From Rhizobiales bacterium UBA3584 (GTDB lineage: Bacteria > Pseudomonadota > Alphaproteobacteria > Rhizobiales > Devosiaceae), in contig DFMV01000049.1 of assembly GCA_002375765.1 (NCBI GenBank), forward strand, positions 1-46,944: 46,944 nt of DNA. The letters are read 5' to 3'. This document shows, one piece after another, positions 1 through 46,944 of this stretch. Both the position numbers and the translations under genes were made by a program. The notes under the pieces are model-generated. The model had not been told where the DNA came from. It made no database searches and saw only the letters and a program-made list of their open reading frames with translations. Numbering within the stretch: the first letter of the stretch is position 1; each line of letters starts with the position of its first letter.

Positions 1-233
1 CGCGAAACCTTGCGGTCGGCCATGTTCTTGTGGAACACGCCCTTGCCGGCAGCGCGCTGCAGTTCGGGTTCGGCGGCGCGCAGCGCGGCTGCGGCAGCTG
101 CCTGGTCGCCCGAAGCAATCGCTTCTTCAACCTTGCGCAGATAGGTGCGAACGCGGCTGCGGCGCGCCGTGTTCTTGGCGGTCCGGGCTTCGATCTTGCG
201 GGCGGCCTTCTTGGCCGAAGTGGTATTTGCCAT
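1..233 (-). CDS. rpsT: 30S ribosomal protein S20 (3' end outside window)
   Basis: S20 binds 16S rRNA early in 30S assembly. About 77 N-terminal residues are visible, beginning [13 protein letters not shown] and continuing with the Ala/Lys/Arg-rich helices typical of S20 (family length about 88), so only the last few residues lie beyond the window edge. The ATG (complement of 231-233) is preceded by a GAGG ribosome-binding site. Its neighbour mutM is on the same strand upstream. In rhizobial genomes rpsT often lies next to dnaA, so the origin region may be to the left; that is inference. Confidence 0.95.
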
Positions 234-368
234 TTTTTTAAATTCCTCGTGGCGGATATGCCTTGCGTGCTTGAACCCCTGGGGCAAGCACAACCGGAAC
301 GGGCGCCCCTTGCGGCGCGCCCAGCGAAGGCTGCTCTATAGAGAGCGGGGATTTGAGAGTCAAACGCT

Positions 369-1232
369 TTAGCGCTGGCACGCCGGGCAAAAAAATGTGC
401 TGCGCCCCGCTTGAACGATTCTTTCTGTCGTTCCGCCGCATCCCGGCCTCGGGCAGGGATCATCCTCATGGCCATACACCGCAAAGGAGTGCTGGAAATA
501 GCCCGGTTGGCCGTCCGCCTTTGCAAAATCCTTGAGCGTCGAGCCCCCCGCCGCGATCGCCGCCGCCAGCACCTGCCGGATTGCCGCCACGAGCTTTTCG
601 ATCTCGCCGCCATTGAGTGTGCCGCCGGCCCGTCGCGGTTCGATTCCGCTCAGATACAGTGCCTCGCACACATAGATATTGCCCAGCCCGGCGATCACCC
701 GCTGGTCGAGCAGCACCGTCTTGATCGGCCCCTTCTTGTTTTTCAGCCTTTGCGCCAGATAGGGCGCGCTCAGATCGTTCCCCAAGGGTTCAGGACCCAG
801 AGAATCGGTGAACGGGTTGGCCGCCCCGGGCGCAAACAGGTCCATGAACCCGAACCGGCGCGGATCGCTATAGGATAGAGTAACGCGCCCGCGCGAAGGA
901 TGGGTGAGGCTCGCCACCACATGAACATGCTTGCCGGTGCCATCGCCCTTGTTGAGACGGCTCGCCTCGTCGAGCGGCCGGTCGGCGACGAGAAACGCCC
1001 CGGTCATCCCCAGATGAGAGAGCCACGCTCCGCCATCCGAGAGCGTCGCGATCAGATATTTGGCCCGCCGCCCAAGATGGGTGATCGTCTGTCCTTCGAG
1101 CCGGGAAACGAACCCCTCGGGAAACGGAAACCGCAGGTCGGGACGGTTGAGCGTGACGCTCTCGATCCGCGCGCCCTCGATGAAGGGGGCCAGTCCGCGC
1201 CGCACGGTTTCAACTTCGGGCAATTCGGGCAT
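369..1232 (-). CDS. mutM: Formamidopyrimidine-DNA glycosylase (Fpg/MutM)
   Basis: A bifunctional base-excision-repair glycosylase/AP lyase that removes 8-oxoguanine and ring-opened purines. The protein begins MPELPEVETVRRGL; after Met removal the N-terminal Pro is the catalytic nucleophile and the next Glu is also catalytic, so the ATG at 1230-1232 is chosen over the in-frame GTG nine bases upstream. The C-terminus has the family zinc finger (Cys-x4-Cys ... Cys-x2-Cys in the last 30 residues, ending CPACQR). Length 287 residues is normal. It diverges from ubiE across a 125 bp gap. Confidence 0.96.
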   Translation of the reverse strand: MPELPEVETVRRGLAPFIEGARIESVTLNRPDLRFPFPEGFVSRLEGQTITHLGRRAKYLIATLSDGGAWLSHLGMTGAFLVADRPLDEASRLNKGDGTGKHVHVVASLTHPSRGRVTLSYSDPRRFGFMDLFAPGAANPFTDSLGPEPLGNDLSAPYLAQRLKNKKGPIKTVLLDQRVIAGLGNIYVCEALYLSGIEPRRAGGTLNGGEIEKLVAAIRQVLAAAIAAGGSTLKDFAKADGQPGYFQHSFAVYGHEDDPCPRPGCGGTTERIVQAGRSTFFCPACQR

Positions 1233-1357
1233 GAATTTCACTCAAGTTCATACATTTTGCCGCCAGTGTTTGCGACGATTTCGCCAAAGCTCTACACCTT
1301 GCGTTATCGATCGGCCAAGCCCATAACCGGGCTGTCAGCCAAGCAGAGAGGCGCGAG

Positions 1358-2122
1358 ATGACCGACAACGCTCAAACCACCCATTTCGGAACGCGCACCG
1401 TCCCGCTGGGCGAAAAGCAGGGCCTGGTCAACGATGTCTTCCATAAGGTGGCCTCGCGCTACGATCTGATGAACGATCTGATGAGCGGTGGAATCCATAG
1501 AGTTTGGAAGGACCTGATGGTCGCCCGCCTCGCCCCGCCCCGCTCCGGGTCGCGCGATTACAGAGTGCTCGACATGGCCGGCGGCACCGGCGACGTCGCC
1601 ATGCGCATCCTCAATGCCAGCCATGGTTATGCCAGGGTCACGGTCTCCGACATCAATGCCGACATGCTCGCCGTCGGCGCCGAACGCGCCAAGTCCTGGC
1701 GCTATCCGGCCAATGTCGATTTCGTTGAGGCCAATGCCGAAGAATTGCCGTTTGAAAACAACAGTTTCGATGCCTACACCATCGCCTTCGGCATCCGCAA
1801 CGTACCCCGCATCGACAAGGCGTTGAGCGAAGCGCACAGGGTTCTCAAACGCGGCGGCCGCATTCTGGTGCTCGAATTTTCCAAAGTCGATGTGCCGGTA
1901 CTCGACAAGATCTACGATCTCTTTTCCGATCACCTCATTCCGCCCATGGGCAAGATGGTGACCGGCGATGCCCAGCCCTATCAGTACCTCGTTGAATCCA
2001 TTCGCAACTTCCCCGATCCGACCACATTCTCGACCATGATCGAAACCGCCGGCTTCAAGCGCGTTACCCACACCGCGCTTTCCGGCAATATCGCCGCTCT
2101 TCACGGGGGCTGGAAACTCTGA
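1358..2122 (+). CDS. ubiE: Ubiquinone/menaquinone biosynthesis C-methyltransferase UbiE
   Basis: SAM-dependent C-methyltransferase acting on the benzoquinol ring in ubiquinone synthesis. The 254-residue protein has the family N-terminus ([17 protein letters not shown], residues 24-40), the SAM-binding motif LDMAGGTGD (71-79), and the later motif IAFGIRNV. The ATG follows a GAGGCGCGAG ribosome-binding site. ubiB starts two bases after the stop, so the two are almost certainly co-transcribed, followed by coaBC. Confidence 0.96.
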
Positions 2123-2124
2123 CC

Positions 2125-3672
2125 ATGGGGCTTGGGACCTATCTAAGGCTCGCACGGGCCGGCTTTGTTCTGGCCCGCGAGGGCGCGCTCTCGCTCGCCG
2201 AGGGCCACCCCATTCCGCCGTCCGCCAAGCTGCTGGTCGGCATTGGCCGACTGATCGAAAAGCGCGATGTGCGCAAGACCGGTCGCGTCACGCGGCTGGC
2301 CAACGCCCTGACCCGGCTCGGCCCGGTCTATGTCAAGCTTGGCCAGGTTCTCGCCACCCGGCGCGACATCGTCGGGTTTGAAATCGCTTCCGATCTCGCC
2401 GCTCTACAGGACGCGCTGCCCCCGTTCGATGAAAAGCTCGTCCCCGGCCTCCTCGCCGAAGCGCTGGGCGAAAAGGCCGCAGCGCTCAAGGACATTTCCC
2501 CGCCCCTCGCCGCCGCCTCGATCGCCCAGGTCCACAAGGCCCGGCTCCAAACGCCGCAGGGCGAGCGCTTCGTCGCCGTCAAGCTCCTGCGCCCCAAAAT
2601 CCGCGAGCGTTTTGCCCGCGATCTCGATGGGCTTTATGCCCTGGCCGGGGTTGCCGAGCGGTTCATGCCCGCCACGCGGCGCTTCAATGGCAAGAAGGTC
2701 GTCGATGCGCTGGCTCGCTCGGCCATGCTCGAGATGGATCTGCGCATGGAAGCGGCCGCCATGTCCGAGCTTGCCGACAATCTGGGCGATGACGGCGATT
2801 TTCGGGTCCCCGATGTATTCTGGGAACAGACCGGGCGCTCGGTCCTCACCACCGGCTGGATCGACGCCATCCCCATCCGCGAGGTCGAAAAGATCGAAGC
2901 GGCGGGCATGGACCGCAAAAAGCTTGCCGCGGGCCTGATCCAGAGCTTTTTGCGCCAGGCCATCCGCGACGGATTTTTTCACGCCGACATGCACCCGGGC
3001 AATCTGTTTGCCGACCCGAAAACCGGCGGCATCGTCGCCGTCGATTTCGGCATCATGGGTCGGATCGGCAAGCGTGAGCAGCGCTTCCTTGCCGAAATCC
3101 TCTATGGCTTCATCACCCGCGATTATTACCGCGTGGCCGAACTGCACCTCGATATCGGCTATGTGCCGCAAACCCACACCATCGACGATTTCGCCCAGGC
3201 CATCCGGGCCATCGGCGAACCGCTGGTCGGGCGCGGCGCCGATGAGATTTCCATGGCGCGGGTTCTGGCCCAGCTGATCGAGGTGACCGAGCTGTTCGAC
3301 ATGACCGCCCGGCCCGAACTGGTTCTGCTGCAAAAAAACATGGTGCTGGCCGAAGGCACCGCCCGCCTGCTCGATCCGCAATTCAACATGTGGACCGCCG
3401 CCGAACCGGTGGTTGGCGAATGGGTGCGCCGCGCGGTCGGGCCCCAGGGCAAGCTCGAAATCGCCAAAGAGCCCATCGACGAGGCGCTCGACCTGGCCAG
3501 GCGGCTCCCTGATCTGGGCCGCCGCGCCGAGCGCGTTCTGACCCGGCTCGAAGCCGACCAGATGCGTCAGGACAAAACGGACCCGTTGATCGAAACCCTC
3601 AAATGGGGGAGCCTTGCAACAATCGTTCTGGCGATCATCAGTCTGATCGCCCATCTGGGAGGCGCGCTGTGA
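2125..3672 (+). CDS. ubiB: UbiB/ADCK-family atypical kinase for ubiquinone synthesis
   Basis: A membrane-associated ABC1/ADCK protein-kinase-like ATPase required for ubiquinone biosynthesis. It shows the family KxGQ motif (KLGQ, residues 71-74), the catalytic-loop segment HADMHPGNLF and the metal-binding VDFGIMGRIG, and ends in a hydrophobic helix (ATIVLAIISLIAHLGG) that anchors it to the membrane. Length 515 is typical. It is sandwiched between ubiE (2 bp gap) and coaBC (4 bp overlap), consistent with one operon. Confidence 0.95.
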   Translation: MGLGTYLRLARAGFVLAREGALSLAEGHPIPPSAKLLVGIGRLIEKRDVRKTGRVTRLANALTRLGPVYVKLGQVLATRRDIVGFEIASDLAALQDALPPFDEKLVPGLLAEALGEKAAALKDISPPLAAASIAQVHKARLQTPQGERFVAVKLLRPKIRERFARDLDGLYALAGVAERFMPATRRFNGKKVVDALARSAMLEMDLRMEAAAMSELADNLGDDGDFRVPDVFWEQTGRSVLTTGWIDAIPIREVEKIEAAGMDRKKLAAGLIQSFLRQAIRDGFFHADMHPGNLFADPKTGGIVAVDFGIMGRIGKREQRFLAEILYGFITRDYYRVAELHLDIGYVPQTHTIDDFAQAIRAIGEPLVGRGADEISMARVLAQLIEVTELFDMTARPELVLLQKNMVLAEGTARLLDPQFNMWTAAEPVVGEWVRRAVGPQGKLEIAKEPIDEALDLARRLPDLGRRAERVLTRLEADQMRQDKTDPLIETLKWGSLATIVLAIISLIAHLGGAL

Positions 3673-4892
3673 GTGTTGCCGGCAAGCACATCCTCTTGAT
3701 CATTTCGGGCGGCATAGCCGCCTACAAGGCCATCACGCTGATCCGTCTGATCCAGAAAGCGGGCGGAACGGTGCAGGTGATTTTGACACAAGGGGCAAAA
3801 CAGTTTGTTTCTCCCCTGACCATTTCAACGCTGTGCGGCCGCCCGGCCCTGTCCGACCTTTTCGATCTGACCCGCGAGGCCGAGATCGGCCATATAGAGC
3901 TTTCCCGCTCGGCCGATCTGGTCGTTGTCGCGCCGGCTACTGCCAACATCCTGGCGCGCATGGCCAACGGGCTGGCCGACGATCTGGCCACCACCTGCCT
4001 TCTGGCCACCATCACTCCGGTGCTCGCCGCTCCGGCCATGAATGTGCGCATGTGGGAAGCGCCCTCAACCCGGCGCAACATCGAAACGCTGCGCCGCGAT
4101 GGCATAGCCTTTGTCGGCCCCGAAGAGGGTGATATGGCCTGCGGCGAATTCGGCGCGGGCCGCATGGCCGAACCCGAAGATATTCTCGCCGCCATCACCG
4201 ATCACTTCTCCCATGGACCCGGACCGCGACCTCTGGAGGGCAAGACGGTCATCGTCACCTCCGGGCCCACCCGCGAGCCGATCGATCCGGTGCGCTACAT
4301 CTCCAACGCGTCCTCGGGCCGCCAGGGCACCGCCATTGCCGAAGCGCTCGCGTCACAGGGTGCTATCGTCAAATTCGTCACTGGCCCGGCCGAATATTCA
4401 AAGCCCAAAGGCTGCGAAATCATCCCGGTTGAAACCGCCGTCGAAATGGAAGCGGCAGTCACCGCCGCGCTGCCCGCCGATGCGGCGATCTTTACCGCAG
4501 CCGTTGCCGACTGGCGCGTTGCCGAGCCCGCCGACGCCAAGCTGAAAAAGGATGGGTCGGGTGCTGCGCCTGAACTCGATTTTGTCGCCAACCCCGATAT
4601 CCTCGCTTCGGTCTCCCACCTCCCTGCGGGCGAACGCCCCAATCTGGTCATTGGCTTTGCCGCCGAAACGGGAAACCTTGAAACCCACGCCCGAAACAAA
4701 CTGGCGCGCAAGGGCTGCGATTGGCTTCTCGCCAATGATGTAAGCCCGGGAACCGGCGTTTTCGGCGGCGCCGACACCCGCATTCTGTTTCTCGATGGCA
4801 CCGGCACCGATGATTGGGGTCCGCAATCGAAAGCCGCCGTGGCCGAGAAACTTGCGGACCGGATCGCGAAACATTTTGCCGGCGGCAACTGA
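3669..4892 (+). CDS. coaBC: Bifunctional phosphopantothenoylcysteine decarboxylase / phosphopantothenate-cysteine ligase
   Basis: Catalyses two consecutive steps of coenzyme A synthesis. The N-terminal flavoprotein half has SGGIAAYK and the PAMNVRMW substrate-recognition clamp; the C-terminal ligase half has TSGPTREPIDPVRYISN. The GTG at 3669 overlaps the ubiB stop in a GTGA arrangement and places the flavoprotein start correctly; an in-frame ATG 66 bases upstream would give an unrelated Arg-rich extension inside ubiB. The resulting 407 residues match the family. Confidence 0.95.
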   Translation: MSVAGKHILLIISGGIAAYKAITLIRLIQKAGGTVQVILTQGAKQFVSPLTISTLCGRPALSDLFDLTREAEIGHIELSRSADLVVVAPATANILARMANGLADDLATTCLLATITPVLAAPAMNVRMWEAPSTRRNIETLRRDGIAFVGPEEGDMACGEFGAGRMAEPEDILAAITDHFSHGPGPRPLEGKTVIVTSGPTREPIDPVRYISNASSGRQGTAIAEALASQGAIVKFVTGPAEYSKPKGCEIIPVETAVEMEAAVTAALPADAAIFTAAVADWRVAEPADAKLKKDGSGAAPELDFVANPDILASVSHLPAGERPNLVIGFAAETGNLETHARNKLARKGCDWLLANDVSPGTGVFGGADTRILFLDGTGTDDWGPQSKAAVAEKLADRIAKHFAGGN

Positions 4893-4897
4893 GCCCG

Positions 4898-4952
4898 GAG
4901 TGCTTCCAGAATAAATGGACACCACTTATTCGGTTCGGAAGCGCGACAAACC
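4898..4952. repeat. Palindromic intergenic repeat, family A copy 1
   Basis: An imperfect palindrome whose outer arms are tgcttcc and ggaagcgcg and whose inner part reads aataaatgg...ccacttatt. It shares its order of motifs (gcgtttcc-aga-aa-tgg ... tattcggttcggaagcgcgac) with copies at 6107, 11212, 29719 and 31032. It lies directly downstream of the coaBC stop. Such REP-like elements occur in many rhizobial genomes. Confidence 0.75.
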
Positions 4953-5064
4953 GAAGAGCAAGAGAATTTTTGCGATTCGAAGAAGCGCAGAAATGCTCTG
5001 GCGTCTTGCAAAATCTGCTTGTTTCCGACCACAGTGCGCCAAACTGTTGAGGAAGGGATACCCG

Positions 5065-5658
5065 ATGACCATGACCACGATGACCCGTCTGGCCGGCGCC
5101 AGCGGCCTGGCCCTGCTGCTTACCGCATGCATGGACGTTTCGATGACTGTCGACGTGCAAAGCGAAACCGAGGCCGAGGCCACCATGGTCACCTCCATGG
5201 CCGCCGACATGGTCGAGATGATGAATGCCCAGGCCGAGGGTGGTGACGACGAATTCTGCGCCGAAGGCGAACTGATCGAAAATGGTGACATGATCGATTG
5301 CATCGTCGTTGAATCGGGTCCCTTTGACGAGCTCGAGTTCGATGCTGAAGAAGGAGAAGGCCCGGTGATCGAAGCCATTGGCGGCGGTCAGGTGCGCGTC
5401 ACCTTCCCCACCGGCGATCTCGCCGCCTCGCTTGATGAAAGCATGGGCGAGGAACAGGACCCCCAGATGCAGGCGATGATCAGCTCGATGTTTGAGGGCC
5501 ACGCCATCACCCTTGCGGTCGCCGGCGGCACCATCGTGGACACCAACATGGAAATTTCGGCCGATGGCATGTCGGCAAGCTATGAAATTCCCTTTGTCGA
5601 TCTGTTCGCCGCGACCCTCGATATGCCCGAGGAAATCTACGCGGTCGTCCAGAAATAG
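5065..5658 (+). CDS. Predicted outer-membrane or periplasmic lipoprotein of unknown function
   Basis: The ATG at 5065 follows a GAGGAAGGG ribosome-binding site and gives a clean lipoprotein signal peptide (TRLAGASGLALLLTACMD): the LTAC lipobox predicts lipidation of the Cys. The mature protein, about 180 residues, is strongly acidic and Met-rich, with a VSMTVDVQSE strand after the lipobox and an acidic FDAEEGEG stretch mid-protein. I do not recognise a named family with confidence. The frame is open further upstream to 4915, but that extension is translated repeat sequence. dut follows after 3 bases. Confidence 0.8.
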   Translation: MTMTTMTRLAGASGLALLLTACMDVSMTVDVQSETEAEATMVTSMAADMVEMMNAQAEGGDDEFCAEGELIENGDMIDCIVVESGPFDELEFDAEEGEGPVIEAIGGGQVRVTFPTGDLAASLDESMGEEQDPQMQAMISSMFEGHAITLAVAGGTIVDTNMEISADGMSASYEIPFVDLFAATLDMPEEIYAVVQK

Positions 5659-5661
5659 GCC

Positions 5662-6108
5662 ATGACAGTCAGGTTCAAATGGCTTGAGCATGGGCGGGGC
5701 CTGCCCCTGCCCATGCGCCAGAGCACGGCGGCATCGGGCTATGATCTTGCAGCCGCGGTGGCCCAGGACGAGACCCTTGTCATTGCCCCCGGCGCCTTTG
5801 CGCTGGTGCCCTGCGGTTTCGCGCTGGCCCTGCCGGTCGGTTACGAGGCCCAGATCCGGCCGCGCTCTGGTCTTGCCGCCCGGCTCGGTGTTACCGTGCT
5901 CAATGCGCCCGGTACGGTCGACGCCGATTACCGCGGGGAGGTCAAGGCCATCCTCGTCAATCATGGCCCTGATCCGTTCGATATACGGCGTGGCGACAGG
6001 ATCGCCCAGATGGTGATTGCCGCCGTGCCCGATATCGCGCTTTTGGAAGTGGACGAACTCGAGGAGACCGAACGTGGCACTGGTGGATTTGGCTCGACGG
6101 GGACCTAG
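5662..6108 (+). CDS. dut: Deoxyuridine 5'-triphosphate nucleotidohydrolase (dUTPase)
   Basis: Hydrolyses dUTP to dUMP, keeping uracil out of DNA and feeding dTMP synthesis. All five trimeric-dUTPase motifs are present in order: ASGYDL (1), PRSGLAA (2), [11 protein letters not shown] (3), RGDRIAQMV (4) and [10 protein letters not shown] (5). Length 148 is normal. In rhizobia dut is commonly found just downstream of coaBC, as here, with a lipoprotein gene interposed. A palindromic repeat begins at the stop codon. Confidence 0.96.
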
Positions 6109-6183
6109 AGCGTTTCCAGAAAAAGCATGTCCTCGACCCCGATCGGGGATGCGAACCGCTTTTTCGGTTCGGAAGCGCGACCA
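6107..6183. repeat. Palindromic intergenic repeat, family A copy 2
   Basis: Outer arms are agcgtttcc and ggaagcgcg; this copy is longer than the others because of an internal hairpin (tcctcgaccccgatcgggga). It starts within the dut stop codon and runs into the start of the next coding sequence, so the ATG at 6149 and the residues FSVRKRD of the next protein are encoded by the repeat. The same residues appear in the open frame through copy 1, showing the shared sequence. Confidence 0.75.
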
Positions 6184-6898
6184 CCTTAAATGGCTTGGCC
6201 TTGCCCTCGCTTTCGCAGCGGCCGTACCCGCTTTCGCTGGTGACAGCGCCCAGTTCGATGCCATCGGCTATTCCCAAGACGGGCGATACTTCGCCTTCGA
6301 GCAGTTCGGCATTCAGGATGGCTCGGGCTTTGCTTATGCGGAAATTTTCCTGATCGATCTTTCCATCGACAGTTTCGTGGGCGGCGCGCCGTTCGATGTC
6401 CGTATCGATACCGAAATGGCCCCGGTCGCCGACGCCCGCGCCCAGGCGCATGCGGAGGCGGCAAAGGCCCTTGCCGAATTCGGCATCTCCCGTCCCGCTG
6501 TTCCCCTGGCCCTGCGCGGCGACGGCGAGTTGGGCGATGATGGGCTGTCGATTTCTTACGGCATTCCCAGCTATGGCCTTGCCGAAATCTCGGGCGAATA
6601 CACGCTGAACCTCGAAATCTTCAAGGCGCCATCATCCCAGGATTGCGAATTCTTCGAAGGCACCCCGATGGGCGTCGCGGTGATGCGGCAGGCCGACGGC
6701 ATCACCCAAGAGATTTATCGCGACACAAGCGTGCCCGCTTCACGCCACTGCGTCATCACCTATAAATTCTACGGAATCTTCAACCCGTTCGACTCCTGGG
6801 ACAATGCATCTTCCGTTGCCGTGCTTTCCGTCTGGTCGCACGGGTTCGAAGGGCCTGACCGGCGCTTCATCGCGTTGCCGGTTGGGGATGTTCAATAA
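6149..6898 (+). CDS. Predicted secreted protein, DUF2259 family
   Basis: The protein has a positively charged N-terminus (VRKRDHLKW), a hydrophobic core (LGLALAFAAAVPAFA) and a likely signal-peptidase site after AFA, so it is exported. The mature part begins with the FDAIGYSQDGRYFAFEQFG segment that I associate with DUF2259 secreted proteins; its function is unknown. The first in-frame ATG with a usable signal peptide lies inside a palindromic repeat and its ribosome-binding site is weak, so the start is uncertain. The 3' end overlaps the next gene by 11 bases, implying coupling. Confidence 0.75.
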   Translation: MRTAFSVRKRDHLKWLGLALAFAAAVPAFAGDSAQFDAIGYSQDGRYFAFEQFGIQDGSGFAYAEIFLIDLSIDSFVGGAPFDVRIDTEMAPVADARAQAHAEAAKALAEFGISRPAVPLALRGDGELGDDGLSISYGIPSYGLAEISGEYTLNLEIFKAPSSQDCEFFEGTPMGVAVMRQADGITQEIYRDTSVPASRHCVITYKFYGIFNPFDSWDNASSVAVLSVWSHGFEGPDRRFIALPVGDVQ

Positions 6899-7640
6899 GG
6901 TGGTTTTAACGCCCGCTCAGTCGGCCCGCTACGCCCGCCATATCGTGCTCAAGGATATGGGCGGCGCCGGTCAGCAAAGGCTCAGCGCGGCCAATGTGGT
7001 GATTGTCGGTGCCGGCGGGTTGGGCGTGCCGGTGATCGCCTATCTTGCCGGAGCCGGGATCGGAAAGCTCACCATCATCGACCCCGATAGCGTGTCGCTC
7101 TCCAATCTTTCCCGGCAGGTGATCTATTCGGACGCCGATCTGGACACGCCCAAAGCTCAGGCGGCCGCACGGTTCGCCGCACGACTCAATCCCGAGATCG
7201 CGCCGTCGGCCCAGGTTGAGAGCCTCACGCCGGACAATGCAAAAGATCTTCTGGCTGGCGCCGATCTGGTTGTGGAAGGCACTGACAGCTTCGCCGCCAA
7301 GCGCGCGGTGGCCGCGGTCTGCGCGGATCTGAAGATCCCCCTCGTCACCGGCGCTCTTGGCCCCTTCGACGGCTCGATCACTGTCCTGGCGCCGTTCCTC
7401 AAGCGCGAAGACGGCACCCATTGGCCAGATTTCGCTTCCCTCTATCCGGTCGATCCCACCCCCGAGGACAGCCCGCCCTGCGAGCTTGTCGGTGTTCTCA
7501 ACGTTCTCCCCGGAATCGTGGGCACCATGATGGCCAACGAGGCCATCAAATACCTCGCCGGTTTCGGCGAACCGCTTCTGGGAAAGCTTCTGATCTACTC
7601 CGCCCGCACCGGCGAGAGCCGGATCATGAGTTACAGATAG
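6888..7640 (+). CDS. HesA/MoeB/ThiF-family adenylyltransferase
   Basis: An E1-like enzyme that adenylates the C-terminal Gly-Gly of a sulfur-carrier protein (MoaD or ThiS type) in molybdopterin or thiamine synthesis. It has the N-terminal RYARHIVLKDMGGAGQQRL segment, the nucleotide motif VGAGGLGVPV, the R in NLSRQV and the EGTDSFAAKRAV loop. The zinc CxxC pairs of E. coli MoeB are absent; a single Cys in the SPPCELVGVL segment aligns with the conserved active-site Cys. The ATG at 6888 is preferred to one at 6804, which would add unrelated residues read through the upstream gene. Confidence 0.88.
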   Translation: MFNKVVLTPAQSARYARHIVLKDMGGAGQQRLSAANVVIVGAGGLGVPVIAYLAGAGIGKLTIIDPDSVSLSNLSRQVIYSDADLDTPKAQAAARFAARLNPEIAPSAQVESLTPDNAKDLLAGADLVVEGTDSFAAKRAVAAVCADLKIPLVTGALGPFDGSITVLAPFLKREDGTHWPDFASLYPVDPTPEDSPPCELVGVLNVLPGIVGTMMANEAIKYLAGFGEPLLGKLLIYSARTGESRIMSYR

Positions 7641-7696
7641 CGGGCTGCCGCTTTACCATCGCGCGATTGCCACCGCGGACGAGCGCAGCGAGGACC

Positions 7697-7792
7697 TCGG
7701 CGACCGTTCGCCGCCCCGCCGGAGGGCCAGCGAATGTCATAGGGCGGTTTTGGCCCGTCATGACTTTCGCGGTGCGGCCCGTGAGGCAGAAA
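7697..7792. repeat. Structured dispersed repeat, family B partial copy
   Basis: The right half of the element seen at 38929 and 39397. It holds the hairpin ggcga-ccgt-tcgcc (7699-7712) and the second hairpin gtcat...atgac (7736-7764), then the common end gtgaggcagaaa, which abuts the fabB stop codon. The stem bases differ from other copies but remain paired. The remaining 7641-7696 has no recognisable feature. Confidence 0.75.
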
Positions 7793-9019
7793 TCAGGCCT
7801 CGGGATGCTTGAACACCAGCGTTGCGTTGGTTCCGCCAAACCCGAAACTGTTAGACAGCACGACGCCCAGATCCACATTGTCGCGACGCTGGCGCAGGAT
7901 CGGCATGTCGGCAAAATCGGGATCGAGGGTTTCGATATTGGCGCTCTCGCAGATAAAGCGGTTCTGCATCATCAGAAGCGAATAGATGCATTCCTGCACG
8001 CCCGTCGCGCCCAGCGAATGCCCGGTCAGCGACTTGGTGGCCGACAGCGGCGGGCACTTGTCCTCATTGCCGAACACTTCGCGCAGCGCCTCGATTTCCT
8101 TGCGGTCACCCACCGGGGTCGAAGTGGCGTGCGGGTTGATATAGTCGATGGGCGCCTTGACCGTTTCAAGCGCCAACCGCATGCAGCGCACCGCGCCCTC
8201 GCCCGAAGGGGCCACCATGTCGTAGCCGTCCGAGGTCGCGCCATAGCCGATCAGTTCGGCAATGATATTGGCGCCGCGCGCCTTGGCGTGTTCGTATTCC
8301 TCGAGCACCAGAACCCCGGCGCCCCCTGCAATCACGAACCCGTCGCGATTTGCGTCATAGGCGCGCGATGCCTTTTCGGGCGTATCGTTGAAATCCGAGC
8401 TCATGGCGCCCATGGCGTCGAACAGGTTCGACATGGACCAGTCGAGATCCTCGTGGCCGCCGGCAAAAACGATATCCTGCTTGCCCAGCTGGATCTGTTC
8501 GTACGCGTTCCCGATGCAGTGTTTCGACGTCGCGCAGGCCGAAGAGATCGAATAATTGACCCCAAGAATGCCATAGGCGGTGGCCAGCGTTGCCGAAGCG
8601 GTCGAACTCATCGCCTTGGGCACGGCGAGCGGGCCGATGCGCTTGGGGCTCTTTTTTTCGCGGGTGATGTCGGCAGCTTCAACCACTGCGCGTGTCGAAG
8701 GCCCGCCCGATCCCATAACAATACCCGTGCGCGGGTTCTTGACGTCTTTTTCCTCGAGCCCGGCCATTTCGATGGCCTGCTGCATGGCGATATAGTTCCA
8801 GGCGGCACCCTTGGCCATAAAGCGCGTGGTGCGCCGGTCGAGCACTTCAAACGGGTCGAGCGTGGGCGCGCCATGCACCTGGCAGCGAAAGCCCAGATCG
8901 ACATAATCGGACGCCCGGGAAATCCCCGGACGCGCGTTTTTAAGGCTGTCGAGCACCTCGTCGAGAGTGTTTCCGATCGAGGAGACGATCCCCATGCCGG
9001 TGACCACAACGCGCTTCAT
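7793..9019 (-). CDS. fabB: 3-oxoacyl-[acyl-carrier-protein] synthase I
   Basis: Condensing enzyme that elongates fatty acids, including the cis-3-decenoyl-ACP made by FabA, and so is needed for unsaturated fatty acids. It starts [16 protein letters not shown]; the catalytic triad is visible as Cys162 in SSACATSKH, His297 in [11 protein letters not shown] and His334 in [11 protein letters not shown], and it ends with the [11 protein letters not shown] motif. Length 408 is typical of FabB rather than FabF. It follows fabA by 47 bases on the same strand. Confidence 0.96.
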
Positions 9020-9066
9020 TTATGCCCCTTGGTCTTTCTTGTCAGACGTAAAGTTCGGCCCAAAAC

Positions 9067-9582
9067 TTACAGGGCGCCCATGTCCGTAAAAAGGCCGACC
9101 CGCAAATCCTTGGCCTCATATATGGTTTTTCCGTCGGCTTTCACATAGCCGTCGGCAATTCCCAGCGTCAGTCTCGAGCGCATGACGCGCTTGATGTCGA
9201 TACCATATTCAACCAGTTTCACGTCATTTGTAACCTGGCCGGTGAATTTGATCTCTCCCGCCAACGCGCGACCGCGCCCGGGCGATCCGCCCCAGCCGAG
9301 AAAAAATCCGGTCATCTGCCACAGCGCATCGAGCCCCAGGCAACCGGGCATCACGGGGTCGCCGTGGAAATGGCAGGCAAAGAACCAAAGATCGGGCGTG
9401 ACGTCGAGTTCGGCGCGCACCTGTCCCTTGCCATGGGGGCCGCCATCATCATCGATCCGCGTGATGCGGTCGAACATGAGCATGGGCGGGAGCGGCAATT
9501 GCGCATTCCCCGGTCCAAAAAGCTCACCGCGCCCACAGGCCAGCAACTGGTCGTAATCGTAAGAATGGGCGCGCTCTGCCAT
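9067..9582 (-). CDS. fabA: 3-hydroxydecanoyl-[ACP] dehydratase/isomerase
   Basis: Dehydrates 3-hydroxydecanoyl-ACP and isomerises the product to the cis-3 isomer, the branch point to unsaturated fatty acids. The active-site segment [20 protein letters not shown] (70-89) contains the catalytic His71 and Asp85. The 171-residue length matches FabA, not FabZ. The fabA-fabB pair is standard in rhizobia, where it often lies next to irr; here irr is 19 kb away and rpoN is upstream instead. Confidence 0.96.
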
Positions 9583-9663
9583 GGACTCCCCGCAAATCTG
9601 GAAAAAACTGTGTAGAGGGCAATCGCTAGGAGGGTCAATAGACCATTTGCCCGAGGCAGGGGT

Positions 9664-11163
9664 TTACGCCATTTGCGCTTTCTTCTGGCGCCGCCGGATC
9701 ACCGAGGAGGCGATGCCCATGCCCTCGCGGTATTTGGCCACGGTGCGTCGCGCCACGTCGATTCCCTGCTCGTTCTTGAGCATTTCGGCAATCGTATCGT
9801 CCGAAAGGATCGCCTCGGGCCGTTCCGCTTCGATCAACTGGCGAATGCGGTGGCGCACGGCCTCAGCCGAATGGTCGTCGCCGCCCGAAGAGGAATTGAG
9901 CGCGGTGGTGAAGAAATATTTCATCTCGAACAGCCCGCGCGGCGTGGCGATGTACTTGTTCGCCGTCACGCGCGACACTGTCGATTCGTGCATCTCGATC
10001 TCGCTCGCCACGGCCTTGAGCGTCATGGGCCGCAGATGGGAAATCCCGTGCCGCAGAAATCCGTCCTGCTGCTTGGCGATCTCGGTCGCCACTTTCAGAA
10101 TCGTCTGGGCGCGCTGGTCGAGGCTCTTGGTCAGCCAGTTCGCCGTATTGAGGCAATCGACAAGAAAGGTCTTTTCCTCCGCATCGCGGGTCTTTTTCGA
10201 AATCGAGGCATAATAAACCCGGTTGACCAGAACCCGGGGCAGAACCTCGGAATTGAGCTCGACCTGCCAACCCCCGTCATTGCCGCGTCTGACAAACACA
10301 TCGGGCACCACCGATTGCACCGGGGAAAAATCGAAGGCTCGGCCCGGCCGCGGGTCGAGTTCGCGCAATTCGGCCAGCATGTCGAGGATGTCCTCGCGGT
10401 CCGCGCCGATCTTTTTGCCCAGAAGCGCCAGATCGTGGCTGGCCACCAGGTCGAGATGGGCGAGCAGCCCGGCCATCATGGGGTCCAGCCTGTCCTTGTC
10501 GGCCAATTGGATCGCAAGACATTCGGCAAGCGAGCGGGCGAAAACCCCAAGCGGCTCGCACCCCTGCACCTTGCTCAGTACCGCTTCGACGGTCGCCGCT
10601 TCTGCCCCCAGCTGCTCGGCGATCTGGCCGATCTCGGCCATCAGATAGCCGCGCTCGTCGAGATTATCGACAAGGCTGCGCGCGATCAGCCGCTCCGCGG
10701 GGTCCTTGAGGATCAGATTGACCTGTTCGGCCAGATGGTCGGCAAGCGAGATCTGGGCGGAAACATACTGATCGATATCGGGCGCCTCGCCCCCCAGCGC
10801 GCCGCCCTTGCCCTCGGGCCACGAGCTCGATTGGCTCAGCGAATCCTGCCCCGATTGTTCGGGAAAGACGTTGGACACGTCGGTATCGAGGCTGTCGGCA
10901 ATCGTCATTGCGCTGCCCAGATGGTCGGAATGGTCGACCACGTCGCGATAGGGGTCGATTTCCTCGGCCCGCTCGCGCTCCATGGGCGTATCGCCATCGG
11001 GCGCGTCGGTGCTTTCGAGCAGGGGATTGCGCATCAGTTCGGCATCGACAAATGCGCTGAGCTCGAGATGGCTCAGCTGCAAAAGCCGGATCGACGCCAT
11101 CAATTGCGGCGTCAGTGTCAAGGACTGGGTTTGCCGGACATCCAGCCGTGGCGAAAGCGCCAT
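9664..11163 (-). CDS. rpoN: RNA polymerase sigma-54 factor
   Basis: The alternative sigma factor for -24/-12 promoters, dependent on enhancer-binding ATPases. Region I is the Gln/Leu-rich N-terminus (RQTQSLTLTPQLMASIRLLQLSHLEL, glutamine-rich), followed by an acidic linker, the core-binding domain, a helix-turn-helix (ESTVSRVTANKYIATPRG) and the RpoN box ARRTVAKYRE near residue 480. Length 499 is normal. It is downstream of lptB, as in many proteobacteria, but the usual hpf and ptsN followers are not here (see 29141 and 29878). Confidence 0.97.
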   Translation of the reverse strand: MALSPRLDVRQTQSLTLTPQLMASIRLLQLSHLELSAFVDAELMRNPLLESTDAPDGDTPMERERAEEIDPYRDVVDHSDHLGSAMTIADSLDTDVSNVFPEQSGQDSLSQSSSWPEGKGGALGGEAPDIDQYVSAQISLADHLAEQVNLILKDPAERLIARSLVDNLDERGYLMAEIGQIAEQLGAEAATVEAVLSKVQGCEPLGVFARSLAECLAIQLADKDRLDPMMAGLLAHLDLVASHDLALLGKKIGADREDILDMLAELRELDPRPGRAFDFSPVQSVVPDVFVRRGNDGGWQVELNSEVLPRVLVNRVYYASISKKTRDAEEKTFLVDCLNTANWLTKSLDQRAQTILKVATEIAKQQDGFLRHGISHLRPMTLKAVASEIEMHESTVSRVTANKYIATPRGLFEMKYFFTTALNSSSGGDDHSAEAVRHRIRQLIEAERPEAILSDDTIAEMLKNEQGIDVARRTVAKYREGMGIASSVIRRRQKKAQMA

Positions 11164-11211
11164 GCCTAATCAGCTCCCACTCTGTTCCCCCAAATCGAAG
11201 CGTCCCAGGCC

Positions 11212-11264
11212 AGAGCGTGTCCAGAACAAGTGGAAACGGTTGTTCGATTCGGACACGCGACAAC
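11212..11264. repeat. Palindromic intergenic repeat, family A copy 3
   Basis: Outer arms gcgtgtcc and ggacacgcg pair perfectly, with inner aacaagtggaaac...gttgttcgattc. Note the change from gcgtttcc/ggaagcgcg in other copies to gcgtgtcc/ggacacgcg, which keeps pairing. It sits between the rpoN start and the lptB stop, so it is within the likely lptB-rpoN transcript. Confidence 0.75.
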
Positions 11265-11364
11265 CGAGGACGTCGACGGGGCGAACCTAGCGGCTTTGTG
11301 ACAGCCCTTCAAGACATGCCATACAATTTCCGTGCCAAGTTTCGGTGCCAGCTGTTCGTGCGGC

Positions 11365-12105
11365 CTAAAGTTTGAAGCTCTCGCCCAGATAAACCCGTCT
11401 TGCGTCGGGGTCGGCCATGATGGTTTCCGGCCGCCCCTGGATCATCACCTTGCCTCCGTGGATCAGATAGGCCCGGTCCACCAGCCCGAAGGTTTCGCGA
11501 ACCTGATGGTCGGTGATCAGCACCCCGATGCCGCGCTGGGTCAGCTGGCGCACCAGCCCCTGGATATCGGCCACGGCGATCGGATCGACCCCGGCAAACG
11601 GCTCGTCGAGCAGCATGAATTTGGGGTCCGCCGCCAGCGCACGGGCAATTTCCACCCGCCGCCGCTCGCCGCCCGACAGCGCCAGGGCGTCCGCATCGCG
11701 CAAATGGGAGACAGAGAACTCGTCGAGCAATTCGTCGAGCCGCGCGTTGCGCTCTTTCTTGTTCTTGATGTGCCCCTCGAGCACGGCCAGCACGTTGTCC
11801 TTGACCGAGAGGCCGCGAAAGATCGAGGCCTCTTGCGGCAGGTAGCCGATGCCCAGCCGTCCGCGCTGATAAAGCGGCAGATGGGTAATGGGCAGCCCAT
11901 CGAGCAGCACTTCCCCGCCATCGGGCCGCACCAGCCCCATGATCATGGTGAAAACCGTGGTCTTGCCCGCCCCGTTCGGCCCGAGCAGGCCCACCGCCTC
12001 GCCGCGCCGCACCGCGATCGAAACGTCGCGCACAACCGCGCGCTTTCCAAAACTCTTGGCAAGACCGTGGGCGACGAGCCAGCCGGTCTGGTCGATTTCG
12101 GCCAT
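11365..12105 (-). CDS. lptB: LPS export ABC transporter ATP-binding protein
   Basis: Cytoplasmic ATPase of the LptB2FGC complex that drives lipopolysaccharide from the inner membrane onto the LptA bridge. It has Walker A GPNGAGKTT (42-50), the Q-loop in YLPQEASIFRGL (typical of LptB), the signature LSGGERRRVEIARAL and Walker B MLLDEPFAGVDP. The ATG overlaps the lptA stop (TGATG), indicating translational coupling. About 200 bases holding a palindromic repeat separate it from rpoN. Confidence 0.96.
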   Translation of the reverse strand: MAEIDQTGWLVAHGLAKSFGKRAVVRDVSIAVRRGEAVGLLGPNGAGKTTVFTMIMGLVRPDGGEVLLDGLPITHLPLYQRGRLGIGYLPQEASIFRGLSVKDNVLAVLEGHIKNKKERNARLDELLDEFSVSHLRDADALALSGGERRRVEIARALAADPKFMLLDEPFAGVDPIAVADIQGLVRQLTQRGIGVLITDHQVRETFGLVDRAYLIHGGKVMIQGRPETIMADPDARRVYLGESFKL

Positions 12106-12617
12106 CAGCCCCCCGGCGTAAACGTGCTGGTCACGCGCCCGCCGCCGCCCGCAGAGCTGAACGAGGAGGTGCCGGCCCGCGTATCGATCACCAGCCGATC
12201 GGCGTTGACGGTGCCGCTCGCGTTGACCACCACAACCGAGCCGGCAAACACCAGAACCCGGTCGCCAAAATCATAGTCGGCGGTGTCCGCTTCCACGGTC
12301 TGCTCGTCGAACACCATTTTCACCCGTCCGCCGGAAGCCGAAAAGCTTTCCAGGTCCGACGGTCCGCCCTCTCCGTAAAGGGTTTTGACCTGCGGCGCTT
12401 CAAGTTGCATCGTGCCCTGGGTGATCACGACATTGCCGGTAAAAAGCGCCGTGCTCTCGTTTTCGAGCACTTCGAGACTGTCGGCGGTCACGTTGACCTG
12501 CTCGTCGGCCTCCTCGGCCAGCCCTCCGAACCCGGCCGGATCGCTGGCCGTGCTCTGGGCCAGGGCCGGCCCGGCAACAAGGGCAAAACATGCGATCAGC
12601 ACTCTAAGGCGCATCAT
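12105..12617 (-). CDS. lptA: LPS transport periplasmic protein LptA
   Basis: The periplasmic bridge protein that carries LPS across the envelope. A signal peptide (MMRLRVLIACFALVAGPALA) is followed by the beta-jellyroll OstA-like fold: VTADSLEVLENESTALFTGNV is the family's first repeat and VEADTADYDFGDRVLVFAG a later one. The ATG at 12615-12617, inside the end of lptC, is preceded by GGAGACGG at good spacing; the frame is open 36 bases further upstream without a better site. It gives 170 residues. Confidence 0.9.
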   Translation of the reverse strand: MMRLRVLIACFALVAGPALAQSTASDPAGFGGLAEEADEQVNVTADSLEVLENESTALFTGNVVITQGTMQLEAPQVKTLYGEGGPSDLESFSASGGRVKMVFDEQTVEADTADYDFGDRVLVFAGSVVVVNASGTVNADRLVIDTRAGTSSFSSAGGGGRVTSTFTPGG

Positions 12618-13278
12618 TGTCCGTCTCCGCTCCAAAAGGGTCCCGTGCCTCACCGGCGTCGGGCTGGGGCACCATATCGAGGTTCACGCCGGTAAAATGC
12701 CAGCGCGCCGCCTCCAGGTCGTGTTCCATGGTATCGGCATGAAGTTGCGCGCCCGTGTCGAAGGCAAAACGCACCGGCCCGTCCGAAATCAGGATCTGGG
12801 CGGGCCAATCCACCTCGACACCGGCCAGGACGCCGCGTGCCCCGGTCGAATCGAGGACGGTTACATCTTCGTTGGACACCAGATGTTCGGTGCTCATCGT
12901 CCATTCGGCCGAAGCAAATTCGATATGGGCCGAATACCCGGTATCGTCGGCAATATCGACAGAGAGATCGTAAAGATCGGCCGTATCGAGATTGCCGACC
13001 CGCGATTCCGCCCGCGCCGCTTCCAGCGTGTAGTTCGATCCCGTCGCCGTCCGCCCCTCAAAGCGCGGCCCTTCGATCACCAGCGTATCGTTTTCCAGCC
13101 TTAAGCCTTCAATCGGCACGATATCGCCGACCATGCTGGCGGCAATCTGGAACGCGGGCACCGACAGAACCAGGATCCCGACTACCGGCACGATCCAGCG
13201 CAGCGCCGCGATGCGCCGATTGTGCGCAAGGGACCGCCGGTAGGTTTCGTGTCGGACGCTGGCCGAAGGAGCGATCAT
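12604..13278 (-). CDS. lptC: LPS export protein LptC
   Basis: A bitopic inner-membrane protein that passes LPS from LptBFG to LptA. One N-terminal transmembrane helix (LRWIVPVVGILVLSVPAFQI, about residues 26-45) is followed by a periplasmic beta domain with VIEGPRFEGRTATGSNYTL, the pattern of alphaproteobacterial LptC. It overlaps lptA by 14 bases and begins 8 bases after nrnC, so nrnC-lptC-lptA-lptB form one transcription unit. Confidence 0.9.
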   Translation of the reverse strand: MIAPSASVRHETYRRSLAHNRRIAALRWIVPVVGILVLSVPAFQIAASMVGDIVPIEGLRLENDTLVIEGPRFEGRTATGSNYTLEAARAESRVGNLDTADLYDLSVDIADDTGYSAHIEFASAEWTMSTEHLVSNEDVTVLDSTGARGVLAGVEVDWPAQILISDGPVRFAFDTGAQLHADTMEHDLEAARWHFTGVNLDMVPQPDAGEARDPFGAETDNDAP

Positions 13279-13286
13279 CGCATGAC

Positions 13287-13904
13287 CTAGCTGTGGGCGA
13301 AGATGTCGGTCTCGGGCCAGCCGGCGAGATCGAGGTGGGCGCGGGTGGGCAGGAACTCGAAACAGGCCCTGGCCATCTCGGTCCGCCCTTCGCGGGCCAG
13401 CATGCGGTCGAGATGCCGGCGCAGGTCGTGCAGATAGAGCACGTCGGAGGCCGCATAATCGAGCTGGGCCTGGCTCAGCGTTTCCGCCCCCCAGTCAGAC
13501 GATTGCTGCTGCTTGCTCATATCGACGCCCAGAAGTTCGCGCGAGAGATCTTTCAGCCCATGCCGGTCGGTATAGGTCCGCACCAGTTTCGAAGCGATCT
13601 TGGTGCAATAGACCGGCGTGGTCATCACCCCGAACGCGGCAAAAAGCGCCGCCATGTCGAAGCGGGCGAAATGAAAGAGCTTTGTCTTGGTCTCGTCGGC
13701 CAGAAGCGCAGCAAGGTTGGGCGCTTCGGTTTGTCCGGGAAGAATCTGGACCACATCGGCCGTGCCGTCGCCGGGCGAAAGCTGCACGACGCACAACCGG
13801 TCGCGTGCCGGATTAAGGCCCATGGTCTCGGTATCGATGGCCACCTGCCGTCCGGTGTAGCGGGAAAGGTCGGGCAGATCGCCCTTGTGCAGTCGAACGC
13901 TCAT
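13287..13904 (-). CDS. nrnC: NanoRNase C, DEDDy 3'-5' oligoribonuclease
   Basis: Degrades very short RNA oligonucleotides; it replaces Orn in many alphaproteobacteria. The single-domain, 205-residue protein lacks the HRDC domains of true RNase D. The DEDDy residues are visible: D24 and E26 in IDTETMGL, D83 in HFARFD, and Y150/D154 in YAASDVLYL. The whole sequence, including TYTDRHGLKDL and SKQQQSSDW, resembles characterised Bartonella NrnC closely, so I prefer this to the generic RNase D name. Confidence 0.9.
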   Translation of the reverse strand: MSVRLHKGDLPDLSRYTGRQVAIDTETMGLNPARDRLCVVQLSPGDGTADVVQILPGQTEAPNLAALLADETKTKLFHFARFDMAALFAAFGVMTTPVYCTKIASKLVRTYTDRHGLKDLSRELLGVDMSKQQQSSDWGAETLSQAQLDYAASDVLYLHDLRRHLDRMLAREGRTEMARACFEFLPTRAHLDLAGWPETDIFAHS

Positions 13905-14086
13905 GTCGTCTCTATACTCCGGGGAGAGGCAAAGGTGTCCCTAGATGCCACACCCCGCAGCGTTTTGCCTAGACCCGGCAGATGCCAACTTGGCTGCGAC
14001 CAATCGCGCCTCGTCCCCGCAGGCAATGTGGGGAGGGATCGATCAAACGCAATATTTCAGGAAAATTCGGCAGAGCCGAAAAGGAT

Positions 14087-14173
14087 TGGTGCCCAGAAGA
14101 AGACTCGAACTTCCACTCCCTTTCGGGAACTAGCACCTGAAGCTAGCGCGTCTACCAATTCCGCCATCTGGGC
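14087..14173 (-). tRNA. tRNA-Leu (anticodon CAG)
   Basis: A type II tRNA with encoded CCA (14087-14089). Acceptor GCCCAGA pairs with TCTGGGC. The anticodon arm is CTAGC-TTCAGGT-GCTAG, giving CAG; the long variable arm is ttcccgaaagggag, and the T arm contains GTTCGAGTC. The 182 bases between it and nrnC show no other feature. Confidence 0.95.
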
Positions 14174-14249
14174 AACGGGGGCACGCTTTAGAGTGCCCTT
14201 GGGGCTTTGTCAATGCAGCTTGCGCTGGCCTGCCGGGAAAATCTGCGGC

Positions 14250-14618
14250 TCAGAAATCGGCGCCGTTGAAATGGCTTATCGCGTTCCTGTCATAGCGCGG
14301 CTCGTTCAGGCAGTGCACGTTTATGACATGGATGGTGTTGCCCTGTCCGTCACTGCCTGCGGCAAACGGCTGGATGCCGCATTGGGTGCAGAACTGGTGG
14401 GCGATGGTGTGGGAATTGAACTTGTATGTCTTGAGAGCCTCGCTGCCGCCGAGCAGGACGAAATCATCCCCCGGCACTGAATGCATCACCGCATTGAGCC
14501 GGCGGCAGCGCGAACAATTGCACTGAAAAGGCGCCTCGAGCCGCGTGCGGGCCGTAAATCGCACCGCGCCGCACTGACAACTGCCTTCGTAAACGGGAAT
14601 ATCGGCCTGCTCGCTCAC
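14250..14618 (-). CDS. GFA-domain (glutathione-dependent formaldehyde-activating-like) protein
   Basis: A small zinc-binding protein of the GFA/CENP-V family. The Cys pattern CQCGAVRF ... CNCSRCRR ... CTQCGIQPF is the family signature for two zinc sites. The GTG at 14616-14618 has AGGAG at proper spacing, giving 122 residues starting VSEQADIPVYEGSC; a longer frame to 14699 adds residues unlike the family. Annotations as formaldehyde enzymes are generally unproven; substrate unknown. A second family member is at 25991. Confidence 0.85.
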   Translation of the reverse strand: MSEQADIPVYEGSCQCGAVRFTARTRLEAPFQCNCSRCRRLNAVMHSVPGDDFVLLGGSEALKTYKFNSHTIAHQFCTQCGIQPFAAGSDGQGNTIHVINVHCLNEPRYDRNAISHFNGADF

Positions 14619-14790
14619 GGTATCACTCCTGACATTAATAAGAACAAAACAAGAACAAATGGAAGATGGAGTCAACCCCTTTTCCCCCTGCGGCTTCATA
14701 CCGCCTCAAACCGATTGCAATCGGCCAGCCACCGGGGCTAGAACGGGCCATCCTCACAGGCGTTCGTTTTGGCGACGGGACCCTTTTAAA

Positions 14791-15771
14791 ATGACCGAAA
14801 AGACAAGAAAAATCGCGACGATCTTCGGCGGCTCGGGCTTTATCGGCACCCAGCTCACCCAGGATCTGGCGCGGCGTGGCTATTCCGTGCGGGTGGCCGT
14901 CAGGCGCCCCGATCTGGCGGGCCATGTTCGCATGTTCGGGTTCCCCGGCCAGATTCAGCCGATCCAGGCCAATCTGCGCTATCCCGAATCGGTTGCCGCT
15001 GCCGTGCGCGGCTCCGATGTTGTCATCAACCTGGTGGGCATCCTCTTTGAAAAGGGCAAGCAGCGCTTCCGCGCCGTCCAGACCCTGGGCGCCAGGGCCG
15101 TTGCCGGAGCGGCCCGCGATGCCGGGGTGCCCACTCTCGTCCACATGTCCGCCCTGGGCGCCGATCCGCAATCGCCTTCGGCCTATCAGCGTGCCAAGGC
15201 GCTGGGCGAGGAAGAAGTGCTCAAGGCGTTCCCCAAAGCCATTATCATGCGGCCCTCGCTGGTGTTCGGCGCCGAAGACGGGTTTTTCAACCTGTTCGGC
15301 TTTATCGCCCGCATGTCCCCCGTCATGCCCCTGATCGGGCGCGATACCAAATTCCAGCCCGTCTATGTCGGCGATGTCGCCGAAGCGATCGCCCTTGCCG
15401 CCCAAGGTGCTGTCAAAGCCGGCAAGGTCTATGAGCTGGGCGGCCCGGAAATCGTCACCATGGAGCAGGTGATCGAGCGCGTCCTCGAACAGACCCGCCG
15501 CAAGCGGCTCGTCCTGCCCCTGCCCGAATTTGTGGCAATGGCTGTCGCCAGAATCTTCTCGCTTCTGCCCAAGCCGCTCCTGACCCCCGATCAGGTCATC
15601 CAGCTCGGCATCGACAACATCGTCTCGCCCGAAGCGAAAAAGCAGAAGCGCACCCTCGAAGCGTTCGGCATAGCGCCCACCACCATGGACGCCATCCTGC
15701 CCACCTATATGTGGCGCTTCCGCAAGCATGGCGAGTTCGACCGCCATATCAATCCGCTGGTCAATGGCTGA
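14791..15771 (+). CDS. NDUFA9-like NAD(P)-binding protein (complex I accessory subunit family)
   Basis: An atypical short-chain dehydrogenase-like protein. It begins with the Rossmann motif TIFGGSGFIGTQL and continues with the VHMSALGADPQSPSAYQRAKALGEE active-site-like segment (a Y-x3-K pattern) and the MRPSLVFG motif. This set matches the complex I NDUFA9 subunit family of alphaproteobacteria, relatives of the mitochondrial NADH dehydrogenase subunit that binds NADPH. The ATG at 14791 is chosen because residues before it look like untranslated DNA. Length 326 is typical. Confidence 0.88.
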   Translation: MTEKTRKIATIFGGSGFIGTQLTQDLARRGYSVRVAVRRPDLAGHVRMFGFPGQIQPIQANLRYPESVAAAVRGSDVVINLVGILFEKGKQRFRAVQTLGARAVAGAARDAGVPTLVHMSALGADPQSPSAYQRAKALGEEEVLKAFPKAIIMRPSLVFGAEDGFFNLFGFIARMSPVMPLIGRDTKFQPVYVGDVAEAIALAAQGAVKAGKVYELGGPEIVTMEQVIERVLEQTRRKRLVLPLPEFVAMAVARIFSLLPKPLLTPDQVIQLGIDNIVSPEAKKQKRTLEAFGIAPTTMDAILPTYMWRFRKHGEFDRHINPLVNG

Positions 15772-15814
15772 GCGGTTCGCGGTTAACCCTTCGTTGACCG
15801 GTTGACTTGAATTG

Positions 15815-15840
15815 GTGCCCAAACTTGACGGTTTGGGCAC
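15815..15840. other. Perfect 10-bp inverted repeat between NDUFA9-like and fzlA-like genes
   Basis: GTGCCCAAAC and GTTTGGGCAC pair perfectly around a six-base spacer. No T-run follows on either strand, so it is not a classical intrinsic terminator. It could be a transcription-factor operator for the downstream genes or a 3'-end-protecting hairpin. The rest of the 167-base gap shows no other feature I can name. Confidence 0.6.
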
Positions 15841-15938
15841 AAAAACACCTTGATTACCCCCCACTTTGCACGGCCTAATCGCGTCTTGAGGTTTTTGCGT
15901 CCCTCCGGACGGCGCCGCATCATTTATACGATTGGTCC

Positions 15939-16619
15939 ATGCCCCAGCTTCTCCATCACAAGCTCGATCCTTCAAGCCGGCTCATCCGCCTGATGCTTGC
16001 CGAATACGGCGTCGATGTCGATCTGGTCGACGTTTCGCCCTGGCGCCGCGATCCCGACTTCCTTGAAATCAACCCCGCCGCCTCGGTCCCGGTCATGCTC
16101 GATGAGCCGTTCCCGCCGGTCGTGGGCGTTCTGGCCACCATCGCCCATATCGAGGACAATTTCGGCCCCGAGGGCCATATCGAAGCCTTGCTGCCTGAAA
16201 ACGCCGGCGAAAAGATGGAGGTCTGGCGCCTGCTTGAATGGGTGCTGTTAAAACTCGGTCCCGAAGTCACCGCCTATCTTCTGGAAGAAAAGCTCATCAA
16301 GCGCGATCTGCGCTCGGGCGCCCCCGAACCCTCGGTCATCCGCATCGCCAAGGCCAACCTCACCGAGCATCTTGCCTATTTTTCCTGGGTGCTGGCCACC
16401 CGCCGCTGGCTGGCCGGCGATACGCTGACCCTTGCCGATTTCGCGCTCGCCGCCCACATTTCGGTCCTCGACTATATGGGCGACATCGCCTGGGAAAAGG
16501 CCGGCGAAATCAAGGATTGGTACGCCCGCATCAAATCGCGCCCCGCCTTCCGCCCGCTTCTGGGCGATCGCATTGTGGGCATGCCCGCCTCGACCACCTA
16601 CGCGGACCTTGATTTTTGA
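15939..16619 (+). CDS. FzlA-like FtsZ-binding glutathione S-transferase homologue
   Basis: A GST-fold protein: thioredoxin-like N-terminal half (HHKLDPSSRLIRLMLAEYGV ... NPAASVPVML) and helical C-terminal half with WLAGDTLTLADFALAAHISVLDYMG. The ending KSRPAFRPLLGDRI...YADLDF closely resembles Caulobacter FzlA, a GST-like activator of FtsZ-dependent constriction that lacks GST activity. The assignment is from sequence memory, so a generic GST remains possible. queG starts within its stop codon. Confidence 0.78.
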   Translation: MPQLLHHKLDPSSRLIRLMLAEYGVDVDLVDVSPWRRDPDFLEINPAASVPVMLDEPFPPVVGVLATIAHIEDNFGPEGHIEALLPENAGEKMEVWRLLEWVLLKLGPEVTAYLLEEKLIKRDLRSGAPEPSVIRIAKANLTEHLAYFSWVLATRRWLAGDTLTLADFALAAHISVLDYMGDIAWEKAGEIKDWYARIKSRPAFRPLLGDRIVGMPASTTYADLDF

Positions 16620-17737
16620 GCGCTCAGCGCGAAACCATCGTTGAAGAACTGCATGCCCGCGCTGTGTCTCTCGGGTTTACCGCCTTCGGCATCGCGCCGG
16701 CCAATGCCCGCCCCGACCTGCCGCAAAGGCTTCAATCCGCGCTGCAAAGCGGCTGGCACGCCGATATGGAGTGGATGGAAGAGACAAGGGATCGCCGCCA
16801 ATCCCCAAAGGCGCTTTGGCCCGATGTGCAGTCGGTCATCATGGTGGGCGTCAATTACGGCCCCGATGAAAACCCGCTCGACCGTCTCACCAACACATCC
16901 CTCGCCAACGTCTCTGTCTATGCCCAGATGCGCGACTATCACGACTTCATAAAGGGCCGCCTCAAGGACCTCGCCGGCCTCCTCGCCCGCCGCACCGGTG
17001 CCGAGGTCAAGGTGTTCGTCGATACCGCACCGGTGATGGAAAAGCCCCTCGCCGAAGCCGCGGGCTTGGGCTGGCAGGGCAAGCACACGGTCCTGCTCTC
17101 GCGCGATGCGGGCTCGTGGCTGTTTCTGGGCGCCATCTTCACCTCGGCCGACCTGCCCGCCAGCACGCCGGAACAGGAAAAATGCGGCACCTGCACAAAA
17201 TGCCTCGATATCTGCCCCACCAATGCCTTCCCCGCCCCCTTCCGCCTCGATGCCCGCAAATGCCTTGCCTATTATTCGGTCGAGCACAAGGGCCAGATTC
17301 CCATCCAATTTCGCAAACCCATGGGCAATCGCGTCTTTGGCTGCGATGATTGCCTTGCGGTCTGCCCGTGGAACAAGTTCGCCAGCGCCACCCGCGACGC
17401 CAAACTCTCCGCCCGTCAAGCGATCCGGAACGCGCAACTGAGCGACATGCTGGCTTTAAACGACGCGCGCTTTCGCGATTTTTTCGCCCAGACACCCGTC
17501 AAGCGCCTCGGCTCGGCCCGTTTTTTGCGCAATTGCCTCGTCGCGGCAGGCAATTCGGGCGACCGCCATCACCTGCCCGCCATCGAGCGGCTTTTCTCCC
17601 ATGAAAGCCCGCTGGTGCGCGGCATGGCCATATGGGCCCTGCGCCAATTGACCGATCCCGGCGAGGCCGAAGCCCGGCGCGCCAAATCCCTCGCAACCGA
17701 ATCCGACCCGGAGGTCAGAGCCGAATGGAGCCATTAA
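16616..17737 (+). CDS. queG: Epoxyqueuosine reductase QueG
   Basis: Last step of queuosine synthesis in tRNA: cobalamin-dependent reduction of epoxyqueuosine. Two ferredoxin-like Fe-S motifs are present, C190GTCTKCLDICP and later CDDCLAVCPWNKF, followed by a HEAT-like C-terminal region (LVRGMAIWALRQL). The catalytic Asp lies in FVDTAPVMEKPLAE. The start is a TTG that overlaps the upstream stop (TTGA), giving 373 residues with the family N-terminus. The next gene overlaps its 3' end by 13 bases. Confidence 0.95.
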   Translation: MSAQRETIVEELHARAVSLGFTAFGIAPANARPDLPQRLQSALQSGWHADMEWMEETRDRRQSPKALWPDVQSVIMVGVNYGPDENPLDRLTNTSLANVSVYAQMRDYHDFIKGRLKDLAGLLARRTGAEVKVFVDTAPVMEKPLAEAAGLGWQGKHTVLLSRDAGSWLFLGAIFTSADLPASTPEQEKCGTCTKCLDICPTNAFPAPFRLDARKCLAYYSVEHKGQIPIQFRKPMGNRVFGCDDCLAVCPWNKFASATRDAKLSARQAIRNAQLSDMLALNDARFRDFFAQTPVKRLGSARFLRNCLVAAGNSGDRHHLPAIERLFSHESPLVRGMAIWALRQLTDPGEAEARRAKSLATESDPEVRAEWSH

Positions 17738-18603
17738 GTTTGTTCGTCTTCGGCGCAGGTTACTCCGCCCAGGCCACCATCGACGCCTTGCGCCTGATCG
17801 GCGACATGCCGGTAGCGGCCACGACCCGCACTGCGGAAAAGGCAGTCGATCTGGCAGCACGGGGCGTAACCAGCCATGTGTTCGATGGCACGGCCCCATC
17901 ATCGTCCCTGCGCCCGGCGCTGGAGGCCGCCAGCCACATACTGGTCTCCATCGCCCCCGGCCCCGATGGCGATCCGGTGCTCGCCCATCATGGGTCCGAC
18001 CTTCTGGCCGCGCCGAACCTGAAATGGATCGGCTATTTTTCCACCATCGGCGTTTATGGCGATGCCGGAGGGGAATGGATCGACGAAACCGCGCCCACCG
18101 AACCGCTCTCGGCCCGCAACCGCTACCGGCTCGATGCCGAAGCGGGCTGGCAGGCACTGGCCGAGGAAAAGTCGATTCCCCTCGCCATCCTGCGCCTCGC
18201 GGGAATTTACGGCCCCTCGCGCTCGCCATTCGAAAAGCTCAAATCGGGCACCGCCCGCCGCATCGTCAAACCCGGCCAGGTGTTCAACCGTATCCACGTG
18301 CAAGATATCGGCGCCATCACCGCCCTTGCTGCCCACAAGCGCCTGCACGGCATCTTCAACGTCTGCGACGACGAGCCGGCCCCGCCCCAGGACGTGATCG
18401 CCCACGCAGCCGGCTTGCTCGGCATGATCGCGCCGCCCGAGATCGCCTTTGAAGACGCCGATCTCTCCCCCATGGCCCGCACCTTTTATGCGGGAAACCG
18501 CCGTGTTTCGAACGCCAGGATCAAATCAGCGCTCGGCTATGGGCTGAAATATCCCACCTATCGCGAGGGCCATGCGGCCATATTGCGCCAACGTGACGAT
18601 TGA
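17725..18603 (+). CDS. NAD-dependent epimerase/dehydratase family (extended SDR) protein
   Basis: A Rossmann-fold protein beginning LSLFVFGAGYSAQATID, with FSTIGVYGD as the active-site Ser/Thr segment and a YRLDAE stretch where classical enzymes have YxxxK. The family is commonly annotated as an NAD(P)-dependent oxidoreductase next to queG in rhizobia; its substrate is unknown. The ATG lies in the queG 3' end after GGAGGTCAGAG, a strong ribosome-binding site, so I reject a longer frame from 17632. Length 292. Confidence 0.85.
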   Translation: MEPLSLFVFGAGYSAQATIDALRLIGDMPVAATTRTAEKAVDLAARGVTSHVFDGTAPSSSLRPALEAASHILVSIAPGPDGDPVLAHHGSDLLAAPNLKWIGYFSTIGVYGDAGGEWIDETAPTEPLSARNRYRLDAEAGWQALAEEKSIPLAILRLAGIYGPSRSPFEKLKSGTARRIVKPGQVFNRIHVQDIGAITALAAHKRLHGIFNVCDDEPAPPQDVIAHAAGLLGMIAPPEIAFEDADLSPMARTFYAGNRRVSNARIKSALGYGLKYPTYREGHAAILRQRDD

Positions 18604-18634
18604 CGCGCAGCCAATTGCACCCTATCTCGCGCAG

Positions 18635-19042
18635 ATGGTCAAAAAGGCATCAACATCGGCACCCTCCCAGCGCATGCTTCGCGTCGGCGAACGCGTGCGT
18701 CACGAGATCGCGGCCCTGCTCTCGCGCAACGAGATCATCGATCCGCTGCTCGAAACCGTCACCGTCACGGTCCCTGAGGTGCGCATGACGCCCGATCTCA
18801 AGCTGGCCAATGTCTATGTCATGCCGCTTGGCGGAGAAAATGCCGAGGATGTGGTGTCCGCGCTCAACGCCCACGCCAAATTCATCCGCGGCCGCGTCAC
18901 CCCGGCGCTCGATCTCAAATACGCGCCCCAGTTCCGCTTCTTCGTCGACAAGACGTTCGATGAATATGGCCGCATCGACGCCATCCTGCGCTCCGATCGC
19001 GTGCAGCGCGATCTGGCAGGCGACGACGACACCGAAGAATAG
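18635..19042 (+). CDS. rbfA: Ribosome-binding factor A
   Basis: A KH-fold cold-shock assembly factor that binds the 30S subunit and helps mature 16S rRNA 5' ends. It contains RMLRVGERVRHEIAALLSR, the LANVYVMPLGG strand and the LKYAPQFRFFVDKTFDE segment of RbfA. The ATG at 18635 is the second plausible start; an earlier one at 18572 would extend into the upstream gene. 135 residues is typical. truB follows after 16 bases, the conserved rbfA-truB-rpsO-pnp order. Confidence 0.94.
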   Translation: MVKKASTSAPSQRMLRVGERVRHEIAALLSRNEIIDPLLETVTVTVPEVRMTPDLKLANVYVMPLGGENAEDVVSALNAHAKFIRGRVTPALDLKYAPQFRFFVDKTFDEYGRIDAILRSDRVQRDLAGDDDTEE

Positions 19043-19058
19043 TTTTTAAGGACGTGCC

Positions 19059-19970
19059 GTGAGCGAAGCTCAAAAAAAGCGCGTCAAGCGCGACCTGTCC
19101 GGCTGGCTTGTGTTCAACAAGCCCTATGACATGAGCTCCACCGAAGCTGTGGGCAAGCTGCGCTGGCTCTATGGCGCCAAGAAAGCCGGTCACGCTGGCA
19201 CCCTCGATCCGCTGGCCACCGGCATCCTGCCCATTGCGTTCGGAGAGGCGACAAAGACCGTCCCCATCGTCCAGGACGGCACCAAGATCTATCATTTCGA
19301 TATCGTCTGGGGCCAGGCCACCTCTACCGACGATATCGAGGGCGAGGTGATCGCCACCTCCGATGTTCGCCCCACCGGCAAAGCGCTTGAAGCGGTCCTG
19401 CCGCGCTTTACCGGGCTGATCACCCAGATCCCGCCCGCCTTTTCGGCCATCAGGATCGGCGGGGAGCGCGCCTATGATCTGGCCCGCGCCGGCCACAAGC
19501 TCGATATGCCGCCCCGCGAGGTCGAAATCGACGCTCTCGAAGTGATCGCGCATACCCCCGAGCGCAGCAAACTCTCGGTCACCTGTTCCAAGGGCACCTA
19601 TGTCCGCGCCCTGGCGCGCGATATCGCCGAGGCGCTCGGAACCAGGGGCCATGTCGGCGCCCTGCACCGCGCCCAGGTCGGAAATTTCACCGATGCCGAC
19701 GCCGTTGCGCTTGAACAGGTCGAATCGATCGATCTTGCGGCGCGGGACGCGCTGTTGCTCCCTGTCGCCGCGGGTCTGGCCGATCTGCCCGAGATCCGGC
19801 TTGACGCCCGCCAGGCGGCAACCATCCGGCTGGGCAACCCGGTGCTTTTGACGGGTCGCGACGCGCCCGTGGCCCTTGATGAGGCATGGGCATCGCTCAA
19901 GGGCGAAGCCGTGGCGCTCGGTTTCGTCGAAGCGGGCCAGTTCAAGCCCCGGCGGGTAATCCTCGGCTAG
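19059..19970 (+). CDS. truB: tRNA pseudouridine(55) synthase TruB
   Basis: Converts U55 of the tRNA T loop to pseudouridine. The catalytic Asp50 is in HAGTLDPLATGILP; later motifs QIPPAFSAIRIGGERAYDLAR and SKGTYVRALARDI are those of TruB. A GTG start (19059) sits 16 bases after rbfA. Length 303 is typical for alphaproteobacteria. It belongs to an rbfA-truB cluster interrupted before rpsO by a histidine kinase gene. Confidence 0.96.
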   Translation: MSEAQKKRVKRDLSGWLVFNKPYDMSSTEAVGKLRWLYGAKKAGHAGTLDPLATGILPIAFGEATKTVPIVQDGTKIYHFDIVWGQATSTDDIEGEVIATSDVRPTGKALEAVLPRFTGLITQIPPAFSAIRIGGERAYDLARAGHKLDMPPREVEIDALEVIAHTPERSKLSVTCSKGTYVRALARDIAEALGTRGHVGALHRAQVGNFTDADAVALEQVESIDLAARDALLLPVAAGLADLPEIRLDARQAATIRLGNPVLLTGRDAPVALDEAWASLKGEAVALGFVEAGQFKPRRVILG

Positions 19971-19973
19971 GCG

Positions 19974-19995
19974 GGGCTGGCCCACCGGCCCTCTT
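19974..19995 (+). terminator. Possible weak intrinsic terminator after truB
   Basis: GGGCTGG and CCGGCCC form a 7-bp stem with one G-T wobble and a CCCA loop, followed by tcttt. The T-tract is poor, so termination would be partial at most. Confidence 0.4.
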
Positions 19996-20054
19996 TACCC
20001 TCCCCCTGTGACAGGCTAAAGGTTTGCTGGTCCATAAGGATCGGCCACTCGTCC

Positions 20055-21785
20055 ATGTCTCAGTCCGTAACGCAGAACGAGAATAATCAGGCCGAATCGA
20101 GCGGCCCGGAAGCCCGGCGCGGGCCGGTATCCATTCCGATCATTTTCTATCTTGCCTTTCTGGTCGCGGTCGTCGTCCTGCCGGCCACCGCCTTTACCGC
20201 GGTGCTTTTGGCCCGCCACAACGTCGCCCAGGAAGAAACAGTCCAGACCTTCACCGTCGCAACGGCCCGCTCGGTCCTCCAGTCGGTCGAGCGCGAAATC
20301 TCGGGCATGATCACCACTCAAAGGGTGCTCATGAGCATCGAGGCGCTCAACAATGGAGATCTGGCCCAGTTCCACGAGCACGCCCAGACCGCGCTGACCG
20401 GCACGGGCTCGTATTTCATCGTTGCCGATCACCAGGCCAACCAGTTGCTTAACACCCGCGTCGAATATGGCACCCCGCTCGGCGAGGTATCCGATTTCGA
20501 GACCGTCCAGCGGGCGCTCGAAACCCCCGATGCGGTGGTGTCCGACGTGTTTTTTGGCCGCACGGCGCAGGAATATGTGTTCAACGTCGTGCGCCAGCGC
20601 CCCGGCATCGTCCCGCCCCAGCTGGCCATTCTCACCCAGAACGCGTCCTCGCTCTCGAACGCGCTTTTGACTCGCGAACTGCCGCAAGGCTGGCACGTGG
20701 CGCTCGTCGATTCCAAAAATACGGTTCTTGCCGCCTCCGAGGACGCGGCTGTCATTGGCGAGCCTTTGTTCATTCCGTTGCGCGAGGACGCGGGTGGCAC
20801 GCGGTGGTCCGACATCACGATCTCGGGCGAGGACTACAAGACCATCACCCAGCACTCGATCCTGACCGGCTGGTACGTGGTGGCCTGGGCGCCGTCCGCG
20901 GTGGTCACCGAGCCCATGCGCACCACGCTGTTGTGGCTGTTGGCCGGGGCACTGGTCATTGTCGGACTGGCTGGCTTTGCCGCCGCGCTCATCGGGCACC
21001 GGATCGCCTTGTCCGTGCGCGGCCTTGCCCGTCAGGCCCGCGCCATGGGCGCCGGTCAGGAAATCGTCGCCATACCCTATCCGGTCCAGGAACTGGCCAC
21101 GGTTTCCGAGGCACTGGCCGATGCGGGGGCCAAGCGGCGCCGGGCCGAAAATGAATCGCGGTTCCTCATGCGCGAGGTGGCGCATCGCTCGAAAAACCAG
21201 CTCACCGTCATCTCGGCCATGGCCAAGCAAACGGCGCGCGGGGCCGACAATGTGGAAAAATTCGTCGAGAATTTCCAGAACAGGCTCTATGGCCTCGCCC
21301 GCTCCACCGATCTGCTTCTCGCTCACGGGACTCAAGGGATAGGGCTGCGCGATCTGTTTCGCACCCAGATCGACCCGTTCCGCCCCGAAGATCCCTCGCG
21401 CGTGGTCAAGACCGGGGTCAATGTCTATCTCAACGTCCAGGCCGCCCAGGTTCTGGGCATGGCCGCCCATGAACTGGCCACCAATGCCGCCAAATATGGC
21501 GCCTTTTCCCGCGAAGGCGGCAAGCTCACCGTCAACTGGAACCGGGCTGGCGGCGACCGGCTGCATCTGGTCTGGCGCGAAACGGTGCCCGATTTCACCC
21601 CGCCGTCCGATCGCAAGGGTTTCGGCACCGTTGTTCTGCAAACCATGGTGGCCAGCGCGCTCAAGGCCGATGTTGAGCGTACGGTTCACCCCGACGGCAT
21701 CGAATGGGTGTTTTCCATCCCTCTCGAGCAGATCGATCCCGACCGCGACAGCCCCGACACCGAAGAGCCCGAGGCCGGGCTCTGA
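20055..21785 (+). CDS. HWE/HisKA_2-family sensor histidine kinase, membrane bound
   Basis: A transmembrane sensor kinase. Order: cytoplasmic tail; first membrane helix about 27-52; a periplasmic sensor region of some 240 residues (dCache-like in length); second helix around 293-314; a HAMP-like linker; then dimerisation helix with REVAHRSKNQLTVISAMAKQ, phospho-acceptor His377; then the ATPase domain with N-box HELATNAAKYG (His472, Asn477) and LVWRE, the W-x-E of HWE kinases. No response regulator is adjacent. Its insertion between truB and rpsO breaks a widely conserved cluster. Confidence 0.88.
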   Translation: MSQSVTQNENNQAESSGPEARRGPVSIPIIFYLAFLVAVVVLPATAFTAVLLARHNVAQEETVQTFTVATARSVLQSVEREISGMITTQRVLMSIEALNNGDLAQFHEHAQTALTGTGSYFIVADHQANQLLNTRVEYGTPLGEVSDFETVQRALETPDAVVSDVFFGRTAQEYVFNVVRQRPGIVPPQLAILTQNASSLSNALLTRELPQGWHVALVDSKNTVLAASEDAAVIGEPLFIPLREDAGGTRWSDITISGEDYKTITQHSILTGWYVVAWAPSAVVTEPMRTTLLWLLAGALVIVGLAGFAAALIGHRIALSVRGLARQARAMGAGQEIVAIPYPVQELATVSEALADAGAKRRRAENESRFLMREVAHRSKNQLTVISAMAKQTARGADNVEKFVENFQNRLYGLARSTDLLLAHGTQGIGLRDLFRTQIDPFRPEDPSRVVKTGVNVYLNVQAAQVLGMAAHELATNAAKYGAFSREGGKLTVNWNRAGGDRLHLVWRETVPDFTPPSDRKGFGTVVLQTMVASALKADVERTVHPDGIEWVFSIPLEQIDPDRDSPDTEEPEAGL

Positions 21786-21938
21786 TCGGCCGGAAACGAG
21801 AAAAAACTTCTCATTTGCCCCCCAATACCCTATATGGGCGCCAGCAAAAGGGTTTCCCTTTGCACTTCGATCGGCCATTCCTGGACGGCATCCCGGTTTT
21901 GGCGTCACTCAACTCCTTGTTTTGAAAGGAATTTTACG

Positions 21939-22208
21939 ATGTCGATTACTGCTGAGCGCAAGGCTGAGCTCATCAAGGATTACGCGACGAAAGCTGGCGA
22001 TACCGGGTCTCCGGAAGTTCAGGTCGCCATCCTGACCGAGCGGATCACCAACCTTACCGAACATTTCAAGACCCACGCCAAGGACAATCACTCCCGTCGT
22101 GGCCTTTTGAAGCTGGTTTCGACCCGCCGTTCGCTTCTTGACTATATCAAGCGCGGCGACCACGCGCGGTACCAGAGCCTGATCGAACGGCTCGGCATCC
22201 GCCGCTAA
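21939..22208 (+). CDS. rpsO: 30S ribosomal protein S15
   Basis: Primary 16S rRNA-binding protein of the central domain and part of bridge B4. The 89-residue length is the universal one, with [15 protein letters not shown] and the conserved [20 protein letters not shown]. The ATG follows AAAGGAATTTT. The pnp gene is downstream, and a strong hairpin separates them; in E. coli S15 autoregulates its own mRNA, but no such leader structure can be confirmed here. Confidence 0.97.
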
Positions 22209-22219
22209 ACTGACTTTGG

Positions 22220-22250
22220 TGCGGGGTCGGCGGTTTTTTCGCCGGCCCCG
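22220..22250 (+). other. Strong rpsO-pnp intergenic hairpin (terminator or RNase III site)
   Basis: A 12-bp stem with one G-T pair (GCGGGGTCGGCG / CGCCGGCCCCGC) and a gtttttt loop, eleven bases after the rpsO stop. The T-run is in the loop and not after the stem, so it is a poor terminator. In E. coli the equivalent position carries an RNase III hairpin that controls pnp; the comparable role here is inference. Confidence 0.65.
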
Positions 22251-22474
22251 CATCGTATAGCATTGGGCAATGGGGCCCGATGCTGCTTCTGCCGGAAGCG
22301 CCCTTTTAAATGGGGCATGGCAGGATCGCCGGACACTCACATAGTCGCCTGAGTGTCTCGCCATCTTGTCCATGTTCCGGAAAACTTGAAGGGCAGCCTC
22401 TGGCGCCACTTGCGAATGACCCGGCAGCGCGTCCATCGCGCGCCGGATGGATTTCGCACAAGAAGGAATGTCTC

Positions 22475-24613
22475 ATGACAATCAATTTCGACCACCACAA
22501 AGTCGAGCTCGACTGGGGCGGACAGCCCTTGACGCTCGAAACCGGCAAGGTCGCCCGTCAGGCCGATGGCGCCGTGCTCGCCACGCTGGGCGAAACCGTG
22601 GTTCTGGCCACCGTTGTTTCCGCCAAGCAGCCCAAGGCCGGCATCGATTTCTTCCCGCTGACCGTCAACTACCAGGAAAAGTATTTTGCCGCCGGCAAGA
22701 TCCCCGGCGGTTACTTCAAGCGTGAAGGCCGCCCGACCGAAGCCGAAACCCTGACCTCGCGCCTGATCGACCGCCCGATCCGTCCCCTGTTCCCCGCCGG
22801 ATACAAGAACGAGACCCAGGTCATCATCACCGTGCTCCAGCACGATATGGAAAACCAGCCCGACGTGCTCGCCATGGTCGCCGCTTCCGCTGCGCTCACC
22901 ATTTCGGGCGTGCCCTTCATGGGCCCGATCGGCGCGGCCCGTGTCGGTTATGTCGATGGCGAATATGTTTTGAACCTCCCCATCGACCGCCGCGATGATT
23001 CCAAGCTCGACCTCGTTATGGCCGGCACCGCCGACGCCGTTCTGATGGTGGAATCGGAAGCCAAGGAGCTGTCCGAAGAGGTCATGCTCGGCGCCGTGAT
23101 GTTCGGCCACCAGCAGAGCCAGAAGGTGATCGACGCGATCATCAAGCTTGCCGAGCTGGCTGCCAAGGAGCCCCGCGAGTTCGAACCCGCCGATATGAGC
23201 GCGCTCGAATCCGAAATGCTCGCGCTGATCGAAACCGAGCTGCGCGACGCCTACAAGAACACCGACAAGATGGCCCGCTACGACGCCGTCGACGCGGTCA
23301 AGGCAAAGGTCAAGGCCCACTTCATCCCCGAAGAGGGCGAAGCGGCCTACACCCCCGAACAGGTCGGCGCGGTGTTCAAGTCGCTCCAGGCCAAGGTCGT
23401 GCGCTGGAACATTCTCGACACCAAGACCCGCATCGATGGTCGCGACCTCGAAACGGTCCGTCCCATCGTTTCCGAAGTCGGCGTCCTGCCCCGCACCCAC
23501 GGCTCGGCCATCTTCACCCGCGGTGAAACCCAGGCGCTGGTCGTTGCGACGCTCGGTACGGCGGACGATGAGCAGTTCATCGATTCGCTCGAAGGCACCT
23601 ACAAGCAGAACTTCCTGCTGCACTACAACTTCCCGCCCTATTCGGTCGGTGAAGCTGGCCGCATGGGTTCGCCCGGACGCCGCGAAATCGGCCACGGCAA
23701 GCTCGCCTGGCGCGCCATCAACCCGGTCCGTCCTTCGGCTGAAGAATTCCCCTACACCCTGCGCGTAGTCTCCGAGATCACCGAATCCAACGGTTCGTCC
23801 TCAATGGCGACCGTATGCGGTACCTCGCTGGCGCTCATGGATGCGGGCGTTCCCATGAAGAAGGCCGTCGCCGGCATCGCCATGGGCCTGATTCTCGAGG
23901 GTGAAAAATTCGCTGTCCTGTCCGATATTCTCGGTGACGAAGATCACCTGGGCGATATGGACTTCAAGGTCGCCGGCACCCATGACGGCGTGACAAGCCT
24001 GCAGATGGACATCAAGATCGCCGGCATCACCGAAGAGATCATGAAGATCGCTCTGGACCAGGCCAAGAATGGGCGCAAGCACATCCTTGAAGAAATGGCC
24101 AAGGCCATCGACACGGCACGCTCCGAAGTGGGCGAGTTCGCCCCGCGCATCGAAACCCTGAAAATCCCGACCGACAAGATCCGTGAAGTGATCGGCACCG
24201 GCGGCAAGGTGATCCGTGAGATCGTCGAAAAGACCGGCGCCAAGATCAACATCGAAGACGATGGCACGGTCAAGGTTTCCTCCTCGGACGGCAAGCAGAT
24301 CGATGCGGCCATCAAGTGGATCAAGTCGATCACCGACGAGCCCGAAGTTGGCGAAATCTACCAGGGCACCGTGGTCAAGACCGCCGATTTCGGCGCGTTC
24401 GTGAATTTCTTTGGTGCCAAGGACGGTCTCGTGCACATCTCCCAGCTCGCCGAAGAGCGCGTGGGCAAGACCACCGACGTCGTCAAGGAAGGCGACAAGG
24501 TCTGGGTCAAGCTCCTGGGCTTTGACGAGCGCGGCAAGGTTCGCCTCTCCATGAAGGTCGTCGACCAGGAGACCGGCAAGGAAAAGGCCAAGGAAGACGA
24601 AGCCGCCGAATAA
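22475..24613 (+). CDS. pnp: Polyribonucleotide nucleotidyltransferase (PNPase)
   Basis: Phosphorolytic 3'-5' exoribonuclease of the RNA degradosome. Two RNase PH domains, the first with [21 protein letters not shown] and the second with [17 protein letters not shown], are followed by a KH domain (about 550-615, [19 protein letters not shown]) and an S1 domain from about residue 624 ([15 protein letters not shown]). The ATG at 22475 follows AGAAGGAATG. 712 residues is normal. A 224-base leader separates it from the upstream hairpin. Confidence 0.97.
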
Positions 24614-24642
24614 ACCGGCCCGCTTCTCTCCCAAACGATCAG

Positions 24643-24674
24643 CCCGGCGCCCCGAAAGGAGCGCCGGGTTTTTT
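24643..24674 (+). terminator. Intrinsic terminator after pnp
   Basis: CCCGGCGC and GCGCCGGG pair over a ten-base loop, directly followed by six T residues. It closes the rpsO-pnp unit 29 bases after the pnp stop. Confidence 0.9.
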
Positions 24675-24764
24675 CATGTCGCCGGCAAAAAAATCGTGAT
24701 GAGATGTCGGCAGGGCGTGTTGGGCAACGTCCTTGCAACAGACACGCATTCAAGGGAGAAAAAA

Positions 24765-25190
24765 ATGCGCTTCATGGTCATGATAAAAGCCTCCGCCGAC
24801 ACCGAGGCCGATGTTGAACCCCAGGAGGGCCTGCTGCTTGAAATGGGCAAGTATAACGAGGAACTGGTCAAGGCCGGAATCTTGGTCGATGGCGCCGGCC
24901 TCATGTCGAGCGCCAAGGGCGCCCGCGTCCAAATTGCCGACGGCAAACCCATCGTCACCGACGGCCCCTTTGCCGAAATCAAGGAAGTGATCGCCGGGTT
25001 CTGGATCTGGAACTGCTCCTCGCTCCAGGAGGCCATTGACTGGGTTGCCAAATGTCCCATCGCCCACGGACAGGATCGTTTCGAAATCCGCCAGATGCAC
25101 GAGCTCGAAGATTTCGCCACCGAAGGCGAAGGCTATGAGCAGCACAAGAAGGTCGAAGCCGAACTCGCGGCGCAAAAATCGGGGGCCTGA
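24765..25190 (+). CDS. YciI/YCII-related (DGPF-type) protein
   Basis: A ferredoxin-like alpha/beta protein of the YCII family. It begins [16 protein letters not shown] and contains the [18 protein letters not shown] segment (DGPF motif) and the EEAIDW-like [12 protein letters not shown]. Family members are often annotated as dehydrogenase-like or attached to sigma factors, but the function is unknown. The ATG follows AAGGGAGAAAAA. Two bases separate it from the hydrolase gene, so they are co-transcribed. 141 residues. Confidence 0.85.
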
Positions 25191-25192
25191 CC

Positions 25193-25981
25193 ATGCCTCA
25201 CGTCACCTCCGCCGACGGCACCTCTATCGGCTATGAGACCCATGGAGCCGGCCCGCTCGTGATCTTTGTCGGCGGCGCGACCCAGTATCGCGCCGTCGAT
25301 GCCGATACCCCCAGGCTGGCCGATCTCCTGGCCCAGCGTTTCACGTCCGTGCTCTACGACCGCCGCGGGCGCGGAGAAAGCGGCAGCACCGAGCCTTACG
25401 CCGTCAACCGCGAGATCGAAGACATCGAAGCCCTGATCGATGCGCTCGGCGGTTCTGCCATGTTCTATGGCATGAGCTCGGGCGCCGTCCTGGCTCTGGA
25501 GGCCGCCGCCTCCCTTCCCCGCAAGGTCACGCGGGTCATCTGCTACGAGCCGCCCATCGACACCGCGCAATCGAAAGACGAGGCTTTCGCCGACCTTGCC
25601 GAAATGGAGGCCTTCAAGGCCCGTGGCGACGGAGCTGGTGCCATGGAAGCCTTCATGCTCTCGGTCGGCACCCCGCCCGAGCACGTCGAGGGCTTCAAGC
25701 AAAGCCCGCAATGGGCCGGTTTCGCCAGCGTTGGAACCACCATTGCCCATGATTTCCGCGTCATGGCCGAGGCCACAAAAACCGACATGAAGGTCCGTTG
25801 GCGCGGCATTGCTCAACCGGTCCTCGTCGTCAACGGCGATCAGAGTTTCGATTTCATGGCCGCCGGCGCCGACACCGCCGCCAGCTCGCTCCCCAGTGCA
25901 ACGCGCAAGACCCTGCCCGGCCAGGGCCATGGCCCGGCCCCCGAAATCATCGCACCGCTCATCATTGAATTTTTCTCCTGA
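25193..25981 (+). CDS. Alpha/beta hydrolase
   Basis: A serine hydrolase of the alpha/beta fold. The nucleophile elbow is GMSSG, the charge-relay Asp follows in the VVNGDQSFDF region and the His is in GQGHGPAPE near the C-terminus; YDRRGRGESG is the oxyanion-side motif. The substrate cannot be inferred. It lies in a three-gene unit with a YciI-like gene before and a GFA gene after it (9-base gap). Length 262. Confidence 0.88.
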   Translation: MPHVTSADGTSIGYETHGAGPLVIFVGGATQYRAVDADTPRLADLLAQRFTSVLYDRRGRGESGSTEPYAVNREIEDIEALIDALGGSAMFYGMSSGAVLALEAAASLPRKVTRVICYEPPIDTAQSKDEAFADLAEMEAFKARGDGAGAMEAFMLSVGTPPEHVEGFKQSPQWAGFASVGTTIAHDFRVMAEATKTDMKVRWRGIAQPVLVVNGDQSFDFMAAGADTAASSLPSATRKTLPGQGHGPAPEIIAPLIIEFFS

Positions 25982-25990
25982 GGCACCCCG

Positions 25991-26416
25991 ATGAAAAAGA
26001 CCCATTCCGGCTCATGCCACTGCGGCGCCGTCCGCTTTACCGCCCCTCTTGATCTCGATGAGGGCATCCGGAAATGCAATTGCACCTATTGCTTCAAGAC
26101 CGGCTACCGCAAGGCCTTCGTCTATGGCGATTCCGTCGTTGTAACCGGGGGCCAAGCCCATATCGGCCACTACGCCGCCGACCCGTCCTCATGGCCGGAA
26201 GGCACGATCGATCACATGTTCTGCACGAAATGCGGCACACAGGTCTTCTCGCGCGGCTACCTCGAATTCGAGCCCTTCAACGGCTGGTTCCACGCCGTCA
26301 ACGTGTCCACGCTGGATGACGTGACGCCCGAAGAGCTCGATGCCGCCCCCATCGTCTATGAAGACGGTCTGCACGATCAGCAAATGCAGGCGCCTTCAGT
26401 GACGGGCTATCTTTAG
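25991..26416 (+). CDS. GFA-domain (CENP-V-like) protein
   Basis: Second GFA-family protein of the window, with SCHCGAVRFTAP, CNCTYCFKTG and CTKCGTQVFSRG zinc motifs. 141 residues. GAGG precedes the ATG. It is the last gene of a unit with YciI-like and hydrolase genes and converges on the dehydrogenase gene. Possible detoxification role, not demonstrated. Confidence 0.87.
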   Translation: MKKTHSGSCHCGAVRFTAPLDLDEGIRKCNCTYCFKTGYRKAFVYGDSVVVTGGQAHIGHYAADPSSWPEGTIDHMFCTKCGTQVFSRGYLEFEPFNGWFHAVNVSTLDDVTPEELDAAPIVYEDGLHDQQMQAPSVTGYL

Positions 26417-26424
26417 GCCTAAAC

Positions 26425-27432
26425 CTAGAGCGGCGACCGCCCCTCGGGCAGCACGCGATGCGGCGGCGTGTGGCCGTCGAGGAACGTGCGGATATTGACG
26501 ATCACCGTCTCGCCCATCTCGATGCGCGCTTCCAGCGTTGCCGAGCCCATATGCGGGGTCAGCATCACCTTGTCCGCCCGGGCCAGCTCGACCAGCTTGG
26601 GGTTGACCCCCCTCTTGTGTTCGAAAACATCCAGCGCCGCGCCTGAAAGATGCCCCGATGCCACGAGATCGGCCAATGCGTACTCGTCCACCAGTTCGGG
26701 GCGGGAGACATTGACCACGAAGGCCCCCGGCTTGAGCCGCTTCATGCGGTCGGCCGAAAGGATATCGACAGTGTCGCGCGTATGGGGTGTGTGCAGCGAG
26801 ATGATATCGACATGTTCGACCATCTCGTCGAGCGAGGCCCAATAGGTCGCTCCCAGCGATTCCTCGATTTGCGGCGCCTTGCGCGTGCGCCCGCAGTAAT
26901 GGATCGACAGCCCGAAGGCCTTGGCCCGCCGCGCCACGGCCGTGCCGATCCGGCCCAGCCCGACAATTCCCAGCGCCTTGCCGCCCAGCCGCCGCCCCAG
27001 CATCCATGTGGGCGACCAGCCCGGCCATGTCCCGTCCTTGAGCAGCACCCGCGCGCCCTCGGTCACCCGTCGGGGCACGCTCAGCATCAGCGCCATGGCC
27101 ATATCGGCTGTATCCTCGGTCAGAACCGAGGGCGTATTGGTCACGGTTATCCCCGCCGCGTGGGCGGCTTCGATATTGATGTTGTCGAACCCGTTGCCGA
27201 ACTGGGCGATCAGTTTGACGCCCGCGGGCATCTGGGCAATGAACTCCGAATCGATGCGGTCGGTGATCGAGGAAACCAGAACCTCGGCCCCCTTGAGTGC
27301 GCTCAGAAGCGCCGTGGAATCGAGCGGGGTGTCGGTCGCGTTGAATTCGACATTGAACAGCGCCGCCATGCGCGCCTCGACCGGCTCGGGCAGGCGGCGG
27401 GAAACCACGATTTTGGCCCGGTCCCGGGTCAC
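26425..27432 (-). CDS. D-2-hydroxyacid dehydrogenase (glyoxylate/hydroxypyruvate reductase-like)
   Basis: An NAD(P)-dependent D-2-hydroxyacid dehydrogenase. The coenzyme domain has GIVGLGRIGTAV; the catalytic Arg is in VVNVSRPELVD, and the catalytic His in LTPHMGSAT. I place the start at a GTG giving the N-terminus MTRDRAKIVVSRRLPEPVEARM, which fits glyoxylate-reductase relatives; another GTG 33 bases upstream (27465) is possible and neither has a good ribosome-binding site. Substrate not predictable. About 335 residues. Confidence 0.85.
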   Translation of the reverse strand: MTRDRAKIVVSRRLPEPVEARMAALFNVEFNATDTPLDSTALLSALKGAEVLVSSITDRIDSEFIAQMPAGVKLIAQFGNGFDNINIEAAHAAGITVTNTPSVLTEDTADMAMALMLSVPRRVTEGARVLLKDGTWPGWSPTWMLGRRLGGKALGIVGLGRIGTAVARRAKAFGLSIHYCGRTRKAPQIEESLGATYWASLDEMVEHVDIISLHTPHTRDTVDILSADRMKRLKPGAFVVNVSRPELVDEYALADLVASGHLSGAALDVFEHKRGVNPKLVELARADKVMLTPHMGSATLEARIEMGETVIVNIRTFLDGHTPPHRVLPEGRSPL

Positions 27433-27575
27433 ACGATCACCATTATTGCAGACTAGCTCCGGCACCGTTCTTTGTGATTTTCAGCGACCATTAAGGTCGC
27501 GCGATTACTGTTAGGGAAAAAGCGCCGTGCTGCAAAGTCCTGCCGCGCATGCCGGTGCCGCATCCAGCCTGTTTC

Positions 27576-28151
27576 ATGAGTAAAATCTTGCGCTTCTTCG
27601 TTCCGCTCCGCCTGCTTCTGGTGTTGGTCCTGGCCCTTGGCGCTCCCGCGTTTTCGGTCACTCCGCTGCTTGCCCAGAATGCACAGGTCGGCGCCTCGAG
27701 CGGCCTGCCCATTCCGCGCTTCGTCTCCATGCGCAATGCCCCCACCAATGTCCGCGTCGGGCCGGGCACCAATTACGATATCGCCTTTACCTTCGTGCGC
27801 CCCGGCGTTCCCGTGGAAATCACCGCTGAATTCGATACCTGGCGCCGCATCCGCGATGTGGAGGGCGATGAAGGCTGGGTGCACCAGAACCTGGTGGTCG
27901 GTGACAGGACTGCGCTTGTCGCGCCCTGGCAGGAAGAGGGCGCGATCGCCTTGCGGGTGGCCACCAGCCCCGATTCGGCGGTCCGCGCCTGGCTGTCCCC
28001 CAGGATGCTGGTGTCTGTAAGCACCTGCACCGGCACCACCTGCAATATCCGCCTCAGCCACACCGGTCCCGATGGCCACACGACATCCTATCAGGGCTTT
28101 GTCGCCCAGGATGCGCTCTGGGGCGTCTATGAAGGCGAAGTCTTCGACTGA
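27576..28151 (+). CDS. Secreted bacterial SH3-domain protein
   Basis: An exported protein of about 191 residues. After the signal peptide (LRLLLVLVLALGAPAFS) come two SH3b-type segments, the first with MRNAPTNVRVGPGTNYDI (the classic SH3b start) and GDEGWVHQNL, and a second, more divergent one (ALRVATSPDSAVRAWL). It is usually found beside the hydroxyacid dehydrogenase in rhizobia. An ATG at 27549 would give a longer N-terminus; 27576 is preferred because MSKILRFF starts a standard signal peptide. Confidence 0.85.
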   Translation: MSKILRFFVPLRLLLVLVLALGAPAFSVTPLLAQNAQVGASSGLPIPRFVSMRNAPTNVRVGPGTNYDIAFTFVRPGVPVEITAEFDTWRRIRDVEGDEGWVHQNLVVGDRTALVAPWQEEGAIALRVATSPDSAVRAWLSPRMLVSVSTCTGTTCNIRLSHTGPDGHTTSYQGFVAQDALWGVYEGEVFD

Positions 28152-28167
28152 CCGCGACCGATCCCGG

Positions 28168-28308
28168 TCATTCGACCAGGTTGCACTCCACCATGTCGTA
28201 AGGGGTGACCACGCAGTCGTGCCCGGCCGCAGCCGGCCGCGTCGTAGTCTGGCACGCGCTGACCATGATGGTTGCCATAAGGAAAGTGGCCAGCTGCAAC
28301 AGTTTCAT
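28168..28308 (-). CDS. Small predicted lipoprotein (46 residues)
   Basis: A short frame with a complete lipoprotein signal: MKLLQLATFLMATIMVSAC, where the lipobox is VSAC and the Cys is residue 19. The mature tail of 28 residues contains two further Cys (HDCVVTPYDMVECNL), possibly a disulfide. It ends in TGA at 28168. It is 32 bases downstream of irr on the same strand and could belong to its transcript. Homologues are not known to me. The ribosome-binding site is weak (GGTGACGGG). Confidence 0.65.
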   Translation of the reverse strand: MKLLQLATFLMATIMVSACQTTTRPAAAGHDCVVTPYDMVECNLVE

Positions 28309-28340
28309 TGGCCCGTCACCTCTGCGGCGCCCGGTGAACC

Positions 28341-28781
28341 CTATTGGGTGCGCTTGACCCGAACAATCACGTCCACATGGGTCACCTTCATGCCTTCGGG
28401 CGCATCGGGAATTCCGGCAATCTTGATCGAATCGGAGGGAATGTCCTCGATCCGCTGCTCATCCTCGATAAAGAAGTGATGATGGTCGGTGGTATCGGTA
28501 TCGAAATAGGACCGCGCCGCGTCCACCGAAATTTCGCGCAGCAGCCCGGCCTGCCGGAACTGGTGCAGCGAGTTGTAGATGGTGGCCAGCGAAACCGAAA
28601 CGCCCGCGCCTTCAGCCTCCGAATGGAGCTGCTCGGCGTTGACGTGCCGGTGCGGGCCGGAAAACAGCAGTTCGGCCAGCGCAAGCCGCTGGCGGGTGGG
28701 CCGCAGCCCGGCCATGCGCAGCACAGCCATCAGGCAGGGGCCGCGTGAGGGATGCGCCTCGGCCTTAATCGTTGCAGTCAT
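28341..28781 (-). CDS. irr: Iron response regulator Irr (Fur family)
   Basis: A haem-responsive transcription factor of rhizobia and relatives; it controls haem synthesis, iron storage and uptake genes when iron is low. The Fur-type winged helix is visible as RPTRQRLALAELLF and ATIYNSLHQFRQAGLL. Residues 100-102 are HHH in TTDHHHFFIEDE, the haem-binding triad of Irr. The Cys-Pro haem regulatory motif of Bradyrhizobium Irr is absent (here PC, not CP). 146 residues. It diverges from hpf. Confidence 0.92.
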   Translation of the reverse strand: MTATIKAEAHPSRGPCLMAVLRMAGLRPTRQRLALAELLFSGPHRHVNAEQLHSEAEGAGVSVSLATIYNSLHQFRQAGLLREISVDAARSYFDTDTTDHHHFFIEDEQRIEDIPSDSIKIAGIPDAPEGMKVTHVDVIVRVKRTQ

Positions 28782-29140
28782 TGGCTCTTTTAGCGTTTGG
28801 AATTGCCATTATAGGCCGGACTATACCGGTCGGGGCACCCCGACACAAGAACGCTCCCGATCCCCTTGCCTCGCGGCTCGGCACAATTGCCGTGACCTTG
28901 GTAATTTTGCCAATTAAGGCATTGAAAATAAATACCATATGCAAATTGTCCCAGGTCAGGGAACAGGGGGTATGGCCCCGTTGTTATCCACCGTCACCAA
29001 TTGAAAGTGATGCCGCCGGCCCGGTTCTGATTGCCAAGGGTCAGCCAAGAGGTCTAGACTCCAAGGTGCCCGACACAAAAAGGGTGCAGACAGGGTATGG
29101 CTCCCGTGCCGGGCATCCGAAACCAGACCAAGAGGCCATC
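28782..29140. other. Irr-hpf divergent intergenic region
   Basis: 359 bases with no coding signal. It must hold the irr promoter and the hpf promoter. The centre is AT-rich (about 28914-28950, cattgaaaataaataccat) in an otherwise GC-rich context. I looked for a -24/-12 sigma-54 site and for a Irr box and found no convincing match. Confidence 0.5.
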
Positions 29141-29710
29141 ATGAGCTTGCGTGTATCTGGCAAAAACATGGACGTCGGGGAAACGCTCCGTGGCACCGCC
29201 ACCGACCGGATCGATGCCGTGGTTGGGAAATATTTCGATGGAGGATATGACGGTCACCTGACCCTCGAGCCCGAAGGAATCGGGTTCAAGGCCGATTGCA
29301 TGATTCATCTCGATACCGGCGTCGTGCTGCAGGCCACAGCCTCGGCCAACGATGCCATTGCGGCCTATGAAGACATGGCCACCCATATCGAAAAGCGCCT
29401 CCGGCGCTACAAGCGCAAGCTCAAGAACCACAGGCGCAGCACCAACGGCTCTGCCGACGGCTATTCGGCCTATGTTTTGGCCGCGCCCGATGACGATATC
29501 GAACTCGATGAGGATTTCGCGCCTCCCGTCATCGCCGAGGCGACCTCCAACCTGCGCACAATGAGCGTGGGTGAGGCCGTCATGGAGCTCGATCTGTCAC
29601 AGTCCGATGTAATTGTGTTCCGGCACGCTGGACATGGGGGCATGAATGTGGTTTACCGCCGGGCCGACGGGAACATTGGCTGGATCGATCCGGCCCTGTC
29701 GCAAACATGA
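29141..29710 (+). CDS. hpf: Ribosome hibernation-promoting factor, long form
   Basis: Binds the 30S decoding centre and makes 100S dimers in stationary phase. The N-terminal RaiA/HPF domain (SLRVSGKNMDVGETLRG ... EDMATHIEKRLRRYKRKLKNH) is joined to a C-terminal dimerisation domain (about 135-189) with FRHAGHGGMNVVYRRADGNIGWIDP, so this is long HPF. 189 residues. Start chosen at ATG after AGAGG. Together with ptsN it would follow rpoN in many proteobacteria; here it is 18 kb away. Confidence 0.93.
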   Translation: MSLRVSGKNMDVGETLRGTATDRIDAVVGKYFDGGYDGHLTLEPEGIGFKADCMIHLDTGVVLQATASANDAIAAYEDMATHIEKRLRRYKRKLKNHRRSTNGSADGYSAYVLAAPDDDIELDEDFAPPVIAEATSNLRTMSVGEAVMELDLSQSDVIVFRHAGHGGMNVVYRRADGNIGWIDPALSQT

Positions 29711-29718
29711 CGCGCAAT

Positions 29719-29770
29719 GGCGCGTTTCCGGGGGAGGGTGGATACCACCTTCCCGGTCTGGAAACGCGCC
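29719..29770. repeat. Palindromic intergenic repeat, family A copy 4
   Basis: Perfect 11-base arms, GGCGCGTTTCC and GGAAACGCGCC, around an inner palindrome gggaggGTGGataCCACcttccc. It starts eight bases after the hpf stop and could protect or end the hpf transcript. Confidence 0.8.
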
Positions 29771-29877
29771 GGACACATTGCCCCCCGACCGTTGTATAGG
29801 ACAACGCGAACGGCGTGGGCTCGATACGAGATTGTCGGCGGTCATTGAAGAGAAACGTCACCCAAAAGGTTTGTTAA

Positions 29878-30345
29878 ATGGAACTTGCTGACATCCTGTC
29901 GCAGGATTCGATCATTGCCTGCGCTAAGGTCGCGAGCAAACGCCAGCTCCTTCAACTTCTGGCTGATCGTGCGTCTGAACTTGTCGGTATCGATTCGCAG
30001 GTGATCTTTGAGACCCTGCAGAACCGTGAGCAGCTTGGATCGACCGGCCTGGGCAATGGCATCGCCATTCCCCACGGCAAGATCAAGGGCCTGCCCAGCG
30101 TCACGGCGGTTTTTGCCCGTCTGGCCCAGCCAATCGATTTCGATGCGGTCGACGACCAGCCCGTGGATCTGGTGGTCATGCTCCTGGCCCCCGAGGGCTC
30201 GGGCGCCGATCATCTAAAGGCCCTCAGCCGCGTCGCGCGCCTCTTGCGCGCCGATGGGGTGGTCGATCGGCTCCGCGCCACCAAGGACGGAACCAAGCTG
30301 CGCGACATCCTCACCACCCCGGCCGAAGCCATCAACGCGGCCTGA
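29878..30345 (+). CDS. ptsN: PTS IIA-like nitrogen-regulatory protein PtsN (EIIA-Ntr)
   Basis: Phosphorylatable regulator linking nitrogen status to potassium and carbon control. It has the His66 site in AIPHGK, and the family N-terminus LSQDSIIACAKVASKRQLLQLLAD and TRLRKALxS-like SRVARLLRADGVV. Length 155 is typical. It follows hpf after a 167-base gap, consistent with the standard hpf-ptsN pair. Confidence 0.93.
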   Translation: MELADILSQDSIIACAKVASKRQLLQLLADRASELVGIDSQVIFETLQNREQLGSTGLGNGIAIPHGKIKGLPSVTAVFARLAQPIDFDAVDDQPVDLVVMLLAPEGSGADHLKALSRVARLLRADGVVDRLRATKDGTKLRDILTTPAEAINAA

Positions 30346-30370
30346 TCCGCGCTGCATCGGGTATGAACAG

Positions 30371-30401
30371 GGCCGCCCTTTCGGGGCGGCCTTTTGATTT
30401 T
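30371..30401 (+). terminator. Intrinsic terminator after ptsN
   Basis: GGCCGCCC and GGGCGGCC stem, five-base loop, followed by ttttgatttt. It lies 25 bases after the ptsN stop and precedes a minus-strand gene. Confidence 0.85.
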
Positions 30402-30419
30402 GGGGGAAGAGCCCCGGCT

Positions 30420-31019
30420 CTAAAAGCCGTAGAGCATGTATTCGGGCAGCGGCACGCTACCTGCTTCGATCACCGGTTCGATTGTCCTGCATTGCGGTGC
30501 GCTTCCCAGCGCGTCGGCGATTTTTCGCGCCGCCTCATTGGCGTCCGGATTGCCCGTGGCCACCACATAACCCACGATACAGCCCTGCCAGTATTCGATC
30601 AGCCCCACCTTCTGGACAAGCAGCACCTCCACCGGATCGTCGCGCTCGGGCACGGCGACGAACCAGCGCTGGATCGTTGCCTGCGGAACCTGCCGGTCCC
30701 TTTCGGCAAGCACCCGCCATTCGATCACATCATGGGGCGTGCCCGTGTCGACAAAGCTTGCCCAGCGCGAGACCAGCTCGCCCTGCGGGGGAAACCCGAA
30801 ATAAAGGCTGTGATTGTCTCCAATCGTCTGAAGCAGCACAGGATAGCCGCCATAGCCGGGACAGACCGCCTGCCGCGGCATTCCCGCCTCCGCCTCGCCC
30901 GGAGCAAACATGACGCATTCGGCCGCATCGAAATCGGTATAAACGCTCTCGATCGTCTGGGCCGATGCCCCGGCCATGCCCGAAAGCATCGCCACTATCG
31001 CAAGTCCAATCCGCATCAT
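30420..31019 (-). CDS. Secreted protein of unknown function
   Basis: A 199-residue protein with a clear signal peptide (MMRIGLAIVAMLSGMAGASA, cleavage after ASA). GGAGGGAGCC precedes the ATG at 31017-31019. The mature part has four or more cysteines (ECVMF, VCPGY, GCIVGY, QCRTI), suggesting disulfides in the periplasm, and Trp-rich strands. I do not recognise a named family. A longer open frame continues to 31184 but covers a palindromic repeat and a terminator. Confidence 0.75.
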   Translation of the reverse strand: MMRIGLAIVAMLSGMAGASAQTIESVYTDFDAAECVMFAPGEAEAGMPRQAVCPGYGGYPVLLQTIGDNHSLYFGFPPQGELVSRWASFVDTGTPHDVIEWRVLAERDRQVPQATIQRWFVAVPERDDPVEVLLVQKVGLIEYWQGCIVGYVVATGNPDANEAARKIADALGSAPQCRTIEPVIEAGSVPLPEYMLYGF

Positions 31020-31031
31020 GGCTCCCTCCAC

Positions 31032-31075
31032 AGCGCTCCTTGAGAATGGGTACCAGTTTTCCGGCACGAAAGCCC
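31032..31075. repeat. Palindromic intergenic repeat, degenerate family A copy 5
   Basis: Recognisable as gcgctccttgagaatgggtaccagttttccggcacgaaagc, which follows the order of family A motifs with poorer arms (gcgctcct/cgaaagc). Membership is less certain than for the other copies. Confidence 0.5.
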
Positions 31076-31090
31076 AGTCTTGCAGGATAC

Positions 31091-31121
31091 AAAAAAGGGC
31101 TGCCCCATTCAGGACAGCCCC
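31091..31121 (-). terminator. Intrinsic terminator of the hsp20-DUF1150-VOC operon
   Basis: On the minus strand GGGGCTGTCC, TGAAT loop, GGGGCAGCCC, then TTTTTT. It begins eight bases after the VOC gene stop, so the three minus-strand genes end here. Confidence 0.88.
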
Positions 31122-31128
31122 TATTCGT

Positions 31129-31536
31129 TCAGCGCTTCCAGCTGTCGTTATAGAGAACGACGCGATAGCCGTCGGGATCTTCAAATGTCACGCCCTCGGC
31201 GTCCCACCACGGGTTGAAGGATTTGACCGGTGCATAGCCCGCCGCTTGCATGCGGTCGCGGGCCTCCCCATAGGCGGTTGCGTCCGGCAGGTAGAACACC
31301 AGCAGATTGTCTTGGGTCGGCGCGCGTCCGGCGGTATGGCCATGCGCGCGGGTAAATTCGAGGTGATAGGGCGCGCCACGCCCGCCCAGAATTACGCCAT
31401 CGAACCCGTTATGCGCGTCGAAACGCGAAAGAAGCTCGAGGCCCAGTCCGTCGCGATAGAAATGCACGAGCGCGTCGATGTTGTCGGTGGGGCGGGCCAC
31501 ACGCAACACCGGCGCGCTCTTGGCAGGCTCATTCAT
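31129..31536 (-). CDS. VOC-superfamily (glyoxalase/bleomycin-resistance fold) protein
   Basis: A small metal-binding-fold protein, 135 residues: LRVARPTDNIDALVHFYRDGLGLELL is the first betaalphabetabetabeta unit and FEDPDGYRVVLYNDSW the second. Substrate unknown. The gene starts two bases after the DUF1150 stop and ends at a terminator, so it is the last gene of the small heat-shock operon, an unexpected partner. Confidence 0.85.
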   Translation of the reverse strand: MNEPAKSAPVLRVARPTDNIDALVHFYRDGLGLELLSRFDAHNGFDGVILGGRGAPYHLEFTRAHGHTAGRAPTQDNLLVFYLPDATAYGEARDRMQAAGYAPVKSFNPWWDAEGVTFEDPDGYRVVLYNDSWKR

Positions 31537-31538
31537 AA

Positions 31539-31841
31539 CTAGTGCAAAGTCGCCAGTTGCACCTCGTGGCCGTCGATCCAGTCCATGATCGCTTCTTCGG
31601 AATCGGCGATCAGAACGGGAGCGCCGTCGGCACTCATGAGCAGTTCCAGCCTCTGTTCGGCAGGCGCCATGGCGGCCTGGGGGATGAATTCGGCCAGTTC
31701 GCCCGCGTCCATCTGCTTGCGGAACACGATGTCTCCGGCGCCCAGCGCGGCAAATTGCGCGGCGGTCAGCGCCTTGAGCGGTTCGGCCTCAACGCCCAGA
31801 TGGGCGTCAGTGAACGCTGTCTTTTCAATGGGCTTGTTCAT
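31539..31841 (-). CDS. DUF1150 family protein
   Basis: A 100-residue protein with the segment LTAAQFAALGAGDIVFRKQMDAGEL. DUF1150 proteins are small, unknown in function, and repeatedly found beside Hsp20 genes in rhizobia, as here (13 bases downstream of hsp20). AAGG precedes the ATG. Ends two bases before the VOC start. Confidence 0.85.
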   Translation of the reverse strand: MNKPIEKTAFTDAHLGVEAEPLKALTAAQFAALGAGDIVFRKQMDAGELAEFIPQAAMAPAEQRLELLMSADGAPVLIADSEEAIMDWIDGHEVQLATLH

Positions 31842-31854
31842 AACGCATACCTTT

Positions 31855-32277
31855 CTACTCGACCGAACTGATCTCGATACGGCGGGTCACGGTCTCGGTG
31901 ACGGGCCGGTATACGGTGATAACGAGGAGGCCGTCTTTCAGTTCGGCACCCTCTATCCTCATGCCGTCGGCAAGCAGGAAAGTGCGCTGAAACTGCCGTG
32001 CGGCAATGCCGCGATGCAGATATTGGCGCGCACCGTCTTCAGTCTGCCGGCCCCGCACGATCAGCTGATTATCCTCCCCAATCACTTCCAGATCGTTACG
32101 AGAAAAACCTGCGACCGCAATGGCGATCCTGTAGGTCTCGTCCCCCGCTTCGGCGGTCACCCGCTCGATATTGTAGGGAGGATAGCCTTCGGAGGCCCGC
32201 GCGAGGCGGTCGAAGCGTTCTTCAAACGTATCAAAGCCCAGAAGAAAGGGGGCGGAAAACAGCGATACCCGTGTCAT
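31855..32277 (-). CDS. Hsp20 (IbpA-type) small heat-shock protein
   Basis: ATP-independent holdase. The alpha-crystallin domain covers most of 140 residues: PPYNIERVTAEAGDETYRIAIAVAGFSRNDLEV is its first half and GLLVITVYRPV its end, with a short C-terminal tail. Start at ATG 32275-32277 (MTRVSLFSAPFLLGFD) fits the family N-terminus; the frame is open another 33 bases into the leader, which folds as a thermometer-like hairpin. First gene of a three-gene operon. Confidence 0.9.
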   Translation of the reverse strand: MTRVSLFSAPFLLGFDTFEERFDRLARASEGYPPYNIERVTAEAGDETYRIAIAVAGFSRNDLEVIGEDNQLIVRGRQTEDGARQYLHRGIAARQFQRTFLLADGMRIEGAELKDGLLVITVYRPVTETVTRRIEISSVE

Positions 32278-32345
32278 CGGTCGTTCATGTCCTTGTTTGC
32301 CAAGCAACATCGCGACTTTGAACCTGTTTTAGGCTTCATCGTCAC
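32278..32345 (-). promoter_or_regulatory. Candidate ROSE-type RNA thermometer in the hsp20 leader
   Basis: On the minus strand TTGCTTG (32307-32301) can pair with CAAGGA (32295-32290), masking the Shine-Dalgarno AAGGA with an internal G-G mismatch between conserved TTGCT and AGGA. That is the hallmark of ROSE elements, which are known upstream of small heat-shock genes in rhizobia. A second hairpin (GAAGCCT ... AGGTTC) lies upstream. The Shine-Dalgarno to ATG distance of 12 is long, which counts against it. Confidence 0.5.
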
Positions 32346-32393
32346 TTGGCTATGATATGGGTGACCCAGCGCTCTGTTCAAGAGAACTTATCG

Positions 32394-33239
32394 ATGCTGA
32401 AAGACCTTGCCGCCTCCATCGTCATGCCCGCCTACAGGGCGCAGGGCACCATCGCCCGCGCCGTCGCCTCGGCGCTGGCCCAGACCCACGTACACTTTGA
32501 ATTGATCGTGGTGGCCGATGACGAGGAGGATTATGAGGCCGTTCTGGGCCGGGCCGGCATCGCCGATCCGCGCCTGCGCTTTTTGTCTTCGGGCCTGATC
32601 GGCGCCGGCTCATGCCCGGCCCGCAATGTCGGGCTGGATGCCGCGCGCTACGAAATCGCCGCAATTTTAGACGCCGATGACGCCTTCAAGCCCGAAAAGC
32701 TCGAGATCATGGTGCCGCTGGCCATCCAGTACGGGCTTGTCTCCTGCGCGCTGGACGTCACCACACCAGAGGGCGCCCACCTGCGCTATGTGGGCAAGGG
32801 TGAAAACCGGCTGCTCTCGCCCGGCGACTACAAGTTCACCAATTTTTCCATGGATTCCATGCTGGTCCACGACCGCCGCCGCGCCGATCCGCGCTTTTCG
32901 ACCACCCAGCCCTCCATGACCGATCTCGATTTCCTGCTCAAGCTCTTTGCAACGGTCCCGGCCTGCTTCCACGTCGGCGCGCCATTGCACGATTACGTGA
33001 AGATGCCCGTTTCGCTCTCCAATGGCCCTGGAGTCACCCAAAGGATGGTCACGTCCAAGACCATGATGCGCAAGGGGCTGGCCGAGGGCCGCTACCCCCT
33101 GGCCGACCCGACGGGAATTGTGGGTATGGGCCGCTTCCTCGACATCTCGCTCGCCGCCGAGAAAACCTACGCTCCACGCCCCGGCGCCAATCCGCCCGAC
33201 CTTTTTGAAGACCACATCGAGCCGCTATTAGAGCGGTAG
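32394..33239 (+). CDS. Family 2 glycosyltransferase
   Basis: GT-A fold enzyme transferring a sugar from a nucleotide donor. N-terminal IVMPAYRAQGTIARAV and IAAILDADDAFKPEKLE (the DxD-like metal motif) are those of GT2 enzymes. The acceptor is not predictable. ATG at 32394 with MLKDLAASIVMPAYR matches the family; the frame is open 48 bases upstream. It converges with the next gene and overlaps its end by 12 bases. 281 residues. Confidence 0.85.
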   Translation: MLKDLAASIVMPAYRAQGTIARAVASALAQTHVHFELIVVADDEEDYEAVLGRAGIADPRLRFLSSGLIGAGSCPARNVGLDAARYEIAAILDADDAFKPEKLEIMVPLAIQYGLVSCALDVTTPEGAHLRYVGKGENRLLSPGDYKFTNFSMDSMLVHDRRRADPRFSTTQPSMTDLDFLLKLFATVPACFHVGAPLHDYVKMPVSLSNGPGVTQRMVTSKTMMRKGLAEGRYPLADPTGIVGMGRFLDISLAAEKTYAPRPGANPPDLFEDHIEPLLER

Positions 33240-34226
33240 GGTCATGGTTGGCTCACCGATGGGCGACGGCCCATCCTCCACGCAGCCCATCGCCACCAGC
33301 GTTTGCCGCATGGCGGTATCGAGCGGCGTGCGCGGCTCGGCGCCGAGCAGTTCGACAAGCCTTGTGTTGTCCATGCGCATCGGATGGCGCCAGACCGCCG
33401 CAATATCGGCCGCCTCGCGCACAAATCCGCCGAACGGCGCCAGAAGGCCCATCGCCCACCAGGGAAAGCGATAAACCGGCAACTTGCGCCCCACCTGCCG
33501 CTCTATGGCGTCGATCATCACCCTTCCGCTCGCATCGTAAACCCCCTCGAACTGCACCCGCTCGAACGGGCGCAACGCCTCGGGGCGCTCGAGCAGCAAC
33601 GCGAAGGCCTGGGCCAGATCGGGCAGATACGCCCAGCTGTGCCCCGCACCGCGTGCGATATTGATGATGCGCCGCACCGGCTTGCCCGGCGCCACCATGG
33701 CCTGCGCAAACCAGCTCGACCGCGCACCGGGCCCGAAAAAATCACCGGCCCGCACGATCAGGCTTTCCACCTCCGGCGCCGCCCGCTCCAGCCGCGCTTC
33801 GAGTTCAGCGCGGATGCGCCCCTTGAAGCTCTTTGGCGTCTGCGGGCTGGTCTCATTGAGCACCGGTGTCTGCGCCGGATCGAAATTATAGACGGTGCCC
33901 GGCAGCACGATCCGCGCCCCAACGGCCCGCGCCGCGGCAATCGTGTTGTCGATCATCGGCAGCACAAGCTCGCCCCAGTTCCTGTAGCCCGGCGGATTGA
34001 CCGCATGAACGATGGTCGAAACCCCCTGCGCCGCGCCGATCACATCGGCCCGGTTCATGGCGTTCCCGCCCACCCATTGAACCCCGCTCGGCCCACTCCG
34101 GCGCGCCGCTTCAAGGTTTCGCGCCAGCCCGCGCACCGTCCAGCCCTTGCCGATAAGCGCCGCCGCGATGGCACCGCCCACCCCGCCCGTGGCTCCCAGA
34201 ACCAGCGCAGTCTTCCCGCTCTCCAT
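33228..34226 (-). CDS. NAD-dependent epimerase/dehydratase (extended SDR) protein
   Basis: A 332-residue Rossmann protein starting TALVLGATGGVGGAIAAAL, with the strand IVLPGTVYNFDP and a putative YNF active-site stretch; FFGPGARSSWFAQAM follows. The substrate is unknown. AAGGA precedes the ATG at 34224-34226. Divergent from lysR across 99 bases, so it is a likely target of that regulator. Confidence 0.85.
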   Translation of the reverse strand: MESGKTALVLGATGGVGGAIAAALIGKGWTVRGLARNLEAARRSGPSGVQWVGGNAMNRADVIGAAQGVSTIVHAVNPPGYRNWGELVLPMIDNTIAAARAVGARIVLPGTVYNFDPAQTPVLNETSPQTPKSFKGRIRAELEARLERAAPEVESLIVRAGDFFGPGARSSWFAQAMVAPGKPVRRIINIARGAGHSWAYLPDLAQAFALLLERPEALRPFERVQFEGVYDASGRVMIDAIERQVGRKLPVYRFPWWAMGLLAPFGGFVREAADIAAVWRHPMRMDNTRLVELLGAEPRTPLDTAMRQTLVAMGCVEDGPSPIGEPTMTLPL

Positions 34227-34279
34227 GATCAAGATCCTTCATTCGCGTTTCCGATGGACGAAAGATGGGCCCACACGCC

Positions 34280-34297
34280 TTGAAAATAAATTGTCAA
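34280..34297. promoter_or_regulatory. Candidate LysR-type operator
   Basis: TTGAaaataaattgTCAA is an interrupted palindrome (TTGA/TCAA) in the 99-base gap between the divergent epimerase and lysR genes, the usual place and shape of a T-N11-A LysR box. The surrounding sequence is AT-richer than the genome. Confidence 0.45.
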
Positions 34298-34325
34298 AAC
34301 TCGCAGCGCAGCCTACAAGAAATTT

Positions 34326-35222
34326 ATGAAGCAAGCCATCAACTGGGATGATCAGCGCATCTTCCTCGCCGTCCTCGAAGAGGGCAGCCTTTCGGGCGCG
34401 GCGCGACGGCTCGGCCTGTCGCATCCCACGGTGCGCAGCCGCATCGAGGCGCTCGAGGCTGATCTGGGCACGCTGTTGTTCACCCGCTCGATGACCGGGC
34501 TCACCCCCACCGAGGCCGCCGAAGCGCTGCGCGAGCCGGCCCGCGCCATGGCCACGGCATCGGAGGTGTTCGTGCGCCGCGCTTCGGCGCCTGAGGGCGC
34601 CATTGCCGGCGCCGTTCGCCTCAGCGTTCCCGAGTTCATGGGCATCGAGGTGGTCCCCGCCATGCTCGAGCCTTTAAGGACCGCCCATCCGTCCATCCGG
34701 ATCGAGTTGTCGCTCTCCAATCTGCCGGCAGATCTGATGGCCCAGGAGGTCGATCTGGCCGTGCGCGCCATGGAGCCCAAACAAAAAGGGCTCGTTGCCC
34801 GCAAGGTGGCCAATATCCCCTTGGGGTTTTTCGCATCGAAAGCCTATGTGGCGCGGCGTGGGCAGCCGCTCGACCCTGACCAGCTCGCCGCCCACGACAT
34901 CATCGGTCCCGACCGCAACTTGTCCGATCTGGCATTGGCCGGACAGATGCTCGCCTCGGTCGATGTCGCAAGGCTGGTGCTGCGCACCGACAGTCACCCC
35001 GCCCAACTGGCGGCGGCGCGGGCCGGTCTGGGCATCGCGCTGGCCCAGGTGCCGGTCGGCAATGCGGACCCCGACCTGGTCAGGATCCTGCCCGATTTTT
35101 CACCGGGCGATATTCACACCTGGATCGTCACCCATGAAAACCTGGCCCGCGTGCCGCGTGTGCGCGCCGTGTTCGATGCGCTCGTTACCGGCTTCCGCGC
35201 CATGATGCGCACCCCGATTTGA
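34326..35222 (+). CDS. LysR-family transcriptional regulator
   Basis: A 298-residue regulator. The N-terminal helix-turn-helix is DDQRIFLAVLEEGSLSGAARRLGLSHPTVRSRIEALEA... followed by the effector domain with AVRLSVPEFMGIEVVPAMLEPL. The LysR effector is unknown. It most likely controls the divergently transcribed epimerase gene. Confidence 0.92.
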   Translation: MKQAINWDDQRIFLAVLEEGSLSGAARRLGLSHPTVRSRIEALEADLGTLLFTRSMTGLTPTEAAEALREPARAMATASEVFVRRASAPEGAIAGAVRLSVPEFMGIEVVPAMLEPLRTAHPSIRIELSLSNLPADLMAQEVDLAVRAMEPKQKGLVARKVANIPLGFFASKAYVARRGQPLDPDQLAAHDIIGPDRNLSDLALAGQMLASVDVARLVLRTDSHPAQLAAARAGLGIALAQVPVGNADPDLVRILPDFSPGDIHTWIVTHENLARVPRVRAVFDALVTGFRAMMRTPI

Positions 35223-35309
35223 CCGGCAACGCAACCAGTTCGCCCCTTTGCGCGTTATAGGATCGTCCTTTTTGGGGACGACCATTCACAGTGCTGTTGT
35301 GGGGATAAA

Positions 35310-35561
35310 ATGGAAGACGCAGGAATCGGCTGGATTGCAGCCATTATTATCGGCGGTCTGGCAGGCTGGATTGCATCAGCCATCATGAAGACCGAAACGG
35401 GCATCTTTCTCAACATCGTGCTCGGGATTGTCGGCGCGGCGATTGCCAGCTTTCTTTTCGGCATCATCGGAATTTCGTTCGGCGGTTGGTTTGGATATCT
35501 GATTGCCGGGCTGATCGGCGCCTGTATCCTGATCGCCATCGTCAGGGCCGTCCGACGGTAA
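35310..35561 (+). CDS. GlsB/YeaQ/YmgE-family stress membrane protein
   Basis: An 83-residue, almost entirely hydrophobic protein with three glycine-rich membrane segments (IGWIAAIIIGGLAGWIASAI, NIVLGIVGAAIASFLFG, GYLIAGLIGACILIAIV), the pattern of the transglycosylase-associated YeaQ/YmgE family. Members are commonly stress induced. A terminator follows it. Confidence 0.9.
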   Translation: MEDAGIGWIAAIIIGGLAGWIASAIMKTETGIFLNIVLGIVGAAIASFLFGIIGISFGGWFGYLIAGLIGACILIAIVRAVRR

Positions 35562-35590
35562 ATCGAGCGGTTCAGGCCAGTTTCTTGAGG

Positions 35591-35622
35591 CCGGCGCCCT
35601 GCCCGGGGGCGCCGGTTTTTTT
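35591..35622 (+). terminator. Intrinsic terminator after GlsB-like gene
   Basis: CCGGCGCCC and GGGCGCCGG pair perfectly (9 bp) and are followed by seven T residues; 29 bases after the stop. Confidence 0.9.
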
Positions 35623-35731
35623 GACCGCCGTATTCATACGGTCCGTCAACATCCTCATGCTCCCACAGACGTTCTGGTAGCGTTTGCGGTTTAATTTCTC
35701 CCCCGCGCCATCAACAGTGGAAGGGGGCCTT

Positions 35732-36172
35732 ATGCCAGGCGGGTCGCGTCTGCCCTTGCGGCGAAATTGGCTCGATGACGCGGGCACGTCCGCCGTCGAA
35801 TTTGCGCTGATCGCGCCGGTCTTCCTGCTCCTTTTGTTCGGCGCCATAGGCTATGGGATCTATTTCGGCGCCGCCCACTCGGTTCAGCAACTGGCCGCCG
35901 ATGCGGCCCGCGCGGCAGTCGCCGGGCTTTCGGGCGCCGAGCGCACGGCGCTCGCCACCGCTTTCCTGGCCGAAAATGGCGGCTCTTACGTCCTGATCGA
36001 CCCCGACCTTTTGACAATTGAGGCGGCCCCCAGCCCGTCCGATCCGGACCAGTTTCTGGTCCGCATCAGCTATGACGCGTCAGCGCTGCCCATATGGAAC
36101 CTCCATCCCCCGCTGCCCCTGCCCGACAAAACGATCAGCTTTTCCTCCACCATCCGCAATGGCGGGGTGTGA
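35732..36172 (+). CDS. TadE-like pilus assembly protein
   Basis: A 146-residue pseudopilin-like protein: RRNWLDDAGTSAVEFALIAPVFLLLLFGAIGYG is the TadE N-terminal signal and transmembrane segment, with the G/AxxAVEF motif. The ATG follows GGAAGGGGG. It precedes a TadG-like gene by three bases. Tad/Flp secretion components (TadA-C, CpaB, CpaC, flp) are not in this window. Confidence 0.85.
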   Translation: MPGGSRLPLRRNWLDDAGTSAVEFALIAPVFLLLLFGAIGYGIYFGAAHSVQQLAADAARAAVAGLSGAERTALATAFLAENGGSYVLIDPDLLTIEAAPSPSDPDQFLVRISYDASALPIWNLHPPLPLPDKTISFSSTIRNGGV

Positions 36173-36175
36173 TCG

Positions 36176-37828
36176 ATGGGGCCGGTCACCCGCTTCCTGG
36201 ACGATATCGGGGCCAATGTGGCAACGCTCTTTGCCGCCGGCGCTCCGGTGCTGCTCGGCCTTGCGGCCTTTGCGGTCGATGAAGCCTCGCTCAACCTTGA
36301 AAAGCGCCGCCTGCAATCGGCGGCCGATCTGGCTGCCATCCATGCCGCCGCGAGCCCCGACGATGCAGCCGAACGCGTGCGTCTTGTGCTGGCCGATGCA
36401 GGCTACGATCCGCTGCCCGAAACGATCATCGTTCAGACCGGCCATTACGCGCCCGATCCTTCGCTGACCCCCGCCGAGCGCTTCGCCCCCGATACCGGTC
36501 CCCTCAACGCGGCCCGCGTCACCCTGCGGCGCGAGGGTACGGTCCACTTCGCGTCGATCTTTGGCTTCCCGCCGCCCCATATCGGCGTTGTGGCCACCGC
36601 CAGCGCCACCCCCATGGCCGCCTGGTCCATCGGCTCGCGCCTCGCCAGTCTCGATGGCGGCATACTCAACGCGGTTCTCGGCGGCCTTTTGGGCACCGAA
36701 CTCTCCCTCACCCTCCTCGATTACAACGCCATCGCAAATGTCGATATTGCGCTGCTCGATTTCCTCGACGCGCTGGCTGGCGAAGTGGATCTGGAGGTCG
36801 GCACCTATTCCCAACTCCTCGATACCGACGTCTCGCTCGGCGCCATCGCCGCCGCCATCGCTTCGGCCTCAGGGGAAAACGCGGTCCTTGTGCAACTGGC
36901 CGGGCTGGTCGACGAAACCGTCAGGGTGGACATGGCGCGCCTCATCGTCGCCGACGGCCTGGCCGGTCTGGCGCTCGGCACCTCGGCCGCCGTCCAGGCC
37001 AGCGTCGATGCGCTTGGCCTTCTGTCCGCCGCCGCCTTGGTGGCCGATGGCAACCGCCACATCAGCCTTGAACTGGGCGCGGGCGTGCCCGGCATTGTCG
37101 GTATCGATGTGGCGCTGGTGGTGGGCGAACCGTCGGTCACCGGCTGGTTCACGCTCTCGGGCGAGGGAAATTACCTGCGCACCGCCCAGACCCGGCTCCG
37201 GCTCGATATTTCGGTTCTGGGCGATGGCGGTGGGCTGGGCCTGCTCGATATCACCCTGCCCGTCTATGCCGAACTCGCCCCCGCCGAAGCGCAAATGACC
37301 AGTCTTGCCTGTCCGCCCGGCCGGCCCGACCAGGGCACGGCCACCATCGCCGCCAGCCCCGGCGTGCTGCGGCTCGCCGTGGGAAACACCCCGCATGCGG
37401 CGTTTCTTGATACGCAAAGCCCGCTGGTGATCGCCAAGACCCCCATCGTCTCGCTGCTGGGCGGCATCGCGCGGATCAATGCCCGCGCCGATATCGCCAT
37501 GAGCCAGACCAGCCCCATCCCGCTTTATTTCACGGCGCTCGACGCCGCCAACGGCACCATCCGCACGGCAACCACCCAAACCCCCGTCTCCAGCCTCACC
37601 AGCGCGCTGCTCGATGATCTCGACCTCGACCTCGAAATCTTGTCGATCAACCTGCTCGGCGCCCTGCTCTCAGGCGCGCTCGGCACCGTCCAAGCCCTGC
37701 TCGACCCGGTCCCGCTGGTGCTCGATGAGGTTCTGATGGTGCTCTTTGACGCTTTGGGCATCGGGTTGGGCCAAGTCGACGTCGCCGTCCACGGCTTCGA
37801 CTGCCGCAACGCCGCCCTGGTGCAATAG
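36176..37828 (+). CDS. TadG-like pilus assembly protein
   Basis: A 550-residue protein with the Tad-type N-terminus: a membrane helix (FAAGAPVLLGLAAFAVDEASL) and the KRRLQSAADLAAIHAAA motif, as in the TadG family. The large remainder (about residue 130 onward) is a hydrophobic and Leu/Asp-rich region with several near-repeats (SLTLLDYNAIANVDIALLDFL, LDLDLEILSINLLGALL) and is not characterised. Cys occur only near the end (SLACPPG, FDCRN). Co-transcribed with the TadE gene. Confidence 0.8.
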   Translation: MGPVTRFLDDIGANVATLFAAGAPVLLGLAAFAVDEASLNLEKRRLQSAADLAAIHAAASPDDAAERVRLVLADAGYDPLPETIIVQTGHYAPDPSLTPAERFAPDTGPLNAARVTLRREGTVHFASIFGFPPPHIGVVATASATPMAAWSIGSRLASLDGGILNAVLGGLLGTELSLTLLDYNAIANVDIALLDFLDALAGEVDLEVGTYSQLLDTDVSLGAIAAAIASASGENAVLVQLAGLVDETVRVDMARLIVADGLAGLALGTSAAVQASVDALGLLSAAALVADGNRHISLELGAGVPGIVGIDVALVVGEPSVTGWFTLSGEGNYLRTAQTRLRLDISVLGDGGGLGLLDITLPVYAELAPAEAQMTSLACPPGRPDQGTATIAASPGVLRLAVGNTPHAAFLDTQSPLVIAKTPIVSLLGGIARINARADIAMSQTSPIPLYFTALDAANGTIRTATTQTPVSSLTSALLDDLDLDLEILSINLLGALLSGALGTVQALLDPVPLVLDEVLMVLFDALGIGLGQVDVAVHGFDCRNAALVQ

Positions 37829-37892
37829 GGCCAGTCCCAACCAGAGAAAAAGCGCTCTATGCGCTCGGCACCATCGGCGCCACACCCCCTTG

Positions 37893-37980
37893 GTCATCCC
37901 GGCCTTGAGCCGGGATCCAGTACACTCGGTGTTCGTGATAGACCCACCAACTCTGCCGCTTACTGGCTCCCGGGATGACG
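37893..37980. repeat. GTCATCCCGG-type palindromic repeat, family C
   Basis: Begins GTCATCCCGGCCTTGAGCCGGGATCC (hairpin cccggccttgagccggg) and ends CCCGGGATGAC, the inverted arm, 88 bases away. Elements of this GGATCCCGG...CCGGGATGAC type are widely scattered through alphaproteobacterial genomes. Region 37829-38085 has no gene and holds this element. Confidence 0.75.
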
Positions 37981-38085
37981 CCGGTGGAAAAGGCCGTTTT
38001 TGTCGCTTTTTTCGTACCCTCCGACACCGCGCATGGCCTGCCGGTCAGATGCCCGATTTTGGTCGGACCGCGAGACGCCGCCGCC

Positions 38086-38691
38086 CTACCCCTTCGCCTT
38101 CCCATTGGGATGCAGCGTTTCCCCCCGCGCCAGCATGGCGACGAATTTTTCGATATTACGGGCCCGCGTCTCGGCCTTCTTGACCCCGTTGATCCTGAAC
38201 ATCAGCGCATAAAGATTGGCGCGGTTGAGCGTTTCATAGACCTTGAGCGCCTCAGGGTTTGCCCGAACGGCCTCGATAAAATCCTCGGGCATAGTGAACT
38301 CGGCCCCCGACGAATAGGCGGCGTCCCAGCGCCCGTCACTCTTGGCCGCCTCGATCTGGGCCAGCCCCGGTTCGCGCATCAGCCCCTCTTCGATCAGGCG
38401 TTCGGCGTGGCGGGTATTGATCAGGCTCCAGATCGATTTCTTGCGCCGTGGCGTGAAGCGCAAGAGATACGATTTCTCGTCGTGCGTCTTCTTGATCCCG
38501 TCAATCCACCCCCAGCACAGCCCGGCCCGCACAGCCTCCTCGTAGGAAATCGTTTCGACCCCCGACCCCTTCTTGAAAAACTGCACCCAAACCTCGTCCC
38601 AGGCGCCCCCATGCTGGGCCAGCCAGCCATAAAAGCTCTCGAAATCGACAAACGGACGAATCTTTTCCGGATCGGGAATGACGGGGGGCAT
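38086..38691 (-). CDS. YdeI/OmpD-associated family protein
   Basis: A 201-residue soluble protein. VWVQFFKKGSGVETISYEEAVRAGLCWGWIDGIKKTHDEKSYL is the family's core, with the RFTPRRKKSIWSLINTRHAERLIEEGLM helix. E. coli YdeI is associated with stress resistance and OmpD; the biochemical role is unknown. AGAGGAGTCGTC precedes the ATG. An extended open frame to 38997 is repeat-derived and is rejected. Confidence 0.88.
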   Translation of the reverse strand: MPPVIPDPEKIRPFVDFESFYGWLAQHGGAWDEVWVQFFKKGSGVETISYEEAVRAGLCWGWIDGIKKTHDEKSYLLRFTPRRKKSIWSLINTRHAERLIEEGLMREPGLAQIEAAKSDGRWDAAYSSGAEFTMPEDFIEAVRANPEALKVYETLNRANLYALMFRINGVKKAETRARNIEKFVAMLARGETLHPNGKAKG

Positions 38692-38770
38692 GACGACTCC
38701 TCTTTCCCCCAACTCTACAGAGAGGCGCTCTTCACGCAAGTCATGGGAGCTTAGTGCGGCCAGCGGTTGG

Positions 38771-38866
38771 GTGGACGAGCCTTTGGCCGGGCAGTTTTGC
38801 CCGACCCGCCCGAGGGCCAGCGCGTCATGCCGTGCGCGGAGCGGCCCGTGAGGCAAACCAAAACCA
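38771..38866. repeat. Structured dispersed repeat, family B deleted copy
   Basis: A shortened copy: it keeps the left end gttttgcccgaccc (38793-) and the right end gtgaggcaaaacc, but lacks the middle. The two ends are inverted and pair (GTTTTGCC/GGCAAAAC). Within a gene-free stretch 38692-39124. Confidence 0.6.
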
Positions 38867-38928
38867 TTCGCGGCAACAAGGCCTGCGAATAGCACAAACA
38901 TCCAAGGAAGACTGGACCAACCAAGTAA

Positions 38929-39120
38929 GGAGTTTTGCCTGACCCGCTTTGCGGGGCAAATCGATCCGGTGGATCGATTTGAAGGCAGAACGCCCAAGCG
39001 AGCTATGCTCGCGGGCTAGGGCCAACTTTTTGGCCGCGCCGTCGCAGACGCAATGGAGAGCATAGGCGCGCTTTATGCGCCGTCATGCTCGGAATGGTGC
39101 GCGCAGTGAGATAGAAGAAA
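38929..39120. repeat. Structured dispersed repeat, family B copy 1 (about 190 bp)
   Basis: Hairpins in order: CCCGC-ttt-GCGGGG; AAATCGATCC-ggt-GGATCGATTT (38958-38980); GCGAGC-tat-GCTCGC; GGCCA-...-TGGCC (39020-39035); GAGCAT...ATGCTC (39058-39090). The left 90 bases are almost identical to the copy at 39397; the right half differs but keeps the pairings. It lies just downstream of tRNA-Ala in its direction of transcription. Confidence 0.85.
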
Positions 39121-39124
39121 CAAA

Positions 39125-39200
39125 TGGTGGAGCCAAGCGGGATCGAACCGCTGACCTCCTGCATGCCATGCAGGCGCTCTCCCAGCTGAGCTATGGCCCC
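39125..39200 (-). tRNA. tRNA-Ala (anticodon GGC)
   Basis: Acceptor GGGGCCA pairs with TGGCTCC; anticodon arm CCTGC-ATGGCAT-GCAGG gives GGC; T arm GTTCGATCC. CCA is encoded (39125-39127). It lies between two copies of the family B repeat. Confidence 0.95.
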
Positions 39201-39282
39201 ATCGATTGGGTGGCGCGCAACGCGCCGTCCGGGTGGTCCCTCAGGTGCCCTGAGCGAACGGGCGGAACCTAGTGAGAAGTGT

Positions 39283-39320
39283 TTTGCGACGCAAGAGCAA
39301 ATTTCACCCCGCGTCGCAAA
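39283..39320. other. Inverted repeat upstream of tRNA-Ala, terminator-like
   Basis: TTTGCGACGC and GCGTCGCAAA form a 10-bp perfect stem over an 18-base loop, followed by TTTTT on the plus strand. It could be a terminator-like hairpin or an operator. The rest of 39201-39396 shows nothing I can name; the family B repeat starts at 39397. Confidence 0.5.
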
Positions 39321-39396
39321 TTTTTCATGCGACCCCTAAAAGCCCTGTCTACCCTTGCACGGCAAGTCCGTGGGTCACATGGACGAGCCTTAGGTG

Positions 39397-39589
39397 AGGA
39401 GTTTTGCCTGACCCGCCTTGCGGGGCAAATCGATCCGGTGGATCGATTTGAAGGCAGAACGCCCAAGCGAGCTATGCTCGCGGGCTGGGGCGACCGTTCG
39501 CCGCGCCGTCGCAGGCGCAGCGAAGGGCATAGCGCGGTTTCAGCGCGTCATGCCCGAAGCGGTGCGCGCCGTGAGACAGAAAAAACTCT
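39397..39589. repeat. Structured dispersed repeat, family B copy 2
   Basis: Starts ggagttttgcctgacccg and ends gtgagacagaaaaaact. Hairpins as in copy 1, with different but paired bases: GGCGA-ccgt-TCGCC (39489-39502) and GGGCAT...ATGCCC (39525-39555). Its right end abuts the stop of the TIGR02300 gene, as the copy at 7697 abuts fabB. Confidence 0.85.
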
Positions 39590-40025
39590 ACCGCTCGTCA
39601 TCATCCACTTCGACGTCGAAATCGATTTCGTCATCGTCGTCGTCGGTTTCAAGGAAGGTATCGTCGTCGTCCCCGCCCAGTTCCTCGTCGACTTCGACGT
39701 CCTCGACATCGGGGATATCGTCGTCATTGTCATCATCGTCGTCGGTATCGGTTTCCGCGTCATTGAGCGAAATGACCTCGGCACCCGCCTCCTTGGCGGC
39801 CACATCGACGTCGGCTTCCTCGACCTCGTCTTCCTCTACGACCTTTTCAGCCTTGCGCTCCTTGGCGCCGAACTTGGCGGCTGCCTTTTCCTGAGCGGCT
39901 TCGAAAAAGCTCAGGGGATAGGATTTGCCGGTATAGGGCGAGACCACCGGGTCTTTGCCCAGATCGTAAAATTTCTTACCCGTTACCGGGCATGTCCGCT
40001 TGGTACCGCGTTCGTCACTGGCCAA
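39588..40025 (-). CDS. TIGR02300 family protein (FYDLN-type acidic protein)
   Basis: A conserved alphaproteobacterial protein of unknown function. The N-terminal module ERGTKRTCPVTGKKFYDLGKDP...SPYTGKSYP is the family signature (usually FYDLN; here FYDLG), followed by a long acidic tail rich in Asp and Glu that is typical. The family N-terminus implies the TTG at 40023-40025 with GGGGA upstream as start; the open frame continues to 40136 without a family-like sequence. 145 residues. Confidence 0.85.
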   Translation of the reverse strand: MASDERGTKRTCPVTGKKFYDLGKDPVVSPYTGKSYPLSFFEAAQEKAAAKFGAKERKAEKVVEEDEVEEADVDVAAKEAGAEVISLNDAETDTDDDDDNDDDIPDVEDVEVDEELGGDDDDTFLETDDDDDEIDFDVEVDDDER

Positions 40026-40228
40026 GGCAATTCCCCATTCATCTGCTGCTGTAGGGTTGGTATTTCGAGCGCCCCGAAAAAACGCTACCGGGTTTTTGCT
40101 AAGGGGCGCAACAGGCATAAAGTGTGGGCGCAACACCCCTGGTTGAAAAGGGCGGCCACGTTGGGGGTTCGGTTAGCGTGAAATTTTCGCCGCTGTCAAA
40201 CGCAAAATGTAAGCGGCCATGCCCGTGA

Positions 40229-42285
<2,057 letters not shown>

Positions 42286-42503
42286 AGAGCTCAGGCAAAA
42301 TCCAAACTTGCGGCGTTGGGCCACAAATCTTTCGCACCCGAACCCGCCTTAAGGGTTCACCTGCCCTGTCAGTATTCGCCGGTTTGAAAATCAGCGCTCC
42401 AAACCCCATATGGGGTGGGAACGCCGTTGGCTATATCGGCACGACTATCCACATCATCAACACCAACCAAATGTTCCGCGCACCCGCTCGGAATGGAGTT
42501 TTA

Positions 42504-44207
42504 ATGGCTAACCAGACCGCATCTGCAGAAGATTTCGAACAGCTCCTTTTTGAGAGCTTTCAGGACATCGATCCCGTCGAGGGCACCGTTGTCAAAGGCA
42601 AGGTCGTCGCAATCGAAAAAGACCTCGCCATCATCGACGTGGGATTGAAGACCGAAGGCCGCGTGCCGATGAAGGAATTCGGCGCCGCCGGCCGCGACGG
42701 CACCATTGCCGTCGGCTCGGAAGTCGAAGTCTATGTCGACCGCGTCGAAAACGCGATGGGCGAGGCTGTCCTCTCCCGTGAGAAGGCCCGCCGCGAAGAA
42801 AGCTGGGTCCGCCTCGAAGTCCTTTACGACAAGGGCGAAAAGGTCGAAGGCCAGATCTTCAACCAGGTCAAGGGCGGCTTCACCGTCGATCTCGATGGCG
42901 CCGTGGCCTTCCTGCCGCGCTCCCAGGTCGATATCCGCCCCATCCGCGACATCGCTCCCCTGATGAACGTGCCGCAGCCCTTCCAGATCCTGAAAATGGA
43001 CAAGCGCCGCGGCAATATCGTCGTTTCGCGCCGCGCCATTCTCGAAGAATCGCGCGCCGAACAGCGTTCGGAAATCGTCCAACAGCTCGAAGAGGGCCAG
43101 GTGGTCGAAGGCGTCGTCAAGAACATCACCGATTACGGTGCGTTCGTTGATCTGGGCGGCATCGATGGCCTGCTCCACGTCACCGACATCGCATGGCGCC
43201 GCGTCAATCACCCCAACGAAGTCCTGGCGATCGGCGAGACCATCAAGGTCCAGATCATCCGCGTCAATCAGGAAAGCCATCGTATTTCGCTGGGCATGAA
43301 GCAGCTCCAGGCCGATCCCTGGGAAGGCATTGCCGCCAAGTATCCGGTGGAAGCCAAGTTCACTGGCCGCGTGACCAACATCACCGATTACGGTGCGTTC
43401 GTCGAACTCGAGCCGGGCATCGAAGGCCTGATCCACGTCTCGGAAATGAGCTGGACCAAAAAGAACGTCCATCCGGGCAAGATCGTCTCGACCTCCCAGG
43501 AAGTCGAAGTGGTCGTTCTCGAAGTCGATCCCGAAAAGCGCCGCATCTCGCTTGGTCTCAAGCAGACGCTCGCCAATCCGTGGGAAAGCTTTGCCGACAA
43601 GTTCCCGATCGGTGCCGAGATCGAAGGCGAAGTCAAGAACAAGACCGAATTCGGCCTGTTCATCGGCCTCGACGGCGATGTGGACGGCATGGTCCACCTT
43701 TCCGATCTCGACTGGAACCGTCCGGGCGAAGAAGCGCTTGAGGATTACAACCGTGGCGACATCGTCAAGGCCAAGGTTCTCGACGTCGATATCGACAAGG
43801 AACGCATTTCCCTGGGCATCAAGCAGCTTGGGTCCGATGCAATGGCCGATGCCGCTGCCGGCTCCGATGGCCTGCGCAAGGGCGCGATCGTCACCACCGA
43901 AGTCACCGCCGTTACCGATGGTGGCCTCGAAGTGCGCATCGCCGACACCGACCTGACGGCCTTCATCCGCCGCTCCGATCTGAGCCGCGACCGTGAAGAC
44001 CAGCGCCCCGAACGCTTCGCCGTCGGCGAAAAGGTCGATGCCCGCATCACCCAGTTCGACAAGAAGACCCGCCGCATCGGCCTTTCGATCAAGGCCCTGG
44101 AAATCGCCGAAGAAAAAGAAGCCGTCGCTCAGTACGGTTCCTCCGACTCCGGCGCCTCCCTCGGCGACATCCTTGGCGCAGCCCTCAAGGGCCAGGACAA
44201 GAAGTAA
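42504..44207 (+). CDS. rpsA: 30S ribosomal protein S1
   Basis: Binds mRNA and helps initiation on weak ribosome-binding sites. Six S1 repeats are visible, several with the GxVxNITDYGAFVxL motif (NITDYGAFVDLGGIDGLLH and NITDYGAFVELEPGIEGLIH). The ATG at 42504 with a GGAG upstream gives 567 residues; a longer frame (42384) is not needed. The 218-base leader after cmk contains the palindrome CCCCATATGGGG. Confidence 0.96.
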   Translation: MANQTASAEDFEQLLFESFQDIDPVEGTVVKGKVVAIEKDLAIIDVGLKTEGRVPMKEFGAAGRDGTIAVGSEVEVYVDRVENAMGEAVLSREKARREESWVRLEVLYDKGEKVEGQIFNQVKGGFTVDLDGAVAFLPRSQVDIRPIRDIAPLMNVPQPFQILKMDKRRGNIVVSRRAILEESRAEQRSEIVQQLEEGQVVEGVVKNITDYGAFVDLGGIDGLLHVTDIAWRRVNHPNEVLAIGETIKVQIIRVNQESHRISLGMKQLQADPWEGIAAKYPVEAKFTGRVTNITDYGAFVELEPGIEGLIHVSEMSWTKKNVHPGKIVSTSQEVEVVVLEVDPEKRRISLGLKQTLANPWESFADKFPIGAEIEGEVKNKTEFGLFIGLDGDVDGMVHLSDLDWNRPGEEALEDYNRGDIVKAKVLDVDIDKERISLGIKQLGSDAMADAAAGSDGLRKGAIVTTEVTAVTDGGLEVRIADTDLTAFIRRSDLSRDREDQRPERFAVGEKVDARITQFDKKTRRIGLSIKALEIAEEKEAVAQYGSSDSGASLGDILGAALKGQDKK

Positions 44208-44233
44208 CACACATAGTGTGATCGATTTTATGG

Positions 44234-44263
44234 GGCTCGCGCGAAAGCGCGGGCCTTTTTCTT
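44234..44263 (+). terminator. Intrinsic terminator after rpsA
   Basis: A 9-bp stem (GGCTCGCGC/GCGCGGGCC with one T-G pair) capped by a GAAA tetraloop, followed by five T residues and CTTT. 26 bases after the rpsA stop. Confidence 0.9.
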
Positions 44264-44375
44264 TGGGAATGGTGGTAAGATCGGGCACTATGGAATAAAC
44301 TTAAAATGGACTATTCCACGCCATACGCTTAGCGAGCCAACCTGTTATGGGAACTCTCTCGCAGGCTTATCGAGA

Positions 44376-44487
44376 TGGCGCAGCGGCAGGATTCGAACCT
44401 GCGACCTCCCTGTCCGGTGATGGCGTCCGGCAAGACCACATCGAACCGTCGAAAACAGGGTGCTCTGTCCACCTGAGCTACGCTGCG
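44376..44487 (-). tRNA. tRNA-like gene with a hairpin insert in the anticodon loop (non-functional or novel)
   Basis: Acceptor CGCAGCG pairs perfectly with CGCTGCG; D arm GCTC-AGGTGGACA-GAGC has G18 G19; variable loop AGGTC; T arm GCAGG-TTCGAAT-CCTGC is canonical. The anticodon stem CCCTG/CAGGG pairs, but 43 bases lie between its strands where 7 are expected. The extra 36 or so fold as a hairpin (CGGT-GATG...CATC-ACCG). With it excised, the loop TTTTCGA would have anticodon TTC. The 3' end reads CGCTGCG followed by CCA. Its 5' end is 5 bases after the XRE gene stop, so it may be co-transcribed. Confidence 0.6.
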
Positions 44488-44492
44488 GAACT

Positions 44493-45239
44493 TTAGAAAG
44501 GAATATCCTCCAAACCATTCGGTTCGAAAGCTGGAGCTTTCGAGGGTACGTAGAGATCATCGACCTTGAGCGTGATCCGGTCACTGCGAGCAATCGGCGC
44601 CAGCATGATCCGGCAGATTGTGACCAGTTCGCGAGGCGTCCGGCTGGTTACATACATTTCGCCAGTATCGATATCGTAATATGGCATCTGAGCCTTTGCC
44701 GTGTATGTTGCGACAAAGGCGGCAATGCCAAAGTCCAATAATTGCTTAATCTGCTGATTCAGACTGACGGCTTGACGAAGCCTTGCCGACAGCGGAAACA
44801 CCGGCTCTTCCATTGGCGTCCGCCAAGGATTCGGCATCATGGCTTCGATCGCGGAAGTCATCGCCTCAAGCACATCAATGTTTTCGGAAGTCGGCTCCGC
44901 CTCGCACGTTATCTTGCCGTCAAAGCTGGCTTCCAGCGTATTGATGAGAGTCATCCCAGAATCAACTGGCCGTAGAACAATTAAACTCTGGGCTGCCAAG
45001 TCCTCTGCATTGGTGCCGTCCTCATTTTCAGCAGTTCTGATAATTTCACTAACACGTACATTAAGTGCCGATGCGATGCTGGATAGACTTTCCATTTGCA
45101 TCGGCTTGTCGGTTTCTGCGCGCTGAATCGTCCGCCGATCTACGCCACTTTTAATACCCAGTATTTCTTGGGTCATGCCCGCTAACCCCCGCAATTCGCG
45201 GATCTTTGCTCCATCTGGTCTGTGATTTCGATTGCTCAT
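44493..45239 (-). CDS. XRE-family HTH regulator of unknown target, paralogue 1
   Basis: N-terminal helix-turn-helix: KIRELRGLAGMTQEILGIKSGVDRRTIQRAETDKPMQMESLSSIASAL is the lambda-repressor-type pattern. The C-terminal about 170 residues are unrecognised, with a hydrophobic segment (LLDFGIAAFVATYTAKA). The base composition is AT-richer than its neighbours. The ATG at 45237-45239 is taken; a TTG nine bases upstream is possible. Likely of foreign origin, together with the next gene. Confidence 0.75.
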   Translation of the reverse strand: MSNRNHRPDGAKIRELRGLAGMTQEILGIKSGVDRRTIQRAETDKPMQMESLSSIASALNVRVSEIIRTAENEDGTNAEDLAAQSLIVLRPVDSGMTLINTLEASFDGKITCEAEPTSENIDVLEAMTSAIEAMMPNPWRTPMEEPVFPLSARLRQAVSLNQQIKQLLDFGIAAFVATYTAKAQMPYYDIDTGEMYVTSRTPRELVTICRIMLAPIARSDRITLKVDDLYVPSKAPAFEPNGLEDIPF

Positions 45240-45361
45240 GAGTTTCAATCTAGCGCGAATGGAGCGACAGTACCACGTCAGGAAAGCGGCAGGATTTCAG
45301 ACGATGCGCTATCGTTGCGACGCGAGCGCGACACTAATGTCTTAGAACACGACAAGCTGGA

Positions 45362-46057
45362 TTAAAATCCGAAGCTGTCGTTACGCGGAACTCTAACAAT
45401 TTGGGGAAGGGCATCTAGGGAGGCCGAAACGACATAGACAATATCGAGGAAAAAGCTGGCATCGCTCGATTGAGAACTCTTCAGTCGCATCCTAGCTCGG
45501 CGACACCCCGCAACAATGCCAATACCCTGCATTCTCAATTCATCGATCTGCTCCTGGAATTGACGATCCACTTCAAGCTTGTCTCTCGCTGAATAGAGAT
45601 CATGGCAGTCGCCGTATTCGCAAAAGCAATCTTGAAGAGACGCGAGCAACGCTTCGACATTGTCCGTCGGATCATCAATTGATGTGATGAGAAAGCTGTG
45701 GGCGCGTTCGGCGAGCTTACGCAATTGTTTCCCCTTCACCATCTGCTGCACGTCCACAGCGACAGTTTCGCGTTCAATACGCGCGGATTCTTCCTTTAGC
45801 CTTTCAATATTGGGTAAGGGCCAAGGCCCGTTAAATGTATCAAGGTCATCAAAATCAAAAGCGGCCGCTAATGTTCGACGTGTATCAATACTGCTAGGTT
45901 GGCCGCTCTCGAGCCGCTGTATGGTGCGCGGACTGACGCGAGCAATTTCAGCGAGCGTTTCCTGTGTCCAACCCTTTTCTTTTCGAAGCTCCGCAATGAC
46001 AGCAGCAAGCTCTGGATCGGTAAGGCGGCGATAGTCGATCACGTCTGAATTAATCAT
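45362..46057 (-). CDS. XRE-family HTH regulator of unknown target, paralogue 2
   Basis: A 231-residue protein with the same plan: KEKGWTQETLAEIARVSPRTIQRLESGQPSSIDTRRTLAAAF is the HTH, then a charged helical linker and an unrecognised domain with several Cys (CFCEYGDC) and SSDASFFLDIVYVVSASL. GGGAG precedes the ATG. AT-rich like paralogue 1; they are tandem, 122 bases apart. Confidence 0.75.
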   Translation of the reverse strand: MINSDVIDYRRLTDPELAAVIAELRKEKGWTQETLAEIARVSPRTIQRLESGQPSSIDTRRTLAAAFDFDDLDTFNGPWPLPNIERLKEESARIERETVAVDVQQMVKGKQLRKLAERAHSFLITSIDDPTDNVEALLASLQDCFCEYGDCHDLYSARDKLEVDRQFQEQIDELRMQGIGIVAGCRRARMRLKSSQSSDASFFLDIVYVVSASLDALPQIVRVPRNDSFGF

Positions 46058-46151
46058 TAGATGCTCCCATTTATGGAACAGATCATCGCAACAATAGGAG
46101 CGTCTTACCACGACAGGAACCCGACAGCGCCGAAGGGTGTTAGCGCTACTG

Positions 46152-46944
46152 CTAACTAGAGCCCATCCCCTTCAACACCCCCGCCGTCTCCGGCATCCGC
46201 TTCAAACTCGCCCCGATCCGCTCGCGCCAGCGCGGGCCGCGCGCCAGCGCGTCTTTATAGGCTTCGGCGAGATCGTCGGGCCGGTCCTGCGCCAGCACCG
46301 CCACCAGAAACGCCGCCTGGGCCCGGTCCTTGCGCGCCTTGATCTGGTCCGGCCCGCCCTGGCGCCGGTCGGCCACGATCAGCTTGTGAATCGCAAAGCG
46401 TTCCGGCCGCGGAACCTGCACCAGAACCCCCGAGCGATAGAGCGCAACCGCTTGGACCGGCTCGGCAAGCAGGAAGTTGAGATAATTAAGCCCCTGCGCG
46501 CTCACCCCCAAGGCGGGTAGCGGCTTGACGCCTTCCTCGCCAAGCGCCGGCGTCAAAAATTCCACCATGACTTCGCCGTGGCTTTGCCGCCATCGCCACA
46601 CCTGTTTGTTGTTGATCCCCGGCACGGGATCGAATTTAAGCACATTGAGAATGTCGGCGGGGCTTTCTTCAACCTTGTCGTCCAACGCCACCGAAAGCCG
46701 CTCGATACTGGCAATATCGATATCGCCGGTCTGCGCCAGCTCCTCGGCATCCATGCGCACCCCGAGTTCGCCCTGATAGAGCCCATAGGCTGAAGTGCCC
46801 ACCAGCGTTCCCCCCAGCCGGAACACCCCCGCCCTTGAAAAGGCGAGCAGCAGCGAGCCGGTCTCCCGGTCGGTCGTCAAAAGCCCTTCGGCCCGCAGCG
46901 TCCGCGCCAGTTGGCTCATCCGCTGCCGGCGCCCCTCCGATTGC
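46152..46944 (-). CDS. GSU2403-like nucleotidyltransferase-fold protein, N-terminus outside window
   Basis: A nucleotidyltransferase-fold protein: GGTLVGTSAYGLYQGELGV and TGDIDIA resemble the G[GS]-D-x-D core of the fold, and a C-terminal helical domain follows (KLIVADRRQGGPDQIKARKDRAQAAFLV). The frame is open to the window edge with no stop, and family members start further upstream, so I treat it as partial; an ATG at 46917-46919 could be an internal Met. Function unknown. Confidence 0.75.
   Translation of the reverse strand, partial: QSEGRRQRMSQLARTLRAEGLLTTDRETGSLLLAFSRAGVFRLGGTLVGTSAYGLYQGELGVRMDAEELAQTGDIDIASIERLSVALDDKVEESPADILNVLKFDPVPGINNKQVWRWRQSHGEVMVEFLTPALGEEGVKPLPALGVSAQGLNYLNFLLAEPVQAVALYRSGVLVQVPRPERFAIHKLIVADRRQGGPDQIKARKDRAQAAFLVAVLAQDRPDDLAEAYKDALARGPRWRERIGASLKRMPETAGVLKGMGSS

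What the first reader, a model, noticed from the sequence alone, without database searches (positions are those of the whole stretch)
44376..44487. tRNA with a 36-base hairpin inserted in the anticodon loop
Acceptor, D, anticodon, variable and T elements are all canonical and the tertiary-contact bases (G18 G19, TTCGA in the T loop) are intact, yet the anticodon loop is 43 bases long and contains a 12-bp interrupted hairpin. Bacterial tRNA introns known to me are group I or II and far longer. It may be a tRNA pseudogene frozen by an integration event, a tRNA-like regulatory RNA, or an unusual split anticodon tRNA. It is next to AT-rich XRE genes, possibly foreign DNA.
Basis: partly seen in the sequence, partly recalled or inferred. 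Interest (0 to 1): 0.7.

Follow-up and report, generated by a model that had tools for sequence, protein, structure and literature searches.

The report
Plasmid-type tRNA-like RNA, extra hairpin
A gene that looks like a tRNA, but has an extra hairpin built into its anticodon arm, belongs to a rare and conserved family of tRNA-shaped RNAs found on plasmids and other mobile DNA beside small DNA-binding-protein genes, so it is probably a working non-coding RNA and not a broken tRNA.

Summary
It is not a one-off. A blastn of plasmids found full-length relatives; pattern and covariance-model scans found more. In 17 aligned copies (15 loci besides the window) 19 of 27 pairs show two-sided changes, including 4 of 4 in the extra helix. 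Rfam knows only generic tRNA here. A decaying pseudogene is thus unlikely. An intron-bearing tRNA is not excluded: no splice register gives one anticodon for all, but the best gives UUC (Glu) in 9 of 17, with U33 in 13. In 8 of 11 loci found through the RNA, it starts -2 to 12 nt after the stop codon of an HTH_36-type gene; here a 251-aa XRE gene ends 5 nt upstream. The insert (1.9 kb, AT-rich, behind rpsA) is missing in 10 of 12 genus genomes examined. Most likely it is a tRNA-derived non-coding RNA co-transcribed with its HTH gene; its role is inferred only. It is rare: 4 of 385 class genomes including its own.

The parts
44376..44487 (-). tRNA-like RNA, 112 nt as read (CCA included)
   Evidence: Rfam RF00005 49.9 bits; held-out family model R2 74.3 bits against at most 60.5 for the own-genome tRNA loci tested
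44481..44487 (-). acceptor stem, 5' strand CGCAGCG (pairs with 44379-44385)
   Evidence: 7 of 7 pairs; 6 of 7 pairs with two-sided changes in the family
44462..44478 (-). D arm, with GGA (A20) in the loop
   Evidence: GGA in 17 of 17 family rows; among the 38 own-genome tRNA sequences listed only the four intact tRNA-Arg D loops read GGAT
44408..44460 (-). extended anticodon arm: 7-bp stem (44454-44460 with 44408-44414), 5-nt bulge UUCGA (44449-44453, tRNA positions 34-38 if the stem pairs 32 and 33 too), interrupted 12-bp hairpin (44415-44448)
   Evidence: covariation of the extra helix 4 of 4 pairs
44386..44402 (-). T arm (GCAGG UUCGAAU CCUGC)
44376..44378 (-). CCA directly after position 72 (no normal discriminator)
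   Evidence: sequence; NCCA is exact in 11 of 17 family rows, not in this one
44493..45248 (-). XRE-type HTH gene (251 aa) whose stop codon lies 5 nt before the RNA
   Evidence: ORF; HTH_3 E 1.7e-5; 41.8% identical relative on Methylosinus plasmid pMSC49d, one gene upstream of that plasmid's HTH_36-RNA pair
45362..46111 (-). second XRE-type HTH gene (249 aa), part of the same insert
   Evidence: HTH_3 E 3.2e-10; similar to the first only in the HTH part
44268..46162 (.). species-specific AT-rich stretch (RNA plus two XRE genes) between the rpsA terminator and the NTP_transf_8 gene
   Evidence: homology to relatives G008/G009 ends at about 44261-44268 and resumes at about 46163; GC 0.513
44232..44257 (+). 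rpsA terminator-like hairpin, edge of the conserved backbone

Best explanation
The feature is a member of a small family of tRNA-derived RNAs carried by plasmids and chromosomes of Proteobacteria and by some viral contigs, and most likely it does not decode. Shown: a cloverleaf with intact elbow and acceptor stem; an anticodon stem lengthened to about 7 bp and continued by a 5-nt bulge (UUCUA or UUCGA in 8 of 17) and a covarying extra helix; in most loci a start within a few nucleotides of the stop codon of an HTH gene on the same strand. The bulge lies where positions 34-38 of a tRNA would be, so an anticodon-like triplet (UUC in 9 of 17) stays exposed beside a closed arm. Inferred: the HTH gene and the RNA are one transcript, RNase P cuts just behind the stop codon, and the freed RNA keeps a tRNA-like end. 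Most likely role (inference, about 0.3): the RNA is the regulated product or RNA partner of the HTH protein in a small accessory cassette of the defence or toxin-antitoxin type. The same HTH family is followed elsewhere by PemK/MazF or PD-T4-5/AbiD-like genes, and the RNA itself by AbiTii or a restriction enzyme in two loci. The window copy sits beside an XRE-type HTH gene, so the partner can change.
For: Relatives: blastn of the window RNA against plasmids gave 2 records with 80% or more coverage, Xanthobacter NZ_CP063366 and Caulobacter NZ_CP033873. More came from Methylosinus, class scan G776 and G732, phylum scan G991, G531, G285, Methylocaldum and Spongiibacter, Bradyrhizobium (no Rfam hit, R1 65.1 bits, the weakest copy), Methylobacter with two tandem copies, viral contigs L486, L489, L475=L498. 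Structure: on the MAFFT alignment of 8, 95.8% of cells paired and 15 of 27 pairs with two-sided changes, 0 of 500 shuffles as high, and RNAalifold finds the fold unaided; on the model-fitted alignment of 17, 97.1% and 19 of 27. Window membership: a model built without it scores it 74.3 bits, best own-genome tRNA tested 60.5. HTH link: of 11 loci found through the RNA with R1 above 70 bits (L475=L498 once, window excluded) an HTH_36-type gene ends -2 to 12 nt upstream in 8: L408, L409, L413, L434, L435, L486, L489, L499 (L408, L409 and L413 helped to build the profile). tRNA-like end: exact NCCA in 11 of 17 rows. Context: AbiTii 50 nt after the RNA in L409, mREase_II after it in L425; PD-T4-5/AbiD-like or PemK/MazF genes after the HTH gene in L416, L417, L429 and L420, L424.
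Against: No expression data: transcription, RNase P cutting and function are untested. The 5' loop letters YUUUCKA look like an ordinary Glu(UUC) anticodon loop in 9 of 17 copies and U33 is kept in 13, which an RNA without any decoding past or role would not need; this weakens 'non-decoding'. The protein next to the window RNA is XRE type, not HTH_36, and its gene was found in only 1 of 297 order genomes, so that pairing could not be tested elsewhere. 3 of the 11 RNA-found loci (L414, L433, L475) have no HTH_36-type gene directly upstream by the profile. Only 5 of 17 fetched HTH_36 records (of 312 matched) have such an RNA. On the 11-copy MAFFT alignment A4 the automatic consensus lost the extra helix. 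In one search one measure, further pair types, is reached by 4 of 500 shuffles. Alignment A6 was fitted to the structure. The window copy lacks the discriminator plus CCA spacing, and the scan shows no terminator-like hairpin on its strand between it and the rpsA 3' end except a 5-bp one inside that end.
Confidence: 0.62

Rival explanations
1. A decoding tRNA with a short intron in the anticodon loop, at or near the canonical 37/38 site, removed by an unknown splicing route. For the window copy this gives Glu(UUC); other cut sites give Arg(CCG) or Arg(UCG).
For: With stems aligned over 17 copies, cutting after loop base 5, 6 or 7 gives UUC in 9 of 17 and U33 in 13 of 17; ARAGORN calls Glu(ttc) with an intron for the window, L409 and L418; phage tRNAs with unexplained introns are reported (PMC6784885, passages).
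Against: No register gives one isotype: 6 or 7 isotypes in 17; the body is not Glu-like (D stem GCUC/GAGC against the own tRNA-Glu genes); the arm is one continuous helix with a bulge on one side only, no bulge-helix-bulge (by eye); no intron family in Rfam; the genome already has Glu ttc, ctc and Arg acg, ccg, cct, tct.
Confidence: 0.2
2. A tRNA pseudogene or attachment-site remnant frozen by insertion of mobile DNA.
For: It lies in a mobile-looking AT-rich insert; the discriminator is missing; the genome has other tRNAs for the candidate codons.
Against: All 21 canonical stem pairs and 2 extending ones intact, compensatory changes across independent loci, same architecture on separate plasmids, held-out model match, no integrase among the ORFs of the insert (by eye).
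Confidence: 0.06
3. A 3'-UTR device: the tRNA-like fold serves only to define and protect the 3' end of the HTH mRNA by RNase P cutting, and the freed RNA has no role of its own. (Overlaps with the best explanation in structure; differs in function.)
For: Stop-to-RNA gaps of -2 to 12 nt (and annotated ends); terminator-like hairpins just behind the RNA in L418 and L419.
Against: The extra helix and bulge are conserved although RNase P does not need them (established knowledge of RNase P substrates); tandem copies in L499 and L422; NCCA end kept in 11 of 17.
Confidence: 0.2
4. A decoy that shields the host or plasmid from tRNA-cutting or tRNA-binding enzymes (defence or counter-defence RNA), offering an anticodon-like UUC in a bulge.
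For: tRNA body intact and an exposed UUC in 9 of 17; neighbours include AbiTii and mREase_II, and HTH relatives are followed by PD-T4-5/AbiD-like and PemK/MazF genes; the relative G008 has AbiTii at the same spot behind rpsA.
Against: No target known; neighbours vary and the next gene is on the opposite strand in L418, L419, L423.
Confidence: 0.2

Closest known systems
Canonical bacterial tRNA (Rfam RF00005)
   Same: Cloverleaf, T loop, D loop G18G19, acceptor stem, often an encoded NCCA end; Arg-like A20; a Glu-like UUC triplet in many copies
   Different: No 7-nt anticodon loop; anticodon stem continued by bulge and extra helix; no constant anticodon
tmRNA (SsrA)
   Same: tRNA-like domain whose anticodon-side helix is extended into another structure
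   Different: Here the D stem is complete, pair 3-70 is C-G or U-A and not G-U, and ARAGORN reports no tmRNA in the window
Bacterial tRNAs with self-splicing group I introns
   Same: Interruption in the anticodon loop
   Different: Those introns are mostly over 200 nt (PMC8450103, passages); here 36 nt with no ribozyme family in Rfam
Archaeal and eukaryotic tRNA introns (bulge-helix-bulge)
   Same: Short insert near the canonical 37/38 position folding into the arm
   Different: One-sided bulge, no single anticodon over the family, bacterial hosts
Phage tRNAs with unexplained introns (Lak megaphages, PMC6784885, passages)
   Same: Short inserts in tRNA genes of mobile DNA
   Different: The phage-type inserts seen here lie inside the 5' strand of the anticodon stem and have another motif; whether they are the same as the Lak introns was not tested
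MALAT1 mascRNA and viral tRNA-like structures (recalled, from no call)
   Same: Non-decoding tRNA-like RNA at the 3' end of a message; mascRNA is freed by RNase P
   Different: Eukaryotic or viral, different anticodon-side structure

Membership tests
Decoding tRNA | cloverleaf fold above the RF00005 gathering score | tested here: met
   49.9 bits, threshold 29
Decoding tRNA | 7-nt anticodon loop in the gene as read | tested here: not met
   43-nt loop
Decoding tRNA with intron | one isotype-consistent anticodon with U33 over the family after removal of the insert | tested here: inconclusive
   best register UUC in 9 of 17, U33 in 13 of 17, 6 isotypes
Decoding tRNA | discriminator base followed by CCA | tested here: not met
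   not in the window (CCA right after position 72); met in 11 of 17 family rows
tRNA with group I or II intron | ribozyme core recognised by Rfam | tested here: not met
   only RF00005 matches the RNA at gathering scores; no intron family at E up to 1 in 44200-44600
tRNA with BHB intron | bulge-helix-bulge at the exon borders | tested here: not met
   one-sided 5-nt bulge in a continuous helix, by eye
tmRNA | G3-U70 pair and tmRNA call by ARAGORN | tested here: not met
   no tmRNA call in the window; pair 3-70 is CG in 15 and UA in 2 of 17
tRNA pseudogene | loss of pairing or conserved bases | tested here: not met
   all stems intact, compensatory changes
tRNA-like RNA family described here | match to a covariance model built without the window copy, above the own-genome tRNAs tested | tested here: met
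   74.3 bits against at most 60.5; R2 itself lost the extra helix in its consensus
tRNA-like RNA family described here | extended anticodon stem, 5-nt bulge, extra helix | tested here: met
HTH_36-RNA cassette | HTH_36-type gene ending within about 12 nt upstream | tested here: not met
   the window has an XRE-type HTH gene 5 nt upstream instead; no HTH_36 profile hit
Stable processed RNA | expression and RNase P cutting | not testable with these tools
   no RNA data held

The most novel reading that the evidence does not exclude
A mobile two-part system in which a DNA-binding protein controls a tRNA-shaped effector RNA: the RNA enters the tRNA pathway by its acceptor end and elbow, and its extended arm, with an anticodon-like UUC bulged out beside a closed helix, acts on translation, on a tRNA enzyme, or on a phage or plasmid competitor. 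It would be a new kind of RNA effector or RNA antitoxin, parallel to the PemK/MazF and Abi-type genes that follow the same HTH family elsewhere.
Probability: 0.25. Interest if true: 0.88.

Novelty: new variant of a known kind. Interest (0 to 1): 0.7.

Why it matters
Odd tRNA genes tend to be set aside as pseudogenes or undetermined tRNAs. A conserved, covarying tRNA-like family in HTH-led plasmid cassettes would be a new class of accessory RNA in bacteria (or, if spliced, a new kind of short bacterial tRNA intron), and gives a concrete small system (about 0.6 kb, one protein, one RNA) in which to ask what a tRNA-shaped RNA can do other than decode. [quoted passage not shown]

Tried and rejected
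Intron reading: a first test over 15 copies had placed the stem of L409, L414 and L425 one base off and made the registers look more scattered (6 to 8 isotypes, U33 in at most 9). Repeated on the aligned columns of 17 copies it shows UUC in 9 of 17 and U33 in 13 of 17 for the best registers. I therefore keep the intron as a rival at 0.2 and lowered my own reading to 0.62. Pseudogene: rejected on covariation. Ordinary type II tRNA: rejected, variable loop 5 nt. tmRNA: no call. A missing-isotype role: not needed, see the tRNAs (44 Rfam hits in the own genome). Wider testing of the XRE-RNA pairing: 1 of 297 order genomes has the XRE gene, the own one. First order-wide pattern scan matched 11 of 397 genomes; only the window's own match is this RNA, the other 10 look like neighbouring tRNAs or chance by eye and were not examined further; that pattern required GGTTCGANTCC and would miss most relatives, which read GGTTCAAGTCC. 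A stricter viral-contig pattern found 0. HTH protein in phage records: 1 partial hit. Rfam on the spacer between HTH gene and Abi-like gene in L417 and L429: no match. Literature searches for a description of this RNA (listings seen): none found; subscription papers and preprints are not held.

Full report
1. Observation. The sequence at 44376-44487 reads on the minus strand as a tRNA cloverleaf with a long insert in the anticodon loop. Rfam finds RF00005 at 49.9 bits against a gathering score of 29. ARAGORN finds two ordinary tRNAs in the window and not this one; with introns allowed it reports tRNA-Glu(ttc) with a 36-nt intron. The acceptor, D, anticodon and T stems are fully paired. Energy alone would not convince: 11 of 200 shuffles fold at least as well.

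2. The locus. A second genome of the same species (G061, one contig) carries the identical stretch, 4215 identical bases. In the genus sample the end of rpsA was found with a strong match in 12 of 13 genomes; the RNA is behind it in 2 (own species) and ARAGORN finds no tRNA in the roughly 1.5-kb flanks of the other 10. In 10 longer stretches (G061 and 9 relatives) the only other tRNA is an ordinary tRNA-Gly in G002, about 3.9 kb behind rpsA. Homology with G008 and G009 ends at the rpsA terminator (about 44261-44268) and resumes at about 46163, so a 1.9-kb stretch with the RNA and two XRE-type genes is specific to this species. Its GC is 0.513 against 0.623 in 1-44267. G008 has other genes in this spot, one of them AbiTii, so it looks like a landing place for small accessory islands (inference). 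The genome has Arg acg, ccg, cct, tct and Glu ttc, ctc genes besides this one.

3. Relatives. In 61 genomes near the window only the own genome has a full-length match. In plasmids, blastn gave two records with 80% or more of the query: Xanthobacter dioxanivorans NZ_CP063366 and Caulobacter sp. FWC26 NZ_CP033873. Both have an HTH gene ending 10 and 12 nt upstream on the same strand. A tblastn with the window's XRE protein led to Methylosinus plasmid pMSC49d, where a relative of that XRE gene lies one gene upstream of an HTH gene and a third RNA, 6 nt apart. In the gene tables of L408, L409, L410, L418, L423 and L425 one locus-tag step is skipped between the HTH gene and the next CDS, and two in L499, which has two RNA copies; this suggests RNA genes in the original annotation (inference; these tables carry no RNA genes or pseudogenes). 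In L419 none is skipped.

4. Counts. A pattern with the Arg-like D loop matched 3 of 385 genomes of the class, the own included. A covariance model R1 built from 8 copies gives 98.9-114.8 bits for its members and at most 62.6 for the ordinary own-genome tRNA loci tested. In 385 genomes of the class 4, the own included, match at E 2e-15 or better. In IMG/VR a pattern gave 37 loci, of which L486, L489 and the identical pair L475/L498 exceed 70 bits; the rest I did not count as members. Methylobacter plasmid NZ_CP091425 has two copies in tandem. Bradyrhizobium L425 is the weakest copy kept (65.1 bits, no Rfam hit). A more distant kind with two hairpins in the arm follows the HTH gene in Burkholderia cenocepacia (two copies) and Paraburkholderia ginsengisoli; R1 scores it only 42-51 bits, so I keep it apart.

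5. Structure evidence. On the sequence alignment of 8 copies 95.8% of the cells pair and 15 of 27 pairs have two-sided changes; no shuffle of 500 reaches these two values, while one other measure (further pair types) is reached by 4 of 500. Shuffles do not correct for kinship; sliding the partners by 1-3 columns, which does, drops pairing to 38-57%. RNAalifold predicts the same fold from that alignment alone, but on the 11-copy MAFFT alignment without the window it lost the extra helix. On 17 copies aligned to the model the values are 97.1% and 19 of 27, with 4 of 4 pairs of the extra helix changing on both sides somewhere; this alignment leans towards the model. The bulge reads UUCUA or UUCGA in 8 of 17. 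All 17 have GGA in the D loop, which among 38 own-genome tRNA sequences only intact tRNA-Arg genes show as GGAT, so an origin from tRNA-Arg is plausible (inference). An exact NCCA follows position 72 in 11 of 17; the window copy is one of the six exceptions. The model built without the window copy (R2) ranks it first, 74.3 bits against at most 60.5.

6. Decoding or not. If the RNA were spliced to a 7-nt loop, some register should give one anticodon in all copies. On aligned columns of 17 copies no register does: 6 or 7 isotypes each. But the best registers, near the canonical 37/38 site, give UUC (Glu) in 9 of 17, with Asp, Ala, Leu, Thr and a stop-type triplet in the rest, and U33 in 13 of 17. 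My first version of this test had three stems one base off and overstated the scatter. In the folded RNA the triplet sits in the 5-nt bulge (positions 34-38). The body is unlike the own tRNA-Glu genes in the D stem. Known bacterial tRNA introns in the literature seen are group I, mostly over 200 nt (PMC8450103, passages). I judge 'does not decode' more likely, but not settled.

7. The HTH partner. Proteins upstream in L408, L409, L410, L418, L419, L423 and L425 match Pfam HTH_36, and six of the seven reach the DnaD_N cut-off. Taking only loci found through the RNA (11, with L475=L498 once and the window left out), 8 have such a gene ending -2 to 12 nt upstream; L414, L433 and L475 do not by the profile test. 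L408, L409 and L413 were among the sequences that built the profile; L489 holds only the end of its gene. L414 has, by eye, an ORF tail resembling the end of such a protein. In the other direction, of 312 plasmid records matched by the HTH protein (60 listed) I fetched 17, and 5 have an RNA: L418, L419, L425 and, of the two-hairpin kind, L422 and L423. In the other 12 the next same-strand gene is PemK/MazF in L420 and L424, PD-T4-5/AbiD-like in L416, L417 and L429, uncharacterised in L415, L426, L427, L428 and L431, and none is listed in L421 and L430. After the RNA comes AbiTii in L409 and a type II methyl-directed restriction enzyme in L425. The window copy has an XRE gene 5 nt upstream instead.

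8. Mechanism. Shown: conserved fold, tight position behind an HTH stop codon in most loci, mobile context. Inferred: one transcript, RNase P cutting at +1, 3' end at CCA where encoded. Terminator-like hairpins follow the RNA in L418 and L419; behind the window copy the scan shows only a 5-bp one at the rpsA 3' end on that strand. With only a few nucleotides between stop codon and RNA, a terminating ribosome would cover the start of the acceptor stem, so translation and RNA folding may compete (inference). Role: an HTH-controlled RNA of a defence or toxin-antitoxin type cassette is my first choice at about 0.3; a pure mRNA-end device, a decoy and a spliced tRNA are the main rivals.

9. Novelty. 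No Rfam family other than generic tRNA matches the RNA copies at gathering scores and eight literature searches found no description in their listings. I call it a new variant of a known kind (tRNA-like non-coding RNA), with a bolder reading kept in the novel case.

Noticed in passing
L110, L130, L135, L136, L142, L146, L155, L187 (IMG/VR) and L235, L244, L250, L255, L305 (Lachnospiraceae by record title or genus): tRNA genes with a 42-49-nt insert inside the 5' strand of the anticodon stem (about between positions 28 and 29); taking it out restores an arm with U33. The insert has a hairpin followed by C-N-GCAA. L233, L239 and L299 look like tandem-tRNA artefacts. Possibly a tiny intron class, perhaps related to the 'enigmatic' phage tRNA introns of PMC6784885 (not tested).
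   Followed up: partly
L463, L465, L467, L478, L483, L490, L493, L495: A nearly identical 129-nt tRNA-like gene with a long insert in eight viral contigs, unlike the window family in its insert and with no HTH_36 profile hit upstream (some flanks are short).
   Followed up: no
L422:5433-5559, L422:5614-5741, L423:5436-5564: A Burkholderia/Paraburkholderia kind of HTH-linked tRNA-like RNA with two hairpins in the arm, one with GCGGA in its loop; two copies in tandem in L422.
   Followed up: partly
L416, L417, L429, between HTH gene and Abi-like gene: A GC-rich inverted repeat (CCCCGG-type) by eye between HTH and PD-T4-5/AbiD-like genes in three plasmids; no Rfam match in L417 and L429. It reminds me, by recall only, of the abiF-associated RNA.
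   Followed up: partly
L291, L297, L308, L312, L328, L230 (Bacteroidota): tRNA-like genes whose inserts share GTCAA ... ACTTC letters, by eye.
   Followed up: no
L119, L134, L138, L140 (viral contigs): tRNA-like genes with inserts sharing GGTRAAGGACC-like letters, by eye.
   Followed up: no
G000 contig C38:20166-20234 (L353): A partial second copy of tRNA-Arg(ccg) with an intact 3' half and a degenerate 5' half, as left by an element integrated at a tRNA gene.
   Followed up: no
L094:2228-2941, and L095 turned to the reverse strand, 1434-6825: The spot behind rpsA holds other accessory genes in close relatives, AbiTii in G008 and several unrelated ORFs in G009.
   Followed up: partly
L410, L413, L425, L435: The distal loop of the extra arm reads GACAA in these four family members, a possible binding motif.
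   Followed up: no
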